A stretch of DNA of 64,000 nt from Solirubrobacteraceae bacterium (GCA_030447505.1 JAUJOT010000001.1:124001-188000); one strand, 5' to 3'; positions 1 to 64,000 are shown, counted from the stretch's first letter. Numbers and translations are program-made. The notes: generated from the letters alone by a model not told the origin.

Positions 1-591
1 GCCTTCTTGCCCGACGGGCGCCTGCTGGCGACCGACCAGGGCGCCGACGATCGCGGCAGCCGCCCGATCGGCAACGCGCCCGACCTGCTCTTCGAGGTCC
101 GCGAGGGCGCGTGGTACGGGTGGCCGGACTTCATCGGCGGCGACCCCGTCAACGATCCGCTCTACGCGCCACAGCGCGGGCCACGGCCGACGTTCGTGCT
201 CGCCGACCATCACGCGCTGCCGGCGCCGCAGCGGGCGCTGCTTCGCTTCGAGCCGCACAGCTCGGCGGTGAAGTTCGCCGTCGTGCCCTCGGGCCGCCTC
301 GCCGGCCAGGTCATCGTCGCGCTGTTCGGCGACGAGGCGCCGATGACCGCGCCGCACCGACCGCCGGTCGGACGCACGCTTGCGCGCGTCGACCCTCAGG
401 ACTGGTCGCTGCACGCGGTCGACGCCCCGCCGCTGCAGCGCCCGATCGACGTCGCGTTCTCGCCGCGCGACGGCGCTCTGCACGTCCTGGACTTCGGGCG
501 CTTCGAGATGAGCGCCGACGGCGTGCGCGCCGAGGCCGAAACCGGCCGCCTCTGGCGCATCGAGCTATCCGACAGACAGGAGCAGACATGA
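1..591 (+). CDS. PQQ-type sorbosone/glucose dehydrogenase family protein, C-terminal part
   Basis: This gene enters from the left edge; its frame is open from base 1 and only about 196 codons are visible. The product resembles the C-terminal blades of soluble sugar/sorbosone dehydrogenases (six-bladed beta-propellers that use PQQ). Markers are a GAWYGWPDF block near residue 36, a VALFGDEAP block, and a terminal GRLWRI strand. The same blocks occur in the next gene, so the two are tandem paralogues. The stop codon overlaps the next start (ATGA at 588-591), which implies translational coupling. Whether it binds PQQ and which sugar or aldehyde it oxidises cannot be read here. Confidence 0.75.
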   Translation, partial: AFLPDGRLLATDQGADDRGSRPIGNAPDLLFEVREGAWYGWPDFIGGDPVNDPLYAPQRGPRPTFVLADHHALPAPQRALLRFEPHSSAVKFAVVPSGRLAGQVIVALFGDEAPMTAPHRPPVGRTLARVDPQDWSLHAVDAPPLQRPIDVAFSPRDGALHVLDFGRFEMSADGVRAEAETGRLWRIELSDRQEQT

Positions 592-2168
592 AGCGTTCGC
601 TACGTGACCGACCCAAGTTCCTCAAGAGCCTTGACGCCGACAGTGCGCTGGCCGCCGCCTACCGGCCGGTCGGTCCGCTGCTCGGCAGGCTTCGGCTCAA
701 GCGCGAGGGCAGCCGCCCGTACAACCCGGCACACGTGCTCGTGCCGCAGGGTTTCGCCGTCGAGCTCGTGGCCTGCGGCTTCAACAGCCCAGTGCACTGC
801 TGCTTCGACGACGACGGGTTCTGCTACGTCACCGAGGGCGGCCACAAGATCGAGGCGCGACCGCGGATCCTCAAGGTCGACGTGAGCACCGGCGAGCACG
901 AGACGTTCCTCGAGCTCCCCGAGGAGCGCTGGATCAAGACCGGCTCGGTCACCGGCGGCTGCTGGCACGACGGCTACTTCTACTTCTCCAACACCAACGC
1001 CCTCTCGCGCGTGCGCCCCGGCGGCGAGATCGAGGACATCGTCACCGACCTGCCCGGACTCGGCGACCACCAGACCAACTACCCCAACGTCGGGCCCGAC
1101 GGCAAGCTCTACTGGGGCCAGGGCACGGCGACCAACCTCGGAGTCGTCGGCGCCGACAACTACGCGTACGAGTGGCTGCGCGACTTCCGCGACTTCCACG
1201 ACGTGCCGGGCCAGGACATCGTGCTGGCGGGGCGCAACTTCGAGTATCCCGACGTCTTCGGCAACCCGGCCGACAAGGTCACAAGCGGCGCCTACGTGCC
1301 GTTCGGCACCGAGACGACCGCGGGCCGGGTGGTCAAGGGCGACGTCAGGGCCAGCGGCTCGATCCTGTGCTGCAACCCCGACGGCTCCGACCTCCAGCTC
1401 GTGGCCTGGGGACTGCGCAACCCCTACGGCACGGCCTTTCACCCCGACGGGCGGCTGTTCGCCGTCGAGCACGGCATCGACGAGCGCAGCCAGCGCTTCA
1501 TCGTCGACGACAACGACGACTTCTACGAGATCCAGCGCGGCGCCTGGTACGGCTGGCCGGACTTCGCTTCGGGCATCCGCCTCGACGATCCCTGCTGGGG
1601 CGAGGCCGGGCAGGGCCGCGAGCCGGTTCTCGCCGAGCACCCCGACCCAGATCCGCCCAAGCCGTTCGCGACCTTCCCCACCCACTCGGCGGCCAACGGC
1701 GTCGACTTCTGCCGCGACCCCGGCTTCGGCTTCGAGGGCGACGCCTTCGTCGCCCTCTTCGGCGACCTCGCCCCGGTCACCTCCAAGCGCGTCATGCCGG
1801 TCGGCTACAAGGTCGTGCGCGTCGACATGGCCAGCGGCGAGGTCGTCGACTTCGCCGTCAACAAGCTCACCGGCCCTGCCTCGAAGCTCCCGCACCGCGG
1901 CTTCGAGCGCCCGTCGCACTGCCAGTTCGGTCCCGACGGGGCGCTCTACGTCGTCGACTGGGGCGTCGTCAAGATCGCCCCCGAGGTCGGCGGGATCCGG
2001 ATGAAGCCCGGGACCGGAGCCCTGTGGCGCATCCGCCGCACCGAGGGCGAACCCGGCGACCGGCCGCCGAAGCCCACCCGCGTCCCGCTCTACGGCCTCA
2101 TGTTCGGGGCGCCCGCCGCCGCGGCGACCGCGATCGGCCTCGTGCTCTGGCGGAGGCGACGCTCGTGA
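588..2168 (+). CDS. PQQ-dependent sugar dehydrogenase paralogue with C-terminal membrane anchor
   Basis: The protein has 526 residues. It is a sorbosone/glucose-dehydrogenase-like beta-propeller and contains the same GAWYGWPDF and VALFGDLAP blocks as the upstream gene. The start is the ATG at 588, overlapping the upstream stop. No clear N-terminal signal peptide is seen. The last 25 residues form a hydrophobic alanine-rich helix followed by WRRRRS, which looks like a tail anchor with a basic stop-transfer end. It is rich in cysteine for its family, with pairs around residues 65-67 and 256-257. Both genes probably oxidise a sugar or aldehyde at the membrane, passing electrons to the respiratory chain through PQQ. 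The substrate is unknown. Confidence 0.75.
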   Translation: MKRSLRDRPKFLKSLDADSALAAAYRPVGPLLGRLRLKREGSRPYNPAHVLVPQGFAVELVACGFNSPVHCCFDDDGFCYVTEGGHKIEARPRILKVDVSTGEHETFLELPEERWIKTGSVTGGCWHDGYFYFSNTNALSRVRPGGEIEDIVTDLPGLGDHQTNYPNVGPDGKLYWGQGTATNLGVVGADNYAYEWLRDFRDFHDVPGQDIVLAGRNFEYPDVFGNPADKVTSGAYVPFGTETTAGRVVKGDVRASGSILCCNPDGSDLQLVAWGLRNPYGTAFHPDGRLFAVEHGIDERSQRFIVDDNDDFYEIQRGAWYGWPDFASGIRLDDPCWGEAGQGREPVLAEHPDPDPPKPFATFPTHSAANGVDFCRDPGFGFEGDAFVALFGDLAPVTSKRVMPVGYKVVRVDMASGEVVDFAVNKLTGPASKLPHRGFERPSHCQFGPDGALYVVDWGVVKIAPEVGGIRMKPGTGALWRIRRTEGEPGDRPPKPTRVPLYGLMFGAPAAAATAIGLVLWRRRRS

Positions 2169-2224
2169 GATCGCGGTCGACGTCGGAGAGATAAGGCGCC
2201 AGTGGCGCCTGAGCTCGCGCGCGC

Positions 2225-2422
2225 TCAGGCGCGGCTATCGCGTGGATCGTGCGGACGTTCTGTGGCCAGTCGCCAGGCGATCGCCGGATTGATGCGGGTG
2301 GCGCTCTCCACGAGCGGTGACACGAGGCCGCGGCGGGCGAGGCAGCGCGGGCAGCTCTCGATCCGCATCGACGACGCCTGAATCCTGACCTGAAGACGAC
2401 ACCGGCCACAGTGCAAGTACAT
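2225..2422 (-). CDS. small zinc-ribbon protein
   Basis: A 65-residue protein. It has a CxxC pair at residues 5-8 (CGRC) and a second CxxC at about 25-28 (CPRC), the spacing of a zinc ribbon. The C-terminal half (about 35 residues) is not obviously folded. Zinc ribbons of this size usually act as nucleic-acid or protein-binding modules; no partner can be named. It sits alone, converging on the sugar dehydrogenase gene with a gap of about 55 bases. The ATG is at 2422. Codon use is like its neighbours, and the conserved cysteine pattern is the main reason to believe it. Confidence 0.6.
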   Translation of the reverse strand: MYLHCGRCRLQVRIQASSMRIESCPRCLARRGLVSPLVESATRINPAIAWRLATERPHDPRDSRA

Positions 2423-2578
2423 CTCGAACGCTCCCGATCGCCCACTGAAATGTGCGCGATGGTCCGCTGCGACCCCCTAAGGGAGGTTGCCGCCGGCTGC
2501 CGTCTCAGCGCAATGCATTGCTTTGCGAGCCGATTTCGATTCGCAGAGCTGCTTCAGCCTAGCAGCGCGAGATGGCTA

Positions 2579-2955
2579 CTACGCGAGCCGCTTGGCGACG
2601 AGTTGCGCGTGCGCCGCGACGTCACCGGCAAACGCTGCGAAGTCCGCCGCGTGCAGCGACTGCGGGCCGTCGCAGCGCGCGTGCTCGGGATCCTGGTGGA
2701 CCTCGACGAGGATGCCGTCCGCGCCGATCGCCGCGGCCGCGCGCGACATCGGCTGCACGAGCCGGCGGTCGCCATCACCTCCTCGGCGCCCTCCTTCAGC
2801 ACGTAGTCGGCGGCCATCAGCAGCTCGTCGAGCGACGCGGACAGCCCGCGCTTGAGCAGCACGGGCTTGCCGAGCCGCCCGACGACCTCGAGCAGCGAGT
2901 AGTTCTGCATGTTGCGCGCGCCGATCTGCACGACGTCGGCCGCCTCGGCCCCCGA
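2579..2955 (-). pseudogene. aroF: remnant of aroF-type DAHP synthase (truncated, internally deleted, frameshifted)
   Basis: DAHP synthase condenses PEP and erythrose 4-phosphate in the first step of the shikimate pathway. Two pieces are recognisable on the minus strand in different frames. The 5' piece (about 2785-2955) contains [16 protein letters not shown] and [13 protein letters not shown]. The 3' piece (about 2579-2775) contains [16 protein letters not shown] and [12 protein letters not shown], ending in a TAG at 2579. The N-terminal half is missing: an in-frame stop lies just upstream of the first piece. About 40 residues, including the usual CERGIRTFE and PSHGTG motifs, are missing at the junction, where the frame also changes. 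It cannot make an active enzyme as it stands. Confidence 0.75.
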
Positions 2956-2956
2956 T

Positions 2957-3589
2957 CTACAGGCCGAGGTCGCGGACGCCGAGCTCGTCGGCGCCGAGGT
3001 GATGGGCGAGCTCGTGACGCACCGTGCGCGTGACCTCGTCGCGCAGGCGGTCGGGATCGTCGCCGAAGTCGCGCCGCAGCGTGTCGCGGTAGATGACGAT
3101 CCGGTCGGGCACGTCGTCGCGCGCGACGCCGTCGCCGTGGTACAGCCCGTAGGCGCGCATCTTGCGGCCGCCGTCGGAGATGACGACCGCGACGTTGCGC
3201 TCCAGCGCGCGCTGGAGGATGTCGGGCAACTCGTCCATCGCCTCGCGCACGAGCTCGGCGAAGTCCTCGTCGTCGTAGGGATCGAGGTCGAGGAAGTGCA
3301 GCTCGTCGGGGTCCGGGGCGACGCCGTCGCGCGCGAGCCGCTCGCTCTCCTGCACGATGCGCTCGAACTCGGCCTCGGACTCTGGCTCGCTCCAGCCCGC
3401 CAGGCGCAGCCCGAGCGACATCATCAGCGCGCCGATCACGAGGATCGCGAGCACCACGAGCACGCCGCCCTGCATGAGCCGCACCGGCGTGGAGACGCTG
3501 AAACCGCCGATCACGCCGACGACGCCGAGACCGAGGGCGAGCGCCAGAAGGGCGGCAAGCAGGACCCGTCGCGGCGTCGGCGTGCGCAT
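2957..3589 (-). CDS. membrane-anchored zincin-like metallopeptidase (PF06262-type)
   Basis: A 210-residue protein. Two hydrophobic helices at about residues 8-30 and 38-60 anchor it in the membrane. An acidic domain follows (about 80-210) that ends with [10 protein letters not shown], the HExxH zinc-binding helix of the minimal zincin family (DUF1025/Zincin_1). The LDPYDDEDF and [13 protein letters not shown] stretches are typical of that family. Members are small putative metalloproteases of unknown substrate. The N-terminal membrane part is an addition to the usual core of about 120 residues. It lies 5 bases after the acyl-CoA dehydrogenase gene, so the two are probably co-transcribed. The aroF remnant begins directly after its stop. 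Confidence 0.75.
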
Positions 3590-3594
3590 CGCGG

Positions 3595-4749
3595 CTACCG
3601 CATCGAGCGGGCGATGACCACCCGCTGGATCTCGTTCGTGCCCTCGTAGATCTGCGTGATCTTCGCGTCGCGCATCATGCGCTCGACGGGGTACTCGTTG
3701 ACGTAGCCGTAGCCGCCCAGCACCTGGACCGCCTCGACGGTCACCGCCATCGCCGTGTCCGAGGCGAACAGCTTCGCCATCGATGAGTACTTGCCGAGGT
3801 CGGGCTCGTTGCGGTCGGCCTTGGCGCAGGCCCTGTAGAGCAGCTCGCGTGCGGCGGCGGTGCGGGTCTCCATGTCGGCGAGCTTGAACTGGATGCCCTG
3901 CATCGCGTTGATCGGCTTGCCAAAGGCGATCCGCTCGCGCGCGTACGCGGCGGCGTAGTCCGTCGCGCCCTGCGCGATGCCGACCGCCTGCGCCGCCGCG
4001 CCGAGGCGCGTGCGCTCGAGCGTCGCGAGCGCCACGGACAGGCCCTTGCCCTCGACACCGAGCAGATTCTCGGCGGGCACGCGCACCTCGGTGAACGACG
4101 GGTTGCCGGTCGGCGAGCCCTTGATTCCGAGCTTGTGCTCGAGCTTGCCGGGGTCCAGGCCCTCGCGGTCGGCCTCGACGATGAAGGCCGAGCTGCGGTT
4201 GTTCTCGCGGTCGGTCTTCGCGAAGACGACGTAGAAGTCGGCGACGCCCGCGTTCGTGATCCAGTTCTTCTGACCGTTGATGACCCACTCGTCGCCGTCG
4301 TCGCTGCGCACGGCGAACGTTCTCAGGGAGGCGGGATCGGAGCCGGCCTCGGGCTCGGACAGCGCGAACGCCGGGCTCCATTCCCCGCTCGCGCAGCGCG
4401 GCAGGAAGCGCTCCTTCTGCGCATCGCTGCCGAAGAGCTGGATCGGCAGCGTGCCGAGCTCCTGCACCATGAGGATCAGCGCCGACGACGCGCAGGCCTT
4501 TGCGATCTCCTCGACGGCGATCTGCAGCATCAGCGTGCCCGTGCCGGTGCCGCCGTACTGCTCGTCGAACGGCAGCCCGAGGACGTCGTGCTCGGCGAGC
4601 AGCTCGCGGATGTCCTGCGGGTACTGCGCCGTGCGGTCGATCTCGGCCGCGCGCGGGGCGATCTTCTCCTGCGCGAGCTGGCGAATCATGTCGCGCAGGT
4701 CGGCGAGCTCTTGCGGGATCGCGTAGACGTCGGTCGTCGCGGTCGTCAC
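3595..4749 (-). CDS. acyl-CoA dehydrogenase
   Basis: A 384-residue FAD enzyme that introduces the alpha-beta double bond in acyl-CoA during fatty-acid or branched-chain amino-acid breakdown. Family features are visible in order: an N-terminal helical domain, the FAD/substrate block ALSEPEAGSD near residue 130, WVINGQKNWITN near 155, the FGKPINAMQGIQFKLADME segment near 270, and the C-terminal QVLGGYGYVNEYPVERMMRD with YEGTNEIQR. The catalytic glutamate is most likely that of YEGT. The start is a GTG at 4749. Chain-length specificity cannot be told from sequence. Confidence 0.9.
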   Translation of the reverse strand: MTTATTDVYAIPQELADLRDMIRQLAQEKIAPRAAEIDRTAQYPQDIRELLAEHDVLGLPFDEQYGGTGTGTLMLQIAVEEIAKACASSALILMVQELGTLPIQLFGSDAQKERFLPRCASGEWSPAFALSEPEAGSDPASLRTFAVRSDDGDEWVINGQKNWITNAGVADFYVVFAKTDRENNRSSAFIVEADREGLDPGKLEHKLGIKGSPTGNPSFTEVRVPAENLLGVEGKGLSVALATLERTRLGAAAQAVGIAQGATDYAAAYARERIAFGKPINAMQGIQFKLADMETRTAAARELLYRACAKADRNEPDLGKYSSMAKLFASDTAMAVTVEAVQVLGGYGYVNEYPVERMMRDAKITQIYEGTNEIQRVVIARSMR

Positions 4750-4779
4750 GACTCTGATGCTACAAGCGGCAGATCGGGG

Positions 4780-5646
4780 TTACGAACGCTCCTGAACGGG
4801 GAACCGGTGCCCATGGGCATAGGCACTTCCGTATTTCTCATCGCCCTCGGGGCGATCCTGAAGTTCGCAGTAACAGCCACGGTCTCGGGCATCGAGCTTT
4901 CTACGGTCGGCGTGATCCTGATGGTCGTGGGGGTCATCGGGCTCGTCTTCTCGCTGCTCGTGCTCATGCGCGCCGACCGCGGCGCCGGCGTCACGCGCGA
5001 CCGCGTCGTCGAGCGCGATCCGTACGTCTGATCGCTCCGCCGACGATCGGATGAGCGGCGCCTCGGGCTGCTGAGGCGCCGGCGGCGTCCGGGGCGCCGG
5101 CGCGTCCGGGTCGTCGGGCAGCCGGTACCACTCGGCGATCTTTCCCCCGCGCACGCGGATCGCGGTCCGCGCGTCGCCGCCGACGCCGCTTCCACAGTCC
5201 GCGCCGGGCCTGCTCGTAAGCCTGAACAGGGCGACCGTGAAGCCGTTCTTCGCGCCACGCGCCGAGACGAGCCGCGAGCCGCAGGACAGCGAGTCGTTGA
5301 ACAGCCGCACGTCGGAGAGCGTCGCGAGCGTCAGCACGGGTGTCGCGTTCTGCACCTTCGACGGAACCGACCACAACGCCGACGCGCGCTCGACGTCGCT
5401 GCGGCGCAGCGCGTCGGTCCAGCGGCGGATGACCGTGACCGCCCGCGGATCGGCTGCGCGCGTCGCGCGCAGCGGGACGTCTGAGGGAATCGCGAGCGGG
5501 CCGCCCGGCACGGACCGCTCGAGCTGCCGGCGCTCGCGCTCCTGCGGCGTCGTCTTCGCCTGCTCCTGTTCGCCGGCCGAACCCCCGCCGCAGCCGCCGA
5601 GCGCGACGGCGCAGAGCAGGACCGTGACAAGCGCGCGCGAGTGCAC
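4780..5646 (-). CDS. putative secreted lipoprotein
   Basis: The N-terminus shows a lipoprotein signal: a short hydrophobic stretch ending in the lipobox ALGGC at about residue 18, then a low-complexity linker. A globular domain of about 130 residues follows, with two cysteines (SLSCGS and GADCGSG) that could form a disulfide. The fold resembles small exported sensor-like domains, but I do not recognise a family. I prefer the GTG at 5646; a TTG at 5697 is an in-frame alternative with a poorer signal. The last 85 or so codons run antisense over the DUF6458 gene and look low-complexity, so the true C-terminus may be near 5035 if the frame has been disturbed. Confidence 0.55.
   Translation of the reverse strand: MHSRALVTVLLCAVALGGCGGGSAGEQEQAKTTPQERERRQLERSVPGGPLAIPSDVPLRATRAADPRAVTVIRRWTDALRRSDVERASALWSVPSKVQNATPVLTLATLSDVRLFNDSLSCGSRLVSARGAKNGFTVALFRLTSRPGADCGSGVGGDARTAIRVRGGKIAEWYRLPDDPDAPAPRTPPAPQQPEAPLIRSSAERSDVRIALDDAVARDAGAAVGAHEHEQREDEPDDPHDHQDHADRRKLDARDRGCYCELQDRPEGDEKYGSAYAHGHRFPVQERS
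4813..5031 (+). CDS. DUF6458-type small membrane protein
   Basis: A 72-residue protein that starts MGIGTSVFLIALGAILKFAV and has two transmembrane helices (about residues 4-20 and 28-50). A short basic/acidic cytoplasmic tail follows, ending RDPYV. This two-helix pattern with the GIG start matches the DUF6458 family common in actinobacteria; its function is unknown. The ATG at 4813 is preceded by a moderate purine-rich stretch. The gene is divergent from the acyl-CoA dehydrogenase and converges on the lipoprotein gene, overlapping its 3' end on the other strand. Confidence 0.75.
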   Translation: MGIGTSVFLIALGAILKFAVTATVSGIELSTVGVILMVVGVIGLVFSLLVLMRADRGAGVTRDRVVERDPYV

Positions 5647-5723
5647 GCAGGGAGGATCGCAGGCCTGCGCGCGCCGGCGCAGGTGGCGGCGCGCCAACGC
5701 GGCCGCCGCCGGCTAGTGGACCA

Positions 5724-6332
5724 CTAGCGCTGCCCCGCCACCATCGGCGCGCCGCCGGCGCCGGAGGCGATCAGCGCGCCGGCGAACGTGGCGAGCAGCA
5801 TCGCGTGCAGCTCCTGGCGCGTCATGTCGCCGTGCTCGATCCAGTCGAGGATCGCCGCGTCGAGGAACGCAAGCCAGCCGAACACCGCCGCCCGCGTCGC
5901 GGGCCGCTCGCCGTCGGGCCCCAGCCCCGCCAGGATCAGCTGCGCCGTGTCGACCCGCACCTGGCCCATCGTCTCGCGCACCTCGCGCGCGCCCGCGCTC
6001 TCGAGCATCTTCGCGTAGGCCTTGGGGCGCTCCTCGACCCAGAGGAGAAAGGCCTCGAGCGTCGTCGAGACCTGCTCGGCCGGCGGCAGCGTCGGGTCCG
6101 GCTGCACGCGCTCGCGCAGCTCGATCGCGCCCGCCATGAGCGCCGCCTCGAACAGCTTGTGCTTACTCGGAAAGTAGTGGTACAGCAGCGCCTTGGAGAT
6201 CTTCGCCGCACGCGCGATCTGCGCCATCGACAGCGCGTCGTAGCCGTGCTCGCCGAACAGCTCGGTCGCGCGCTCGAGCAGGAGCGCGCGGCGCTCGTCG
6301 TTCTGCATCCGCCGATAGGCCGGGCCGGCCAC
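5724..6332 (-). CDS. TetR-family transcriptional regulator
   Basis: A 202-residue regulator. The N-terminal helix-turn-helix is clear at about residues 20-60 (LFGEHGYDALSMAQIARAA, then SKALLYHYFPSKHKLF). The C-terminal ligand domain is typical in length. The start is a GTG at 6332, with an alternative ATG at 6308 that keeps the whole DNA-binding domain. It faces the DUF2339 gene across 85 bases that contain two copies of a 16-bp operator-like sequence, so it probably represses both itself and that gene. The ligand is unknown. Confidence 0.85.
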   Translation of the reverse strand: MAGPAYRRMQNDERRALLLERATELFGEHGYDALSMAQIARAAKISKALLYHYFPSKHKLFEAALMAGAIELRERVQPDPTLPPAEQVSTTLEAFLLWVEERPKAYAKMLESAGAREVRETMGQVRVDTAQLILAGLGPDGERPATRAAVFGWLAFLDAAILDWIEHGDMTRQELHAMLLATFAGALIASGAGGAPMVAGQR

Positions 6333-6354
6333 GCGGCAAGTCTAGCAGCACTCT

Positions 6355-6404
6355 TGACCGCTGGTCGACAGGCCGCTACCCTGCTTGCTGACCGCTGGTT
6401 GACA
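6355..6404. promoter_or_regulatory. twin operator-like repeats between TetR gene and DUF2339 gene
   Basis: Two direct copies of TGACCGCTGGTYGACA lie at 6355-6370 and 6389-6404, 34 bp apart start to start. The first contains a perfect short palindrome, GACC-GCT-GGTC. The second has one mismatch. The second copy ends just before the AGAGGAG ribosome-binding site of the DUF2339 gene. The position and symmetry fit binding sites for the neighbouring TetR protein, but binding is inferred. Confidence 0.6.
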
Positions 6405-6417
6405 AGAGGAGAGCGCG

Positions 6418-8583
6418 ATGAGGAGTGGGATCGACAGGGCTCGGCTAAACGCGCTGGAGCGCACGACGCAGGCGCTCGAGACGCGGCTCGAGGCGATCGA
6501 GGCGCAGACGCTGCGCAAGCGCGCCCCGTCGCCGTCGATGGCTCCCGCGCCGCCCCGCGCGAGCGCTCCTCTGCCCGCGCAGACGGCCGCACCGGCGCGC
6601 CCGCTACCGGCCTGGCCGGCGCCCGTCGGCCGACCGCTCCCACCGCCGGCCTCGGCCGCGCGGCTCGCCTCGGCCGCGCCGCCCGCCTCGGCTGCGCCCC
6701 CGGCGTCGGCCGACCGCCCGCGGCCGAGCCTCGAGGATCTGCTCGGCGGGCGCGTGCTCGCCTGGGCCGGCGGGCTTGCCGTCCTCGTCGGGATCGCGCT
6801 GCTGCTCGCGATCGCCGTCTCCAACGGCTGGATCGGCATCGGCGCACGCACGCTCCTGGCGGGAACGATCTCGCTCGCGCTGATCGGCGCCGGGGCGTGG
6901 CTGCAGGAGCGCCGGCAGCGCTCGGACGCCGCGCTGGCGGCCGTCGCCGCCGGGATCGCCGGGCTCTTCGTCACCGTCGCCGTCGGCGGTCCCGTGTACG
7001 GCGTGCTGCCGATCGGCGTCGCCCACGCGCTCGCGCTCGGCGCCGGCGCACTGGCGGCCGCGCTCGCCGTGCGCTGGGACGCATGCGGGATCGGCGCGCT
7101 CGGCATCGTCGGCGCGCTGCTCGCGCCGGTCCTCGCCGGCGCTCCGTCGGAGGGCTCGACGCTCGCCCTGCTCTGGCTCGCCGGCATGTCGGGCGTCGCC
7201 GTCGTCGTCTGGCAGCGCTGGAACTGGCTGTCGGTCGCCGTCTTCGCGATCGCGCTGCCGCAGTGGCTGTGGTGGCTTGCCGACAGCGCGCCGTCGCACA
7301 CGCTGGCCCTCCTCACGCTCACGGGCTTTGGCGCACTGAACGTCGGCGCCGCCGTCGGCTTCGAGTTGCGCGTGCCGGCCGCGCGCCTGCGCGTCTCCTC
7401 GGCCCTGCTGCTGACCTTCAACGCGCTCGTCTTCGCGCTCGCGGGCTGGTCGGCACTGGACGGCTCGCTGCTCGCGCACGTCTGGCTCGTCGCGCTCGCC
7501 GCGGTGCACCTTGCCGTCGGGCTGGCGACGCGCTCGACGCGCATCGCCCGCGAGCTGCGCCTGCTGTCGCTCGCACTCGGCGTCGTGCTCGCCGACGTCG
7601 CGGCGGCCACGATCCTCGACGGCGCGATCCTCGCAACCGCGTGGGCGCTGACGACCGTCGGCTTCGCGCTCCTCGCCCGCAGCGTGATCGCGCGCCGCAA
7701 GGGCGACCGCGACGAGCTGCTCGTCGGCCTCGGCCTCGGCGCCCACCTGCTGCTCAGCGCCGCGCAGGCGATCGCCCAGGCGCCGCCCGCAGCGATCGCC
7801 GCGGGCGACCCGATCTCCTTCGATGGGCAGCTCGCGATCGCCGCGACCGCCGCCGCGGCGTTCGTCGCAGCTCGCTTCGCAGCGCAGATCCGGCCCCAGT
7901 GGCGGGCGGCGCTGGACGCCGCCGCGATGGCGGCAGTCGCCTACCTGTCGATGCTGACGCTCGACGGCCCCGCGCTCGCCGCGGCGTTCGCCGCCCAGGC
8001 GCTCGCGCTTGTCACGATCGCGGCCCGCGCCCGCGACGACGTCGCCGGCTGCGGCGCCGGCGCGTTCCTGGCGCTCGCGCTCGGCCATGCGCTCGTGTTC
8101 GAGGCACCGCCGGCCGCGCTCTTCGCGGGCCTGGAGTCGATCCCCGCGGCCGGTCTCGCGCTCGGCGCGGCAGCGCTGGTCGCGCTGCGCGGCGCGCAGC
8201 TGCTCTCGCGCTGGCGCACCGCGCTCGCCGCCACCGCCGCGCTGACGCTCCTGTACCTCGCGTCCGTCGCACTCGTGACGCCGTTCGCGGGCGCCGACCT
8301 CGGTCAGTCGCTGCTCAGCGGCCTGTGGGCGCTGGCCGGCCTCGCCGGCCTGATCGCCGGGCTCGTGCGCGACGAGCGCACGCTGCGGCTCGGCTCGCTC
8401 GCGCTCCTCGGCACGACGATCGCCAAGGTCTTCCTCTACGACCTCGCGGCGCTCGAGTCGCTGTACCGCGTCGGCTCGTTCATCGCGCTCGGGCTGCTGC
8501 TGCTGCTCGCCGCGGGGCTCTGGCAGCGCATGCGGCCGCGGCCGCGGCCGGACCTCAGGACGACGCCTCCGGCACCGCGCTGA
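6418..8583 (+). CDS. DUF2339 polytopic membrane protein
   Basis: A 721-residue protein. Residues 1-25 form a short coiled coil (NALERTTQALETRLEAIE). Residues 35-100 are a proline/alanine linker. From about residue 110 the motif LLGGRVLAWAGGLAVLVGIALL opens the DUF2339 domain, and roughly 20 hydrophobic helices follow. The family is of unknown function and sits in the cytoplasmic membrane. The ATG at 6418 has a good RBS (AGAGGAG). Expression is probably controlled by the adjacent TetR protein through the repeats at 6355-6404. The gene is followed after 23 bases by the rhodanese gene. Confidence 0.8.
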   Translation: MRSGIDRARLNALERTTQALETRLEAIEAQTLRKRAPSPSMAPAPPRASAPLPAQTAAPARPLPAWPAPVGRPLPPPASAARLASAAPPASAAPPASADRPRPSLEDLLGGRVLAWAGGLAVLVGIALLLAIAVSNGWIGIGARTLLAGTISLALIGAGAWLQERRQRSDAALAAVAAGIAGLFVTVAVGGPVYGVLPIGVAHALALGAGALAAALAVRWDACGIGALGIVGALLAPVLAGAPSEGSTLALLWLAGMSGVAVVVWQRWNWLSVAVFAIALPQWLWWLADSAPSHTLALLTLTGFGALNVGAAVGFELRVPAARLRVSSALLLTFNALVFALAGWSALDGSLLAHVWLVALAAVHLAVGLATRSTRIARELRLLSLALGVVLADVAAATILDGAILATAWALTTVGFALLARSVIARRKGDRDELLVGLGLGAHLLLSAAQAIAQAPPAAIAAGDPISFDGQLAIAATAAAAFVAARFAAQIRPQWRAALDAAAMAAVAYLSMLTLDGPALAAAFAAQALALVTIAARARDDVAGCGAGAFLALALGHALVFEAPPAALFAGLESIPAAGLALGAAALVALRGAQLLSRWRTALAATAALTLLYLASVALVTPFAGADLGQSLLSGLWALAGLAGLIAGLVRDERTLRLGSLALLGTTIAKVFLYDLAALESLYRVGSFIALGLLLLLAAGLWQRMRPRPRPDLRTTPPAPR

Positions 8584-8606
8584 GGGTGCGCGGTACTCTC
8601 GCGCGC

Positions 8607-8960
8607 ATGCCATCCATCTTCGATTCCTCCAGCATCGAGGTCACGCCCGAGCAGGCGCAGGCGGCCCTCGCCGAAGACAAAGCACAGCTCATCGACGTGC
8701 GCGAGCCCTACGAGTGGGAGGCCGGCCGGATCGACGGCGCCCTGCACATCGAGCTCGAGCACCTCGCGTCGAACGCCGGCAAGATCGACACCGACCGACC
8801 GGTGATCTTCCAGTGCCGTCTCGGCTCGCGGTCGGCAATGGCGGCGCAGGCCTTCCGCGGCGTCGGGATCGACGCCTACTCGATGGCCGGCGGGCTGCAG
8901 CGATGGGCCGACGAGAACCGCCCGCTCGTGCCGGAGGGCGGCGTCGTCGCCGACCACTGA
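8607..8960 (+). CDS. rhodanese-like domain protein
   Basis: A 117-residue single-domain rhodanese. The conserved entry motif LIDVREPYEWEAGRI is at about residues 29-43. The active-site loop is QCRLGSRS near residue 72, with the catalytic cysteine followed by a six-residue loop as in sulfurtransferases. The LQRWADENRPLVP end is also typical. Such proteins carry sulfur as a persulfide; the acceptor is unknown. The ATG at 8607 fits the domain start. Confidence 0.85.
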   Translation: MPSIFDSSSIEVTPEQAQAALAEDKAQLIDVREPYEWEAGRIDGALHIELEHLASNAGKIDTDRPVIFQCRLGSRSAMAAQAFRGVGIDAYSMAGGLQRWADENRPLVPEGGVVADH

Positions 8961-9031
8961 GTCATCCGTCCACCGACTGCGTGCGGTTCTCCGCGCGGGG
9001 GTAGGTGTTCCGCACAGACCAAAGGAGCCTC

Positions 9032-9091
9032 ATGTACATCGGCGTCGGAACACTGATCCTGATCATCATCCTGCTGATCATCCTGCTGTAG
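9032..9091 (+). CDS. 19-residue hydrophobic peptide
   Basis: A very small gene encoding MYIGVGTLILIIILLIILL. It would span the membrane once and has almost no soluble part. Support comes from an excellent ribosome-binding site (AAAGGAG at 9021-9027) five bases before the ATG and a perfect intrinsic terminator only three bases after the stop. Peptides of this type are widespread in actinobacteria but usually overlooked; their role is unknown. It has its own transcription unit, about 70 bases after the rhodanese gene. Confidence 0.65.
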   Translation: MYIGVGTLILIIILLIILL

Positions 9092-9094
9092 CCG

Positions 9095-9121
9095 AAAGGC
9101 CCGCTCGGCGAGCGGGCCTTT
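9095..9121. terminator. intrinsic terminator
   Basis: A perfect 12-bp stem (AAAGGCCCGCTC and its complement) with a GGC loop, flanked by A and T tracts. It follows the 19-residue peptide gene directly. Being symmetrical, it can also end transcription of the cold-shock gene coming from the other side, whose stop is at 9152. Confidence 0.85.
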
Positions 9122-9151
9122 CGCGCACCGCAGACAGTGCGGCGAAGCGCG

Positions 9152-9355
9152 TCAGAGCTTGACGACCTGGACCGCCTTGGGTCCCTTGTCACCCTGCTCC
9201 TCCTCGTACTCCACTCGCGTTCCTTCGCTCAGCGAGCGGAAACCGTCGGAGACGATCCCGCTGTGATGGACGAAGAGATCCCGGCTGCCCTCGTCGGGCG
9301 TGATGAAGCCGAACCCCTTGTCGTCACTGAACCACTTGACGGTGCCGGTGGGCAT
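9152..9355 (-). CDS. csp: cold-shock protein (CspA family)
   Basis: A 67-residue single CSD protein. It carries the RNP1-type KGFGFI and RNP2-type LFVHHS motifs, with the usual GTVKWF start. It binds single-stranded RNA/DNA and acts as an RNA chaperone. The ATG is at 9355, behind a good RBS (GGGAGGA). A leader of about 100 bases is shared with the second csp gene at 37592-37795, and the terminator at 9095-9121 lies downstream. Confidence 0.95.
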
Positions 9356-9425
9356 GAGCCGTCCTCCCGAATGATCTTGCGTGCTGCGTAGCCGAGGAGG
9401 ACCGAGGCCCGAATCCGCGACGCTC

Positions 9426-9451
9426 GCACTGCTTCGCCGGGTCTCACCCGG
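9426..9451 (-). promoter_or_regulatory. csp leader RNA element (copy 1)
   Basis: The 5' leader of this csp gene holds a hairpin CCGGGT-loop-ACCCGG (9437-9451) next to the motif CGAAGCAGTGC read on the minus strand. The second csp gene has the same motif and a hairpin in the same place, with different but complementary bases. A second shared block (TACGCAGCACG on the minus strand, near 9380-9390) lies closer to the start codon. Sequence and pairing conservation suggest a structured leader; its function is inferred. Confidence 0.55.
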
Positions 9452-9545
9452 CCCTCTTCGGCGGGCAACCTAGCACGCAAACACGGTGCAAGTGGGGCCA
9501 GTTCTCCTACAGTCTGTGGCGACCTGCGAGCTGGAGGAGAACGGG

Positions 9546-9950
9546 ATGGCCGATGAGGAAGCACACGACGTCGCGACCGGCGAGGGCTACGCCGTCGGCA
9601 ACATCGGCGCGCTCGGTCACGGCGGCGGTTTTCGCAAGATCCGCCAGGCGCTGGAGGTCAAGGCGCTGGGCATCAACGCGATCGTCATGCCGCCCGAGTT
9701 CGCGGGCCGCCGCCATTACCACTACACCCAGGAGGAGACGTACTTCATCCATCAGGGACACGCCGAGCTCGAGTTCGGCGACGGTTCGGTGCATCGCCTC
9801 GGACCCGGCGGGATCGCCCGTATCGACGCCGAGACCGTGCGCCGGATCCGCAACGTCGGCGACGAGGACCTGATCTACGTCGCGGTCGGCGGCAAGGACG
9901 GCTACGTCGAGAACGACGGCCACCTGCTGCCCTCCGAAGAGACCGGCTGA
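9546..9950 (+). CDS. cupin domain protein
   Basis: A 134-residue single-domain cupin. Motif 1 is seen as RRHYHYTQEETYFIHQGHAE (residues about 58-77), where two histidines and a glutamate are set up as metal ligands. Motif 2 is weaker around GPGGIARIDAETVRRIRN. Such small cupins often act as isomerases, dioxygenases or sugar-binding domains; the substrate is not evident. The ATG at 9546 follows a GGAGGAG ribosome-binding site. The lipoprotein gene starts 2 bases after its stop. Confidence 0.8.
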   Translation: MADEEAHDVATGEGYAVGNIGALGHGGGFRKIRQALEVKALGINAIVMPPEFAGRRHYHYTQEETYFIHQGHAELEFGDGSVHRLGPGGIARIDAETVRRIRNVGDEDLIYVAVGGKDGYVENDGHLLPSEETG

Positions 9951-9952
9951 CC

Positions 9953-10390
9953 ATGCGCCGCGCAACCGTCGCCGCTGCGGCGCTGGCGATCGCCGCGGCG
10001 CTGGCCGGCTGCGGCGACGCCGACGAGCCCGCCGCACAGCAGACCGCGACGACGGCATCCGGAGCGATCGAACTGACGATCGTCTACGACGACGGCTCCG
10101 GACGCAAGACGACGGGCGCACTGACCTGCCGCGGCGCCGTCCAACGCGCAGAGGGCGCACTCGACGGCGCTGCCTCGCCCGCGAAGCTGTGCGCACAGGC
10201 GCGCGGAAACAAGGAGCTTCTGACGACGACTCCCGACAAGGGCCGCCAGTGCACGCAGATCTACGGCGGGCCCGAGACGGCGCACGTCACGGGCACGATC
10301 GACGGCGACAAGGTCGACCGGCGCTTCACGCGTACGAACGGCTGCGAGCTCGCCGACTACAAGCGCGCCGCAGGACTGCTGCCGCCGTAG
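9953..10390 (+). CDS. SSI-like (subtilisin-inhibitor-like) lipoprotein
   Basis: A 145-residue protein with a lipobox ALAGC at about residue 20. The mature part matches the Streptomyces subtilisin inhibitor pattern: ALTCRG with a cysteine, AKLCAQ, GRQCTQIYGGPETAHVTG, and the closing FTRTNGCELADYK, giving four cysteines able to form two disulfides. SSI proteins inhibit extracellular serine proteases; here it would be tethered to the cell surface. It is probably co-transcribed with the cupin gene. Its last 65 bases overlap the convergent CDP-alcohol transferase gene. Confidence 0.75.
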   Translation: MRRATVAAAALAIAAALAGCGDADEPAAQQTATTASGAIELTIVYDDGSGRKTTGALTCRGAVQRAEGALDGAASPAKLCAQARGNKELLTTTPDKGRQCTQIYGGPETAHVTGTIDGDKVDRRFTRTNGCELADYKRAAGLLPP

Positions 10391-11153
10391 CGAGACCGCT
10401 CCAGGCCGCGCCTGCGAGCACGAGCGCGTCGGCGAGGCGCCTGCGCCCCAGTCCCGCGGCGACGAGACCGCCTGCACGGATCGGCGTCGTGACGCGCGCC
10501 GCGTGCAGCACGCGCGGGTCGGGCGCCTGCGCCGAGCCGAACCAGACCAGCAGCGCGTACCCGAGGCCGCCGGCGATCCGCGCGAGCTCGGCGGCCGCGG
10601 CGGCGCGCCCGAGCCACCCGCATCGACGCGCGCCACGTAACGCGGCAACGGCGAACGCGGCGTCGGCAAGACCCTCGAGGTCGCGCCCGAGGCGCGTTGG
10701 GACCGACGCGCGCGCGAGCTGCCCGTCGAGCCCATCGGTCGCGAACGCCAGCGCGCACATCCACGGCTGCGGCGTGTCGGCAGCCGCGGGAGCAAGCCAG
10801 ACGCGCGCGAGCGTGCACGCGTCGGCCGCCCCGAGGTTGCGCGGCTCGCCGTCCTCGCTCTCGAGCATCCCGATGTGCCAGTCGAGCATCAGCCACGTCA
10901 GCGCCCACGATCCGGCGAACGCTTCCGTGCGGCGCCGAAACGGCTCGCGTCCGGCGATTGCGAGCGCGGTCCAAGCGGCGGCGCCGAAGGCGACCCAGAC
11001 GCGCATCCGGCGCGCGGTCTGCGGCCGGGCGCCGCGCTGCGCGTTGCAGCGCCGCTGGCTTTCGAGCAGGAAGCGCCCCACGGCGCGCGGCCTGAAGCGC
11101 GCGGCGAGCAGCAGCGCAAGCTGCTCGCGCGCCCACAGCTCGCCAGGAGTCAG
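10326..11153 (-). CDS. CDP-alcohol phosphatidyltransferase family protein
   Basis: A membrane enzyme of up to 275 residues. The signature TDGLDGQLAR-x7-GRDLEGLAD is close to the family motif DxxDGxxAR-x8-GxxxDxxxD, but the third aspartate is replaced by glutamate and the spacer is one shorter. This may mean altered chemistry. Several hydrophobic helices follow. Family members transfer a phospho-alcohol from a CDP-activated donor to an acceptor alcohol, as in phosphatidylinositol synthesis. The start is unclear: a CTG at 11153 overlaps the upstream stop (CTGA) and gives LTPGELWAREQ; the first ATG is about 145 bases downstream. It is coupled to the flavoprotein gene. Confidence 0.7.
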   Translation of the reverse strand: MTPGELWAREQLALLLAARFRPRAVGRFLLESQRRCNAQRGARPQTARRMRVWVAFGAAAWTALAIAGREPFRRRTEAFAGSWALTWLMLDWHIGMLESEDGEPRNLGAADACTLARVWLAPAAADTPQPWMCALAFATDGLDGQLARASVPTRLGRDLEGLADAAFAVAALRGARRCGWLGRAAAAAELARIAGGLGYALLVWFGSAQAPDPRVLHAARVTTPIRAGGLVAAGLGRRRLADALVLAGAAWSGLATAAAVLRRACSRRARSRSYA

Positions 11154-12319
11154 ATCAGCGCCTCGAAGACGTCGTCGACCTGCTGCCAGCCGACCTGCAG
11201 CAGGAACTGGGCGTTTCGCCCGTAGGACTTCGCGCCGAGGATGAGGAAGCCGGGCTCCGGGTTGCGCAGCGTGTCCGGGCCGTGCGAGGCGATCGCCAGG
11301 CAGTCGCCGCCGGCGCTCCCCAGCAGCGCGGCGGCGAGGTTCATCGGCCCCGAGGTGGCGTAGCACTCGTGCACCTGCAGCTGGCGGTAGAGCCCGTGGT
11401 CGCCGACGCCGCCGTTGAGCGCGAGGATCCGGTCGACCTCGAGCTCCTCGCCGCGGCCGTTTCGCAGCGTCACGGCGATCCGGTCGCCGCGGCCGCGCAG
11501 CGCCTCGGTGACGTGGCCCGCGCGCACCTGCAGCGCGTCGCTGGCGCCGGCCGCGAGCTGCGCCGCCGCCGCGCCGAGCGACGCGCGCTCGGGCAGCGGG
11601 TCGCCGGGCACGACGCCCCAGTCCGGGGCCGGGTTGCGCACCGCCCAGACGACGCGCGTGCCGGGCGCGTCGCGCGCGAACTCGGCCAGCCGGAGGGCCG
11701 CGGTCTGCGCCGAGTGGCCGGCGCCGGTGAGCAGGATCGTGCGGCCGGCCCACAGCTCGGCCTGCGCCTCGAACGCCGGCAGGTAGCGCTCGATGCGCTC
11801 TTCGAAGACGCGCTCGTTGACCGCGTCGATGCCGCCGTCGCCGAGCCGGTTGGGGTGCCCATACGTGCCGGTCGCGTCGATCACGACGTCGGCATGGACG
11901 ATCGCCTCGTCGCCGTCGGGGCCGGCCACGAGCAGTCGCAGCGGCGCCGCCGCCCGGCGCGGGTCGCCGACCGCCTCGTGCTTGAGCAGGCCCTCGCGGC
12001 CGACGGCGAGCACGCGCGTGCGCAGGCGGATGCGGTCGCGCAGCGCGGGCAGCGCGGCAATCGGCTCGAGCAGCTCGTCGGCGAGCTGCCCGCCCGTCGG
12101 CAGCGCGGCGCCGCTCGGCGCGGATGGCAGAGCGGCGCGCATGCGCGGCGAGACGTTCATCGCCCAGGGCGTGAACGTGCGCACGTGGCTCCAGCGGCGC
12201 AGGTGCCCGCCGACCGTCGGGGCGGCTTCGAACACCTCGAAGTCGTCGCCGCGTGCGGCCGCGGCGAGCGCGGCCTCGAGGCCGATCGGACCCGCTCCCA
12301 GGATGGCGATACGCCTCAT
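11150..12319 (-). CDS. FAD/NAD(P)-binding flavoprotein
   Basis: A 389-residue oxidoreductase. The N-terminal Rossmann motif IAILGAGPIGLEAALAA binds FAD. A second nucleotide-binding motif, ILLTGAGHSAQTAALRL (about residue 205), suggests NAD(P)H. The VIDATGTYGHPN block near 160 is typical of flavin monooxygenase-like and thioredoxin-reductase-like proteins. The substrate is unknown. The ATG at 12319 lies directly before the Rossmann strand; a GTG at 12352 is a less likely start. It is transcribed divergently from the phosphoesterase-radical SAM gene with only 50 bases between, so the two arms may share control. Confidence 0.8.
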   Translation of the reverse strand: MRRIAILGAGPIGLEAALAAAARGDDFEVFEAAPTVGGHLRRWSHVRTFTPWAMNVSPRMRAALPSAPSGAALPTGGQLADELLEPIAALPALRDRIRLRTRVLAVGREGLLKHEAVGDPRRAAAPLRLLVAGPDGDEAIVHADVVIDATGTYGHPNRLGDGGIDAVNERVFEERIERYLPAFEAQAELWAGRTILLTGAGHSAQTAALRLAEFARDAPGTRVVWAVRNPAPDWGVVPGDPLPERASLGAAAAQLAAGASDALQVRAGHVTEALRGRGDRIAVTLRNGRGEELEVDRILALNGGVGDHGLYRQLQVHECYATSGPMNLAAALLGSAGGDCLAIASHGPDTLRNPEPGFLILGAKSYGRNAQFLLQVGWQQVDDVFEALI

Positions 12320-12369
12320 CGAGCTCCTCGTGGTGATCCCTCCCCCGCGCACCCACGATACTCATACGG

Positions 12370-14064
12370 ATGCCGAGGATCGCCGTGTTCGGCGGCGTGT
12401 ACGCCAATCCATACGCGCTCCGCGCCCTGCTGGACGACGCCCGCGAGCGCGGCTGCGACGGGCTCTACTGCCTCGGCGATCTCGGCGGCTTCGGGGCCGA
12501 GTGCGACGCGATCTGGCCGCTGCTGCTCGAGCACGAGGTGACGACACTCGCCGGCAACTACGACGTCGCGATCGGCCGCGGCGACGAGGACTGCGGCTGC
12601 GGCTACGCCGATGCGCGCGACGACGCGTTCGCGCAGCTCATGTACGACCACACGCGCGCGCACACGTCAGCGCCGTTCGCGGCGTGGATGGCCGGGCTGC
12701 CCGGCGAGCTGCGCTGCGAGATCGGCGGGGTCGACGTCCACATGGTCCACGGCTCGCCGCTGGCGATCAACGACTTCCTCTGGGAGTCGCTCTCTGATGA
12801 GGAGCTCGCGCTGCGCGTACGCGCGAGCGGCGCGCAGCTGCTGCTGTGCACGCACACCGGGATCGCCTGGGAACGCGCGGTCGAGGGGACGCGGATCGTC
12901 AACGTCGGAGCGGTCGGGCGGCCCGCGAACGACGGTCGGACCGAGGTGCGCTATGCGGTGATCGATCTCGAGCGGTCCGTCGTCGAGCGCGTCGAGCTCG
13001 TGGCGCTCGCGTACGACTGGCGCGCGCAGGCCGCGTCGATGCGCGCGTCGGGGCTGCCCGAGCCGTTCGTGGAGACGATCGAGACCGGCTGGTGGACGAC
13101 CTGCCTGGAGATCGTGCCGCCGCGCGAGCGCGCGCGCGGCGCATTTCACGTCTACCGCGACGCGCTGCCGCAGCTCGACGCCGCCGCGGCTGGCTGGGCT
13201 GACGCCGTCGTCGCCGCCGACGACGAGCGACCGGTCGTCTCGCTGTTCTCCTCGCCGCTCTTCCCGCCGCGCCTGTGGGTCTACTCGAACTTCCACTGCA
13301 ACCTCGCCTGCGACTACTGCGTCGTCGCGAGCTCGCCCGGCGCTCGCCGCCGCGAGCTGTCCGCCGAGCGCTTCTTCGCGCTCGTCGACGAGGCGGTGCG
13401 CGAGGGCTTCGGCGAGATCTACGTCACCGGCGGCGAGCCGTTCGTGCACCCGCAGATCGCGGCGATGCTCGAGTACGCGTCCGATCGGCTGCCGACGGTC
13501 GTGCTCACGAACGCGATGCTCTTCACGGGGCGCCGCCGTGCAGAGCTCGCGCGCCTCGCCGAGCGCCCCGGCCTGACGCTGCAGTCCTCGATCGACGGCG
13601 CACGTGCAGCGACGCACGACCGCTGGCGCGGCGCGGGCTCGTGGGCCAAGGCGATCGACGGGTTGCGGGTGGCGGCCGAGCTCGGCCTGCCGCTGCGCGT
13701 CGCGATGACGCAGACGCCCGACAACCGCGACGAGGTCGCGCAGCTGCGCAGCCTGCTGGAGCAACTCGGCATCACAGGCGACGCGTTCGCCGTACGGCCG
13801 CTGGTGGCGCGCGGGTTCGCGGCCGGCGCGGCGGCGCCCGGCGCGATCGAGGTCTCCGATGCGGTCATGGTGCCCGAGCTGACGATCAGCGCCGACGCCG
13901 CCCACTGGCACCCGGTCGGCGCCGACCTCGACTCCTGCCCGGACTTCCTCGTCGCGCGCGGCGAGGTCTCACTCGCCGAGGCCAAGCGGCGCGTGATCGA
14001 GCGCTTCCTCGAGCTGCGCCAGGCCGACGGCTCGCTGCCCGACGCGTTTCGGTGCGCGGTGTGA
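12370..14064 (+). CDS. metallophosphoesterase-radical SAM fusion protein
   Basis: A 564-residue two-domain protein. Residues 1-200 form a calcineurin-like phosphoesterase: GDLGGFG (GDxxG), AGNYD (GNxD), MVHGSP and CTHTGI are its metal motifs; the usual first DxH is changed to FGGVYAN. Residues about 300-560 are a radical SAM domain with CNLACDYC (CxxxCxxC, the 4Fe-4S site) followed by VTGGEPFVHP. The domains are joined by a short linker with no stop between. The family's reaction is SAM-based radical chemistry; the substrate here is probably a phosphorylated sugar or lipid precursor (inference from context). The ATG is at 12370; the stop overlaps the glycosyltransferase start. Confidence 0.8.
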   Translation: MPRIAVFGGVYANPYALRALLDDARERGCDGLYCLGDLGGFGAECDAIWPLLLEHEVTTLAGNYDVAIGRGDEDCGCGYADARDDAFAQLMYDHTRAHTSAPFAAWMAGLPGELRCEIGGVDVHMVHGSPLAINDFLWESLSDEELALRVRASGAQLLLCTHTGIAWERAVEGTRIVNVGAVGRPANDGRTEVRYAVIDLERSVVERVELVALAYDWRAQAASMRASGLPEPFVETIETGWWTTCLEIVPPRERARGAFHVYRDALPQLDAAAAGWADAVVAADDERPVVSLFSSPLFPPRLWVYSNFHCNLACDYCVVASSPGARRRELSAERFFALVDEAVREGFGEIYVTGGEPFVHPQIAAMLEYASDRLPTVVLTNAMLFTGRRRAELARLAERPGLTLQSSIDGARAATHDRWRGAGSWAKAIDGLRVAAELGLPLRVAMTQTPDNRDEVAQLRSLLEQLGITGDAFAVRPLVARGFAAGAAAPGAIEVSDAVMVPELTISADAAHWHPVGADLDSCPDFLVARGEVSLAEAKRRVIERFLELRQADGSLPDAFRCAV

Positions 14065-14768
14065 GCGACGCCGGCGCGGCCGGTCCGCTCGTGTCGGTCC
14101 TGATCCCGACCCTGAACGAGGAACGCGAGCTGCCACAGCTGCTCGACCACGTCAGCGCCCTGCACGGCCGCTGGGAGGTCATCCTCGCCGACGGCGGCTC
14201 AAGCGACGCGACGCTGCAGATCGCCTGCGCACACCGCGCGCGACCACGCGTGATCGAGAGCACCGGCGGCCGCGCCGCGCAGCTCAACGCGGCCGCGCGC
14301 ACCGCGACCGGCGACGTCCTGCTGTTCCTGCACGCCGACAGCCGCCTTCCGCGCGATGCCTACGCGTCGCTCGCGGAGGCCTGGCGCAGCACGTCACGGA
14401 CTGTCGGCGGTAACTTCGCGCTGCGCTTCGGCGACGGCCGCTTCGAGCGCGCGCTCGGCGCCGTCTACCGCCTGCAGCGCCGGCACGGCTTCTACTACGG
14501 CGACTCGTCGGTCTGGGTGCGGCGCGAGGCGTTCGACGCGCTCGGCGGCCTGCGCGAGATCCCGATCATGGACGACTACGACTTCGTCCGCCGGCTCGAG
14601 CGCAGCGGCACGACGCGCTGCCTGCCCGGCCCCGCGACGACGTCGGCGCGCCGCTGGCGCAAGGCCGGGATCGCGCGCACGGTGCTCGCCTGGTTCGTGA
14701 TCCGCTGGCTGTTCGTCGCCGGCGTCGAGCCGCAGCGCCTGGCGCGCCTGTACCGCGTCGTGCGCTGA
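14061..14768 (+). CDS. TIGR04283-type family 2 glycosyltransferase
   Basis: A 235-residue GT2 enzyme. Visible motifs are SVLIPTLNEERELP, the DGGSSDAT nucleotide-sugar site, FLHADSRLP (DxD-like) and IMDDYDFVRRLERSG. The pattern LIPTLNEE, DGGSSD and GRAAQLN is that of the TIGR04283 group, which was named for arsenosugar clusters although many members lie in other contexts. A GTG start at 14061 overlaps the preceding stop (GTGA), so the two genes are translationally coupled. No arsenic methyltransferase is present nearby, so an arsenosugar role is not supported. Confidence 0.8.
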   Translation: MSDAGAAGPLVSVLIPTLNEERELPQLLDHVSALHGRWEVILADGGSSDATLQIACAHRARPRVIESTGGRAAQLNAAARTATGDVLLFLHADSRLPRDAYASLAEAWRSTSRTVGGNFALRFGDGRFERALGAVYRLQRRHGFYYGDSSVWVRREAFDALGGLREIPIMDDYDFVRRLERSGTTRCLPGPATTSARRWRKAGIARTVLAWFVIRWLFVAGVEPQRLARLYRVVR

Positions 14769-14824
14769 CGCGCCTACCCGGCGGGGTGAGTCGCGCCGGG
14801 CCGACGACGCGCTACGTTGCCGGC

Positions 14825-16225
14825 ATGACCTCGATCGGCACTCGGCTGCGTGAGCTCGAGGTCGCGACGCGCCCGGAGCACCCGGACCTGAGCGCCGCGC
14901 TCGCCGCGCGCTGGGCGCAGCTTCCGGCGCACGTCAAGCAGCCCAACCAGATGCTCGGCCGGCGGATGACCGGCTGCGAGGGGACGCACGGCGTCTTTCC
15001 CCGCTGCGACCTCGCCTGCACCCCCTGCTATCACGGCAAGGAGGCGCAGCGGGTGGGCACCGACGGCGACCACACCGAGCGCGAGGTCGACCGCCAGATG
15101 GCGCTCTTGCGCGAGCTTCGCGGTCCCGGCCAGCACGCGCAGCTGATCGGCGGCGAGGTCACGCTGCTCGGCCCCGACGACCACGCTCGTGCGCTGCAGG
15201 CGATGATCCGCCACGGCCGCAAGCCGATGTCGATGACGCACGGCGACTTCGACTACGCGTATCTGGAGGCGCTCGCGCTCGACCCGCAGACCGGCACTCC
15301 ACGCTTTGCGCACCTCGCCTTCGCCGGGCACTTCGACTCGCTCATGCTCGGCCGCCGCGGGATCAAGCGCGCGCGCAGCGAGGCCGAGCTTCACCCCTAT
15401 CGCGCGAGGTTCTGTGAGATGTTCGAGCGCCTCGAGCGCGAGCACGGGGTCACGCACTACCTCGCGCACAACATGACGATCACGCCGCGCAACGTCGACG
15501 AGATCGCCGACGTCCTGCGTGCGACGCGCGACATGGGCTTTCGGATGTTCTCCTTCCAGCCCGCCGCCTACATCGGCAACGAGGCGCGCTGGAAGGACGA
15601 CTTCCGAGCGTTCTCGACCGACGACGTCTGGCGGCGGATCGAGCAGGGCGCCGGCGCACGGCTGCATTTCAACGCCGAGCAGGTCGGCGACGTGCGCTGC
15701 AACCGCACCGCGCACGGGATCTACGTCGGCGACCGCTACGCGACGCTGCTCGACGAGGACGACCCGCGCGACGCATGCGCGCTCGAGGACTTCATCGTCG
15801 CCTTTGGCGGGATGGACTTCGACGACCGCCGGCGCCGGCTGCAAGCGGCGCGCGCAGCGCGGGCCGTCGCGCGCCATCCCGCCGTGCTGCGCAGCGGCTC
15901 GGCGTGGGCCGTACGCCTGCTGCGCCGCCTCGGCGGCGTGCGCGCGATCCGCCGCGACAGGCCGCGGGCGATCACGTACGTCATGCACGCATTCATGGAC
16001 GCCCGCGACGTGAAGCCCGCCTGGGAGCTGCTGCAGCGTGGCGAGCTGTCAGACGAGCCGAAGATCCGTGAGACGCAGGAGCGCCTGCAGGGCTGCTCCT
16101 ATGCGATGGCGCACCCCGAGACGGGCACGATCGTGCCCGCCTGCGCCCAGCACTCGGTCCTCGACCCGCTCGAGAACCTGCGCCTCGCCGAGCTGCTCCC
16201 GGCTCACGAGATCGCGGCGCCGTAG
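14825..16225 (+). CDS. radical SAM protein of unrecognised subfamily
   Basis: A 466-residue protein with CDLACTPC at about residues 63-70, a CxxxCxxC cluster site, preceded by TGCEGTHGVFPR. The downstream strand IGGEVTLLG corresponds to the GGEP motif of radical SAM enzymes. A C-terminal region of about 120 residues contains additional cysteines (DACALED, QGCSYAM, VPACAQH) that could bind an auxiliary cluster. I do not recognise a named subfamily. It follows the glycosyltransferase by 56 bases on the same strand and is probably part of the same unit. The ATG at 14825 matches the start of conserved sequence. Confidence 0.75.
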   Translation: MTSIGTRLRELEVATRPEHPDLSAALAARWAQLPAHVKQPNQMLGRRMTGCEGTHGVFPRCDLACTPCYHGKEAQRVGTDGDHTEREVDRQMALLRELRGPGQHAQLIGGEVTLLGPDDHARALQAMIRHGRKPMSMTHGDFDYAYLEALALDPQTGTPRFAHLAFAGHFDSLMLGRRGIKRARSEAELHPYRARFCEMFERLEREHGVTHYLAHNMTITPRNVDEIADVLRATRDMGFRMFSFQPAAYIGNEARWKDDFRAFSTDDVWRRIEQGAGARLHFNAEQVGDVRCNRTAHGIYVGDRYATLLDEDDPRDACALEDFIVAFGGMDFDDRRRRLQAARAARAVARHPAVLRSGSAWAVRLLRRLGGVRAIRRDRPRAITYVMHAFMDARDVKPAWELLQRGELSDEPKIRETQERLQGCSYAMAHPETGTIVPACAQHSVLDPLENLRLAELLPAHEIAAP

Positions 16226-16359
16226 GCGTCGCGCCCGATCGGGCAAATCGTCTGTCGCGCGCCTGCAGATCGATGCCGAGCGCGACGGCGCAGCGGCGTC
16301 TTCTGCGGTGCGCCAGAAGTTTCTCCTTGGCGTCGTCGCGCTATAGGCTCGTCGTGCCC

Positions 16360-17196
16360 ATGCGGCGCTCGCTCCTATTCGGGATGCTCCTGCTCCTCTG
16401 GCTCGTGCCGGCGGTCAGCGCCTCAGCCGCCGCCGACGGGGGCGATCGGATCGTGCTCGTCGGTTCGGTGCTCGTCGGTCGCGAAGAGACCGTCGACGAC
16501 CTCGTCGTCGTCGACGGCGACGTGACGATCCGCGGCGAGGTGACGGGCGACGTGGTCGTCATCGACGGCGACGTGACGATCCGCGGCTCGGTCGCCGGAG
16601 ACGTCGTGGCGGTCTCCGGGCTGGCGACGCTCGGCCGCCGGGGCCGCATCGGCGGCGACCTCGTCTACGGCGACGAAACGCCGGTCCAGACGCCTGGCTC
16701 GCAGGTCGGCGGCGAGGTCAAGAAGTTCGAGATCGGCGACGCGAGCATCATCGGCGCGATCGGCGCGTGGATCGCGTTCACGGTCTCGCTGCTCCTGCTC
16801 GGCCTGGTCCTGCTGCTGCTCGCCCCGAGGGCCGGCGACGCCGTCGCGCGAACGGGCAGGGCCAAGCCGCTGATCGCGGCGCTCGTCGGCCTGCTCGCGT
16901 TCTTCCTTCTCCCGGTGATCGCGATCGCGGCCTCCGTCACGATCATCGGGCTGCCGCTCGGCATCGTGCTGCTGTTGCTGATCCTGCCGCTGTACGCGAT
17001 CGGCTACCTCACGACGGCGCTCGTCGTCGGCCGGCGGGTCCTCAAGAAGGGGCTGATCCTCGCGTTCGTCGCCGGCCTCGTGATCCTCCAGCTGCTCGCT
17101 CTGATCCCGATCGCGGGCGCCCTCATCGGCTTCCTCGCGACGATCTTCGGGCTCGGCGTGCTGCTGGTCGCACTGCTGCGCGCACGCAGGGCCTAG
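16360..17196 (+). CDS. bactofilin-like membrane protein
   Basis: A 278-residue protein. A signal peptide (LLLLWLVPAVSASAAA) is followed by about 90 residues of short repeats such as DDLVVVDGDVTIRGEVTGDVVVIDGD, each a rung of a right-handed beta-helix as in bactofilins. From about residue 130 there are four or more transmembrane helices. The combination is known in exported polymer-forming proteins of unknown role. An ATG at 16360 is chosen; a GTG six bases earlier is possible. It stands alone on the plus strand. Confidence 0.75.
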   Translation: MRRSLLFGMLLLLWLVPAVSASAAADGGDRIVLVGSVLVGREETVDDLVVVDGDVTIRGEVTGDVVVIDGDVTIRGSVAGDVVAVSGLATLGRRGRIGGDLVYGDETPVQTPGSQVGGEVKKFEIGDASIIGAIGAWIAFTVSLLLLGLVLLLLAPRAGDAVARTGRAKPLIAALVGLLAFFLLPVIAIAASVTIIGLPLGIVLLLLILPLYAIGYLTTALVVGRRVLKKGLILAFVAGLVILQLLALIPIAGALIGFLATIFGLGVLLVALLRARRA

Positions 17197-17282
17197 CTGC
17201 CAGCGCGACTGCAAGTCCCGTTGCAGAGAGCAGGGGTCGAGGGCTGCTCGGCGAGTCGTTGGTAGCGTCGCGAGCGCCCGCG

Positions 17283-18416
17283 ATGTCCCTCCGCCGCCTC
17301 CTCCTCGTCTGCATGATCGCCGCGTGCGCTGCGGTGGGCGCCGTCGTACTCGGAACCGCCGTCCCGGCGGGCGCGGACCTCAACAGCAAGATCACCGCGA
17401 ACGCCAACCGCGCCGAGCAGCTGCGCGCCGCGGTGGCCGGCGAGTCGGCGCGCATCAGGCGCTCGACGCGGGGACTCGCACGCGCCCAGCGGCGGCTGCG
17501 CGAGCTGCAGGCGGACACCGCTGCGCAGCAGGCCGACCTCAAGCGCGTCAAGGACGAGTTCGTTCGTGCGCGCGACCGGCTGACGCGGCTCGTCAACCTG
17601 CAGCGCAACGCGACGCAGGCCCTGCGTGCGAACCTGCAGGCCGCGTACCGCAACGGCAAGCCGGACATCGTCTCCGTCGTCGTCAACGCGCGCGGCTTCG
17701 CGGATCTGCTCGAGAAGACCGAGTTCCTCAAGCGCATCGCCGAGCGCAACGCGCAGATCATGGACGTCGCGCGCACATCGCGCGTCGCGGTGACGAGGCA
17801 GACCAAGCGCCTGGCGAAGATGCAGGCACGCGAGCAGGCGCTCGCGGACACGCTCGAACGCAAGCGCGACGCCGCTCACGCCGTCGAGACGGCACTGCTG
17901 CGCGAGCGCGAGCGCCGCCTCGCGCGGTCGAACTTCAAGCGCGCCGAGCTGCGCGAGGTCCAGAGTCGGCTGGCCGACCTGCGCAAGCGCCTCGCGCGCA
18001 CAGCCCGCAAGGGCATCGCCACGAATGCCGGCGGCGCCGCTCAGCCGCCGCCGGGAGCGCCACCCGCGGTCGGTCTCGTGATGGCTGCCGGCAACGCGAT
18101 CGCCGGCCTGCCCTACCTCTACGGCGGCGGTCACGGCGGCTTCAAGGACAGCGCCTACGACTGCTCGGGCTCGATCAGCTACGCGCTCGCCGCGGCCGGG
18201 CTCGTGACGTCGCCGATGGCCTCTCCCGGGTTCATGACCTGGGGCGAGAGCGGCCCCGGCAAGTGGATCACGATCTACACGAACCCCGGGCACATGTTCA
18301 TGGTCGTCGGCGGCTGGCGCTTCGACACCACGGCGCTGCGCGGCGGCGGCACGCGCTGGACGCGCGAGATGCGCGGCACCGGCGGGTTCGTCGCGCGCCA
18401 CCCGCCTGGGCTGTAG
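17283..18416 (+). CDS. secreted coiled-coil protein with NlpC/P60-like C-terminal domain
   Basis: A 377-residue protein. A signal peptide (about residues 1-31) is followed by a long alpha-helical coiled coil (32-245) of the PcsB/CwlO type. A C-terminal domain begins at YLYGGGHGGFKDSAYDCSG, where the cysteine fits the NlpC/P60 nucleophile, and NPGHMFMVV supplies the likely histidine. Such proteins cut peptide bonds in peptidoglycan during growth or division, with the coiled coil controlling activity. The C-terminal domain is closely similar to those of the genes at 22929-23777 and 54190-54984, but no riboswitch is seen here. Confidence 0.8.
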   Translation: MSLRRLLLVCMIAACAAVGAVVLGTAVPAGADLNSKITANANRAEQLRAAVAGESARIRRSTRGLARAQRRLRELQADTAAQQADLKRVKDEFVRARDRLTRLVNLQRNATQALRANLQAAYRNGKPDIVSVVVNARGFADLLEKTEFLKRIAERNAQIMDVARTSRVAVTRQTKRLAKMQAREQALADTLERKRDAAHAVETALLRERERRLARSNFKRAELREVQSRLADLRKRLARTARKGIATNAGGAAQPPPGAPPAVGLVMAAGNAIAGLPYLYGGGHGGFKDSAYDCSGSISYALAAAGLVTSPMASPGFMTWGESGPGKWITIYTNPGHMFMVVGGWRFDTTALRGGGTRWTREMRGTGGFVARHPPGL

Positions 18417-18438
18417 CCGGTGGCGCCAGCAGCCGGCG

Positions 18439-19935
18439 TCACCCCACGGGCGGCGCGATCTCGCGCTTGAGGATCTTCCCGGTCGGGCCCTTCGGCAGCT
18501 CGTCGACGAGCCAGATCTCGCGCGGGTACTTGTACGCCGCGACCTGTTGCTTGACGAATGCGCGCAGCTCGTCGATCTCGACCTCCGCGCCATCCTTGAG
18601 CGCGACTGCCGCCCCGACCTCCTCGCCGAGCTCGGAGTGCGGGACGCCCACGACCGCCGCCTCGCGCACGGCGGGATGCGCGTAGAGCACCTCTTCGACC
18701 TCCCGCGGGTAGACGTTGTAGCCGCCGCGGATGATCAGCTCCTTCTTGCGATCGACGATGAAGAAGTAGCCGTCCTCGTCGACCTTCGCCATGTCGCCGG
18801 TGGCAAACCAGCCGTCCTTGATCGACTCCGCCGTCGCCTCCGGCTGGTTGAGGTAGCCCTTCATGACGTTGTGGCCCTTGATCAGGATCTCGCCGATCTC
18901 ACCCTGCGCGACCTCCTTGCCCTCGTCGTCGACGCACTTCATCTCGACGCCCTCGATCGGCGTCCCGATCGAGCCCGGCTTGCGCTCGCGGTCGGGGTGG
19001 TTGAACGACGCGACCGGCGAGGTCTCGCTGAGGCCGTACCCCTCGAGGACCTTGCAGCCGAAGCACTCCTCGAAGCCGCGCAGCACCTCGACCGGCATCG
19101 ACGCCCCGCCCGACACGCAGACGCGCAGGCTCGAGATGTCGTGGTTCTTGCGGTCGGGATGGTGCAGCAGCGCGCCGTACATCGTCGGCACGCCCTCGAA
19201 CACCGTGCACCGGTCGCGCTCGAGGATCTCCAGCGCCTTGCCGGGCTCGAAGCGGGGCAGCAGCGTGACGGTGGCCCCGCACCTGATCGCGGCGTTCATC
19301 GTGCACGTCTGGCCGAAGGAGTGAAACAGCGGCAGCGCGCCGAAGATCACATCGCCGACGGCCATGTCGAACAGGCCGACGGCGACGTCGACGTTGTTGC
19401 GCAGGTTGTCGTGCGTGAGCTCGGCGCCCTTCGGCTTGCCGGTCGTGCCCGAGGTGTAGAGGATCACCGCAGTGTCGTCGCCGGCGCACTCGGCGACCGC
19501 GGGGTCGGGCTCGTGCGCGAAGATCGCGCCCTCGATCTCGCCCGGCTTGACCGACACGATCTCGACGCCGCCCGCCTCCTTCGCGCCGGCCTCGGCGGCC
19601 TCGAGGAAGTCATGCCAGGCGAAGAGCACCTTGACCTGCGGGTCCGAGAGGTAGAAGCCGACCTCGCGGCCCTTGAGCAGCACGTTCATCGGCACGACGA
19701 CGCCGCCCGCGCGGAGCACGCCGTAGTAGATCGCCGGAAAGTACGGGACGTTGGGGAGCATGATCCCGACGCGGTCGCCGGCGCCGACGCCCTTGCTCCT
19801 GAGCATCGCCGAGACCCGCTGGCTGGCGTTGTCGAGCAGACCGTAGTTGAAGGCGGCGTCGTCGAGCTTGACGGCGATCTCGTCGGGATGCTCGGCAGCC
19901 GTGCGCGTCAGGTTCGAGGCGAGATTGGCAGACAT
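18439..19935 (-). CDS. fadD: long-chain fatty acid-CoA ligase (AMP-dependent synthetase)
   Basis: A 498-residue ANL-superfamily enzyme that activates a fatty acid through an acyl-AMP to acyl-CoA. The AMP-binding P-loop YTSGTTGKPKGAE is near residue 165, the A5 motif YGLSETSP near 300, GDMAKVDEDGYFFIVDRKKELI near 385, GGYNVYPREVEE near 412 and the catalytic lysine of PTGKILKREI at the C-terminus. All core motifs are intact. It could feed the acyl-CoA dehydrogenase elsewhere in the window. Chain-length specificity is not visible. Confidence 0.9.
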   Translation of the reverse strand: MSANLASNLTRTAAEHPDEIAVKLDDAAFNYGLLDNASQRVSAMLRSKGVGAGDRVGIMLPNVPYFPAIYYGVLRAGGVVVPMNVLLKGREVGFYLSDPQVKVLFAWHDFLEAAEAGAKEAGGVEIVSVKPGEIEGAIFAHEPDPAVAECAGDDTAVILYTSGTTGKPKGAELTHDNLRNNVDVAVGLFDMAVGDVIFGALPLFHSFGQTCTMNAAIRCGATVTLLPRFEPGKALEILERDRCTVFEGVPTMYGALLHHPDRKNHDISSLRVCVSGGASMPVEVLRGFEECFGCKVLEGYGLSETSPVASFNHPDRERKPGSIGTPIEGVEMKCVDDEGKEVAQGEIGEILIKGHNVMKGYLNQPEATAESIKDGWFATGDMAKVDEDGYFFIVDRKKELIIRGGYNVYPREVEEVLYAHPAVREAAVVGVPHSELGEEVGAAVALKDGAEVEIDELRAFVKQQVAAYKYPREIWLVDELPKGPTGKILKREIAPPVG

Positions 19936-19956
19936 AGGTGCGACTCTATTCCGACG

Positions 19957-20370
19957 ATGCCCGATCTGTTGCCGATCACAAACGTGCTCTCGATCCCGCT
20001 CGACGAGGTGACCGTGCGCGCGAGCCGCTCGTCAGGGCCGGGTGGGCAGCACGCGAACGTGACGGCGTCGCGGATCGAGGCGAGCTTCGACGTCGCGGCG
20101 TCCGACACGCTCAGCGACGCGCAGAAGGCGCGCATCACCGCCCGCTGCGGTCCCGTCGTCCGCGCGGTCGCCCAGGACGCTCGCTCACAGACGCGCAACC
20201 GGACGCTTGCGCTGGAGCGCCTGGCGGCGCGGCTCGAACGGGCGCTCGAGGTCCCGCGCGCGAGAAGGGCGACGAAACCGACGCGTGCCTCGCGCACGCG
20301 GCGCCTGGAGGCCAAGCGGCGCGCCTCGGAGCGAAAGCGCGGGCGCCGCCGGCCGCCGGGCGAGGACTGA
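19957..20370 (+). CDS. arfB: ribosome rescue factor ArfB (peptidyl-tRNA hydrolase, GGQ protein)
   Basis: A 137-residue protein of the release-factor superfamily. The catalytic loop SSGPGGQHAN (residues about 26-35) carries the GGQ that hydrolyses peptidyl-tRNA in the ribosome. The C-terminal tail from about residue 95 is very basic (repeated R/K), as required for entry of ArfB into the empty mRNA channel of stalled ribosomes. Length matches ArfB (about 140). It is divergent from the acyl-CoA ligase gene with only 21 bases between starts. Confidence 0.9.
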   Translation: MPDLLPITNVLSIPLDEVTVRASRSSGPGGQHANVTASRIEASFDVAASDTLSDAQKARITARCGPVVRAVAQDARSQTRNRTLALERLAARLERALEVPRARRATKPTRASRTRRLEAKRRASERKRGRRRPPGED

Positions 20371-20483
20371 GGCCCAGCCAGCCGCCGAGCGCGCGCTCGA
20401 GCCCTCAGCCGACGCGAGGACGACGACGCCGAGCACGACGCGCTGCCCGGCGACCTTCCACGGACCTGATCACGGCGATCATC

Positions 20484-22775
20484 TCAGCGCCGCACGTCCT
20501 CGCAATCCAGCCCCACGGCGTCGCCCGTCGAGGCGAACACGGTGTCCTTGCCCGCCCCGCAGGCAACGATGTCCAGGCCGCCGCCGACGACGTTGATGCG
20601 GTCGTCGCCCGGCCCGCCGTCGACGGCGTCGGGATCGAGGTTGCCGAAGATCTCGTCGTTGCCCGCGTCGCCGAAGATGCGGTCCGCGCCGCGATCGCCC
20701 GTGATGCGGTCGTTGCCCGCGTCGCCGTGGATGACGTCGTTGCCGTTGCGCCCGGCGATGACGTCGTTGCCGGCGCCGCCGTACAGTTCGTCGTCGTCGT
20801 CCTCGCCGTCGACGTAGTCGTCGCCGCCGCGCGCGAACAGGCGGTCGTTGCCGGCCTTACCGAAGATCGAGTCGTCGTCCTCGGTGCCCTGCAGCAGGTC
20901 GTCGCGGAGCGTGCCCTCGATGATCGACGGCAGCTCGGCGTCGTTCGCGGCCTCGGGCGGCACCTGGATGACGAGCTCGCAGCCGTTCAGCGCGTCGCGC
21001 GTCGGCGCGTCCTGCTCGACGTAGACGGTGTCGTCGCCGTCGCCGCACTCGACGACGTCGGCGCTGTCGTCGGCGGCGCGGAGCACGTCGTCGCCGGCGC
21101 CGCCGCGGAGCCTGTCGGGGCCCGGCCCGCCGACGAGCTCGTCGTCGTCGTCGCCGCCGTCGAGCTCGTCGCTGCCGGAGCTGCCGTCGAGGCGGTCCTG
21201 CCCGGGACCACCGGCGAGGCGGTCGTTGCCGCGCCCGCCGCGCAGGATGTCGTGGCCCTCGTCGCCGATGATGTTGTCGCCGCCGCGCCCGCCGTCGAGC
21301 GTGTCGTCGCCGCGACCGCCGCTCATCGCCTCGGTTCCCGACTCGCCGAACAGCTCGTCGTTGCCGTCGTCGCCGAGCATCCGCCGGTCCGAGCCGCGGC
21401 CGCCGCGGATGACGTCGTCGCCCGGCCCGCCGGACAGCAGTCGGTCGTTGCCGAAGCCCTCTTCGATGATCTGATCGTTACCGAAGCCGCCCTTGATCGT
21501 GTCGTCGCCGTCGCCGCCGTCGATCGTGTCGTCACCGTCCTCGGCGTCGATCGTGTCGTCGCCGGTGCCGCCGTCGAAGCCGTCGTCGCCGCTGCCGCCG
21601 AAGACCGTGTCGTTGCCGGTCCCGGCGCGCACGAAGTCGTTGCCCTCGCCGCCGCTGATCCGGTCGCTGGACGCGCCGCCCGACACGCGGTCGTCGCCCG
21701 GCCCGCCCTCCAGCACGTCGCGGTCGCGACCGCCGCGCAGCAGGTCGTTGCCCTCCATCCCCTCGATCCTGTCGCGGGCGCGCGTACCGGTCAGGGCATC
21801 GTCGCCGGAGGTGCCGCGAATCAGCGCCAGGCCGGGCTGCACGACGATCCCGAGCGGCGCCGACCCGGCCAGGCGCACCGTGTCGAGCAGGCCGCGCGAG
21901 ACAGGGCTGACGAGCGAGACGCTCCCGCCGGCGGCGTTGGCGAAGAACAGCCGGCCCGCGTCGGGGGTCCACGCCGGCGTACCGATTCCGCGGCCGCCGG
22001 CCGACAGCCGGCGGATGCGCCAGCCGCGCAGGACGACGAGCGCCCCGCTGCGCCCGCCGCGCCGCGCCCCGACCGCCAGCCGCGAGCGCCCGGGCGACAG
22101 CGCGAGGTGGCCGCCCGCGCCGCGTGGCAGCCCGATCCGCCGCCCGAGCGGCTGGCGCGCGCCGCGCGGGATGATCCGCAAGCCGCCGCGCGCGGAGACG
22201 AGCGTGCGCCCGTCGGGCGCGACGGCGACGCCGGTTGCCCCCGGCACGCGCACGCGCCGCAGCAGACGCCTGTTGCGAAGATCGACGAAGGCGACGCGAC
22301 CGCCGCGCAGCACGACGGCGGCCAGGCGCCCGTCGCGCCCGAGCGCGATCGCGCCGCCGCGCCGGCGCAGCGAGACCGAGCCGAGCAGCACCAGCGTGTC
22401 GGCCCGCAGGACGCGCAGGCGTCTGCCCTGCACGACGTACAGCCGGTGGCCGTCCGGTGCGAGCGCAAGGCCGCGAATCGCGGCGCTGCCGAGCGCGCGG
22501 CGCGCGATCTCGCGGCGCTCGTTGACGTCGAGCACGAAGATCGTCGCGCCTGCGCCGACGAATCCGCGCGTGCCGTCGCTCGTGACGGCGACCGCCCGGT
22601 TGGCGCCCGGCAGCGCGATCCGGGCGACGACGCGATCGCTGGAGATGTCGAGCAGCGGCAGCTCGCGCGTTCCGCTCGCGACGAGCGCCACGCGCGCGTC
22701 GGCCACGGGCGCCGGCGCCAGCGCAAGCGCTGCGAGCAGCGCGATGCTCCCCCACCCGCGCGTGCTCCGTGTCAT
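20484..22775 (-). CDS. secreted beta-propeller protein with long RTX calcium-binding repeat domain
   Basis: A 763-residue exported protein. After a signal peptide (1-28), residues about 30-315 form a YVTN-like beta-propeller, with repeating units such as VTSDGTRGFVGAG and LAPDGHRLYVVQG. Residues about 320-755 hold dozens of RTX nonapeptides (GGxGxDxxx, for example GGPGDDRVSGG and GNDVIAGRNGNDVIHG), which wind into a calcium-binding beta-roll and fold outside the cell. No catalytic domain is seen, so a binding or structural role is likely. Without a Gram-negative outer membrane, type I RTX export is not expected; the Sec signal is the probable route. Confidence 0.85.
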   Translation of the reverse strand: MTRSTRGWGSIALLAALALAPAPVADARVALVASGTRELPLLDISSDRVVARIALPGANRAVAVTSDGTRGFVGAGATIFVLDVNERREIARRALGSAAIRGLALAPDGHRLYVVQGRRLRVLRADTLVLLGSVSLRRRGGAIALGRDGRLAAVVLRGGRVAFVDLRNRRLLRRVRVPGATGVAVAPDGRTLVSARGGLRIIPRGARQPLGRRIGLPRGAGGHLALSPGRSRLAVGARRGGRSGALVVLRGWRIRRLSAGGRGIGTPAWTPDAGRLFFANAAGGSVSLVSPVSRGLLDTVRLAGSAPLGIVVQPGLALIRGTSGDDALTGTRARDRIEGMEGNDLLRGGRDRDVLEGGPGDDRVSGGASSDRISGGEGNDFVRAGTGNDTVFGGSGDDGFDGGTGDDTIDAEDGDDTIDGGDGDDTIKGGFGNDQIIEEGFGNDRLLSGGPGDDVIRGGRGSDRRMLGDDGNDELFGESGTEAMSGGRGDDTLDGGRGGDNIIGDEGHDILRGGRGNDRLAGGPGQDRLDGSSGSDELDGGDDDDELVGGPGPDRLRGGAGDDVLRAADDSADVVECGDGDDTVYVEQDAPTRDALNGCELVIQVPPEAANDAELPSIIEGTLRDDLLQGTEDDDSIFGKAGNDRLFARGGDDYVDGEDDDDELYGGAGNDVIAGRNGNDVIHGDAGNDRITGDRGADRIFGDAGNDEIFGNLDPDAVDGGPGDDRINVVGGGLDIVACGAGKDTVFASTGDAVGLDCEDVRR

Positions 22776-22879
22776 GCGCTCACCGTGACCCCACGTCGCG
22801 CAGACGCTACCTGGCGCCCCGCTCGCCCGCGCCAGCCCCGGTCCGCGGACCTGACGATCGGGCTAGTGGGTCGCCCAGG

Positions 22880-22923
22880 AACGTTGCGCCTGAAACGGCG
22901 CCCGAGGTTTCGGGTGCGACGTT
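22880..22923 (+). repeat. 17-bp imperfect inverted repeat (hairpin)
   Basis: Arms at 22880-22896 (AACGTTGCGCCTGAAAC) and 22907-22923 pair along all 17 positions with three G-U wobbles in plus-strand RNA and a loop of 10. In the opposite strand the wobbles become mismatches. It lies just past the stop (22929) of the riboswitch-controlled NlpC gene, but without a T-tract and in the less stable orientation for that transcript. Confidence 0.5.
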
Positions 22924-22928
22924 GTGGG

Positions 22929-23777
22929 CTAGAGGCCGGGCGGGTGGCGGACGCTGTAGCCGGCGGTGGGCCGCATGTCGGCCTGCCAGCGCGTGCCGGC
23001 ACGCGTCCGGCCGCTCGTGTCGAAGCGCAGTCCTGCTACCACCATGTACATGTGCCCGCCGTTGGCGTAGATCGTGATCCACTGGCCGGGACCGGATTCG
23101 CCCCAGTTCATGAAGCCGCCCGACGCCATCGAGCTCTCGAGCAACCCCGCGCCGTGCAGCGCGTACGAGACCGAGCCGGAGCAGTCATAGCCGGCGTCGT
23201 CCCACCTGCCGTGGCCGCCGCCGTAGATGTAGGGCTTGTGCGCGATCTGGTTGCCGGCGGCGATGACGGCCTGCACGACGGGCGGGGCGAGCGACGGGGC
23301 GGTGGCGAAGCCGTCCTCTCCGACCGTCGCGACCATGCCGGGGCCGAGCGCCAGCGGCTCGGGCGCGGGCGGCTCGCTGCGGTTCTGCTTGTGCGCCTTG
23401 CGCTTCTGGTTCCTCGGCAGAGCACCACCGGTCGCCGCTGCCGAGGCGACGGCTCCGCCGTTGATGGCGACGTCCTTCAGTACGACGACGTCGTGGCGCG
23501 AGACGACGCCGTCGACCCTGCGGCGCTGCGCACGCTCGAAGCTGCGCACCGCGCGCTTCGTGCCGCGGCCGAAGATGCCGTCGACGTCCGTCGCGACGCC
23601 GGCGCGCGTCAGGTAGCGCTGCAAGGACCGGACGTCCTTGCCCTTGTGGCCGTGCTTCAAGGTTCGCTCACCGAGGCTGAAGCTGCGCTTCTTCGCCGAG
23701 GCGGCCTGCACGGGAACGAGCAGAACACAAGCCGCGAGGCACATGACGAGACGGTACGACGGGTACGACAGCTTCAC
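22929..23777 (-). CDS. secreted peptidoglycan-binding / NlpC-P60-like protein under a c-di-AMP riboswitch
   Basis: A 282-residue exported protein: signal peptide (about 1-28), PG_binding_1 domain (about 40-100, with DVRSLQRYLTRAG and DGIFGRGTKRAVRSFE), linker, and a C-terminal NlpC/P60-like domain (about 170-282) with the cysteine in YDCSGSVSYAL and the histidine in GGHMYMVV. It should bind and cleave or remodel peptidoglycan. The GTG at 23777 follows a GAAGGAG ribosome-binding site that itself lies directly after the riboswitch. Expression is therefore likely coupled to c-di-AMP, as for resuscitation factors of Streptomyces. It is a close paralogue of the gene at 54190-54984. Confidence 0.85.
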   Translation of the reverse strand: MKLSYPSYRLVMCLAACVLLVPVQAASAKKRSFSLGERTLKHGHKGKDVRSLQRYLTRAGVATDVDGIFGRGTKRAVRSFERAQRRRVDGVVSRHDVVVLKDVAINGGAVASAAATGGALPRNQKRKAHKQNRSEPPAPEPLALGPGMVATVGEDGFATAPSLAPPVVQAVIAAGNQIAHKPYIYGGGHGRWDDAGYDCSGSVSYALHGAGLLESSMASGGFMNWGESGPGQWITIYANGGHMYMVVAGLRFDTSGRTRAGTRWQADMRPTAGYSVRHPPGL

Positions 23778-23799
23778 GCGCGCTGACCCCTTCTCCTTC

Positions 23800-23930
23800 G
23801 GGCGCCTGCGGGGTTAGCTGACGGGCTCGCGCAGAAAGAGCTAGCGCTATGCCGTGCAAGACGGCGATTCGCCCCCGGGGCGCAATCTCACGCCCCAAAT
23901 GGTTCCCCCGCTCCCCGTCGATGGCTCGAC
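23800..23930 (-). ncRNA. c-di-AMP (ydaO-yuaA) riboswitch, copy 1
   Basis: On the minus strand this leader contains the class landmarks: a GGGGGAACC block (23901-23909), TTGGGGCGTGA, the core GGGGCGAATCGCCG, and near the 3' end AGCCCGTCAGCTAACC (23812-23827) followed by CGCAGGC. The last block is the most diagnostic. The ribosome-binding site of the NlpC gene follows within 15 bases. Boundaries are approximate. In actinobacteria this class controls cell-wall hydrolase genes. Confidence 0.85.
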
Positions 23931-24026
23931 GCGGATTCGGCTGGTCACTGACCCGCGGAACCCTAGCGCAGCTTCACGACGAATGCATTCCCGGATTGAT
24001 AACCGCCCTCTGCGCCCTGCCGGCGT

Positions 24027-25154
24027 CTACGCGAGCACGGCATCGACGATCGCGAGCGCCACCTCGGCCCGTGTCCGCAGCGAGTCCGCGACCACATACT
24101 CGTGCGGCGTGTGGGCGCCCCCGCCGCGCGGCCCGAGGCCGTCGATCGTGATCGCGATGACGGGCGCCATGTAGCTCGCGTCGCTCGCCCCGCCACGCGC
24201 CGTGCCGACGATCCGGCGCCCGAGCCGGCCGCCCGCGTCCTCGAGCAGCGCTGCGGTGCGCCCGCTGGAGTCCATGCCCGGCCAGCGGCGCAGCAGGTCG
24301 CTCTCCAAGCGCACACCGTCGACGGCGTCGGGCAGTCCGGCGAGCACCGTGTCGAAGGTCTCGAGCTCGTCGGCGCGCAGGTCGCACAGCAGCTCGCCCG
24401 CGGCCGGCACGACGTTGAACGCCTCCCCGGACTGCACGACCGTCGGCACCGCAGTCAGGTGCGCCGGACCCGCGGGATCGTGTCGCGCCGCCACGGCCTG
24501 CGCGGCGCTCGCCAGCGCGAGCAGCGCGTTGGCGCCCTTGTCGGGGGCTGAGCCCGAGTGCGCGGAGCGCCCGTGCGCGAGCACGCGCAGCGTGCCCGCC
24601 GCCTTGCGGCGCACGACGACGGCCTCCTCGCCATCGGGCGTGAGCTCGCCGCCCTCGAAGCACAGGCACGCGTCCCAGCCGGCGAAGCGCTTGGTGTGGA
24701 CGAAGTCGCCGACGCGCCACTCCTCGTCGCAGACGAGCAGCAGCGCGATCTGCTCGAAGTGCTCGGTGCGCAGCGCGAGCTCGCGCAGCACGCCGAGCGC
24801 GAGCACGTCGCCGGCCTTCATGTCGACGGTGCCCGAGCCGACCAGCGTCTCGCCGTCGCGCTCCAGCGCGCGGTGGTCCTCGTGCGAATGGACGGTGTCG
24901 ACGTGGCCGAGCAGCAGGACGCGCGCGCTGCCGCTGCCGCGCAGCGTCAGGATCAGATCGTCGGCGTGGTCGACCGACGAGCACGGCGAGCGCTCGGCGA
25001 GCGCAGCGTCGGGTGCAAGCGACTGCGCGACCGCGAACGCCTCGTCGGCGCCGGTCACGTCACCTGATGGCGACGAGACCGCCACAAAGCGCTCGAGCTC
25101 CTGCTCGGCGCGAGCGGCGATCCGCTCGGCAGCGGCTGCGATCCACGCCTGCAT
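24027..25154 (-). CDS. M20-family zinc metallopeptidase (carboxypeptidase-like)
   Basis: A 375-residue cytoplasmic enzyme. Zinc-binding motifs appear in order: LGHVDTVHSH (about 80-90), GTVDMKAGD (about 105-112, with the bridging aspartate), CDEEW (about 138, catalytic glutamate) and the final histidine in AHTPHEYV. A central dimerisation domain lies between (about 180-290). Family members include glutamate carboxypeptidase, ArgE/DapE and CPG2. The substrate is uncertain, most likely an N-acyl amino acid or dipeptide. It lies about 100 bases after sufD on the same strand and may be transcribed with it, though function does not require this. Confidence 0.85.
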   Translation of the reverse strand: MQAWIAAAAERIAARAEQELERFVAVSSPSGDVTGADEAFAVAQSLAPDAALAERSPCSSVDHADDLILTLRGSGSARVLLLGHVDTVHSHEDHRALERDGETLVGSGTVDMKAGDVLALGVLRELALRTEHFEQIALLLVCDEEWRVGDFVHTKRFAGWDACLCFEGGELTPDGEEAVVVRRKAAGTLRVLAHGRSAHSGSAPDKGANALLALASAAQAVAARHDPAGPAHLTAVPTVVQSGEAFNVVPAAGELLCDLRADELETFDTVLAGLPDAVDGVRLESDLLRRWPGMDSSGRTAALLEDAGGRLGRRIVGTARGGASDASYMAPVIAITIDGLGPRGGGAHTPHEYVVADSLRTRAEVALAIVDAVLA

Positions 25155-25252
25155 GCCTGCGGTTCTACCTGAAACGGGGCGCTCCAACCGCACCCGCGGC
25201 CGCGGCGCTGCTCGCCGCGGCGGCCGGCAGCTCGCACACCGCGCGTCGGCGG

Positions 25253-26533
25253 CTACCCGAGCACGTGCTCGAGTCGCCGCTCGAGCGCGCCGGCGATCGC
25301 CTCGCGGACGAAGCCGGCCTCGAAGCGCTCGACGGTGGCCTCGAGGAAGCCCTCGATGACGAGCCGCTTGGCGTCCTCCAGGGACAGCCCGCGCGAGCGC
25401 AGGTAGTACAGCTGCTCGGGATCGATCTGCGCGATCGCCGCGGCGTGCGTGCAGCGCACGTCGTTGGCGAGGATCTCCAGGCCCGGAATCGAGTCGGCGT
25501 GCGCCTTCTTCGTCAGCAGCAGGTTGCGCGACTCCTGGAAGGCATCGATCTGCTGCGCGCCCGGGTCGACCTTGATCATCCCCGACCAGACCGTGCTCGA
25601 GCGCCCGTCGAGGATGCCGCGGAAGGCGAGATCGGAGGTCGTGTTCGCGGCCGCGTGCTCCTGCGTCGTGGCGTAGTCGAGGTGCTGGCGCCCGTGCGTG
25701 GCGTAGGCGCCGGTGACCTTCGCGTCGGCGCCCTTGCCGGCGAGCTGCGTCTCCATCGCGACGCGCCCGTTGCCCGATCCGAAGCCGAGCGCGATCCAAT
25801 CGACGGCGCCGTCGCGCTCGACGATGCAGCGCTGTGAGCCGAAGACCCACGACTTCTCGCTGAGGCCCTGCGCGCAGACGTAGCGCAGCTTCGCGTTGGG
25901 TCCGACCGACAGCTCGGTGACGAGGTTCAGCAGCGCGTCGCCATCGGCGCAGGAGTCCGCCGAGACGTACTGCTCCCAGACCTCGGCCTGCGCGGCCTCC
26001 TCGAGCACGACGAGCGTGCGCCAGTGAAGCGCCGTCTGCGGCTGGGACTGCGCGACCGTGACGACGATCGGCGCCTCGAGCACGACGCCGCGCGGCACGT
26101 ATACGAACGCCCCGCCCTGCCAGCCCGCCTCGTTGCGGGCGACGAACGGATTGTCGGCCGAGACGATCGAGCCGAAGTGATGCTCGACGAGCTCGGGGTG
26201 CTGCTGCGCCGCCGCCGACAGCGACATCACGAGCGCGCCGCTGGGCGCGGGCTCCAGTGGATCGGCGAAGACGTGGTCGACCTGCTCGAGCACGACGGCG
26301 CCGGCCGGCGCGTCGAACACGCCCACGCCCGCCGCGTCGACGTCGGCGGCGTGCGGCGGGCCGTACGCGTCGAGGTCGACGTTCTTCAGCGACGTGAACT
26401 CCCATCCCGGGTTGCCGCGGAACGAGGGCAACGGCAAGGACTCCGTCAAGGAGACGGCGCGCTCCCGGCGCGCCGTCAGCCAAGCCGGTTCCGTCGCCGT
26501 CGCCGTCGCCGTCGCGGGACTCGGACTAGCCAA
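25253..26533 (-). CDS. sufD: Fe-S cluster assembly protein SufD
   Basis: A 426-residue SufD. With SufB and SufC it forms the scaffold complex on which 4Fe-4S clusters are built in the cytoplasm. Family features include the N-terminal [15 protein letters not shown], the beta-helix core ([35 protein letters not shown]), and the closing [18 protein letters not shown]. The start is a TTG at 26533 that overlaps the end of sufB by 8 bases, so coupling to SufB is tight. The first 15 residues are a low-complexity alanine/threonine stretch. Confidence 0.9.
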
Positions 26534-27959
26534 TTGAGCCCTCCATCTGCAACTCGATCAGCCGGTTCATCTCGACGGCGTACTCCATCGGCAGCTCCTT
26601 GACGATCGGCTCGATGAAGCCGTTGACGATCAGCTTGCCGGCCTCCTCCTCGTCGAGCCCGTGGCTCATGAGGTAGAAGAGCTGCTCCTCGCCGATCTTC
26701 GAGACGGAGGCCTCGTGGCCGACATCCACGTCGTCCTCGCCGATGCGGATGGTCGGGTAGGTGTCCGAGCGCGAGTCCTCGTCGAGCAGCAGCGCGTCGC
26801 AGACGACCTTGGACTTCGAGCCGTGCGCGCCCTTGGCGACCTCGAGCAGGCCGCGGTAGGAGGAGCGCCCGCCGTCCTTGGAGATCGACTTGGCGAAGAT
26901 GTTCGACGTCGTGTTCGGCGCGGCGTGGACGATCTTGCCGCCCGCGTCCTGGTGCTGGCCGGCCCCCGCGAACGCGATCGAGAGGATCTCGCCGTGCGCG
27001 CGCTCGCCGGTCAGGTAGACCGACGGGTACTTCATCGTCAGCTTCGAGCCGAGGTTGCAGTCGACCCACTCGACGGTCGCGTCGCGCTCGGCGATCGCCC
27101 GCTTGGTGACGAGGTTGAAGACGTTCGTCGACCAGTTCTGCACCGTCGTGTAGCGGATCCGCGCGCCCGGCTTGGCGATCAGCTCGACGACCGCCGAGTG
27201 CAGCGAGTCAGACGAGTACGTCGGCGCCGTGCAGCCCTCGACGTAGTGCACGTAGGAGCCCTCGTCGGCGATGATCAGCGTGCGCTCGAACTGGCCCATG
27301 TTCTCGGTGTTGATGCGGAAGTAGGCCTGCAGCGGCATCTCGACGTGGACGCCCTTGGGGACGTAGACGAACGAGCCGCCCGACCACACCGCGGAGTTCA
27401 GCGCGGCGAGCTTGTTGTCGTTGGACGGGATGATCGTCGCGAAGTACTCGCGGATGAGGTCCTCGTGCTCGCGCAGGCCCGAGTCCATGTCCATGAAGAT
27501 GACGCCCTGCGCCTCGAGCTGCTCGTTGATCTGGTGGTAGACGACCTCCGACTCGTACTGCGCGCCGACGCCGGCGAGGAACTTGCGCTCGGCCTCGGGG
27601 ATGCCGAGCCGGTCGAAGGTCTTCTTGACGTCGTCGGGCACGTCGTCCCAGGAGCGCTCGGCCTTCTCGGAGGCGCGCACGAAGTAGTGGATGTTGTCGA
27701 AGTCGACCTCGGCGAGATGCGGCGAGCCCCACGTCGGCATCGGGCGCGCGAGGAAGTGCTCGAGCGCCTTGAGGCGGAAATCGCGCATCCACTGCGGCTC
27801 GTTCTTGAACTCGGAGATCTTCTCGACGAGCTCCTTCGACAGGCCCTTGGGCGCCTTGTAGAGGTAGTTCTCGGCGTCGTGGAAGCCGTACTTCTCCGTG
27901 TAGTCGGCGTTGATGCCCTGCAGGCCCTCTTGCTCGGCGATGGTCTCGGGAGTTGCCAT
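26526..27959 (-). CDS. sufB: Fe-S cluster assembly protein SufB
   Basis: A 477-residue SufB, the main scaffold subunit. Highly conserved blocks are [51 protein letters not shown] and [18 protein letters not shown]. The C-terminal [21 protein letters not shown] is the site of SufC contact. The ATG at 27959 is five bases after the Rieske protein's stop. Order in the transcript is Rieske-sufB-sufD. Confidence 0.97.
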
Positions 27960-27964
27960 GTCGG

Positions 27965-28291
27965 TTACTCAACCTCCAGCTTGATCATGTCGTCCTCGAC
28001 GCGGACTTCGAACGTGTCGATCGGCACGTAGGCGGGCAGCGTCACCGGCTTGCCGGTATGCAGGTCAAACAGCGACCCATGGCGCGGGCACTCGACCGTG
28101 CACCGCTGCGGATCGAACTCGCCGTCGGCGAGGTTGCCGTCGTCGTGCGAACAGCGATCCTCGATCGCGAGGATCTCGCCGTTGCAGTTGAAGATGCCGA
28201 TCTCCAGGTCCTCCCACGCGACGACGCGCGACGCGCCGTGTGGCAGCTCGGAGATTGGGCAGATATCGAGGATCTCGGTCATCGAAGACAT
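27965..28291 (-). CDS. Rieske 2Fe-2S protein of the suf operon
   Basis: A small Rieske protein of about 108 residues. The ligand sets are CSH (in DRCSHDDG) and CPRH (in VECPRHG), giving the two-Cys/two-His 2Fe-2S site. This is the soluble ferredoxin type found next to suf genes and ring-dioxygenase systems; here it may supply electrons for cluster assembly or be a client. ATGs at 28291 and 28282 are both possible starts; a GTG at 28300 is less likely. The gap to sufU upstream is about 110 bases, so it may have its own promoter. Confidence 0.85.
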
Positions 28292-28402
28292 CGGCGCCAC
28301 GAATCCCGTCCGCGGCGCTCGGATTTACCTCTACGAGTGTAGCCGCTCACAACGCGGATGTCGGCGCTAGCTGCGGCCCGACGAGCAGTACGGCAGGCGC
28401 CG

Positions 28403-28858
28403 TCAGAGGTGATCGGCGTCGCTCGGGTGGCGCTCCACGCCGCCCTCCGCCTCGCTCGGCGGCGTCTCGGGCTCCCAGTCGACCGGCGCGCCCAGCGCGG
28501 CGCCCTTGAGCACCTTGAGCGTCAGCAGCGCGCACTTCATCCGCGTCGCCGAGATCTTGATGCCGAGCAGGTCCAGGACGTACTGGCGATCGAGCTCGAG
28601 CAGCTCGTCGATCGTCATGCCCTTGATCTCGTCGGACGTCATCGACGCCGACGCCTGGCTGATCGCGCAGCCGTGCCCGGAGAAGCGCAGGTCGTCGATC
28701 CTGCCGTCGTCCGTCGTGCGGATCTCGACCGTCAGCTCGTCGCCGCAGAGCGGATTCGAGTCCTTGAAGCTGAGGTCGAACGGGTCGAGGTGGCCCCAGT
28801 TGTGGGGGCGCTTGTAGTGCTCGAGGATCTCTTCGCGGTAGATCGAGTCCATGGTCAT
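28403..28858 (-). CDS. sufU: SufU-type zinc-dependent sulfur-transfer protein
   Basis: A 151-residue SufU/NifU-like protein. Its three conserved cysteines appear in [15 protein letters not shown] and RMKCALL, with the aspartate of CGD as the fourth zinc ligand. It takes persulfide from SufS and delivers sulfur to SufBCD. The protein has an additional tail of about 25 residues ([18 protein letters not shown]). The start is the ATG at 28858 ([10 protein letters not shown]), with a second ATG two codons later. Confidence 0.92.
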
Positions 28859-28913
28859 CCAGAGCTCTTGCTACAGGAGTCCAGACGGGCTGTGGTCGAG
28901 CAGCGGCACACGG

Positions 28914-30131
28914 TCATCCGAAGATCTTCCTGACGTCGTTGAGGGCATCGACGAACGCGTCGACATCGGCGCGCGTGTTGTGAACGGCGAACGAGGCGCG
29001 CGACGTCGCCGCGACGCCGAAGCGCTGCATGAGCGGCTGGGCGCAATGATGGCCGGCGCGGATGCACACTCCGCGCGAGCCCAGGATCTCGGCGACGTCG
29101 TGCGGGTGAGCCGTTTCCATCGTGAAGGCGGCGAGGGCGCCGCGGCGCTCGGCGTCCAGCGGACCCATGACGGTGATGTCGGGCAGCTCCGCGAGCCGGT
29201 CCAGGGTGTACGAGCAGAGGTCGCGCTCGTGAGCGCGGATCGCCTCGATGCCGATGCCCGACACGAAGTCGACGGCGGCGCCGAGCCCGATCGCCTCGGA
29301 GATGTTCGACGTGCCGGCCTCGAACTTCGCCGGAATCTGGCCCCAACGGATCTCGTCGACGGAGACGGATGCGATCATGTGCCCGCCGCCGAGGAACGGC
29401 GGCATCTCCTCGAGCAGCTCCTTGCGCCCGTGCAGGACCCCGACGCCGGTCGGGCCGTAGAGCTTGTGACCGGTCCAGGCGTAGAAGTCGGCTCCCAGCG
29501 CACCCAGGTCGACGGGGATCTGCGGGATCGCCTGCGAGCCGTCGACGACGACGACGGCGCCGGCGGCGTGCGCCTTCTCGATGATCTCGGCGACCGGGTT
29601 GATCGTGCCGGCTGCGTTCGAGACGTGGCCGACGGCGACGAGCTTGACGTTGCCCTTGGCCAGCAGTGCGTCGAGCTCGTCGAGCTGGAGGATCGAGTCG
29701 TCGTCGACCTCGAGCATCTCGAAGTTCGCGCCGGTCTCCTTGCAGAGCATGTACCACGGCACGAAGTTGGAGTGGTGCTCGAGCTGCGTCGTCAGCACCG
29801 TGTCGCCCGGGCCGACGTTCGCGCGGCCCCACGAGTACGCGACGAGGTTCAAGGCCTCGGTCGCGTTCTTCGTGAAGATCGTGCAGTTCGCGGGCCAGTT
29901 GACGAACGCGGCGATCCGGTCGCGCGCGCCCTCGAAGAGCTCCGTCGCCTCGGCGGCGAGCGCGTAGACGCTGCGGTGGACGGTGCCGCGATGCGCCTCG
30001 TAGTAGTCGTCCATCGCGTCGATGACCGGCTGCGGCGTCTGCGACGTCGCAGCCGAGTCGAGGTAGACGATCCCCTCGCGCTGCAGGCAGGGGAAGTCGG
30101 TCGCCAGCGGCGTGTCGGCGAGCGTGCTCAT
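28914..30131 (-). CDS. sufS: cysteine desulfurase SufS
   Basis: A 405-residue PLP enzyme that removes sulfur from cysteine to form a persulfide for SufU. Markers are LDSAATSQTP (about 24), THHSN-type NFVPWYM region, the PLP lysine in AWTGHKLYGPTG (near 228), and the catalytic cysteine loop RAGHHCAQPLM (near 363). The latter is the group II type expected for SufS with SufU. It begins 55 bases after sufC ends. Confidence 0.95.
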   Translation of the reverse strand: MSTLADTPLATDFPCLQREGIVYLDSAATSQTPQPVIDAMDDYYEAHRGTVHRSVYALAAEATELFEGARDRIAAFVNWPANCTIFTKNATEALNLVAYSWGRANVGPGDTVLTTQLEHHSNFVPWYMLCKETGANFEMLEVDDDSILQLDELDALLAKGNVKLVAVGHVSNAAGTINPVAEIIEKAHAAGAVVVVDGSQAIPQIPVDLGALGADFYAWTGHKLYGPTGVGVLHGRKELLEEMPPFLGGGHMIASVSVDEIRWGQIPAKFEAGTSNISEAIGLGAAVDFVSGIGIEAIRAHERDLCSYTLDRLAELPDITVMGPLDAERRGALAAFTMETAHPHDVAEILGSRGVCIRAGHHCAQPLMQRFGVAATSRASFAVHNTRADVDAFVDALNDVRKIFG

Positions 30132-30186
30132 CGCGACGGCCGGGCTCGCGCTGGCACGCCGGATGCGGTCGAGCGATCGCGCGGTC

Positions 30187-30954
30187 TCACGCCGCCACGC
30201 CGAACTCTTCGCGGATCTTCGCGTAGCCCTCGGCCTCGAGGCGGTCGACGAGCTCGGGGCCGCCGTCGGTGGCGATCCGGCCGTCGAACATGATCGAGAC
30301 GCGGGTCGGCGTGACCATGTGCAGGATGCGCTGGTAGTGGGTGATGATCAGCACGCCCATGTCGGCGCCAGCGGCGATCGTGTTGACGCCGTGCGCGACG
30401 ACGTTGAGCGCGTCGATGTCGAGACCCGAGTCGGTCTCGTCGAGGACGGCGAGCCGGGGCTGCTGGAGCGCGAGCTGGAGGATCTCGAGACGCTTCTTCT
30501 CGCCGCCGGAGAAGCCCTCGTTGAGGTAGCGGGCGCTGAACTCGCGCGGGACGTTGACGAGCTCCATCGCGGCCTCGACCGTCTTGCGGAAGTCCTTCAG
30601 CGAGATGTCGCCCTCGCCGCGCGCCTCGCGGTGGGCGTTCATGACCATCCGCAGGTACTTCGTGATCGTCACGCCGGGAATCGCGACCGGGTACTGGAAG
30701 GCCATGAAGAGGCCCATCCGGGCGCGCTCGTCGGGGTCGGCCTCGGTGATGTCCTCGCCGCCGAAGAGGATCTGGCCCTCGGTGACCTCGAGGCTCGGGT
30801 GGCCCATGATCGCGTTGGCCAGCGTCGACTTGCCCGAGCCGTTGGGACCCATCAGCGCGTGGATCTCGCCGGGCGCAACCATCAGGTTGACGCCTTTGAG
30901 GATCTGCTTGTCCTCGGCCTGGACGTGGAGGTTGCGAATCTCGAGCTCGGGCAT
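30187..30954 (-). CDS. sufC: Fe-S assembly ATPase SufC
   Basis: A 255-residue ABC-type ATPase. Walker A is GPNGSGKST (about 35-43), the signature is FSGGEKKRLE (about 140), and Walker B is LAVLDETDSGLD, with the SufC-specific HYQR block near 200. It drives the SufBCD complex. The ATG is at 30954. It is the second gene of the operon, 41 bases after the Rrf2 regulator. Confidence 0.97.
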   Translation of the reverse strand: MPELEIRNLHVQAEDKQILKGVNLMVAPGEIHALMGPNGSGKSTLANAIMGHPSLEVTEGQILFGGEDITEADPDERARMGLFMAFQYPVAIPGVTITKYLRMVMNAHREARGEGDISLKDFRKTVEAAMELVNVPREFSARYLNEGFSGGEKKRLEILQLALQQPRLAVLDETDSGLDIDALNVVAHGVNTIAAGADMGVLIITHYQRILHMVTPTRVSIMFDGRIATDGGPELVDRLEAEGYAKIREEFGVAA

Positions 30955-30995
30955 GGTGTCCTTTGGATCTCCTTCGTGCGGGGTGGCCTGACGGA

Positions 30996-31493
30996 TCAGG
31001 CGGGAGCGGGGGTTCTTTCGTCCGGCGCCGCGCGCTCGCCGCCGCGCGGCAGCTGGCGGGTCTGAAAGTCGATCAGCTCGGCGAGCGTCGTCTGCGCGAG
31101 CGTCTTGAGGACGCCGACCTGCACGCGCGTCCACAACAGCTTCGTGGCGCAGCCGCTGCCGGAGTCGTCGTGGTGCGAGCAGAGGACGCGGCCGTCGTCG
31201 CTGCGGTCGTCGACGAAGCATTCCATCGGGGCCAGCGAGCCCTCGAGCGCGAGGACCACCTCGTCCATCGCGATGGCGTCGGCGCTGCGCGCGAGCTGGT
31301 AGCCGCCGTGCGCGCCGCGCGTCGACTCGACGAGCCCGACGCGCTTGAGCAGCGCGACGATCCGCTCGAGGTACGCGAGCGGCAGGTTCTCGGCGTCGGC
31401 GATCGCCTTGAGCGAGACGGGCTGGGCCTGTCCCTGTCGGCCGAGCTCGATCAGCAGGCGCACCCCGTACTCGGCTTTGGTCGTGAAGAACAC
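30996..31493 (-). CDS. Rrf2-family regulator of the suf operon (SufR/IscR-like)
   Basis: A 165-residue regulator. The winged helix is at about residues 5-70 (FFTTKAEYGVRLLIELG, LPLAYLERIVALLKRVGLV, TRGAHGGYQLAR). Three cysteines follow (in MECFVDD, RVLCSHH and SGSGCATKLL), spaced as the Fe-S ligands of IscR-type sensors. It probably senses Fe-S status and represses the operon that it heads. The start is a GTG at 31493. The C-terminal proline-rich tail carries no motif. Confidence 0.88.
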   Translation of the reverse strand: MFFTTKAEYGVRLLIELGRQGQAQPVSLKAIADAENLPLAYLERIVALLKRVGLVESTRGAHGGYQLARSADAIAMDEVVLALEGSLAPMECFVDDRSDDGRVLCSHHDDSGSGCATKLLWTRVQVGVLKTLAQTTLAELIDFQTRQLPRGGERAAPDERTPAPA

Positions 31494-31650
31494 GCCCGGT
31501 AATCCTACCAGCGAGGTCGGGATAGCGACTGGGCGGTCAGAAACCGTGGCGGCTGCTGCGACCACCGCAGGAGGAAGCCGGGCGTGTGCATCTGGGTGAA
31601 CGATCCCCGCCGGCACAAGCTTGCGCTCCAACCGCTAGAAGTGACGGTCT
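31494..31650. promoter_or_regulatory. divergent promoter region of suf operon and kinase gene
   Basis: This 157-base stretch separates the Rrf2 and kinase starts. At 31502-31523 there is an imperfect inverted repeat, ATCCTACC-AGCGAG-GTCGGGAT on the plus strand, just upstream of the suf start. It is a reasonable candidate for a Rrf2 operator, but the symmetry is imperfect. No confident -10/-35 boxes can be named. Confidence 0.35.
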
Positions 31651-33677
31651 ATGCCCGAGTTCGCGCCAGGCGACGTCTTCGTCGACCACCGCATCGAGGG
31701 ACTGGCCGGGCGCGGCGGGATGGGCGTCGTCTACCGCGCGACCCAGCTCGGCCTCGAGCGGACCGTCGCGCTGAAGATCATCACGCCGGCGCTCGCCGAC
31801 GACGAGGACTTCCGCAAGCGCTTTGTCGCCGAGTCCAGGGCCGCGGCGTCGATCGAGCACCCGAACGTGATCCCGGTCTACGACGCCGGCGAGCGCGACG
31901 GCGTGCTGTTCATCGTCATGCGCTACATCGACGGGCCCGACCTGCGGGCGCTCGTGCGCGCCGAGGGCCGGCTCGAGCCAGAGCGCGCGGCGCAGATCGT
32001 CGCCCAGATCGGCGGCGCGCTGGATGGCGCGCACCGCCACGGTCTCGTGCACCGCGACGTCAAGCCCGCCAACGTCCTGCTCGACGACGAGGACCACGCC
32101 TACCTGACGGACTTCGGCCTCACGAAGCGCGCCGCCACGACCGACGGTGGCGGGCTGAGCCGCGCCGGCGGCTGGGTCGGCACGCTCGGCTACGTCGCGC
32201 CCGAGCAGATCCGCGGCGAGCGGATCGACGCGCGCACCGACGTCTACGCGCTCGGCTGCGTGCTCGTCTACGCGCTCACCGGCAGCGCGCCGTACATCCG
32301 CGACAGCGACGAGGCGACGCTGTGGGCGCATCTCAACGCGCCGCCACCGAGCGAGGACGTGCCGCCGCAGTTCGAAGGCGTCGTCGCGCGCGCGCTCGCG
32401 AAGGACCCGTCGGACCGCTACCCGTCGGCGGGCGACCTCGGCCGCGCGGCGCTGCGCGCGGCCGGTCGCAGCGCGACGGCGCTCCCCGAGCGCAACGTCG
32501 GCCGCGGGCAGGCGGCGCCGCTCGACGGCGGCACCGACGCGACTGCGCTGCAGGGCGCGCCTGCCGATCCCGACGGCGAGACGCAGCTGTCTCCGCTCGA
32601 CGGCGTGGCGGCCGCAGCCGCGCGCCGGCGCCGCGTCGCGACGGCCGCCACCCGACCGCGCGCCGGCGCCGGCGCGGCCTCGCCGCGGCCGCCGCGCTGC
32701 TCGTCGCCGGCGCCGCCGGGTTCGCGCTGCTCGGCGGCGATGGCGACGATTCGAGCACCGCCGCGCCACCGCCTCCTCCGTCGCAGACCGGCGAGCTGCG
32801 CCCGGCGAAGGTCGACATCACGAGATCCGGCGTGCTTGCGCGCCCCAACGCGCTGACGATCGCCGGCGGCGATGTCTGGGCGCTCAGCAACCGCGAGGGC
32901 GCGATCGCGCTCGCCGACGCCGTCACGGGCGATCCGAACGGCCGGCTGAGCATCGGCAACGGCGCAAGCTCGCTTGCGGCCGGCTTCGACTCGGTGTGGG
33001 TGACGAAGGAGAGCACGAGCACGGTCTTGCGCATCGATGCCAAGACGCACCGCCGCGTGCCGGGCGGCGCGATCGAGGTCGCCCGGCCCGGTCGCAACGT
33101 CGCGGTCGCGACCGGAGCGGGCGCCGTCTGGGTCGGCGTGCGCAACAGATCGCGCGATGACCGCTCGCCGGAGGCGGTCGTGCGGATCGACCCCGGCAGC
33201 CGCGAGCAGCGCCAGATCCCGGTCGAGCGCGGCGTGCAGGACATCGCCGTCGGCGCCGGCGCGGTGTGGGTGAGCAACCGCTTCAGCTCGACCGTCACGC
33301 GGATCAGCACGACCGACTTCAGTTCTACGCGCGTGGCCGTCGGTGCCGTACCGCGCGGGATCGTGGTCGGCGAGGGCGCCGTCTGGGTGGCGGCGTCGGG
33401 CGACGACGAGATCACGCGGATCAACCCGCGCAGCCTGCAGACGAGGTCGATCCCATTGCAGGCGATCCCCGAGCGCGTCGCCGTCGGCGGCGGCTCGGTC
33501 TGGGTGACCGCCAAGGAGGCCGGGCGCCTGATCCGCATCGACGCCGGGACGCGCAAGGTGATCGAGCGGATCGACACCGGCAGCCGCCCCTACGCGCTCG
33601 ACGTCACGCGCGGCCGCGCGGTCTGGCTGACGCTGCTCGACGACGACGGCCTGCAGCGGGTGCGGTTCTACCGCTGA
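31651..33677 (+). CDS. transmembrane Ser/Thr protein kinase with extracellular beta-propeller (frameshifted)
   Basis: Residues 1-270 form a PknB-like kinase: GRGGMGVVYRA glycine loop, ALKI lysine, HRDVKPANVLL catalytic loop, DFG and APEQ. A linker follows, then a membrane helix (AAAAALLVAGAAGFALLG) and an extracellular propeller of repeated AVWVS/SVWVT blades (about 120-base units). The kinase part and the helix/propeller part are in different frames; the switch lies in the GC-rich linker near 32640-32670. The total length (2027 nt) lacks one base, so a single deletion explains it. Read as one protein it would be about 675 residues. It would sense an extracellular ligand and phosphorylate cytoplasmic targets. 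Confidence 0.8.
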
Positions 33678-33794
33678 CGTCGCAGGTTCAGCACGTTGAG
33701 CTCGGCGAGCCGTGGGACCGGGTCGATCTGTTGATGCAGGACATCAATACGTCGACCCGCTCCACGTCGCTTGCCGCGATCAGATGGCGGCGAG

Positions 33795-34484
33795 CTACAA
33801 ATCCCGGCGCGAGACGACGCCGTCCTGCAGCGCGCGCATCGCGAGATAGGAGCGCTTCTGGTTCTGGGGCAGGTGCTGAACGCCGAAGAAGCCGAACAGC
33901 GTGCGCAGGTGCGCCTTGACGGCGTCGACGGAGAGGTACAGCTCGTCGGCGATCTGCTGGTTGGTCGCGGGCGTCGCAAGCTCCGTGTCCTTGTAGGGAC
34001 GACAGAGCGCGGCGAGCACGGCGCGCTGGGTCGCGCTCAGCGCCGGAAGCTCGGCGCGGCTGCCGGCGGCGACGGTCGGGCTGGAGTCCGCCGACTCGGG
34101 CACGCGAAAGGCGATCTGCGTGCGGCCGACGCGCAGCACGTCGCCGTCGCGCAGCCGATGACGCCCCGAGATGCGCTGGCCGTTGACGAACGACCCGTTG
34201 CGCGACAGGCCGTCATCGCCCGCGGTCCACTCGTCGCCGAGGCGCTCGAGCTCGGCGTGCAGGCGCGAGACCTCGCTGTCCCACCCCAGCGCGACGTCGT
34301 TGCCGGCGCTGCGGCCGATCGTGACGCGCTTGCTCGAGGGGTCGAGCACGAACAGGCGCTGCGCGCCGGCGCCGTCGCGCAGCACGAGAAACGGCGTCCC
34401 TGCGCGCTCGGCCTCGATGCGCTCGCGCAGCTCGGCGGGCGTCGCGGCGTGGGCGGCGAGCGGTGACTGATCGGCCTGCTGCAT
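33795..34484 (-). CDS. FHA-domain protein with C-terminal helix-turn-helix
   Basis: A 229-residue protein. The FHA domain (about 40-130) shows the core IGRSAGNDV, SRLHAE and NGSFVNGQRI motifs that bind phosphothreonine. The C-terminal 80 residues contain NQQIADELYLSVDAVKAHLRTLFGFFGV, a LuxR/winged-helix-like DNA-binding helix pair. It may link kinase signalling (gene at 31651) with transcription; this is inferred from the domains and proximity. The ATG is at 34484 and the gene is divergent from the sigma factor gene. Confidence 0.85.
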   Translation of the reverse strand: MQQADQSPLAAHAATPAELRERIEAERAGTPFLVLRDGAGAQRLFVLDPSSKRVTIGRSAGNDVALGWDSEVSRLHAELERLGDEWTAGDDGLSRNGSFVNGQRISGRHRLRDGDVLRVGRTQIAFRVPESADSSPTVAAGSRAELPALSATQRAVLAALCRPYKDTELATPATNQQIADELYLSVDAVKAHLRTLFGFFGVQHLPQNQKRSYLAMRALQDGVVSRRDL

Positions 34485-34634
34485 CGCCTGAGGAGCTTGC
34501 CAGATCGACGGTCAACGCACCCAGGGTGGCGCTCCGTCACACCTGAGCGTGGGAGACGTGACCCCGGGGGTCGCCGCGACGCCGGGAAGGCGCGCGATCG
34601 TACTCACAACGTCTACGGCAAGGAGCCGCCCAGG

Positions 34635-35189
34635 ATGATCGCCCTCCCCCTCACGAGCTTGTCCGACGACGATCTCGTCGCGCGCTTTCGCGCCGGCGAC
34701 GACGCGCCCTTCGACGAGATCGACCGCCGCTACCGCAGCCAGCTGATCGCCTTTGCGCGGCGGATGCTCAACGGCACGGGCCACGACGCCGACGACGTCG
34801 TGCAGGACGCCTTCATCCGCGCCTACCGCGGGCTGCGCGTGACAGAACGCCCGATCGCGCTGCGCCCGTGGCTGTACATGATCGCGCGCAACCGCGCGCT
34901 CGACGAGCTGCGCTCCCCACAGGCCGCCGCCTACGACGACGACTTCGCGCTGCACGCGCTGGCGAGCGCCGACGCCGGGCAGCGCGTGCAGGAGCGCGAC
35001 GAGATGCGCCGGCTCGTCGCCGAGATCGCGCGCCTGCCCGAGCGCCAGCGGATGGCGCTCGTCATGCGCGAGTTCGACGGCTGCTCACACATCGAGACCG
35101 CCCGCCGGCTGCAGACGACCGTGCCCGCGACGAAGTCGCTGATCATCCGCGCGCGCTCGAACCTCGGCGCGGCGGTGCACGCGGCGTGA
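34635..35189 (+). CDS. ECF-family RNA polymerase sigma factor
   Basis: A 184-residue sigma-70-like factor. Region 2 spans about 12-85 (FDEIDRRYRSQLIAFARRML, DADDVVQDAFIRAYRGL, RPWLYMIARNRALDELR). Region 4 spans about 125-180 (LPERQRMALVMREFDGCSHIETARRLQTTVPATKSLIIRAR). The ATG at 34635 has a GGAG-type RBS 8 bases upstream. No anti-sigma factor gene follows, so control may come through the neighbouring FHA/kinase pair. Confidence 0.9.
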   Translation: MIALPLTSLSDDDLVARFRAGDDAPFDEIDRRYRSQLIAFARRMLNGTGHDADDVVQDAFIRAYRGLRVTERPIALRPWLYMIARNRALDELRSPQAAAYDDDFALHALASADAGQRVQERDEMRRLVAEIARLPERQRMALVMREFDGCSHIETARRLQTTVPATKSLIIRARSNLGAAVHAA

Positions 35190-35212
35190 GAGCGGGGTAG
35201 GCTCGACGGACC

Positions 35213-35398
35213 GTGGACGTCTCGGCGATCGAGGAGGCCTTGGACCGCCTCGACGAGGGCCTCTCGGAGGCCCGCATGGCCGCGCAGCTGCTGCGCGAGG
35301 GCGACGTGACCGCGGTCGGCGACCTCAACGCGGTGATCAACGCGATCGCGCTCGAGATCGCCGAGCTGAAGGGCCGCACCAGCGGCGGCATCGGCTAG
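35213..35398 (+). CDS. small helical hypothetical protein
   Basis: A 61-residue protein predicted to be two amphipathic helices (AIEEALDRLDEGLSEARM and NAVINAIALEIAELKG), with no membrane segment or cysteine. The start is a GTG at 35213, 23 bases after the sigma factor's stop, so co-transcription is likely. I do not recognise the family. It ends five bases before the IS982-like element. Confidence 0.5.
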   Translation: MDVSAIEEALDRLDEGLSEARMAAQLLREGDVTAVGDLNAVINAIALEIAELKGRTSGGIG

Positions 35399-35403
35399 AC
35401 CCA

Positions 35404-36410
35404 CTAGATGGTTGATTCCGCGCGGTTAGGCGCAGTAGTCGACGAGTGCGCGGCTGGGACGGCCAAGTTGGTGGTTGAGCGTGATCGCGGCGGCGAGGCA
35501 GACGAAGCGTTGAAGGACGCGTTCGCGCAGCCCGGCAAGGGTGCGGGCGCCGTGACGTTCGAGCGTGAGGATGTCTTTGCAGGTCCAGAAGATGCTCTCG
35601 TGCGCTGGCTCGATCGCTGGCGGGTGCGGCCCGTCGCCGGGTTCGTCGCGACGCTTGGGTCGAACGATCGTGGCGTCCAGGTCACTGACAGAGCGGGCGA
35701 AATCGCGGCCGGCGTAGCCCTTGTCGCCGAGCAGGATCTCGCCGCCGCGACGCTCGCAGCGCGCGAGCAACTGCAGCGCGACGTCGCGCTCATCGGCTTT
35801 GGGCGACCTGAGCGCAAGCGCTCTGGGCGTGCCGTCGGGGCGCAGATCGCGTGCAGCCGAAACCCCAGAAATAGCGGCTATGGCTGGCACACCAGCCGTA
35901 ATCCGCGGCATCGCCCAGCTGCGAGCGACGGACCGTTTCGCGGCTTTGCGCGCACGGAACCGGCGTGCTATCGACAAGCAGCAGATCGTCCTGCGCGCCC
36001 GGGCTTTGACTGGCAAAGATCCCCAGCAACCACTCCAACGTGTCAGCGAGTCGACGACGCCGCTTGAAGTACCCAGGTTGCTGCGGCAGCTGCGGGAAGA
36101 GGTGCCCCAGGCGCTTGCCGGCAACGGCGAGGAACCGGCGGTCAGACGGGATGCCCATGATCGCCTGCGCGACACAGAGCGTGACGACCTCCGCGTCTGT
36201 GACTCTTCGAGCCGCGTTGGCCTGCCGGTCAGGCAGGAGATCGTCGGCGGTCGTGAGCGACGGCGCGAACACCGTCGTGAGCAGCAGGTCGAGGTCGGCG
36301 TCCATCGAGGCCCCCACAGGTCGGCGATGCGTCTACGCACCGCCGATTTCGACCCTGCTGCTCTGAAACCCTCGACAAACACGGGCCGTCCCGTGGAATC
36401 AACCATCTAG
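35404..36410. mobile_element. IS982-like insertion sequence
   Basis: An element of about 1 kb with perfect 16-bp inverted ends: CTAGATGGTTGATTCC at 35404-35419 and its complement at 36395-36410. The outer CTAG may itself be the target duplication (palindromic CTAG on both sides), in which case the IS is 35408-36406. Family assignment rests on the transposase, which matches my memory of IS982-type proteins; an IS5-group origin is the alternative because of the CTAG target. Confidence 0.7.
35426..36305 (-). pseudogene. IS982-like transposase, frameshifted
   Basis: The DDE transposase is recognisable in two frames. The N-terminal part (36305 down to about 35870) has DLDLLLTTVF, RRVTDAEVVTLCVAQAIMGI, YFKRRRRLADTLEWLLG and the first catalytic aspartate in LLLVDSTPVPC. 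The C-terminal part has LLGDKGYAGRDF (second aspartate), IESIF/ESIFWTCKDILTLERHG (glutamate) and LNHQLGRPSRALVDYCA. Between them two single-base deletions, in a GGGG run and a CCCC run near 35850-35870, shift the frame. 880 nt plus two restores 294 codons. Either the gene is dead or the assembly lacks two homopolymer bases. Confidence 0.75.
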
Positions 36411-36534
36411 CGCCGCGGCGGCGACGGCAGCCGTCTGAGGGTACCTGCCCACGGCCGGACGCTACGGTTCGCGCCACGGGCGATCCGGTCGAAAAGCGGT
36501 CGGGACGCTCGCCACAAGAAAGGACGAACGGGGA

Positions 36535-37470
36535 ATGCAGAGCGCTCTGAGCGCGCAGGACATCCAGCCATGCGCGAACGAGAGGGTTGACCGGATCGCC
36601 ACGGGGATCGTGACCGTCGTCCCCTTCCTCGCCCTCGGCGTCGTCATCTGGCAGGCGTGGGAGAGCCTGCTGCACTGGCACGACTTCGTCGTGTTCGGCG
36701 TGCTCTACGTACTGACCGGCCTCGGGATCACGGTCGGCTTTCATCGCTACTTCACGCACCGCGCCTTCAAGACGAACCGGATCGTCCGCGCAGCGCTCGC
36801 GATCCTCGGCAGCGCCGCGATCGAGGGCCCGATCACGGCATGGGTGGCCGACCACCGCAAGCACCACGCCTTCTCCGATCAGCTCGGCGACCCGCACAGC
36901 CCGCACGTCGATCACGGTAAGGGCCTGCGCGGCGCGCTGCGCGGCCTCGCGCACGCGCACCTCGGCTGGCTGTTCCTGCATACGCAGCGCGCCAACAAGG
37001 AGCGCTACGCGCCCGACCTCGTCGCGGATCCGATGATCCGCTTCATCGACCGCATGACGCCGCTGTGGATCGTGCTCGGGCTCGCCGTGCCGTTCGGCCT
37101 CGGCTACGCGCTCGGCGGCACCGTGACCGCGGCCCTCAGCGGGTTGTTGTGGGGCGGCGCGGTGCGGATCCTGCTGCTGCACCACGTGACGTTCTCGATC
37201 AACTCGCTGTGTCACTTCTTCGGGCGCCGGCGCTTCGAGACCGGCGATCACTCGCGCAACCTGCTGTGGCTTGCGCCGCTGTCGTTCGGCGAGGCGTGGC
37301 ACAACAATCACCACGCGTTCCCGACCTCCGCGGCGCACGGGATGCGCTGGCATGAGCGCATGCTCGACCCGAGCGCGCTGGTCATCTGCGCGCTGGAGCG
37401 CGTCGGGCTCGTCTGGGACGTCGTGAGGATCAGCGAGGAGCGCCAGGCGGCGAAGCTCGTCGGCGCGTAG
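36535..37470 (+). CDS. acyl-CoA (delta-9-type) fatty-acid desaturase
   Basis: A 311-residue integral membrane di-iron enzyme. All three histidine boxes are present: HRYFTH (about 81-86), HRKHH (about 118-122) and HNNHH (about 258-262). Four hydrophobic segments are arranged as in stearoyl-CoA desaturases. It inserts a cis double bond in saturated acyl chains, raising membrane fluidity; its position beside a cold-shock gene is suggestive but not proof of cold control. The ATG at 36535 follows GAACGGGG. Confidence 0.92.
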   Translation: MQSALSAQDIQPCANERVDRIATGIVTVVPFLALGVVIWQAWESLLHWHDFVVFGVLYVLTGLGITVGFHRYFTHRAFKTNRIVRAALAILGSAAIEGPITAWVADHRKHHAFSDQLGDPHSPHVDHGKGLRGALRGLAHAHLGWLFLHTQRANKERYAPDLVADPMIRFIDRMTPLWIVLGLAVPFGLGYALGGTVTAALSGLLWGGAVRILLLHHVTFSINSLCHFFGRRRFETGDHSRNLLWLAPLSFGEAWHNNHHAFPTSAAHGMRWHERMLDPSALVICALERVGLVWDVVRISEERQAAKLVGA

Positions 37471-37527
37471 CCGCGGACGTTCGAGTCGACGAGGAGCGCG
37501 CGCCGCCGGTCCCGGTCGGTCACGCGC

Positions 37528-37561
37528 AAAAAGAAGGGGCGGCCGCTTGCGCGACCGCCCC
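37528..37561 (-). terminator. intrinsic terminator of second csp gene
   Basis: Read on the minus strand, a GGGGCGG...CCGCCCC stem with one internal mismatch is followed by TTCTTTTT. It lies about 30 bases past the stop of the csp gene at 37592. Confidence 0.8.
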
Positions 37562-37591
37562 AACGTGGCTCAGATGGCCACGTCCAGTGAC

Positions 37592-37795
37592 CTAGATCGT
37601 CTGGACGTTGACCGCCTTCGGACCCTTGTCGCCCGCCTCAGCGTCGTAGCTGACCTTGGCGCCCTCGGCGAGCGAGCGGTAGCCCTCGCCGATGATGCCG
37701 CTGTGATGGACGAACAGGTCCTTCTGACCGTCGTCAGGGCTGATGAAGCCAAAGCCCTTGTCGTCGCTGAACCACTTCACGGTGCCGGTAGGCAT
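37592..37795 (-). CDS. csp: cold-shock protein (second copy)
   Basis: A 67-residue cold-shock-domain protein, very similar to the one at 9152-9355. It has KGFGFI and LFVHHS nucleic-acid-binding motifs and the same [14 protein letters not shown] start. The ATG is at 37795, with GAGGAG upstream. The leader shares motifs and a hairpin with copy 1, and a strong terminator lies downstream, so it is a single-gene unit. The two copies may be expressed under different conditions, but the sequence does not show this. Confidence 0.95.
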
Positions 37796-37863
37796 TCCGG
37801 TTCTCCTCGGGTGTCGTGCTGCATACCCCGAGGATGCTGTTCAGGCAACGTCACTGGGCGCTG

Positions 37864-37892
37864 GCACTGCTTCGCCGGATCCGGTGATCCGG
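37864..37892 (-). promoter_or_regulatory. csp leader RNA element (copy 2)
   Basis: The minus strand carries the same CGAAGCAGTGC motif as copy 1, adjoining a hairpin CCGGATC-loop-GATCCGG at 37875-37892. Compared with copy 1 (CCGGGT/ACCCGG), both arms differ in step, which preserves the pairing. A CGTGCTGC block nearer the start codon is also shared. Confidence 0.55.
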
Positions 37893-37935
37893 CCTTTCAG
37901 ATCGGAAAGGTAGCGGGTCACTACCCTGGTGCGCC

Positions 37936-39777
37936 ATGCCCGTCACGAGACAGGACCTGCGCAACGTCGCGATCGTCGCCCACGTCGACCACGGCAAGAC
38001 GACGCTCGTCGACGCGATGCTCTGGCAATCGGGCGCCTTCCGAGTCGGTCAGGACGTCAACGAGCGGGTCATGGACTCGATGGATCTCGAGCGCGAGAAG
38101 GGGATCACGATCCTCGCCAAGAACACGTCCGTGCGCCACGGCGACGTGAAGCTCAACATCATCGACACGCCCGGCCACGCAGACTTCGGCGGCGAGGTCG
38201 AGCGCGGGCTGTTCATGGTCGACGGGATCCTGCTGCTCGTCGACGCGAGCGAGGGCCCGCTGCCGCAGACGCGCTTCGTCCTGCGCAAGGCGCTCGAGGC
38301 GCGCCTGCCGGTGATCCTCGTCGTCAACAAGGTCGACCGGCCCGACGCGCGCATCGCGGAGGTCGTCGACGAGGTCTACGAGCTGTTCCTCGACCTCGAC
38401 GCCGACGAGGAGCAGATCGAGTTTCCGATCGTCTACTGCAACGCCAAGGCGGGCCACGCCTCGACCGAGGACCCGGAGGACCTCGAGGACAGCCTGAAGC
38501 CGCTGATGGACCTGCTCGTCGAGACGATCCCGGCGCCGCTCTACGACCCCGACCACCCGCTGCAGGCCCAGGTCACGAACCTCGACGCGTCGCCGTACGT
38601 CGGCCGGCTCGCGCTCTGCCGCGTGCGCCACGGGACGATCCGCAAGGGCCAGCAGGTCGCCTGGTGTCGTGCCGACGGCACGATCGAGCAGGCGAAGATC
38701 TCCGAGCTGTACGTGACCGACAACCTCGACCGCGTCGACGCCGAGGAGGCCGGGCCTGGCGAGATCATCGCGATTGCGGGCATCGCGGAGATCACGATCG
38801 GCGAGACGCTCGCCGACCCCGCCGACCCGCGCCCGCTGCCCGTCATCTCCGTCGACGAGCCGTCGCTGTCGGTGACCGTCGGCATCAACACGTCGCCGCT
38901 CTCCGGTCAGGACGGTTCGAAGCTCACCGCGCGCCAGCTGCGCAACCGGCTTGACGCCGAGCTGATCGGCAACGTCTCGCTGCGGATCTTCGACACGGAG
39001 CGGCCGGACACGTGGGAGGTCCAGGGGCGCGGCGAGCTGCAGCTCGCGGTGCTCGTCGAGCTCATGCGCCGCGAGGGCTACGAGCTGACCGTCGGCAAGC
39101 CGCAGGTGCTCACGCGCGAGATCGACGGCAGGACCCACGAGCCGGTCGAGCGCGTCGCGATCGACGTGCCGGAGGAGTACGTCGGCGTCGTCACGCAGCT
39201 GCTCGCGCTGCGCAAGGGCCGCATCGAGTCGCTCGTCAACCACGGCACGGGCTGGGTGCGGATGGAGCAGATCGTCCCCGCCCGCGGGCTGATCGGCTTT
39301 CGCACGGAGTTTCTGACCGAGACGCGCGGCACGGGCCTGCTGCACCACGTCTTCGAGGGCTGGGAGCCGTGGTTCGGCGAGCTGCGCACGCGGCCGACAG
39401 GCGCCCTCGTCGCCGACCGCCGCGGCAAGGTGGCGTCGTTCGCGCTGTTCAACCTGCAGGAGCGCGGGACGATATTCGTCGCTCCCGGCGAGGAGGTCTA
39501 CGAGGGGATGATCGTCGGCGAGAACTCGCGCGCCGACGACCTCGACGTCAACGCCGTCAAGGAGAAGCACCTCACGAACCACCGCTCGTCGACGGCGGAC
39601 GAGCTGGTCAGGTTGGTGCCGCCGCGCAGGCTGTCGCTCGACCAGGCGCTCGAGTTCCTGCGCGAGGACGAGTGCATCGAGGTGACGCCGAACGTCGTGC
39701 GGCTGCGCAAGGTCGCGCTGGACCAGACGAGCAGGGTCAAGGCGGCGCGGGCGGCGAAGCGGGAGTCGGTGGCCTAG
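37936..39777 (+). CDS. typA: translational GTPase TypA/BipA
   Basis: A 613-residue ribosome-associated GTPase with all G motifs: [10 protein letters not shown] (G1), DTPGHADF (G3) and NKVDRP (G4). Downstream are EF-G-like domains II, III and V and the TypA-specific C-terminal domain ([15 protein letters not shown] region). It assists ribosome assembly and adaptation to stress such as cold. The ATG is at 37936. It is divergent from the csp gene with about 140 bases between. Confidence 0.95.
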
Positions 39778-39841
39778 CGCCCGGCGGGCGCGCACGCGCC
39801 CAGGCCCGCCAGCACCGTCGTGTTCTGATCGCAGTGGCAGC

Positions 39842-40633
39842 TCAGCCCACGTCGCGCGTCGAGCGCGGCAGGGCCACGAGCCGGTGGTCGTCGGTGAACA
39901 GGCGCCGCACGGTGCCGAGCGCGGTCACCGCGGTCGTCGTCGCGGCGCCGCCGAGGATGAGGTACATCAGCGCGAGCTGCACGAGGACGGCGTCCAGCGG
40001 CTCCACGCCGGCGAGGATGAGGCCGGTCATCGCGCCCGGCAGGAAGACGATTCCGAGCGCCTTCGTGTTCTCGATCAGCGGCGACAGCGCGACCCGCAGC
40101 GCGCTGCGAACGATCGGCCGCGAGGCCGCCGTCCACGGCTGGCCGAGCGCGAGGCGCGCCTCGACCTCGGCGCGCCCGTCCGACAGCGCCTCGACGAGCC
40201 GCTCGGCGACGACGATCCCGGACTTCATCGCGTTGCCGATCAGCATCCCCGCGATCGGCACGAGCGTTCGGCCCTCGACCGGGAAGATCCCCAGGCCGAA
40301 CGCGACCGCGAAGCCGCTGACGGCCGTCGCTGCGTTGGCGGCGAGCGCGATCCAGAAGAGGCCGGGCACCGCCGGCGCGCGGCGCCTGTTCGTCGCGGCG
40401 GCGAAGACGACGATCCCGGCGACCCACAGCCACGACCACAGCAGCGGCGTGTCGGGGTCGATGATGATCGCCAGCGCGGCGCCGACGATCAGCAGCTGCA
40501 CGAGCGCGCGCACGACCGCGACGACGAGCTCGCGCTCCAGCCGCAGCGCCAGCCGCACGCTGATCGCCAGCGCGACGGCGACGAGCACGAGCGACGCCGC
40601 AAGCCCGACAGGGCCGACGTCACCGTTCTCCAA
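39842..40633 (-). CDS. fetB: ABC transporter permease, FetB/UPF0014 type
   Basis: A 263-residue membrane protein with about seven helices. The GAMTGLILAGVEPLDAVLVQL and MLIGNAMKSGIVV segments match the UPF0014/FetB family, which works with FetA in iron homeostasis, probably as an exporter. A TTG at 40633 overlaps the end of fetA by 14 bases, so the two are coupled. No other start lies close. Confidence 0.85.
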   Translation of the reverse strand: MENGDVGPVGLAASLVLVAVALAISVRLALRLERELVVAVVRALVQLLIVGAALAIIIDPDTPLLWSWLWVAGIVVFAAATNRRRAPAVPGLFWIALAANAATAVSGFAVAFGLGIFPVEGRTLVPIAGMLIGNAMKSGIVVAERLVEALSDGRAEVEARLALGQPWTAASRPIVRSALRVALSPLIENTKALGIVFLPGAMTGLILAGVEPLDAVLVQLALMYLILGGAATTTAVTALGTVRRLFTDDHRLVALPRSTRDVG

Positions 40634-41300
40634 GGCCCAGCACCTCCCCCGCCGGGCCGCTGCGATCGACGCGCCCGGCGTGCAGCAGCAGGACGTGGTC
40701 GGCGAGCCGTCGCATCTGCTCCTCGGAGTGCGTGACCCAGACCACCGGCGTGCCGTCGTCGACGAGCTGCGTGGCAAGTCGCTCGAGCACGCCGGCGGCC
40801 CTGACGTCGAGCGCCGACGTCGGCTCGTCCATGAGCATCACGCGCGGCTCCGTCGCCAGCGCCCGCGCGAGGCAGGCGCGCTGCGCCTCGCCGCCGGACA
40901 GCTCGCCGGCGTCGCGGCGCAGGAAGCTCACATCGAGGCCCGCGCGCTCGAGCAGCTCGCCGCCGCGCGCCTCGTCGCAGTCGGCGTCGGCCTCGCGCAG
41001 GTTGTCGAGCACGGTGCCGGGGAACGTGACCGGCCGCTGGAAGACGATCGCGACCTCGCGGCGCAGCTCGAGCGGATCGCGCTGCGCGACGTCGATGCCG
41101 CGATGGCGCACGACCCCCTCCGACGGCACCTCGAGGCGGTTGCAGAGGCGCAGCAGCGTCGACTTCCCCGACCCGGAGGGACCGGCGACGACCGTCAGCC
41201 CGCCGTCGGGCAGCGCGACGTCGAGCCCGTCGAGCCGGCGCGCTCGGGCAGATCCGACGCTGACAGAGTCGAAGCTGAAGAGCGCCGCCGCCTCGGACAC
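40620..41300 (-). CDS. fetA: ABC transporter ATPase, FetA type
   Basis: A 226-residue ATPase with Walker A GPSGSGKST (about 42), signature LSGGEAQRA (about 130), and Walker B VMLMDEPTSALD (about 150). It pairs with FetB downstream. The GTG at 41300 is preferred over upstream starts because it fits family length (about 225). Confidence 0.88.
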   Translation of the reverse strand: MSEAAALFSFDSVSVGSARARRLDGLDVALPDGGLTVVAGPSGSGKSTLLRLCNRLEVPSEGVVRHRGIDVAQRDPLELRREVAIVFQRPVTFPGTVLDNLREADADCDEARGGELLERAGLDVSFLRRDAGELSGGEAQRACLARALATEPRVMLMDEPTSALDVRAAGVLERLATQLVDDGTPVVWVTHSEEQMRRLADHVLLLHAGRVDRSGPAGEVLGLGER

Positions 41301-41397
41301 CGCCCGAGTATGCCGACGACGGTGGTCGTTGTATGTGAAACGATCGCCGCTCGCAGGCCGCTCGTCGCGCAACGACGCGGCTCAGCAAGGCCGCGCT

Positions 41398-42475
41398 CTA
41401 GAAGCGCAGTACGGCGGCGATCTGGCCGTGCGGCTCGAGCGCGTCGGGGTGGTGGCGCAGCGGCAGGATCTCGGCCGACTGCGCGACGGCGTGCTCGAGC
41501 GCCTTCTCGAGCGCCTGCGGTTCGGGGCCGTCGAAGCGCTCGTCGTAGATGAGGATCCCGACGCGCGCCTGCTCGAGCATCGCGAGCACGTCGGCAGCGC
41601 CGGTGACCGCGCGTTCGCCGCGGCCGAGTCGCTCGGTGAGGCGTTCGAGGACGTCGCGTTCGTGGCGGAGCTCGTCCGCCTCGAAGCACGCGCTCACCGC
41701 CTGGCGGACGTCGTCCGGCGACGTGTCCGGGACCTCGACGTCGAAGCGGCCGGCGAGCTTGTCGCGCGCCGGGTTGCTCAGGTTCTGCTCGAAGCGCGGT
41801 GCGATCTCCGCGGGGGCGCCGATCAGGACCCTGCCGAAGCGCCCCGTTGCGAGAAGGCGCTCGACATCGCCCGCGGCCTTCTTGAGGTGCTGGTCGATCT
41901 GGTGCTCGACGGCGCGCTGGTGCTCGGCCGTGCCCTGGCGCTCGTGCTGCCCGGGGATGACGTCCTTGACCTGCTCGAGCTCCTCGATGTGGTCGGGGTT
42001 GCCGTGCAGCAGCCGCACGTGGCGGGCGTCGACGACGACGATCAGCCAGTCGCGCGCGTCAGCAGCGCCCGAAGAGCGGCGTGACGTACGGCGAGTCGTC
42101 GATGACGATCTGCGTCCGCGGGGCGCGCGGCAGCGTGTAGGCCTCGAACAGCCCGGCCGCGGAGGCCGCGAAGATCGCGACGCCGCGCCCCCGCTTGGGC
42201 TGGTAGTCGGCGAAGAAGGCGGCTGCCTGCTCGAGGTCCGCGCGCAGCGAGATCCGGCCCTCGTGATCGGTCTCGTAGTCCTCGACGCGCTTGTGCGCCT
42301 CGTCGAGCACCGAGGTGTAGGCCGAGTCGCGCGCGGGCTGCGTGCCGAAGTCGGTCGGGTTGATGTCGACGTAGAGGGTCAGCACGGGGACGCCCGGGCG
42401 CAGCGCAGTCAGACGGCGCAGGGCGTCTTCGAGCAGCGGTGCGAGGTCGACGTAGCCTGCCGCGGATGACTGCAT
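41398..42475 (-). CDS. baeRF-type (bacterial archaeo-eukaryotic release factor-like) protein, frameshifted
   Basis: Two adjoining reading frames together make one protein of about 359 residues. The N-terminal part (42059-42475) has VPVLTLYVDINPTDFG and the C-terminal part (41398-42018, entered near 42050) has DWLIVVVDARHVRLLHG, RVLIGAPAEIAPRF and GILIYDERFDGPEP. This is the pattern of the eRF1-like baeRF families, whose role is unknown but may relate to ribosome rescue. The frame changes in TTCGGGCGCTGCT near 42050 by one extra base (or two missing). Either it is a recent pseudogene or the assembly is in error. Confidence 0.65.
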
Positions 42476-42521
42476 GACGCTCGGATACCCGCGCGCGCCC
42501 GCGCAAGCGCGCGAATTTGCC

Positions 42522-43532
42522 CTACGCGTCGGCCGCCGACGCGCGGCGCGGATCGCGCGGCCCCCGGGCGACGATGTCGCGCCCCGTCGGGCGCAGATCG
42601 GCGTCGAGCTCGAGCTGCCAGAAGTAGCGCGTGAACGTGTGGCGATGGGCGAAGTCGCCGACGTGCGGCTCGATCGTCTCGCCGCGCGCCATCCGCACGA
42701 TCAGCTCAGGGTACGTCCGGCCGGGCCGCGCCGCGTACATCGGCGCCGGGAAGGCGCCGCCGAAGCGCGTGTTCACGTCGGTGACGCCAAGGCCGATCTC
42801 GGCGTCGCGGAAGGCCTGCACGGTGCACGGCCCGCGCACGCCCAACGCCTCGCCGACGGCGCGGCCGAGCTCGATCAGCTGCTCGTCGTGGATGACGGTC
42901 CCCTTGATCGACTCGCCCCCGCGCGACTCGATCATCGTGCGCGGGATCGCGTTCAGGCAGCGCCCGTCGAGGTCGCACAGCAGGTCGATCGAGAACTCCG
43001 GCCCGTCCATCAGCCGCTGCACCATTACGGGCTCCTTGACATAGCCGACGAAGAACTCCATCTCGGCGCGGTCGGCCGCCGGATGGATCGAGCGCGCGCC
43101 CGAGCCGCGGCGCGGCTTGACCATCACCGGAAACGACTGCGGCTCCTCGCCCGGCAGCACGGTCGGCGGCGACGGCAGGCCGTGCGACAGCAGCAGGTGA
43201 TGGGTCTCGTACTTGTCGAACGTCGCGCGCGCCACCGCGGCGCAGGGAACGAAGCTCGGCAGCCGCTCGCCCGCCGCGGCCAGCACTTCGATGTCGAGGT
43301 CCGTCAGCGGGACGACGGCGCGCACGTCGTGCTCGGCGGCGACGCGCTCGAGAAACGGGATGTAGTCGGGATCGTCGATCCGCGGCGGTGTGACGTGCAG
43401 GTCGGCCGCGTAGCGCGCGGGCGCGAGCGGGTTGGGATCGGCGGCGATCGTGAACGCGTGCTCGCCGAACGCGCTGACGATGTCGTAGCGCTTGCCGACG
43501 CCCGTCAGCAGGACGCCGAACCGCTCAGCCAC
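42522..43532 (-). CDS. ATP-grasp family ligase
   Basis: A 336-residue protein in the carbamoyl-phosphate-synthase-like ATP-grasp group. The N-terminal pre-ATP-grasp Rossmann part runs to about residue 110, the ATP-grasp core has PVMVKPRRGSGARS (about 143-156) and the magnesium-binding TDVNTRFGG (about 262-270). The enzyme should ligate a carboxylate to an amine or thiol using ATP. It overlaps the ComA-like gene by 8 bases, so both probably act in one pathway. Confidence 0.85.
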   Translation of the reverse strand: MAERFGVLLTGVGKRYDIVSAFGEHAFTIAADPNPLAPARYAADLHVTPPRIDDPDYIPFLERVAAEHDVRAVVPLTDLDIEVLAAAGERLPSFVPCAAVARATFDKYETHHLLLSHGLPSPPTVLPGEEPQSFPVMVKPRRGSGARSIHPAADRAEMEFFVGYVKEPVMVQRLMDGPEFSIDLLCDLDGRCLNAIPRTMIESRGGESIKGTVIHDEQLIELGRAVGEALGVRGPCTVQAFRDAEIGLGVTDVNTRFGGAFPAPMYAARPGRTYPELIVRMARGETIEPHVGDFAHRHTFTRYFWQLELDADLRPTGRDIVARGPRDPRRASAADA

Positions 43533-44298
43533 CTTCGGCCGCCGGCGGGTGGAACTGCGCGAGCGTGTCGGCGCGCAGGCCCAGGCGCAGCGTCTCCAGC
43601 GACAGCACCTCCGTGGGCGGCACGTTGCCGAGGTTCACGTCGGGCCCGTAGCGCTCGATCAGCCACACCTGCTGGTGCTTCTGCGGCGCCTCGAAGACGA
43701 GCTTGCCGCGGTCGACCTCGTGGACGATCTCGTCGATCAGCCCGGTGCGCGCCTCGCCGTTACGTCGGTAGAGGCCGGCGGTGCCCGTCGCGCGGCCCTC
43801 GCAGATGACGAGCTGGGCGCCCGCGTCGAGCGCCTCGCGGATCAGCGCCACCCAGCGGTAGGGGGCCATCAGCGCGTCGGGGTCCTTCTCCCCCACCTCC
43901 GCGAAGACGGTGTAGCGCGCGGCGAGGCGCTCGATCAGCGCAGCCTTGTCGGCGGGCGGGATCGCGACGACGCCGCTCGACACCTCGAGCACGTCGATGC
44001 CGAGCTCGTCAAGCCAGGCGCACAGCTCGTCGACGCGGCGGTGCAGCCAGGCGAGCTCGGTCAGCGTGCCGCCGAGCATGACCGGCACGTCGTGCGCGCG
44101 GTAGGCGGCGAGCTTCTCCGCGAGGTCCGCCGTGACATAGGCCGAGCCCCAGCCGAGGCGCACCATGTCGATGTGGGCCGCCGACTGGCGCAGCAGCCCG
44201 CCGACCTCGGCCGTGCTGAGGCCGGTGTCGATGACGTGCGTGAGCCCCGCCGCGCGCGGCTTCGGGCTGCGGTCGGGCAGCGGGAGGAAGTCCGGCAT
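43525..44298 (-). CDS. comA: phosphosulfolactate synthase-like protein (ComA)
   Basis: A 257-residue TIM-barrel protein of the ComA family, which adds sulfite to phosphoenolpyruvate to form phosphosulfolactate. Family blocks seen are THVIDTGLS (about 20), DMVRLGWGSAYV (about 44-55), GIDVLEVSSG (about 105), FAEVGEKDP (about 132) and ICEGRATGTAGLY (about 168). It leads to coenzyme M in archaea and to sulfolactate in some bacteria. The other CoM genes are not present here. With the ATP-grasp partner it may make a sulfonate-containing conjugate, which is inference. Confidence 0.85.
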   Translation of the reverse strand: MPDFLPLPDRSPKPRAAGLTHVIDTGLSTAEVGGLLRQSAAHIDMVRLGWGSAYVTADLAEKLAAYRAHDVPVMLGGTLTELAWLHRRVDELCAWLDELGIDVLEVSSGVVAIPPADKAALIERLAARYTVFAEVGEKDPDALMAPYRWVALIREALDAGAQLVICEGRATGTAGLYRRNGEARTGLIDEIVHEVDRGKLVFEAPQKHQQVWLIERYGPDVNLGNVPPTEVLSLETLRLGLRADTLAQFHPPAAEGG

Positions 44299-44394
44299 GC
44301 CGGCCGCAGGCTACCGGTTGCTCCTCTGTCAATTCGGTCAGGAAAAGAGGGGGAAAGAGCCCGTTGGACGCCCGAGCCAGCGCCCAGCAATCTG

Positions 44395-45535
<1,141 letters not shown>

Positions 45536-45562
45536 CACGCGATATCGGGTACAAGACGCGAG

Positions 45563-45961
45563 ATGCGCGCCGGGACTTCGACCTCAGAGCGCCTCGTCGA
45601 GCTGCCGGCGACGGCCGCCGCCGCGGGCATCGCCCGGCGCGAGCTGGCCGCGACGCCGGGGATCACGGGCAAGCTCGGCTACAAGGTCCTGCTGATGGCG
45701 TCCGAGCTGATCGCGGTCTTCGTCGCCGACACCGAGCCGCGCCCGGACCGCGTGCTGCGCCTGTGCGTCGTGGTCACGGCCGAGCGCGTGCGCGTCGAGG
45801 TGACGGGCGACGCGCCGGAGGTCTCCCCCGACGCGCTCCTGCACTCCCGCGAGACGCCGTCGCTCGGCGGCATGGGGCTGCAGATCGTCGAGCGCATGGC
45901 CGACGCCTGGGGCGTGCAGGGCGCGGGCGACGCCGAGATCTGGTTCGAGCTGACGCGGTAG
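45563..45961 (+). CDS. anti-sigma-factor-like HATPase domain protein
   Basis: A 132-residue protein like the RsbW/SpoIIAB-type small GHKL ATPases. The G-box [17 protein letters not shown] is clear near residue 108, but the N-box ([10 protein letters not shown] at about 47) lacks the usual asparagine, so ATP binding may be altered. Family members phosphorylate anti-anti-sigma factors or bind sigma factors. No partner genes are adjacent. The ATG at 45563 lies beside the truncated end of pilB on the other strand. The next gene begins 18 bases after its stop. Confidence 0.65.
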
Positions 45962-45979
45962 CTACCGTGGGACGAGCCG

Positions 45980-48148
45980 ATGGAGCTCGCCCCGCACGCC
46001 CCGAACGTCGAGCTGCGCGACAACGGCGAGGAGCAGATCGTCGTGCTGGCGTTCCCGTACGACGCGCGCATCGTCCACGTCGTGCGCGGGATCCCCGGCA
46101 GGCGCTTTGACTGGGACCGGCGCGAGTGGTGGGCGCCGGTCGACGACTGGGTCGGCGTGCACGTCGCAGACGTCATCGAGCGCTTCCCCGACCTGTCGGC
46201 ATCCGACGAGGTGCTCGCCTGGCTGGCGTCGATCGAGCGCCGCTGGGTCGGCAACGTCGGTGCCGCGCGCTACGACGGGCGCGGCTGGTGGACGCTCGCG
46301 ACGCGCGCCGGCACGCCGCCCGCGGAGCTGCTCGAGGGCTCGATCGTGCGCGACGACGGCGTCGTGCTCGCGCCGCTGACGCGGGCCGGCGCCGCGGCGC
46401 TGGCCGATCGGGACGCCGTGCGCCTGGAGCCCGGCGCGCGGCGTTGCGTCGACGCGCTGCTGTCGGGAACCGACGACCCGCCGCCGGCCCGGCTGACGGC
46501 GGCGCGCACGTTCGACGGCGAGCGGCTGCGGCTCGACGTGCTCTGGGATCCGGACGTCGGCCGCGCGTTCAGCAGGCTGCCGGGCGGCGACGAGCGCAGC
46601 CGCACGCTGCCGATCGACCCCTGGATCGTCGAGCCGCTCGACGCGTTCCTTGCGGCGTTCGCGGTCGCGGTCGACGGCTCGGGCGCGCTCGTGCTCGATC
46701 GGCTGCGCGCCGAGCACGCCGCCGCGGTCGGCGAGATCAGGCGCTCGCGCGCGACGACCGGCGAGCCGATCGGCGACGTCGCAGCCGTGCTCGGCGGCGA
46801 GCTCGCGCCGTTTCAGTGGGCGGGCGTGCGCTACGCGCTCGACGCGCGGCGCTGCTTTCTCGCCGACGAGCAGGGGCTCGGCAAGACCGTCGAGGCGCTC
46901 GCGACCCTGGAGGCCGCCGGCGCCTTTCCCGCCGTCGTCGTCTGCCCGGCGTCGCTGAAGCTCAACTGGCAGCGCGAGGCCGCGCGCTGGCTGCCGCATC
47001 GCAGCGTCGCGCTGATCGAGGGCCGCGGCGTCGCGGTCGCGCCCGCTGCCGACATCACGATCCTCAACTACGAGATCGTCGCCGCGCACCGTGAGGCGCT
47101 GGCGCGCGCGCACCCCCGCGCGCTCGTGATCGACGAGTCGCACTACGTCAAGAACCCGCAGGCCAAGCGCACGCAGGCGGTGCGGCGGCTGGCGTCGTCG
47201 GTCCGCTCCGACGGGCTGCGCCTCGCGCTGAGCGGGACGCCGGTGCTCAACCACGCCGAGGAGCTCGTGGCTCAGCTGCGGGTGATCGGCCGCTTGGAGG
47301 AGTTCGGCTCGGGCGCGCAGTTCGCGCGCCGGTTTCGCGGCGACTCGTCCGAGGAGCGGCTGCACTGGCACCTGCGCCGGCGCTGCTTCGTGCGGCGGCT
47401 GAAGTCCGAGGTGCTGCCGCAGCTGCCGGCCAAGCGCCAGGTCGTCGTGCCGGTCGCGCTCTCCAACGCCAAGGAGTACCGCCTCGCCGAGGAGGACGTG
47501 ATCGCCTGGCTGCGCTCGCAGCCGCTGGACCTCGGCGAGCTCGACGCGAAGATCGCGGCGGCGTTGCGCGCCGAGCGGCTCGCGCAGCTCGGCGCGCTGC
47601 AGCGGCTCGCCGCACGCGGCAAGCTCGCGGCGGCGCTGACGTGGATCGCCGACTTCCTGCAGTCCGGCGAGCCGCTGGTCGTCTTCGCTCGCCACGTCGA
47701 GGTGCAGGAGGCGCTGATCGCGCGCTTTCCGGACGCCGCGCATCTGCTCGGCCGCGACTCGCCCGCTGTGCGCGAGACGGCGGTGCAGGCGTTTCAGTCC
47801 GCGGACGGGCCGCAGCTGCTCGTCGGCGCGACGCGCGTCGCCGGCCAGGGGATCACGCTGACGCGCGCCTCGAACGTCGCGTTCCTCGAGCTCGAGTGGA
47901 CGCCCGCGATGCATGACCAGGCCGAGGACCGCTGCCACCGCATCGGCCAGCACGACGCCGTCACCGCCTGGTACCTGCTCGCCGCCGACACGATCGACGA
48001 GACGATGGCCGCGCTGATCGAGCGCAAGCGCGGGATCGTCGCCGCCGTCACAGACGGGCGGCGACTGGACGGCGACGGGCTCGTCGAGGCGGTCGTGCGC
48101 GAGCTGCGCGACGGGCGGCCGCTGCGCCACCTGCGGCCGGTGGCGTAG
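45980..48148 (+). CDS. SNF2-family helicase (SMARCAL1/HARP-like)
   Basis: A 722-residue ATPase. The first 150 residues resemble the HARP-like annealing-helicase N-terminus (FPYDARIVHVVRGIPGRRFDWDRREWWAP is the typical entry). The helicase core starts at about 275: motif I DEQGLGKTVEA, motif II VIDESHYVKN (DESH), motif III ALSGTPV and the C-terminal lobe ending in VAGQGITLTRASNVAFLELEWTP and DRCHRIGQ. It probably remodels stalled forks by rewinding DNA. The ATG is at 45980. Confidence 0.85.
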   Translation: MELAPHAPNVELRDNGEEQIVVLAFPYDARIVHVVRGIPGRRFDWDRREWWAPVDDWVGVHVADVIERFPDLSASDEVLAWLASIERRWVGNVGAARYDGRGWWTLATRAGTPPAELLEGSIVRDDGVVLAPLTRAGAAALADRDAVRLEPGARRCVDALLSGTDDPPPARLTAARTFDGERLRLDVLWDPDVGRAFSRLPGGDERSRTLPIDPWIVEPLDAFLAAFAVAVDGSGALVLDRLRAEHAAAVGEIRRSRATTGEPIGDVAAVLGGELAPFQWAGVRYALDARRCFLADEQGLGKTVEALATLEAAGAFPAVVVCPASLKLNWQREAARWLPHRSVALIEGRGVAVAPAADITILNYEIVAAHREALARAHPRALVIDESHYVKNPQAKRTQAVRRLASSVRSDGLRLALSGTPVLNHAEELVAQLRVIGRLEEFGSGAQFARRFRGDSSEERLHWHLRRRCFVRRLKSEVLPQLPAKRQVVVPVALSNAKEYRLAEEDVIAWLRSQPLDLGELDAKIAAALRAERLAQLGALQRLAARGKLAAALTWIADFLQSGEPLVVFARHVEVQEALIARFPDAAHLLGRDSPAVRETAVQAFQSADGPQLLVGATRVAGQGITLTRASNVAFLELEWTPAMHDQAEDRCHRIGQHDAVTAWYLLAADTIDETMAALIERKRGIVAAVTDGRRLDGDGLVEAVVRELRDGRPLRHLRPVA

Positions 48149-48220
48149 CCTCGCTCCCGTCACCTCGCGTCACAGAACAACGCGCGTTCGTGACGACGGC
48201 GCCTCACGGCGCCACGAGCG

Positions 48221-49117
48221 TCACACCATCGAGCGGTTCGGCGGCACGATCCACAGCTCGATCGCCGCGCGCTCGACGATCCCCGGATCGAGATCGGCGA
48301 CGGTCGCCGCCTTGCGCTTCTGCATGTTGACCGCGAGCTCGCTCCAGCCGCGCGCGATAGCGCCGACCTTCGCCATCGGGCCCCAGCCGGCGAGCGCCTT
48401 GAGCTCCGTCGCGTGCTGACGCGCCTCGTCCATCGTGACCTCGCCGAAGCGCCGCTCGACGCTGCAGACCGTCACGAGCCGCTCGAGGATGTCGGCGACT
48501 TCGGGCACCGGCGCGTCGGCGTAGCGCTGCTCGACGACGTCCCAGTTGACCACCTTCAGCCAGGCGTCGATGTAGTCCGCGCGGCGGTTCTCGTAGTCGA
48601 GGTAGTAGGCGTGCTCCCAGACGTCGATGCCGAGCAGCGGCTCCAGGCCGTCCGAGATCGGGCTGTCCTGGTTCGAGGTCGTGACGATCAGGACGCGGTA
48701 GCCGTCGGACACGAGCCAGGCCCAGCCCGAGCCGAACTGGCTAAGCGCGGCCTCCTTGATCGTGTCCTTGCAGCCTGCAAAGGAGCCGAACGTCTCGCGG
48801 ATCGCCGCGGCGAGCTTGCCGTCGCGGGCCGGTTGCGCGGCCCCGCCGGGCGTCGTCGACTCCCAGAAGAGGGTGTGGTTGTAGTGCCCGCCGACGTTGT
48901 TCGTGACGACGTCGCGCTTGTCGGGCGCAAACTCCGTCAGGCGCGTGAGCAGCTCGCGCGGCGACGCGTCCTCCAGGCCGGTTCCGTCGAGCGCCGCGTT
49001 GGCCTTGTCGACGTACGCCTGGTGGTGCTTGTCGTGGTGGAAGCGCATCGTGTCCGCGCTGATGTGCGGCTCGAGCGCTTCGTATGGATATGGCAGGTCC
49101 GGCACGCTGTAGGCCAT
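48221..49117 (-). CDS. sod: superoxide dismutase (Fe/Mn) with C-terminal extension
   Basis: A 298-residue protein. Residues 1-200 are a complete Fe/Mn superoxide dismutase: metal ligands are the histidine of RFHHDKHH (27), the histidine of YNHTLFW, and the aspartate and histidine of GIDVWEHAYY. NQDSP is of the manganese or cambialistic type. The remaining 95 residues (PVPEVADILERLV to VPPNRSMV) are not part of any SOD. They look helical with a WGPMAKVGAIARGW segment and have no cysteines apart from one in VTVCSVE. No internal start or stop separates the two parts. The ATG at 49117 gives the normal SOD N-terminus. Confidence 0.88.
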   Translation of the reverse strand: MAYSVPDLPYPYEALEPHISADTMRFHHDKHHQAYVDKANAALDGTGLEDASPRELLTRLTEFAPDKRDVVTNNVGGHYNHTLFWESTTPGGAAQPARDGKLAAAIRETFGSFAGCKDTIKEAALSQFGSGWAWLVSDGYRVLIVTTSNQDSPISDGLEPLLGIDVWEHAYYLDYENRRADYIDAWLKVVNWDVVEQRYADAPVPEVADILERLVTVCSVERRFGEVTMDEARQHATELKALAGWGPMAKVGAIARGWSELAVNMQKRKAATVADLDPGIVERAAIELWIVPPNRSMV

Positions 49118-49248
49118 CTCGCACATCATGACGTGCGACGCGCCGTCCAGCCACAGCCCGCGCTCGATCGGATCGCGCAGACGTTTGCGACGAAACGCTT
49201 CTTCGGGCAAGCTGGCGCGCCATGGCCACGAGGCAAGGCGGTATCGCC

Positions 49249-50196
49249 ATGAAGGTCGTCGTCGCCCGCACGCTTCCGGCGGCCGGGCTGCAGAAGCTGA
49301 CCGAGCGCTTCGACGTCGAGGTCGGAGGGCTGCCGTTTGACCGCCAGTGGCTCTACGAGCACGCCGCCGGCGCTCACGCGATCGTGGCGGACCCCACCGT
49401 TCCCGTCCAGCGCGACCTGCTCGACCGCGCCGGCGACCAGCTCAAGGTCGTCTCGAACTTCGCCGTCGGCTTCGACAACATCGACACCGAGGCCGTGCGC
49501 GAGCGCGGGCTGCGCGCCACGAACACGCCCAACGTCCTGACGAACGCGACCGCCGAGCTCGCCGTCGCACTGATGCAGGCCGCCGGCCGGCGGATCGTCG
49601 AGACCGATGGGATCTTCCGCCGCGGCGAGTGGGTCGGCTGGGAGCCCGAGCAGTTCCTCGGCCGCGAGCTGAGCGGCGCAACCGTCGGGCTCGTCGGCTT
49701 CGGGCGCATCGGCCAACGCGTCGCCGAGCTGCTGACCGGCTTCGAGGTCGAGCTCGTCTTCACCGACGCCCAGCCGATGGACGAGGCGGCCGCAAGGCAC
49801 GGGGCCCAGCGCTTGGACCTCGACGAGCTGCTGGCCGTCTCGGACTACGTGAGCCTGCACGTCAACCTGACGCCGGAGACGAAGCACATGGTCAACGCCG
49901 AGACGCTGGCGAGATGCAAGCCCGGCGCGATCCTCGTCAACACCTGCCGCGGGAGCGTCGTCGACACCGCGGCGCTCGTCGACGCGCTGAAGAACGGCCC
50001 GCTCGCGGCCGCCGGCCTGGACGTCTACGAGAACGAGCCGGCCGTGCCCGAGGACCTCGTGCAGCTGCCGAACACGGTGCTCGTCCCGCACGTCGGCTCG
50101 GCGACGCGGGCGACACGCGATGCGATGGCGACGCTCTGCGCCGACAACGTCATCGCGGTGCTGAGCGGCGAGGATCCGCCGACGCCCGTCGTCTGA
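49249..50196 (+). CDS. D-2-hydroxyacid dehydrogenase
   Basis: A 315-residue NAD-dependent enzyme. The Rossmann motif VGLVGFGRIGQRVAELL is near residue 145. The catalytic triad is visible as the arginine of NTCRGSVVD, the glutamate of DVYENEPAVP and the histidine of PHVGSATRATR. It is closest to glyoxylate/hydroxypyruvate reductases and phosphoglycerate dehydrogenase-like proteins without an ACT domain. The substrate is probably glyoxylate or hydroxypyruvate. ATGs at 49222 and 49249 are possible; the latter fits family length. Confidence 0.88.
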   Translation: MKVVVARTLPAAGLQKLTERFDVEVGGLPFDRQWLYEHAAGAHAIVADPTVPVQRDLLDRAGDQLKVVSNFAVGFDNIDTEAVRERGLRATNTPNVLTNATAELAVALMQAAGRRIVETDGIFRRGEWVGWEPEQFLGRELSGATVGLVGFGRIGQRVAELLTGFEVELVFTDAQPMDEAAARHGAQRLDLDELLAVSDYVSLHVNLTPETKHMVNAETLARCKPGAILVNTCRGSVVDTAALVDALKNGPLAAAGLDVYENEPAVPEDLVQLPNTVLVPHVGSATRATRDAMATLCADNVIAVLSGEDPPTPVV

Positions 50197-50283
50197 GGAT
50201 CGGCCGCGCGAACGCGCCCGCACGAGCTCGTGCAGCGCTTCGCGCCCGAGCGGCCGCGGGCTACGTTGGCGCGCGCCGCCGTT

Positions 50284-51294
50284 ATGGATCGCCGACGTCT
50301 CCGCGCCACCCTCCTCCTGCTCGCCGTGCTCGCCGTGGCGCTCGGCGCCGTGCCCGCGATCGGCCAGCAGAGCGAGGGCGGCCTGCGCGACCGGATCGAC
50401 TCCCAGCGCAGCCGCGAGCAGGCGCTGTCGAGCTCCGTCGCCCGCCTCGGACGCCTCGAGCGCGCGACCGCGCGCGAGGTCGCGATCCTCGAGCGGCGCG
50501 TCGCCGCCGTGCAGGCCGAGCTCGGCGCCGCCCAAGCGGTGCTCGCGTCGACCGTCCGGCGGCGCGACCACCAGCGTTCGCGCGCGCTGCGCCTGCGCGC
50601 TCGCCTGAGCGAGTCGCGCACGAAGCTTGCGACGCTCCTGCGCCGGCGCTACACCGGCGGCAAGCCCGACATCATCACCGTCGTGCTGCACTCCGACGGC
50701 TTCGCGCAGCTGCTGGAGACCGTCGACTTCGTCAAGCGCGTCCAGGCGCAGGACCAGCGGATCCTCGACACGGTCAAGGGCGCGCGGCGCGACGCGGTCT
50801 CGCAGCGGCGAGTGCTGACGAAGCTCGCCACGCAGCGGCGCGTCGCGGCCGAGGCGGTGCGCCGCCGCCACGCCGCGCTGGCGACGATCGCCGCCGGGCT
50901 GCAGGAGCGGCGCGCCCGGCTCGCGCAGGCGCGGCGCACGCGCGCGGCGCTGCTGCGCGGGACGCGCGCCAGCCGGCGCCGCGCGCCGCGCGCGCTCACG
51001 AGGCTGCTCGCGCAGCGCGCGCGGGCGCTGAAGGCGGTCGGACCGGGCGGGCCGTGGGCGATCCCGTGGCCGATCGTGCAGTGCGAGTCGGGCGGTCAGA
51101 ACCTGCCGCCCAACTCGGCCGGCGCGTCGGGCTTCTATCAGTTCCTGCCGTCCACCTGGCGCGGCGTCGGCGGTTCGACGCCGCACGCGTACCTCGCCTC
51201 GAAGGCCGAGCAGGATCGCCTGGCGGCGAAGCTCTGGGACGGCGGGCGCGGCGCTCACAACTGGGTCTGCGCCTCGCTTGTCGGCGTGATCTGA
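50284..51294 (+). CDS. secreted coiled-coil protein with transglycosylase-like (Rpf-type) domain
   Basis: A 336-residue exported protein. A signal peptide (1-33) is followed by a long coiled coil (40-240), as in PcsB-type proteins, and a C-terminal domain (about 255-336) with IVQCESGGQNLPPNSAGASGFYQFLPSTW. This is the transglycosylase/resuscitation-factor pattern, with the catalytic glutamate in CESGG. It should cleave glycan strands. The coiled coil resembles that of the gene at 17283-18416, which carries a different catalytic domain. Confidence 0.82.
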   Translation: MDRRRLRATLLLLAVLAVALGAVPAIGQQSEGGLRDRIDSQRSREQALSSSVARLGRLERATAREVAILERRVAAVQAELGAAQAVLASTVRRRDHQRSRALRLRARLSESRTKLATLLRRRYTGGKPDIITVVLHSDGFAQLLETVDFVKRVQAQDQRILDTVKGARRDAVSQRRVLTKLATQRRVAAEAVRRRHAALATIAAGLQERRARLAQARRTRAALLRGTRASRRRAPRALTRLLAQRARALKAVGPGGPWAIPWPIVQCESGGQNLPPNSAGASGFYQFLPSTWRGVGGSTPHAYLASKAEQDRLAAKLWDGGRGAHNWVCASLVGVI

Positions 51295-51319
51295 GCGGGG
51301 CGCCGCTACGATCGGACGC

Positions 51320-52582
51320 GTGAGCCGGCTCTGGACACGGTGGTCCGCCGTCATCGCCGCAACCGTCGTCGTCCTCGGTCTCGCGGGTGCGCACGCCGGC
51401 GCGCAGACGGGCGCGCAGCCTCCGGCGGAGGTCCATTTCTTCGCCGCCGACGCGACGCAGCCCGGCGTCATCAGCCTGCACTTCTTCGGCGCGTCGGACG
51501 CGCCGGTGACGTTCTACGAGCGCGTGCGCGACAGGCTCGTGACGCTCGGCACGAGGACGTCGGCCGGCGACGAGACGATCATGCGCGACGCCGTGACCTG
51601 GCGCTGTGGGCGGCTCGTGCGGCGCTTCGCGGCGAGCGCTCCGCTGGCCGACGGCAGGCTCGCGATCGGCGAGTACAGCGTGCGGACGTCGTCGTGCGCG
51701 ACGCGCCTCGAGCTCAAGGTGCCGCGCCGGCTGGCGCGCGGCGCGGTGGCGCGCGTCAGCGTGATCGACCGCTGGGGCAACGGCGCCGTCACGCCGCAGG
51801 TCTGCGTCACTCCCCCGCGCGGCAGGCGGGCATGCGAGAAGGTGCGCCTGCGTCGCGCCGTCTCCGTGGCGAGCCATCGCTTCCGCGCGCGCGGGACGGG
51901 GCGCTGGCGCGTCGAGCTGCGCTTCCGCGGCCACCGGGTGCGGCGAGCCGTCGCCGTCGGGGCCGGGATCGCAGCGACGGCGCCGCCGCCGACGGTGCTT
52001 GCGACGGGCGACTCCACGATGCAGGGCATCGACAGCTTCCTCGCCGACGAGCTCGGCGACGGCGCGAAGGTCGTCAGCGACATCCGGCCTGGGACGGGCA
52101 TCGCCAAGCCGCTCGGCCCGTGGACGACGCTCGCGCGCACGCAGAGCAGGCGGGCGCGGCAGGCGGCGGCGGTCGTCTCGCTCGGGATCGTCGACAGGTT
52201 CCCGCTGGCGGCGCCGGACGGGGCGAGGATCGAATGCTGCGGCGCCGCCTGGATCGCCGAGTACACGCGCCGCATCCGCGCGATGATGAAGAGCTACCGC
52301 CGCGAGGGGCGGGCGCGCGTGCTCTGGCTGACGCTGCCGCTTCCGAAGGGACCGCGCGACCTGGCCGACGCCGTCAACCTCGCGGTCCTGCAGGCGGCAA
52401 GGGGTCTGGACGGCGTCGACGTCCTGCGCATGGACCAGTTCTTCACGCCCGACGGATTCCGCGAGACGATGCCCTATCGCGGGCGCGTGGTCGACGTGCG
52501 CGAGGCGGACGGCATCCACCTGAACATCACGGGTCAGGTGATCGCCGCGCGGCTCGTGGCCGCCGCCCTGCGCAAGCGCTGA
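51320..52582 (+). CDS. secreted SGNH/GDSL-type hydrolase
   Basis: A 420-residue exported protein. After a signal peptide (1-30) come about 190 residues of beta-rich exported domain with four cysteines. The SGNH domain begins at about 225 with VLATGDSTM (nucleophile serine in GDS). The catalytic aspartate-histidine pair is ADGIHLN near the C-terminus. Such enzymes deacylate sugars or lipids at the cell surface. GTG start at 51320. It is probably co-transcribed with the preceding transglycosylase gene (25-base gap). Confidence 0.8.
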   Translation: MSRLWTRWSAVIAATVVVLGLAGAHAGAQTGAQPPAEVHFFAADATQPGVISLHFFGASDAPVTFYERVRDRLVTLGTRTSAGDETIMRDAVTWRCGRLVRRFAASAPLADGRLAIGEYSVRTSSCATRLELKVPRRLARGAVARVSVIDRWGNGAVTPQVCVTPPRGRRACEKVRLRRAVSVASHRFRARGTGRWRVELRFRGHRVRRAVAVGAGIAATAPPPTVLATGDSTMQGIDSFLADELGDGAKVVSDIRPGTGIAKPLGPWTTLARTQSRRARQAAAVVSLGIVDRFPLAAPDGARIECCGAAWIAEYTRRIRAMMKSYRREGRARVLWLTLPLPKGPRDLADAVNLAVLQAARGLDGVDVLRMDQFFTPDGFRETMPYRGRVVDVREADGIHLNITGQVIAARLVAAALRKR

Positions 52583-52664
52583 AACCGCGGCGGCGACACG
52601 CGCGCAATCGCGAGCGGCGGCAGGCCGCGCGGCTTCCGCGTTCGCCGCGCGCGCTGACCGCGGC

Positions 52665-53803
52665 TCAGCGCCTGCGGCCGCGCAGGGTCACGCGCGAGCG
52701 GTCGCCGGTGCGGACGATGATCTTGGCGCGGCCCTTGGCCGCGGCGAAGAGCGCGCGCCGGCCGCTCTTCGTCTCGCGCAGCGACGCCCAGACCCGCGCG
52801 GCGCTGACCTTGCCGCGCAGCTTCACGCTCGTCTCGCCCCAGCTGCCGGCGGCCGGCCGCCGGGTCTCCTTGCGCGCAAGGCAGCGCAGCGCGCTCCCGA
52901 GCCGCTTCGGACCCGTCTCGGTGACCGAGCGGTTGACCTGCGAGCAGCCGGTGCGGGCCGCCGCGCGCTCGGCGATGCGCGCCTTGATCGCCCGGTCGGT
53001 GAAGGAGTCGATGGCCGACATGTACCGGCCCCGGCCGACGTCGGAGACGGTGCCGTGCATGAAGGTCGTCGCGGGGTTGCTCTTGTCGCCGGCCGCAAGC
53101 TCGACGAGCTGCGTCGTCGGGCGCGCGGCCTGGAAGCGCTGCGGGTGAGAGGCCGTCACGAGCTCGTCGTCGGCCTCGTGGATGAGCATCACGTCAGCGC
53201 GGATCGAGGGCGCGAGCGCGACGAGGTTCCAAGGCGCCGTCGTCTCGGTCGTGGTTCCGAAGAGGCGCATGATCTGGGCGGCGACGAGCTTCACCCGGCC
53301 GTCGCTGCTGACCGAGGCCTCGACCGTGTACTGGTACAGATCGGTCGGCGCACCGAGGCCGATCACGCAGTCGATCGCGCGTAGCTTTGCGGCGGCCATC
53401 AGCGCGAGATGCGCGCCCGCGGATTCGCCGTAGATGCACACCGGCCCATCGATCGAGCCGCGCGCGAGCTCGGCGCCGGCGCTGTCGAGCACGTCCTGCA
53501 GCCCGGCGGGTCCCTCGTCGTAGTCGATCGACACGACGCGCCAGCCGCGCGCAAGGAAGAGAGCGCCGCGGTTCTTCAGCAGCTGGTCCTGCGCGTAGCC
53601 GTCGTGGCCGGCCCAGCCGCCCCCGTGCACGAGCAGCATCGTGCCGCGCGGGCGAGCCGAGGGATCTGCGCTGAGCGGCGCCTGCACCGGCGCGATGACG
53701 CGCGTCGCGGCCTGGGCCTGCGAGGCTGCCGGGCGAGCACGCCGGTGAACGCGAGCAGAGCAAGGAGCGCGACGAGTGCCTGGCCTGGAAGCGAGCGCTG
53801 CAT
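52665..53803 (-). CDS. secreted alpha/beta-hydrolase (frameshifted near the signal peptide)
   Basis: The main frame (up to 53687) encodes an esterase-like hydrolase: MLLVHGGGWAGHDGY (oxyanion HGGGW), YGESAGAHLAL (nucleophile GxSxG), and DDELVTASHPQ (acid region). A signal peptide, MQRSLPGQALVALLALLAF, lies just upstream in another frame, beginning at the ATG at 53803. One missing base near 53735 explains the shift: 1139 nt plus one gives 380 codons. Downstream of the catalytic domain are about 90 residues of basic exported sequence. The function is probably acyl-ester hydrolysis outside the cell. Confidence 0.7.
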
Positions 53804-54189
53804 GCGGGCGCTATCGGCGCTGCCCTGCGACTGGTGAGGTCGCTGGTGAGGTTGCTGGACGGACCTCGTAGCGGCGGCGCGGCGGCGTCTTGACATCGCG
53901 GCCAGTCGCCGCCGCCAGATTTGCGCCTGCGGTCGAAGGATGCGGGCAGGGCGCCGCACGATGATCGCGGTCATCGCCGAAGCGGCCAGTTCGCGAGCTC
54001 ACCGGTCCGCCCGCGTCGATCCCCGCGAAACGGGATGGCCGGGAGCTCTCGTTGACCGCCTCGTGATCGCCGCGCCGCCTCGTGCGGCGCGGCGAATCAC
54101 ATCGTCTTGACCGCCCGGACCGGGTCGCGCGAGCCAGGCGACGCGCATCGCGGCCGCCGGCAGCGCCGGTGGCCCCCCGGGGCGTCGCG
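53804..54189. other. intergenic region without a gene
   Basis: This 386-base gap has no convincing coding sequence. It holds a strong 12-bp hairpin (54067-54095; arms TCGCCGCGCCGC and complement) that may terminate the NlpC-like gene on the minus strand, about 95 bases past its stop. Short imperfect direct repeats of the type CTGGTGAGGT lie near 53830-53850. Confidence 0.5.
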
Positions 54190-54984
54190 CTACAACTCGG
54201 GCGGGTGACGCACGACGTAGCCGCGCGACGACCGCGGCTGCGGTCGCCAGCGCGGTCCCTCGCCGCCACCGCCCGACGTGTCCAGGCGCAGGCCGGCGAT
54301 GACGACGTAGGCGTGGCCGGAGTTGGCGTAGACCGTGATCCACCGGCCGGCGCCCTTGGCCCCGAAGGTCGTCAGGCCCGACGAATCGCGCGGTGCGTCC
54401 AGCAGCCCCGCGCCGTGCAGCGCGTACGAGACGGTGCCCGAGCAGTCATAGGCGCTGTCCTCGAACGAGCCGTGGCCGCCGCCGTAGCGGTAGGGCTTGG
54501 TGACGATGCGGTTGGCGGCCTCGATCGCGGAGACGACCTGTGGCGGCGCGCCGGCCGGGGCGAGCGCGGTGCGGCCGTCGGGAGCGAGCACGGCGTTCGT
54601 GCCCGGCGCGACGCCGGCGGCGGGCGCGACGGCGGGAGCGGGCTGCGGACCAGCCCGCGCCACGGCGGCGCGGGCGAGGATCGCCCGCCGGCGCAGGCCA
54701 CGCGCCTGAAGGCGCGAAAGGACGCCGTCGACCCGCATCCGGTGCTCACGCTCGTAGCGGCGCAGCACAATCTTCGTGCGACGGCCGAAGTGCCCGTCGA
54801 CACGCGTCTGGAAGCCGGTCAGCGACAGCCAGCGTTGCAGCACGCGAACGTGGCGGCCGCTGTCTCCGTGGCGCAGCACGCGATCGCCGAAGGCGGCTTC
54901 GGCGCTCCCGCCCGGCATCGCGAACAGCGCCGCGCTGGCGGCGATCGTGGCCGCGCAGCTGCGCGACCGGCCTCGGTTTCCCAC
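54190..54984 (-). CDS. secreted peptidoglycan-binding / NlpC-P60-like protein under a c-di-AMP riboswitch (second copy)
   Basis: A 264-residue exported protein with the same plan as the gene at 22929-23777: signal peptide (1-30), PG_binding_1 domain (RVLQRWLSLTGFQTRVDGHFGRRTKIVLRRYE), linker, and NlpC/P60-like domain with YDCSGTVSYALHGAGL and NSGHAYVVIAG. The linker is rich in proline and alanine. A GTG start at 54984 follows GGGAGGA. The riboswitch leader lies directly upstream. It probably remodels peptidoglycan in response to c-di-AMP. Confidence 0.85.
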   Translation of the reverse strand: MGNRGRSRSCAATIAASAALFAMPGGSAEAAFGDRVLRHGDSGRHVRVLQRWLSLTGFQTRVDGHFGRRTKIVLRRYEREHRMRVDGVLSRLQARGLRRRAILARAAVARAGPQPAPAVAPAAGVAPGTNAVLAPDGRTALAPAGAPPQVVSAIEAANRIVTKPYRYGGGHGSFEDSAYDCSGTVSYALHGAGLLDAPRDSSGLTTFGAKGAGRWITVYANSGHAYVVIAGLRLDTSGGGGEGPRWRPQPRSSRGYVVRHPPEL

Positions 54985-55001
54985 TTCGTCCTCCCGTTTT
55001 C

Positions 55002-55125
55002 ACGGCCTCCGAGGTGAGCTGACGGGCTCGCGCTGAAAACGATGCGCTACGCCGGATCGGACCGGCGATTCGCCCCTGCGCCGCACGCGACGCGTTGGGT
55101 CCCCCGGCCGCTCTTGCATTCGAGC
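55002..55125 (-). ncRNA. c-di-AMP (ydaO-yuaA) riboswitch, copy 2
   Basis: The minus strand contains CCGGGGGACCC (about 55097-55107), the core GGGGCGAATCGCCG and the 3' block AGCCCGTCAGCTCACC (55013-55028), all shared with copy 1 in the same order. Middle parts differ. The NlpC-like gene starts less than 20 bases after the 3' end. Boundaries are approximate. Confidence 0.85.
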
Positions 55126-55229
55126 GCGAGCGGTTCGGCCTTGTGGACTTCGAACGAACCTGACACCGCAGGCGGCGCGAAGTTGCGCTCCGAGGACGGT
55201 GCGAGCATGCTCGACGCGATCGAGCCGGC

Positions 55230-55775
55230 TCAGACCTTCGCCTTCGCCCACTCCTTCTTGTGGACGCGCTTGGCCGCCTGATAGTCCGCCAGCGCCTGCG
55301 GAGAGTCGACGTCGCCCAGCGTCGGATGCCAGGGCACGAGATCCTGGGCGGCGTCGACGTCGAACTGCTTCGCGAGCACCGACCCGAGCGCCTTGATCTT
55401 CCTCTCGCCGAAGCCGGGCAGGGCGAGGAGGTTCGCCTTGAGCTCGTCGGAGCTGTTCGCGTCGGTCCAGACGCGAGCCGCGTCGCCGTCGTAGTACTCG
55501 AGCACGTGCATCGCAAGGTCGTGCACGCGCTGGGCCATCGCGCCGGGGAAGCGGTGGATCGCCGGGCGCGTGCGGAAGACGGGCTCCAGGTCGGCCGCCG
55601 CGAGCGTGCCGGCGTCGAGCGAGCCGAGGCGCTGCTTGAGCGCCAGCGGTCCGAGGAACGCCTTCTGCACGGTGACCTGCTGGTCGAGGACGAAGCCGAC
55701 GAGGAGGGCCATCGGGTCGCTTGCGATGAGGGCGTTGGCCTCGTCGGAGGCCGTGAAGTGCAGGCGCTCGGGCAT
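55230..55775 (-). CDS. HhH-GPD-type base-excision DNA repair protein
   Basis: A 181-residue small HhH-GPD-like protein. The helix-hairpin-helix appears at LLALPGFGERKIKALGSVLAK (about 115-135), followed by a VDAAQDLVPWHPTLGD segment where the catalytic aspartate is expected. The N-terminal LVGFVLDQQVTVQKAF is typical of the small branch of the family. No Fe-S cysteines are present. It should excise damaged bases; its substrate is unknown. The ATG at 55775. Confidence 0.8.
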   Translation of the reverse strand: MPERLHFTASDEANALIASDPMALLVGFVLDQQVTVQKAFLGPLALKQRLGSLDAGTLAAADLEPVFRTRPAIHRFPGAMAQRVHDLAMHVLEYYDGDAARVWTDANSSDELKANLLALPGFGERKIKALGSVLAKQFDVDAAQDLVPWHPTLGDVDSPQALADYQAAKRVHKKEWAKAKV

Positions 55776-55927
55776 CGGCCGATCGTACCTTGGCGAACGA
55801 CCTCGGTCAGGAGACCTGACTCACGCGCCGGCCTGGTGTGGCATGGGTGATTTCTGCTCCTGACCGGGTACTCTGAGCGCCACAGTCGTCGCAGTCCGAG
55901 ACACGGAGAGTCGTCCGCGAGGCAAGG

Positions 55928-58282
55928 ATGTCCATGGCCCGTCGCCCTGACGCAGGGACTCCGGCGCGATCGCGCCGTTCCCGCCGTTCCACACCCGCCG
56001 TGACGGGTGCGACCGGTCGCACCCGCCGCCGCGCACGGCAGCGCGGGCCGGGACGCTCGTGGCGCCGGCTGGTACGGCTGATGCTGGTCGCCATGGTCTC
56101 GCTGGCCGTCGCTGGCCTGGCCGCCGTCGGCGTCGTCTACTTCAAGGTCCAGTCGGTCGTCGACGCGGCGCCCAGCCTGTCGGAGCTCGCGCAGCGCTCC
56201 AACGGCGAGAACTCGCGCGTGTACGCCGCCGACGGCCGACTGCTGGGCCTCGTGCGATCTGACAAGCTGCGCACGCCGCTGGCCGCCGAACGCATTCCCG
56301 AGCGTGTCAAGCAGGCCACGGTCGCGATCGAGGACCGCCGCTTCTATGACCACCGCGGCGTCGACCACAAGGGCATCCTGCGTGCGCTGTACAACAACGT
56401 GCGTCGCAAGAAGGTCGTGCAGGGCGGCTCGACGCTGACGATGCAGCTCGTCCGCTCGCTGTATCTCTCGCGCGAGCGGACGCTGGAGCGCAAGATCGTC
56501 GAGGCCAAGCTCGCCGAGGAGATGGAGCGCGAGCGCTCCAAGCGCTGGATCCTGACGACCTACCTCAACAACGTCTCCTATGGCACGCGCGGCGGCCAGG
56601 AGCTGATCGGGATCCACGCGGCGGCACGCGGCTGGTTCGACCGTCGCCCCGACGAGCTGCACGTCCACGAGCTGGCGCTGCTGGCCGGCCTGCCGCAGGC
56701 GCCCTCCCGCCTGGACCCCGTCAGGTATCCCGAGCGCGCGAAGGCGCGCCGCGCCGCGGTCCTGAAGCGGATGGCCGAGGAGGGCCACATCGAGCAGGCG
56801 ACCGCGCTCGAGGCGATGCGCCGGCCGCTCGACGTCACGCGGCGCAACGGCTTCTACGAGCGCCGCGAGGAGCCGTACTTCTTCGACTACGTCGAGGCGC
56901 AGCTGATCGAACGCTACGGCGCCGAGAGGGTCGAGGCAGGCGGCCTGAAGGTCTATTCGACGATCGACCGCACGCTGCAGCGCCGCGCGCGCAAGGCGAT
57001 GCGCTCGCAGCTGCCCGATCGCCGCGACCCGCAGGCGGCGCTGGTGTCGATCGACCCGCAGAGCGGCGATATCCGCGCGATGGCGTCGACCAGCTCCTAT
57101 CGGCGCAGCAAGTTCTCGCTGGCCGCGCAGGCCCGTCGTCAGCCGGGGTCGACGTTCAAGACGATGGTGCTGGCGGCGGCGGTCGAGCAGCGCATCGACC
57201 CGTTCCGCACGACGTACGCATCGGCGCCGATCGACCTCCGCTCCGAGAAGTACGGGCGCATCAAGGTCAAGACCTACAGCGGGACCTACGGCGCGCAGCG
57301 CACGAGCCTGGAGGCGGCGACGCTCGCGTCCGACAACACCGTCTTCATGCGCCTGACGCTGGACGTCACGCCCGAGAAGGTGCGTTCGACGGCGCGCAAG
57401 CTCGGTGTGCGCTCGCCGCTGGCGCCCAACCCGGCGATCGGCCTCGGCGGACTGGAGCACGGCGTCTCCCCCCTGGAGATGACCAGCGCGTACGCGACGC
57501 TCGCGTCTGACGGTGTTCGCGCCCGGCCCCGAGCGATCCGCAAGGTCGTCTTTCCCGATGGCAGCCGCGAGCTGATCGAGCCGCACCGCAAGCGCGCGGT
57601 GCGCCGCAAGACCGCCCGTGTCGTGACCTCGATCCTCGAGCGCAACATCCAGCGCGGCACCGGGACGGCGGCGAAGATCGGCTGCCGGGCGGCGGGCAAG
57701 ACCGGCACGACCGACGACTACAAGGACGCATGGTTCGCCGGCTACGCGCCGCGACTGGCGACCACCGTCTGGGTCGGCCACCCCAGGCCACGCCCGATGC
57801 GCGACGTGCACGGGATCCGCGTCGCCGGCGGAACGTTCCCGGCGCGGATCTGGGGGCGGTACATGCGCGACGCGGTCGGCGCGTGCCGGTCGTTTCCGTC
57901 GGCACGGGGGCTGAGTCCGAAGCTCGAGGCGCTGTGCGGCAAGCGCACGACGACGCGCAAGCTCAGCTGCATGACGCGCGCCGAGCGCAGGGCGTACTCG
58001 CGCAGGCTGCGCGAGCGCCGCGCGGCCCGCGAGCGTCGCGAGGCGCGGGAGCTTCGCGAAGCGCAGGAACGCGCTGAGCGTCGCGAGGCGCGGGAGCTTC
58101 GCGAGGCGCAGGAGCGTCGCGAAGCGCGCGAGCGCCGCAGAGCACTCGAGGCGCAGGAGCGTCGCCGAGCCCAGGCACGCGAGGCGCTGAAGCACCTGCT
58201 CGAGGCGCTGGAGCGCAGGCGGCGCCAGCAGCAGGGCGCTCCCGTGGCAGGGACCGTGAACGCGCAATCCGCGCCCGCGTAG
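55928..58282 (+). CDS. class A penicillin-binding protein (PBP1-type)
   Basis: A 784-residue bifunctional peptidoglycan synthase. After a basic N-tail and one membrane helix (about 50-75) comes the glycosyltransferase domain with EDRRFYDHRGVD (catalytic glutamate) and GGSTLTMQLVR. The transpeptidase domain has the serine nucleophile in QPGSTFK, SDN in LASDNTVF and KTGTTD. The last 120 residues are a highly charged helix with repeats such as RREARELREAQE, unusual for this family. The domain set is complete, so the enzyme is probably active. Confidence 0.93.
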   Translation: MSMARRPDAGTPARSRRSRRSTPAVTGATGRTRRRARQRGPGRSWRRLVRLMLVAMVSLAVAGLAAVGVVYFKVQSVVDAAPSLSELAQRSNGENSRVYAADGRLLGLVRSDKLRTPLAAERIPERVKQATVAIEDRRFYDHRGVDHKGILRALYNNVRRKKVVQGGSTLTMQLVRSLYLSRERTLERKIVEAKLAEEMERERSKRWILTTYLNNVSYGTRGGQELIGIHAAARGWFDRRPDELHVHELALLAGLPQAPSRLDPVRYPERAKARRAAVLKRMAEEGHIEQATALEAMRRPLDVTRRNGFYERREEPYFFDYVEAQLIERYGAERVEAGGLKVYSTIDRTLQRRARKAMRSQLPDRRDPQAALVSIDPQSGDIRAMASTSSYRRSKFSLAAQARRQPGSTFKTMVLAAAVEQRIDPFRTTYASAPIDLRSEKYGRIKVKTYSGTYGAQRTSLEAATLASDNTVFMRLTLDVTPEKVRSTARKLGVRSPLAPNPAIGLGGLEHGVSPLEMTSAYATLASDGVRARPRAIRKVVFPDGSRELIEPHRKRAVRRKTARVVTSILERNIQRGTGTAAKIGCRAAGKTGTTDDYKDAWFAGYAPRLATTVWVGHPRPRPMRDVHGIRVAGGTFPARIWGRYMRDAVGACRSFPSARGLSPKLEALCGKRTTTRKLSCMTRAERRAYSRRLRERRAARERREARELREAQERAERREARELREAQERREARERRRALEAQERRRAQAREALKHLLEALERRRRQQQGAPVAGTVNAQSAPA

Positions 58283-58346
58283 GCCCGGCGGCGGCGGCCA
58301 CGCCGGAAACCCGAGTCGGAGCTCCTAACGAGTGACAGACACGGCA

Positions 58347-58369
58347 GAGGCCGCCCGCCGGGCGGCCTC
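58347..58369 (+). terminator. hairpin downstream of PBP gene
   Basis: Arms GAGGCCGCC and GGCGGCCTC form a stable 9-bp stem 65 bases after the PBP stop. There is no T-run, so it may be a hairpin terminator of the GC-rich actinobacterial type or simply a stabilising end. Confidence 0.5.
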
Positions 58370-58430
58370 GTCGCTGCTGCTGGCACTCCGCGACGGCGAC
58401 CTCGAGAACGGTTGCTGTCACGAGGCCGGA

Positions 58431-58472
<42 letters not shown>

Positions 58473-58638
58473 ATTTTAAGCAGCCCTTGCGCTGGGTTGT
58501 GGCGATCATTCCCTCTCGGCGGGCAGTCGCCAGCGCAGCTCGGACGGGAATCACGATGTTGCCGATGCTCGAATCGCTCAGCCGCTTGCCCTGCTTGCCC
58601 TCGTCGGCAAGCCACGCGACGAAGCAGATGGCGCGGCG
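58473..58638 (-). pseudogene. tyrosine recombinase (integrase) fragment
   Basis: A stretch of the N-terminal core-binding domain remains: AICFVAWLADEGKQGKRLS followed by IGNIVIPVRAALATARREGMI, the typical SAM-like helices of phage integrases. A stop lies upstream, and the catalytic domain (R-H-R-Y) is missing; the frame runs straight into the att repeat. It is the likely remains of the enzyme that made the island. Confidence 0.65.
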
Positions 58639-58665
58639 TCAGATCGACTAGCCACGGGGGCGATC

Positions 58666-59334
58666 TCAGACGAGTGCGCGGCTCGACAGGGCCTTGCGGA
58701 GCGCTGCTGGGACGCTCTGTCGAAGGTTCTCCTCGAGGTGCGTGAGTTCGTAGTCGACGGCGAACACGACGAAATCGTCCGTCACCGGCGCGATCGCGCG
58801 CCAGTCGAGCTGTTGCAGGCGACGAGCGGCTCGGTTGAGCGTCACGCGTCCGCGCTCAGGCGCGTCGTCGTCGTTCTCGGGGATCGCGCTGATCGCCCGC
58901 GCGAGCTCCGGGTCGATGTCGGTCAGGTCCCAATCGACGGTCTCGTCGCGGTAGTTGCTGAACTCGGCCGGATTCCACACCGTGAGCCTCAGCGTCTCGG
59001 GGTCGTCGATCGTGTAGATCCACCGTTGGCGGTCGCGCTCGAGACCGAGGCCGATCGTCGGCGGCAGCGGCCACTCCGGGTGGTAGTGCAAGACGAGGCA
59101 GTAGATCTGCGTGTCGCCGCCGCGCTCGCGCACGAGCTTTGGCAGCGTCTCGACGAGGCGATCCTCGACACGGCGCTGCAACTTCTCGATCGACGGCCCG
59201 GTTCCGCGCGCGCGGTAGAGCATCTTCTCGCCTTGGTCACCGTCTTCGCGCAGCTCGAGCAGACGCCCGAGCGGGTCATACGAGGCGCGAATGAGCGTGC
59301 GCCCGCCTTCAAGGGGCAAGTCGCCGAAGGCGAG
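58666..59334 (-). pseudogene. 3' part of IS21-disrupted partner (putative immunity) gene
   Basis: This fragment encodes about 220 residues beginning FGDLPLEGGRTLIRASYD and ending KALSSRALV. It has a YDPLGRLLELREDG stretch similar to YD-type repeats, and no other recognised domain. Removing the IS21 element with one copy of its 6-bp duplication joins it in frame with the part at 62159-62680 (EIHEDSDLA followed by FGDLPLE). A TTG at 59340 could start it by itself, but this lies in the IS end. The intact gene would encode about 394 residues. Confidence 0.75.
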
Positions 59335-59493
59335 TGTCAACGGCCATCGGTTTCTCCCCAGCTACGGCCATCGGTTCCCCCCATTGGCGGACACGTTGTC
59401 TCCCCACTGGTGGCCATCGGTTCTCCCCAGCGCGCTGTCGTCGCGAAGCCGAGCCCGTAGGGCGAGGCGAGCGGCGATAGCGCGCTGCGCGCG

Positions 59494-60276
59494 TCAGGTC
59501 AGGGGCCTCACCCCCTTGCCGGCGGTTGCTTGCGCCAAGCGGTAGGAGTCCGTCCCGTCGGTCAGCAGCACATGCGCGTGGTGCAGCAGCCGGTCGACGG
59601 TCGCCGCGGCGAGGGTCTTGGGCATCAGCTCGTCGAAGCCGGCGGGGTGGATGTTGCTGGTCAGGGCGATCGAGCGCTTCTCGTAGGCGGCGTCGACGAC
59701 GCGGAACAACGCTTCAGCGGCGTCGGCGGCGACGGGAAGCATCCCGACGTCATCGATCAGGATCAGGTCGGCGCGGATCAGCCGGCCGATCGCCTTGTTC
59801 ACGCTGTCGTCGGCGCGGTGGCGTCGCAGCAGCGTCGCGAGGCTCTCCAGTGTGTGCCACGCGACGGTCTTGCCCTCGTCGATCGCGGCGTGCCCGAGCG
59901 CTTCGGCGAGGTGGCTCTTGCCGGTCCCCGACGGTCCGCAGATGCAGAGGTTCTCCGCCCGGGCGACCCACTCCAGCGTCCTGAGCGCCTGCTGGGTGGC
60001 TTGTGGGATCGGTGAGGCGTTCTCCTTCCACGCGTCGAACGTCTTGCCGGCCGGCAACCCGCTCGCTCGGCGACGCATCCGGATCGTCGCGCGGTCACGA
60101 CCGGCCGCCTCCTCGACCAGAAGGACGCGCAGGACTTCGGCGGGATCCCAGCGCTGCGACTTGGCTGTCGCGAGGACCTCGGGGGCCGCGTGGCGAACGT
60201 AGGGCATCCGCAGCCGGCGCAGCAGCCGGTCGATCTCGGCGGGCAGCGGCGGAGCGATCGGCGTCTTGACGCTCAT
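59494..60276 (-). CDS. istB: IS21-family helper ATPase IstB
   Basis: A 260-residue AAA+ ATPase that loads IstA on target DNA. Walker A is GPSGTGKSHLAEALG (about 115-129), Walker B LILIDDVGML (about 170) and sensor region IALTSNI (about 208). The ATG at 60276 overlaps the stop of the middle gene (ATGA), so the genes are coupled. Confidence 0.92.
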   Translation of the reverse strand: MSVKTPIAPPLPAEIDRLLRRLRMPYVRHAAPEVLATAKSQRWDPAEVLRVLLVEEAAGRDRATIRMRRRASGLPAGKTFDAWKENASPIPQATQQALRTLEWVARAENLCICGPSGTGKSHLAEALGHAAIDEGKTVAWHTLESLATLLRRHRADDSVNKAIGRLIRADLILIDDVGMLPVAADAAEALFRVVDAAYEKRSIALTSNIHPAGFDELMPKTLAAATVDRLLHHAHVLLTDGTDSYRLAQATAGKGVRPLT

Positions 60277-60503
60277 CGCGGTGTCCTCATGCGGTCGGCG
60301 TGCTCGGCGACCTCGAGCAACTCGAACGCCAGTGCCCTGGCTTGGCAGACCAACAGCGCGACCGCCGCCGGGCGCAACGCCCGGTCGCCGCGCGAAGCGT
60401 CGGTGAGGATCACGCTGACATCTTGGCGGCGGCCCCCGTCGGGCAACGGGTCAGACTGCTCGGGATCGATCAGCACACGGATGCTGGAGTAGTAGTCGGT
60501 CAT
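60273..60503 (-). CDS. small middle gene of the IS21 element
   Basis: A 76-residue protein (MTDYYSSIRVLIDPEQSD start) between istA and istB, joined to both by ATGA overlaps (60500-60503 and 60273-60276). It has no recognised domain; a central helix contains ALRPAAVALLVCQARALAFELLEVAE. Its tight coupling suggests it is expressed with the transposition proteins. Most IS21 elements have only istA and istB, so the additional gene is notable. Confidence 0.6.
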   Translation of the reverse strand: MTDYYSSIRVLIDPEQSDPLPDGGRRQDVSVILTDASRGDRALRPAAVALLVCQARALAFELLEVAEHADRMRTPR

Positions 60504-61993
60504 CGCCCGTAGCCCTCCCACGCCGCCGTGGAGCGCTGCAGCGACTGCTGCTCGCTGGCCTTGGCAGGAAACGCGATCACCTTCGCGCTGTCGTGGTGGG
60601 CGAGGATCGCGGCGAGATCGCCGTCAGCGAAGCGCCCGGCATCCGCCGCGGCCCGCAGCGCCTCGTCGACCTGGCCCGAGCCGTGGAGCTTGGCGAGGTC
60701 GACGGCTTCGGCGAGCTTGCGCCGCACCCGGCTCGCGCCGGCCGCGGCGGCGGCGATCAGCCACGCCTCCGCGCCCGATCCGATCGCAAGAAACGCCTCC
60801 TCGTCGGCGCTGCGCGCGCGCGGCTTGCGCTCGATCGCGCCCGCAGGCCTGGGCGGGTAGTGGCGCTGGTCGATGCTCGGCTGGCCCGGCGTCGTCAACG
60901 CGTGCCGCGCGACCTCACGCGACCCCGCCTCGCCATCGGCATAAACGACGACGAGCTTGCCACCCTCAGCGCGCGCCCACACCCGCTCGTCGACGAGCGT
61001 CGACGGGACGGAGTAAAGCGCGCCGCCGACACTGATCGTCGACTGCCACGACACCCTGCGCGTCTCACCGAAGCAGACCGTGTGCGCCATCGTCGGCAGC
61101 CGGTGCAACCTGTCGCGTTCCTCGGCGAGCATCACCGCCGGCGCGCGCCGCGTGATCCGGTGCTCGCGCGTGTTGACGCGCTCACAGAACACGGCGCACG
61201 CCTGCTCAAGCTCGCCGAAGGACGCGTAGGCGTCGCGCAGGTTGTGATCAGTCGGGACGAGGTCGGCCTTGGCGATCCGAACGGTCGCCTCCGAGCCACC
61301 CTTGCTCTCAGGGTCCGCCGGCACGCACGTCGCGATCGTCAGACCGTAGTGGCGGCCAACCGCCACGATCGTCGCGTTGCGGACCGCGATCCCGCAGACA
61401 TGATCAACCGACACCGTCTTCTCGTTGTCAGTCAGCGCGTACGTCGGCGCGCCACCGAACGCCCGCAACGAGCGGTCAAGCGCCATCACCACCGACGCCA
61501 TCGTGCGATCACGCAACGCCAGCACGACGCGGTAGCGCGACCACGCAAGCCAGGCGCAGAACAACACCGTCGAGCGCCCCTCGACGACCGGCCCGTCGCC
61601 GTAGTCCCACTGCATCCACAAGCCCGGCTCGACGACCCACGGCCTCGTGCGGCGCCCGTGCTCGGCGCGCCACCGTCGCTTCGCCTCAGCGACCGCGCGG
61701 CGCGTCGTGCGCTCCGAACCCATGTAGCCCATCGCGACCAGTCGCTGATGCGCCGCGTCCGCGCGGATCTTCCCGCGCGACCGGTCCACCCACTCCTCGA
61801 TCTTCTCCGCGAACGCGTCGATGCGCGGCCGCGGCCGCGTCGGCACGGGCAGCCCGCCGCCGGCCTCGTCACGAGCGCGCACCCAGTGCGCGACCGTCTT
61901 GTGATCACAGCCCGCCAGCTCCGCAGCGCCACGCAGCGTGCCGGTCAAATCAAACGCCTCCAGGATCTCCATCACTTCCTCCGAGCTCTTCAA
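60500..61993 (-). CDS. istA: IS21-family transposase IstA
   Basis: A 497-residue DDE transposase. The N-terminal HTH region is about residues 15-45 (RGAAELAGCDHKTVAHWVRAR). The catalytic aspartates and glutamate appear as MQWDYGDGP (about 130), YALTDNEKT (about 187) and DPESKGGSE (about 232). The beta-barrel C-terminal domain is followed by a basic tail. The ATG at 61993 gives the family's usual length. It appears intact. Confidence 0.92.
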   Translation of the reverse strand: MKSSEEVMEILEAFDLTGTLRGAAELAGCDHKTVAHWVRARDEAGGGLPVPTRPRPRIDAFAEKIEEWVDRSRGKIRADAAHQRLVAMGYMGSERTTRRAVAEAKRRWRAEHGRRTRPWVVEPGLWMQWDYGDGPVVEGRSTVLFCAWLAWSRYRVVLALRDRTMASVVMALDRSLRAFGGAPTYALTDNEKTVSVDHVCGIAVRNATIVAVGRHYGLTIATCVPADPESKGGSEATVRIAKADLVPTDHNLRDAYASFGELEQACAVFCERVNTREHRITRRAPAVMLAEERDRLHRLPTMAHTVCFGETRRVSWQSTISVGGALYSVPSTLVDERVWARAEGGKLVVVYADGEAGSREVARHALTTPGQPSIDQRHYPPRPAGAIERKPRARSADEEAFLAIGSGAEAWLIAAAAAGASRVRRKLAEAVDLAKLHGSGQVDEALRAAADAGRFADGDLAAILAHHDSAKVIAFPAKASEQQSLQRSTAAWEGYGR

Positions 61994-62158
61994 GCCGGAC
62001 CCTCCCGCACGCGCGTCGATGACAGGACGCGCCGGTCAGTACCGGCCGATCAGGACAGAATCGTGGGGAGAACCGATGGCCACGGGCGGGGAGATCCAGC
62101 GACCGCCAGCGGGGAGATCCGATGGCCGCCTACGGGGAGATTCCCATGGCCGCCGTCA

Positions 62159-62680
62159 GGCGAGGTCGGAGTCCTCGTGGATCTCCGATACAAGGTCGCC
62201 GTCATAGACGTAGCGCTGGATCGACCAGCCATGCAGCGAGTCCTCCTGAGCCCTGGGCCACAGGACTACATAGGAGCGGATCTTTGCCTCGCTAAGGCGC
62301 GCGATGTTGACCTCAAACGGCTCGCCCGTCTCTGACCGGCGATATCCCAGGATGGTCTCGCCGCGGTGGACGCGAAGCTCCTCGCGAAAGCCATCGGTGC
62401 CCACGTACTCACGTGTCACGACGATGTTGCCATCGGCGTCGTAGCCGTACTGCTGCTCGTCCTGCGGTACGGCCGGGGGCTGCTCGAGCAGCCGCGGCGT
62501 GGGCTGCCCGTAACGCTCGCGATACAGCGGCTCGGGGCGCTGCAAGTCCGAACCCGCGCGCGCCCAGCGCCACTCGACGACGGCGTCGACGCACGCCTGA
62601 CGAAGCTCCGCGTGCCGCTCGCTGAGATCCTCCAGCGCGCGCCTGGCGATCCGCAGCTCGTTTTCGATCAGCTCATCCAC
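62159..62680 (-). pseudogene. 5' part of IS21-disrupted partner (putative immunity) gene
   Basis: The first 174 codons of the partner gene: an N-terminal helix (DELIENELRIARRALEDL), a region with a YGYDADGNIV stretch like a YD repeat, and the truncated end at EIHEDSDLA. The GTG at 62680 starts two bases after the stop of the AHH-type gene, so the two were co-transcribed. Inserted IS21 sequence adds a TGA stop at 62156. Similarity to a known immunity family is not evident; the role is inferred from position. Confidence 0.7.
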
Positions 62681-62682
62681 GA

Positions 62683-63039
62683 CTACAGCGGAAGCTGACC
62701 CTTCTGCAGAAGCTTGCCGATCCGGGCCAGGTCGTCGACCAACTCCGAGGTCGGACGGAACCTGTTGAAGTAGTACTTCCTCCCCATCACGGCATTGACG
62801 TTCGCGTAATAGGCGTTGGTGTGGATCGGGACATGCACACTCTTGTGAAGCCATACGCCGTTGGCCGCGCTATTCGGGTGGATGCCGCGCAACGCAAGCA
62901 CCTCCCGAACGACGTCCGGGCCCAGCATGAACGGCCGCCGCCCGAGGAGCAACCCGGCGAGGAGGAACAGCCGGGGGGGTGTTGCCCCCTGCGTTGCCCC
63001 ATTTCGCGATTCGTCCGAAACGGCGAGCCCCAGAATCAC
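62683..63039 (-). CDS. AHH-type nuclease toxin tail (probably truncated)
   Basis: A 118-residue reading frame. The end shows GIHPNSAANGVWLHKSVHVPIHTNAYYANVN, which fits the second half of AHH/HNH-superfamily nuclease toxins (NGV-W-L, H-x-H-T-x-x-Y-Y-x-x-V-N). The typical AHH motif that should come about 30 residues earlier is not visible, and the N-terminal part (before LGPDVVREV) is not recognisable. The start may be the GTG at 63039, but the gene was probably longer. It is likely an orphan tail of a polymorphic toxin, followed by its partner gene. Confidence 0.55.
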   Translation of the reverse strand: MILGLAVSDESRNGATQGATPPRLFLLAGLLLGRRPFMLGPDVVREVLALRGIHPNSAANGVWLHKSVHVPIHTNAYYANVNAVMGRKYYFNRFRPTSELVDDLARIGKLLQKGQLPL

Positions 63040-63040
63040 G

Positions 63041-63062
63041 AAAGGCCCGACAAAGCGGGCCT
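63041..63062 (-). terminator. hairpin terminator after tRNA-fMet
   Basis: Arms AGGCCCG and CGGGCCT with a six-base loop and TTT beyond it on the minus strand. It lies nine bases after the tRNA 3' end and probably ends its transcript. Confidence 0.7.
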
Positions 63063-63070
63063 CGCGGAAG

Positions 63071-63144
<74 letters not shown>

Positions 63145-63218
63145 GCGTGGTACCAGCGAGTTTAGCAACGTCCGCGATCCCGACCAACCGACGCGGCGGG
63201 CGGATAGCCTCGTCGGAC

Positions 63219-64000
63219 GTGCGCGTGGCGGTGGTCGATATCGGGACGAACTCGACGCGGCTGCTGATCGCCGATGTCGGCGGCGAGGGCGCGCTCGAGC
63301 AGCTCTATCGCGAGTCGATCGTCACGCGGCTCGGAGACCGGGTGGACGCCACCGGCCGGCTGTCGGACGAGGCGATGAAGCGCGTCTTCGATGCCCTCGC
63401 GCACTACCGCGCGCTGATCGACGCGCACGCGACGGCGGCCACGACCGCGGTGCTCACGAGCGCCGTCCGCGACGCGGCGAACGGCGCGCAGTTCAGCGCC
63501 GCGGTGCGCGAGCGCTACGGGCTCGACGCGCGCACGATCGGCGGCGACGAGGAGGCCGCGTTGACCTTCGCCGGCGCGACGAGCGAACGCGACAACGACG
63601 GCCAGAAGCTCGCCGTCGTCGACATCGGCGGCGGCTCGACGGAGTTCGTCATCGGCAGCGACGGCGTCGTGGACTTCCACGTCTCGACGCAGGCCGGGGT
63701 CGTCCGCCAGACGGAGCGTCATCTGCGCAGCGACCCGCCGTGCAGCGGCGACGTCGACCGCCTGCGCGACGAAGTCGCGCAGATCATCGACGCCCACGTG
63801 CCAAGCGCGCAGCGCGCCGACGTCACCCGGCTGATCGGCGTCGCGGGCACCGCCACCTCCTGCGCCGCGATCGAGCTCGCGCTCGAGCCCTACGACCCGA
63901 CGAAGGTCCACGGCCACACGCTCACGCGCGCGACGGCGCAACGGATCCTCGAGCGGCTCACGCCGCTCACGAACGACGAACGGCGCGCCATCAGAGGCCT
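63219..64000 (+). CDS. ppx: exopolyphosphatase/GppA family phosphatase, N-terminal part
   Basis: The gene runs off the right edge; about 260 codons are visible. The start is a GTG at 63219 giving VRVAVVDIGTNSTRLLIAD, the first phosphate-binding motif of the ASKHA fold. A second, VVDIGGGSTEFVIG, is near residue 132, and LIGVAGTATSCAA near 205. Glu-121-like EEA (GGDEEAAL) supplies the catalytic glutamate. It hydrolyses polyphosphate or pppGpp; which one cannot be told. It is divergent from the tRNA with about 75 bases between. Confidence 0.9.
   Translation, partial: MRVAVVDIGTNSTRLLIADVGGEGALEQLYRESIVTRLGDRVDATGRLSDEAMKRVFDALAHYRALIDAHATAATTAVLTSAVRDAANGAQFSAAVRERYGLDARTIGGDEEAALTFAGATSERDNDGQKLAVVDIGGGSTEFVIGSDGVVDFHVSTQAGVVRQTERHLRSDPPCSGDVDRLRDEVAQIIDAHVPSAQRADVTRLIGVAGTATSCAAIELALEPYDPTKVHGHTLTRATAQRILERLTPLTNDERRAIRG

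What the first reader, a model, noticed from the sequence alone, without database searches (positions are those of the whole stretch)
10326..16225. Divergent cluster with two radical SAM proteins, possibly a new biosynthetic pathway
The genes of a CDP-alcohol transferase, a flavoprotein, a phosphoesterase-radical SAM fusion, a TIGR04283-type glycosyltransferase and a second radical SAM protein sit together, with coupled starts and a single 50-base divergent control region. Family knowledge: the TIGR04283 group was named from arsenosugar clusters, but no arsenic methyltransferase or arsenite gene is here. Inference: the set could build a modified sugar-phosphate or glycolipid head group, with the CDP-alcohol transferase attaching it to a lipid.
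Basis: partly seen in the sequence, partly recalled or inferred. Interest (0 to 1): 0.75.

Follow-up and report, generated by a model that had tools for sequence, protein, structure and literature searches.

The report
Conserved two-radical-enzyme, probable lipid cluster
A block of five neighbouring genes in a soil-type actinobacterium (Solirubrobacterales) recurs as a unit in related bacteria and encodes two undescribed radical enzymes, one shaped like the enzyme that builds archaeal membrane-spanning lipids, so it probably makes an unknown sugar-bearing phospholipid.

Summary
In detail: five genes at 10326-16225 encode a CDP-alcohol phosphotransferase (CDPT), an FAD/NAD(P) flavoprotein (FLAV), a phosphoesterase-radical SAM fusion (PE-rSAM), a TIGR04283 glycosyltransferase and a second radical SAM protein (rSAM2), around a 50-bp divergent gap. 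They are one conserved module: of 151 genomes of the order, 16 of 22 with rSAM2 carry PE-rSAM (14 within about 5 kb), and all 17 PE-rSAM genomes carry TIGR04283. Neither radical protein belongs to a family of known function. rSAM2's predicted fold is closest by a wide margin to tetraether lipid synthase Tes (Z 21.4; next 13.1); it keeps the radical cysteines and three cysteines aligned to C-terminal ones of Tes, but lacks Tes's N-terminal metal domains. The fused phosphoesterase has lost exactly the three ligands of one metal site. Where rSAM2 occurs without PE-rSAM and glycosyltransferase it usually sits with YnjBCD/YnjF, relatives of E. coli's uncharacterised ynj operon, so a CDP-alcohol phosphotransferase again accompanies it. 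Best reading: biosynthesis of an unknown (glyco)phospholipid; the lipid assignment and chemistry are inferred, the product unknown. Arsenic is unlikely: ArsS in none of 18 cluster genomes, ArsM missing from 7.

The parts
10326..11153 (-). CDP-alcohol phosphotransferase (CDPT), about 275 aa; likely CTG start at 11153 overlapping the FLAV stop (next start GTG 11081)
   Evidence: PF01066 21.2 bits against cut-off 22 for this copy; homolog in L081 37 bits; DxxDGxxAR(x7)Gxxx[DE]xxxD motif conserved in 11 homologs; start evidence
11150..12319 (-). FAD/NAD(P)-dependent flavoprotein (FLAV), 389 aa, two GxGxxG/GxGxSA-type motifs
   Evidence: Pyr_redox_2 36 bits; orthologs of 67-84% identity only in rSAM2 genomes, 11 of 11
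12320..12369 (.). 50-bp divergent intergenic region
   Evidence: read directly; corresponding gaps in relatives are about 38-173 bp
12370..14064 (+). PE-rSAM fusion, 564 aa: degenerate calcineurin-like phosphoesterase domain plus Rv1681-related radical SAM domain
   Evidence: Metallophos_2 44 bits, Radical_SAM 70 bits; NF049973 Rv1681 family 270 bits, below its 380 cut-off
12394..12402 (+). degenerate phosphoesterase motif I: GVY where stand-alone paralogs have DxH (D to G, H to Y)
   Evidence: changed in all fused homologs that cover it, kept as DxH in stand-alone homologs
13297..13320 (+). radical SAM CX3CX2C motif of PE-rSAM (C310, C314, C317)
   Evidence: invariant in 16 homologs
14061..14768 (+). 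TIGR04283 family GT2 glycosyltransferase, 235 aa
   Evidence: 207 bits, cut-off 182
14825..16225 (+). rSAM2: second radical SAM protein, 466 aa, Tes-like predicted fold
   Evidence: 21-sequence alignment, AF2 model pLDDT 84.5, PDB matches 7tol/7tom
15005..15028 (+). rSAM2 CX3CX2C (C61, C65, C68)
   Evidence: invariant; aligns to Tes C98, C102, C105
15698..15700 (+). rSAM2 C292, aligned to Tes C338
   Evidence: invariant; same pairing by MAFFT and by hhalign through a Tes-like protein
16094..16144 (+). rSAM2 C-terminal motif with C424 and C440, aligned to Tes C455/456 and C470
   Evidence: invariant; alignment

Best explanation
The five genes are one functional module that most likely makes an unknown phospholipid or glycophospholipid. 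Proposed steps: (1) PE-rSAM binds a phosphorylated substrate (sugar phosphate or nucleotide sugar) in a phosphoesterase-derived domain that has lost one metal site, and changes it by radical chemistry; (2) the TIGR04283 glycosyltransferase (with a TIGR04282 nucleotidyltransferase in some relatives) transfers the sugar; (3) the CDP-alcohol phosphotransferase joins the head group to a lipid; (4) rSAM2, a Tes-like enzyme with a radical cluster and probably one auxiliary cluster, acts on an unactivated C-H position of the lipid; (5) the flavoprotein supplies electrons or a redox step. In other genomes rSAM2 instead sits with YnjBCD and YnjF, which suggests the head group can be imported rather than made. 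Shown: conservation, synteny, alternative partners, motifs, Tes-like predicted fold. Inferred: substrates, order of steps, lipid product. Rough confidence: functional module 0.95; lipid-related 0.5; this whole scheme 0.3.
For: Co-occurrence and synteny: rSAM2 with PE-rSAM 16 of 22, PE-rSAM with TIGR04283 17 of 17, FLAV 11 of 11; neighbourhoods. CDP-alcohol phosphotransferase beside rSAM2 in both architectures: CDPT in most PE-rSAM loci, YnjF-type in L072, L074, L082, L091, L092 and L122. Of the five rSAM2 genomes with no PE-rSAM/TIGR04283 detected, four carry YnjB; the fifth, G073, is a fragmentary assembly with rSAM2 next to FLAV. rSAM2 fold: 7tol/7tom Z 21.4/21.3, rmsd 4.2, 337-339 residues, next entry (viperin) 13.1; Foldseek ranks 1-2. 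Cysteine correspondence. Tes binds phospholipid chains and forms a substrate-sulfur bond to its C-terminal [Fe4S4] cluster (PMC9433317). Metal-site loss in the fused phosphoesterase. TVP38/DedA-like membrane protein near rSAM2-FLAV in L142 and L143 (recognised by sequence character, not by a family search).
Against: No product, substrate or activity is known. Sequence similarity of rSAM2 to Tes is weak (NF045702 17 bits against cut-off 450; profile-profile probability 56%, E 1e-4, not reaching the C-terminal part). The larger superfamily also holds enzymes of unknown function such as TrsS, so a Tes-like fold does not prove a lipid substrate. rSAM2 lacks the two N-terminal metal domains of Tes. 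The CDPT match is marginal for the window copy. The PE-rSAM model is poor (pLDDT 64). Some PE-rSAM loci lack rSAM2 and CDPT (L151, L152). Counts are not corrected for phylogeny and come partly from incomplete genomes.
Confidence: 0.33

Rival explanations
1. A modified-sugar or other small-molecule pathway in which rSAM2 acts on the head group or a soluble intermediate and not on lipid chains; the Tes-like fold only reflects membership of a broad superfamily.
For: Sequence similarity to Tes is weak. PE-rSAM's best solved relative by sequence is BlsE, a cytosylglucuronate decarboxylase. The glycosyltransferase is the best-assigned enzyme. TrsS, a radical SAM (seleno)protein whose library entry states no function, is an equally near family hit.
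Against: The fold match to Tes stands far above all other radical SAM enzymes. A CDP-alcohol phosphotransferase recurs in both architectures.
Confidence: 0.32
2. An arsenosugar or arsenolipid pathway with a replacement radical enzyme.
For: TIGR04283 and, in relatives, TIGR04282 are named for arsenosugar biosynthesis. ArsM is present in 11 of 18 cluster genomes, including this one at C12:298309.
Against: ArsS (TIGR04167) over cut-off in 0 of 18 cluster genomes. ArsM missing from 7 of 18, among them G001 (98% complete) and G083 (96%). No arsenic gene in the window's cluster; ArsM is on another contig.
Confidence: 0.1
3. Handling of another metal or metalloid (selenium, mercury) or of oxidative stress, suggested by the MerA-like flavoprotein, DF-family (seleno)protein and ArsR-like regulators near some copies.
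For: MerA-like protein in the same locus as rSAM2 in most genomes examined; DF family match 112 bits; ArsR-like genes in L072 and L078.
Against: The MerA-like protein is below the MerA cut-off (310 against 454 bits) and scores best to an FAD-containing oxidoreductase subfamily, also below its cut-off. In the window's genome its best homolog (46%) is on another contig.
Confidence: 0.1

Closest known systems
Tetraether synthase Tes / GDGT-MAS (MJ0619; PDB 7TOL, 7TOM; NCBIfam NF045702)
   Same: Predicted fold of rSAM2 (Z 21.4, 337 residues); radical CX3CX2C; Gln268 that contacts 5'-deoxyadenosine aligns to Q245; C338, C455/456 and C470 align to C292, C424 and C440.
   Different: About 16-17% identity; 17 bits against a family cut-off of 450; no rubredoxin motif (C9, C12, C33) and no C73/C77/C80 cluster motif; Met439 and Tyr459 not strictly kept.
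Rv1681 family radical SAM protein (NF049973)
   Same: Radical domain of PE-rSAM, 270 bits over profile positions 60-326; the two branch together against other homologs.
   Different: Below the 380 cut-off; fused to a phosphoesterase domain; different gene neighbourhood. No paper on the function of Rv1681 was found here.
Calcineurin-like metallophosphoesterases (3RQZ, 1NNW; stand-alone paralogs in the same order)
   Same: Domain homology, 34-39% identity to stand-alone paralogs; motifs GD, GNYD, VHGSP and the first H of GHTH kept.
   Different: Motif I DxH lost (GxY) and the second H of GHTH lost, that is, the three ligands unique to one metal site.
TIGR04283/TIGR04282 arsenosugar-type clusters
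   Same: TIGR04283 (and TIGR04282 in some relatives) next to a radical SAM protein.
   Different: Radical partner is not ArsS; ArsM is not linked.
E. coli ydjXYZ-ynjABCDEF operon
   Same: YnjBCD, YnjF and, in L138, a TVP38-like protein occur as rSAM2's alternative partners or as the same system without rSAM2.
   Different: E. coli's operon has no rSAM2; the window's genome has no YnjB.

Membership tests
TIGR04283 glycosyltransferase | score over curated cut-off (182 bits) | tested here: met
   207 bits over the full model
Tetraether synthase Tes (NF045702) | score over curated cut-off (450 bits) | tested here: not met
   17.1 bits
Tetraether synthase Tes (NF045702) | N-terminal rubredoxin domain and N-terminal [Fe4S4] cluster cysteines | tested here: not met
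   absent from the rSAM2 alignment
Tetraether synthase Tes (NF045702) | C-terminal auxiliary [Fe4S4] cluster | tested here: inconclusive
   three invariant Cys align to Tes C338, C455/456, C470, but which Tes residues ligate that cluster was not read from the structure, and Met439 is not strictly kept
Tetraether synthase Tes (NF045702) | couples lipid chains | not testable with these tools
   needs biochemistry
Rv1681 family (NF049973) | score over curated cut-off (380 bits) | tested here: not met
   270.5 bits
Arsenosugar biosynthesis cluster | ArsS (TIGR04167) present | tested here: not met
   0 of 18 genomes over cut-off, own genome included
Arsenosugar biosynthesis cluster | ArsM present in the genome | tested here: inconclusive
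   present in 11 of 18, own genome on another contig, missing from 7
CDP-alcohol phosphatidyltransferase (PF01066) | gathering score and DxxDGxxAR(x7-8)Gxxx[DE]xxxD motif | tested here: inconclusive
   21.2 bits against 22 for the window copy; a homolog scores 37; motif kept with third acid D or E
Two-metal calcineurin-like phosphoesterase | complete ligands of both metal sites | tested here: not met
   DxH and the second H of GHTH lost in the fused homologs; which ligands belong to which metal site is general knowledge of the fold, not tested

The most novel reading that the evidence does not exclude
rSAM2 founds a family of bacterial Tes-like radical enzymes that use an auxiliary Fe-S cluster to make carbon-carbon or carbon-sulfur bonds on phospholipid chains, and the module, together with the ynj operon known from E. 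coli, makes or handles an undescribed class of bacterial phospholipid whose head group is either built (PE-rSAM, TIGR04282/TIGR04283) or imported (YnjBCD).
Probability: 0.15. Interest if true: 0.88.

Novelty: new variant of a known kind. Interest (0 to 1): 0.62.

Why it matters
If the lipid reading is right, it adds radical-SAM lipid chemistry outside the families now used to explain membrane-spanning and ether lipids, and gives a concrete, testable role to the uncharacterised ynj operon of E. coli. Even without it, two undescribed radical SAM families and a phosphoesterase-derived domain with one metal site lost, conserved as a unit across two families of one order, are well-defined targets for enzyme discovery.

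Tried and rejected
Arsenosugar pathway: no ArsS, ArsM not linked. PE-rSAM as a full Rv1681 family member: below cut-off. A fold search with the PE-rSAM model was not run because the model is poor (pLDDT 64). Literature: nothing found for Rv1681 with radical SAM, TIGR04283, arsenosugar with radical SAM and glycosyltransferase, or YnjF with CDP-alcohol; the ynj and ydj searches gave only passing mentions or general TVP38/DedA papers. Phmmer of rSAM2 alone against the PDB gave only unrelated weak hits; the profile touched 7tol at E 1.3. The divergent intergenic regions of seven relatives were read but show no obvious shared motif by eye (no motif search run). In the VIA-align list no family other than Tes stands out; absence of a family there is not evidence against it.

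Full report
Observation. The window lies in a 3.84 Mb, 13-contig, high-GC genome; its nearest named relatives are Solirubrobacteraceae metagenome assemblies. The cluster reads CDPT (-), FLAV (-), a 50-bp gap, PE-rSAM (+), TIGR04283 glycosyltransferase (+), rSAM2 (+). PE-rSAM and the glycosyltransferase overlap by four bases; CDPT probably starts with a CTG that overlaps the FLAV stop; rSAM2 starts 56 bp after the glycosyltransferase.

Family assignments. The glycosyltransferase is over the TIGR04283 cut-off. PE-rSAM matches Metallophos_2, Radical_SAM and, below cut-off, the Rv1681 family. rSAM2 matches no named family over cut-off; TrsS (21.8 bits) and Tes (17.1 bits) are nearest. Its radical motif is invariant in 21 homologs, with four further invariant cysteines, C51, C292, C424 and C440.

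Conservation. Among 151 genomes of the order, 22 have rSAM2, 17 have PE-rSAM, 21 have TIGR04283 over cut-off and 11 have close FLAV orthologs. Fisher tests: rSAM2 with PE-rSAM p 8e-16, PE-rSAM with TIGR04283 p 5e-19, rSAM2 with FLAV p 4e-11. In 14 of the 16 genomes that have both radical genes they lie within about 5 kb; in G010 they are about 38 kb apart on one contig and in G043 on different contigs. These tests ignore phylogeny, and several genomes are incomplete. In the phylum sample 12 of 396 genomes have rSAM2, some outside the class; G290, of the same class but another family, has PE-rSAM next to TIGR04283 on one contig and rSAM2 next to FLAV on another.

Alternative partners. Five rSAM2 genomes lack a PE-rSAM and TIGR04283 match. 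Four of them (G028, G059, G077, G083) are four of the six genomes with YnjB; G036 has both sets; G101 has YnjB without rSAM2; G073 is fragmentary and has rSAM2 beside FLAV. Loci with YnjB, an ABC ATPase, permeases and a YnjF-type CDP-alcohol phosphotransferase next to rSAM2 were read directly. The E. coli K-12 operon ydjXYZ-ynjABCDEF was checked in the annotated record. A MerA-like flavoprotein is in the same locus in most rSAM2 genomes, but in the window's genome its best homolog (46%) is on another contig.

rSAM2. The AlphaFold2 model has mean pLDDT 84.5 and pTM 0.87. Foldseek ranks the two Tes structures first; VIA-align gives them Z 21.4 and 21.3 (rmsd 4.2, 337-339 residues), the next entry 13.1. 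A joint alignment pairs the radical cysteines, Q245 with Tes Gln268, and C292, C424, C440 with Tes C338, C455/456, C470; hhalign pairs C292 with the same cysteine of a Tes-like protein but is modest overall (probability 56%, E 1e-4). Tes residue numbers come from the chain sequence printed by the search minus a 20-residue offset, which agrees with C9, C12, C33, C73, C77, C80, Met439 and Tyr459 of the paper. rSAM2 lacks the N-terminal metal domains. In Tes the C-terminal cluster forms a sulfur bond to the lipid chain (PMC9433317). That rSAM2 has such a cluster and acts on lipid is inference. No Tes over cut-off was found in 296 sampled genomes of the phylum, and the window's genome has no match at 1e-15.

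PE-rSAM. The fused phosphoesterase has GxY for DxH and THTG (SHTG in one) for GHTH in the fused homologs that cover these motifs, whereas twelve stand-alone homologs keep them (one match starts inside the first motif). By general knowledge of this fold, the lost residues are the ligands unique to one metal. A tree of the radical domain puts the fused proteins in one supported group (97/95) beside the Rv1681-type protein, with the two copies lacking the phosphoesterase domain nested inside, so the domain was probably lost there. In those two loci FLAV is also absent between CDPT and the radical gene.

Arsenic. TIGR04167 over cut-off in 0 of 18 cluster genomes; ArsM over cut-off in 11 of 18, including this genome at C12:298309, and missing from G001, G063, G066, G139, G055, G077 and G083.

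Conclusion. One conserved module: very likely. Lipid-related: about even. The detailed scheme is a working model at about 0.3. The rSAM2-Ynj genomes are few, so the build-or-import idea rests on small numbers.

Noticed in passing
L138:8458-14726; L123; L119; L139: YnjBCD/YnjF-type genes, partly with a MerA-like flavoprotein and a TVP38-like protein, form a recurring actinobacterial counterpart of E. coli's ydj-ynj operon, with or without rSAM2.
   Followed up: partly
L129:6586-7308 (G010); also G046:C161, G058:C280: Stand-alone phosphoesterase homologs of the fused domain lie within about 3 kb of an ArsM gene in three genomes.
   Followed up: no
L151:5457-14031 and L152: In another family: MFS, PE-rSAM (48%), TIGR04282, TIGR04283, an NADH-dehydrogenase-like flavoprotein, a MerA-like protein and a TVP38-like protein, without rSAM2.
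   Followed up: partly
L072:6391-7122; L073, L079, L080, L084: A conserved membrane protein of about 243 aa near rSAM2 or PE-rSAM with no Pfam or NCBIfam match.
   Followed up: partly
window 18439-19935; L066, L068, L069: An AMP-dependent acyl-CoA ligase homolog sits within a few kb of the cluster in several genera; it could be a cluster member or common synteny.
   Followed up: no
window 9516-9950; L067:6283-6696; L068; L071: A cupin gene lies near the cluster; in relatives it is next to FLAV. The window copy is only 39% identical to that of L067.
   Followed up: no
G063:C1 around 1.27 Mb and 3.36 Mb: One genome carries two copies of the rSAM2/PE-rSAM/TIGR04283 cluster.
   Followed up: no
L157, L156, L163: Actinobacterial Tes/TrsS-like proteins, below the Tes cut-off, are followed directly by a methyltransferase-like gene.
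   Followed up: no
G000:C12:298309-299106 (L128:7298-8119): The window's genome has an ArsM over cut-off next to an ArsR-like gene, far from the cluster.
   Followed up: partly
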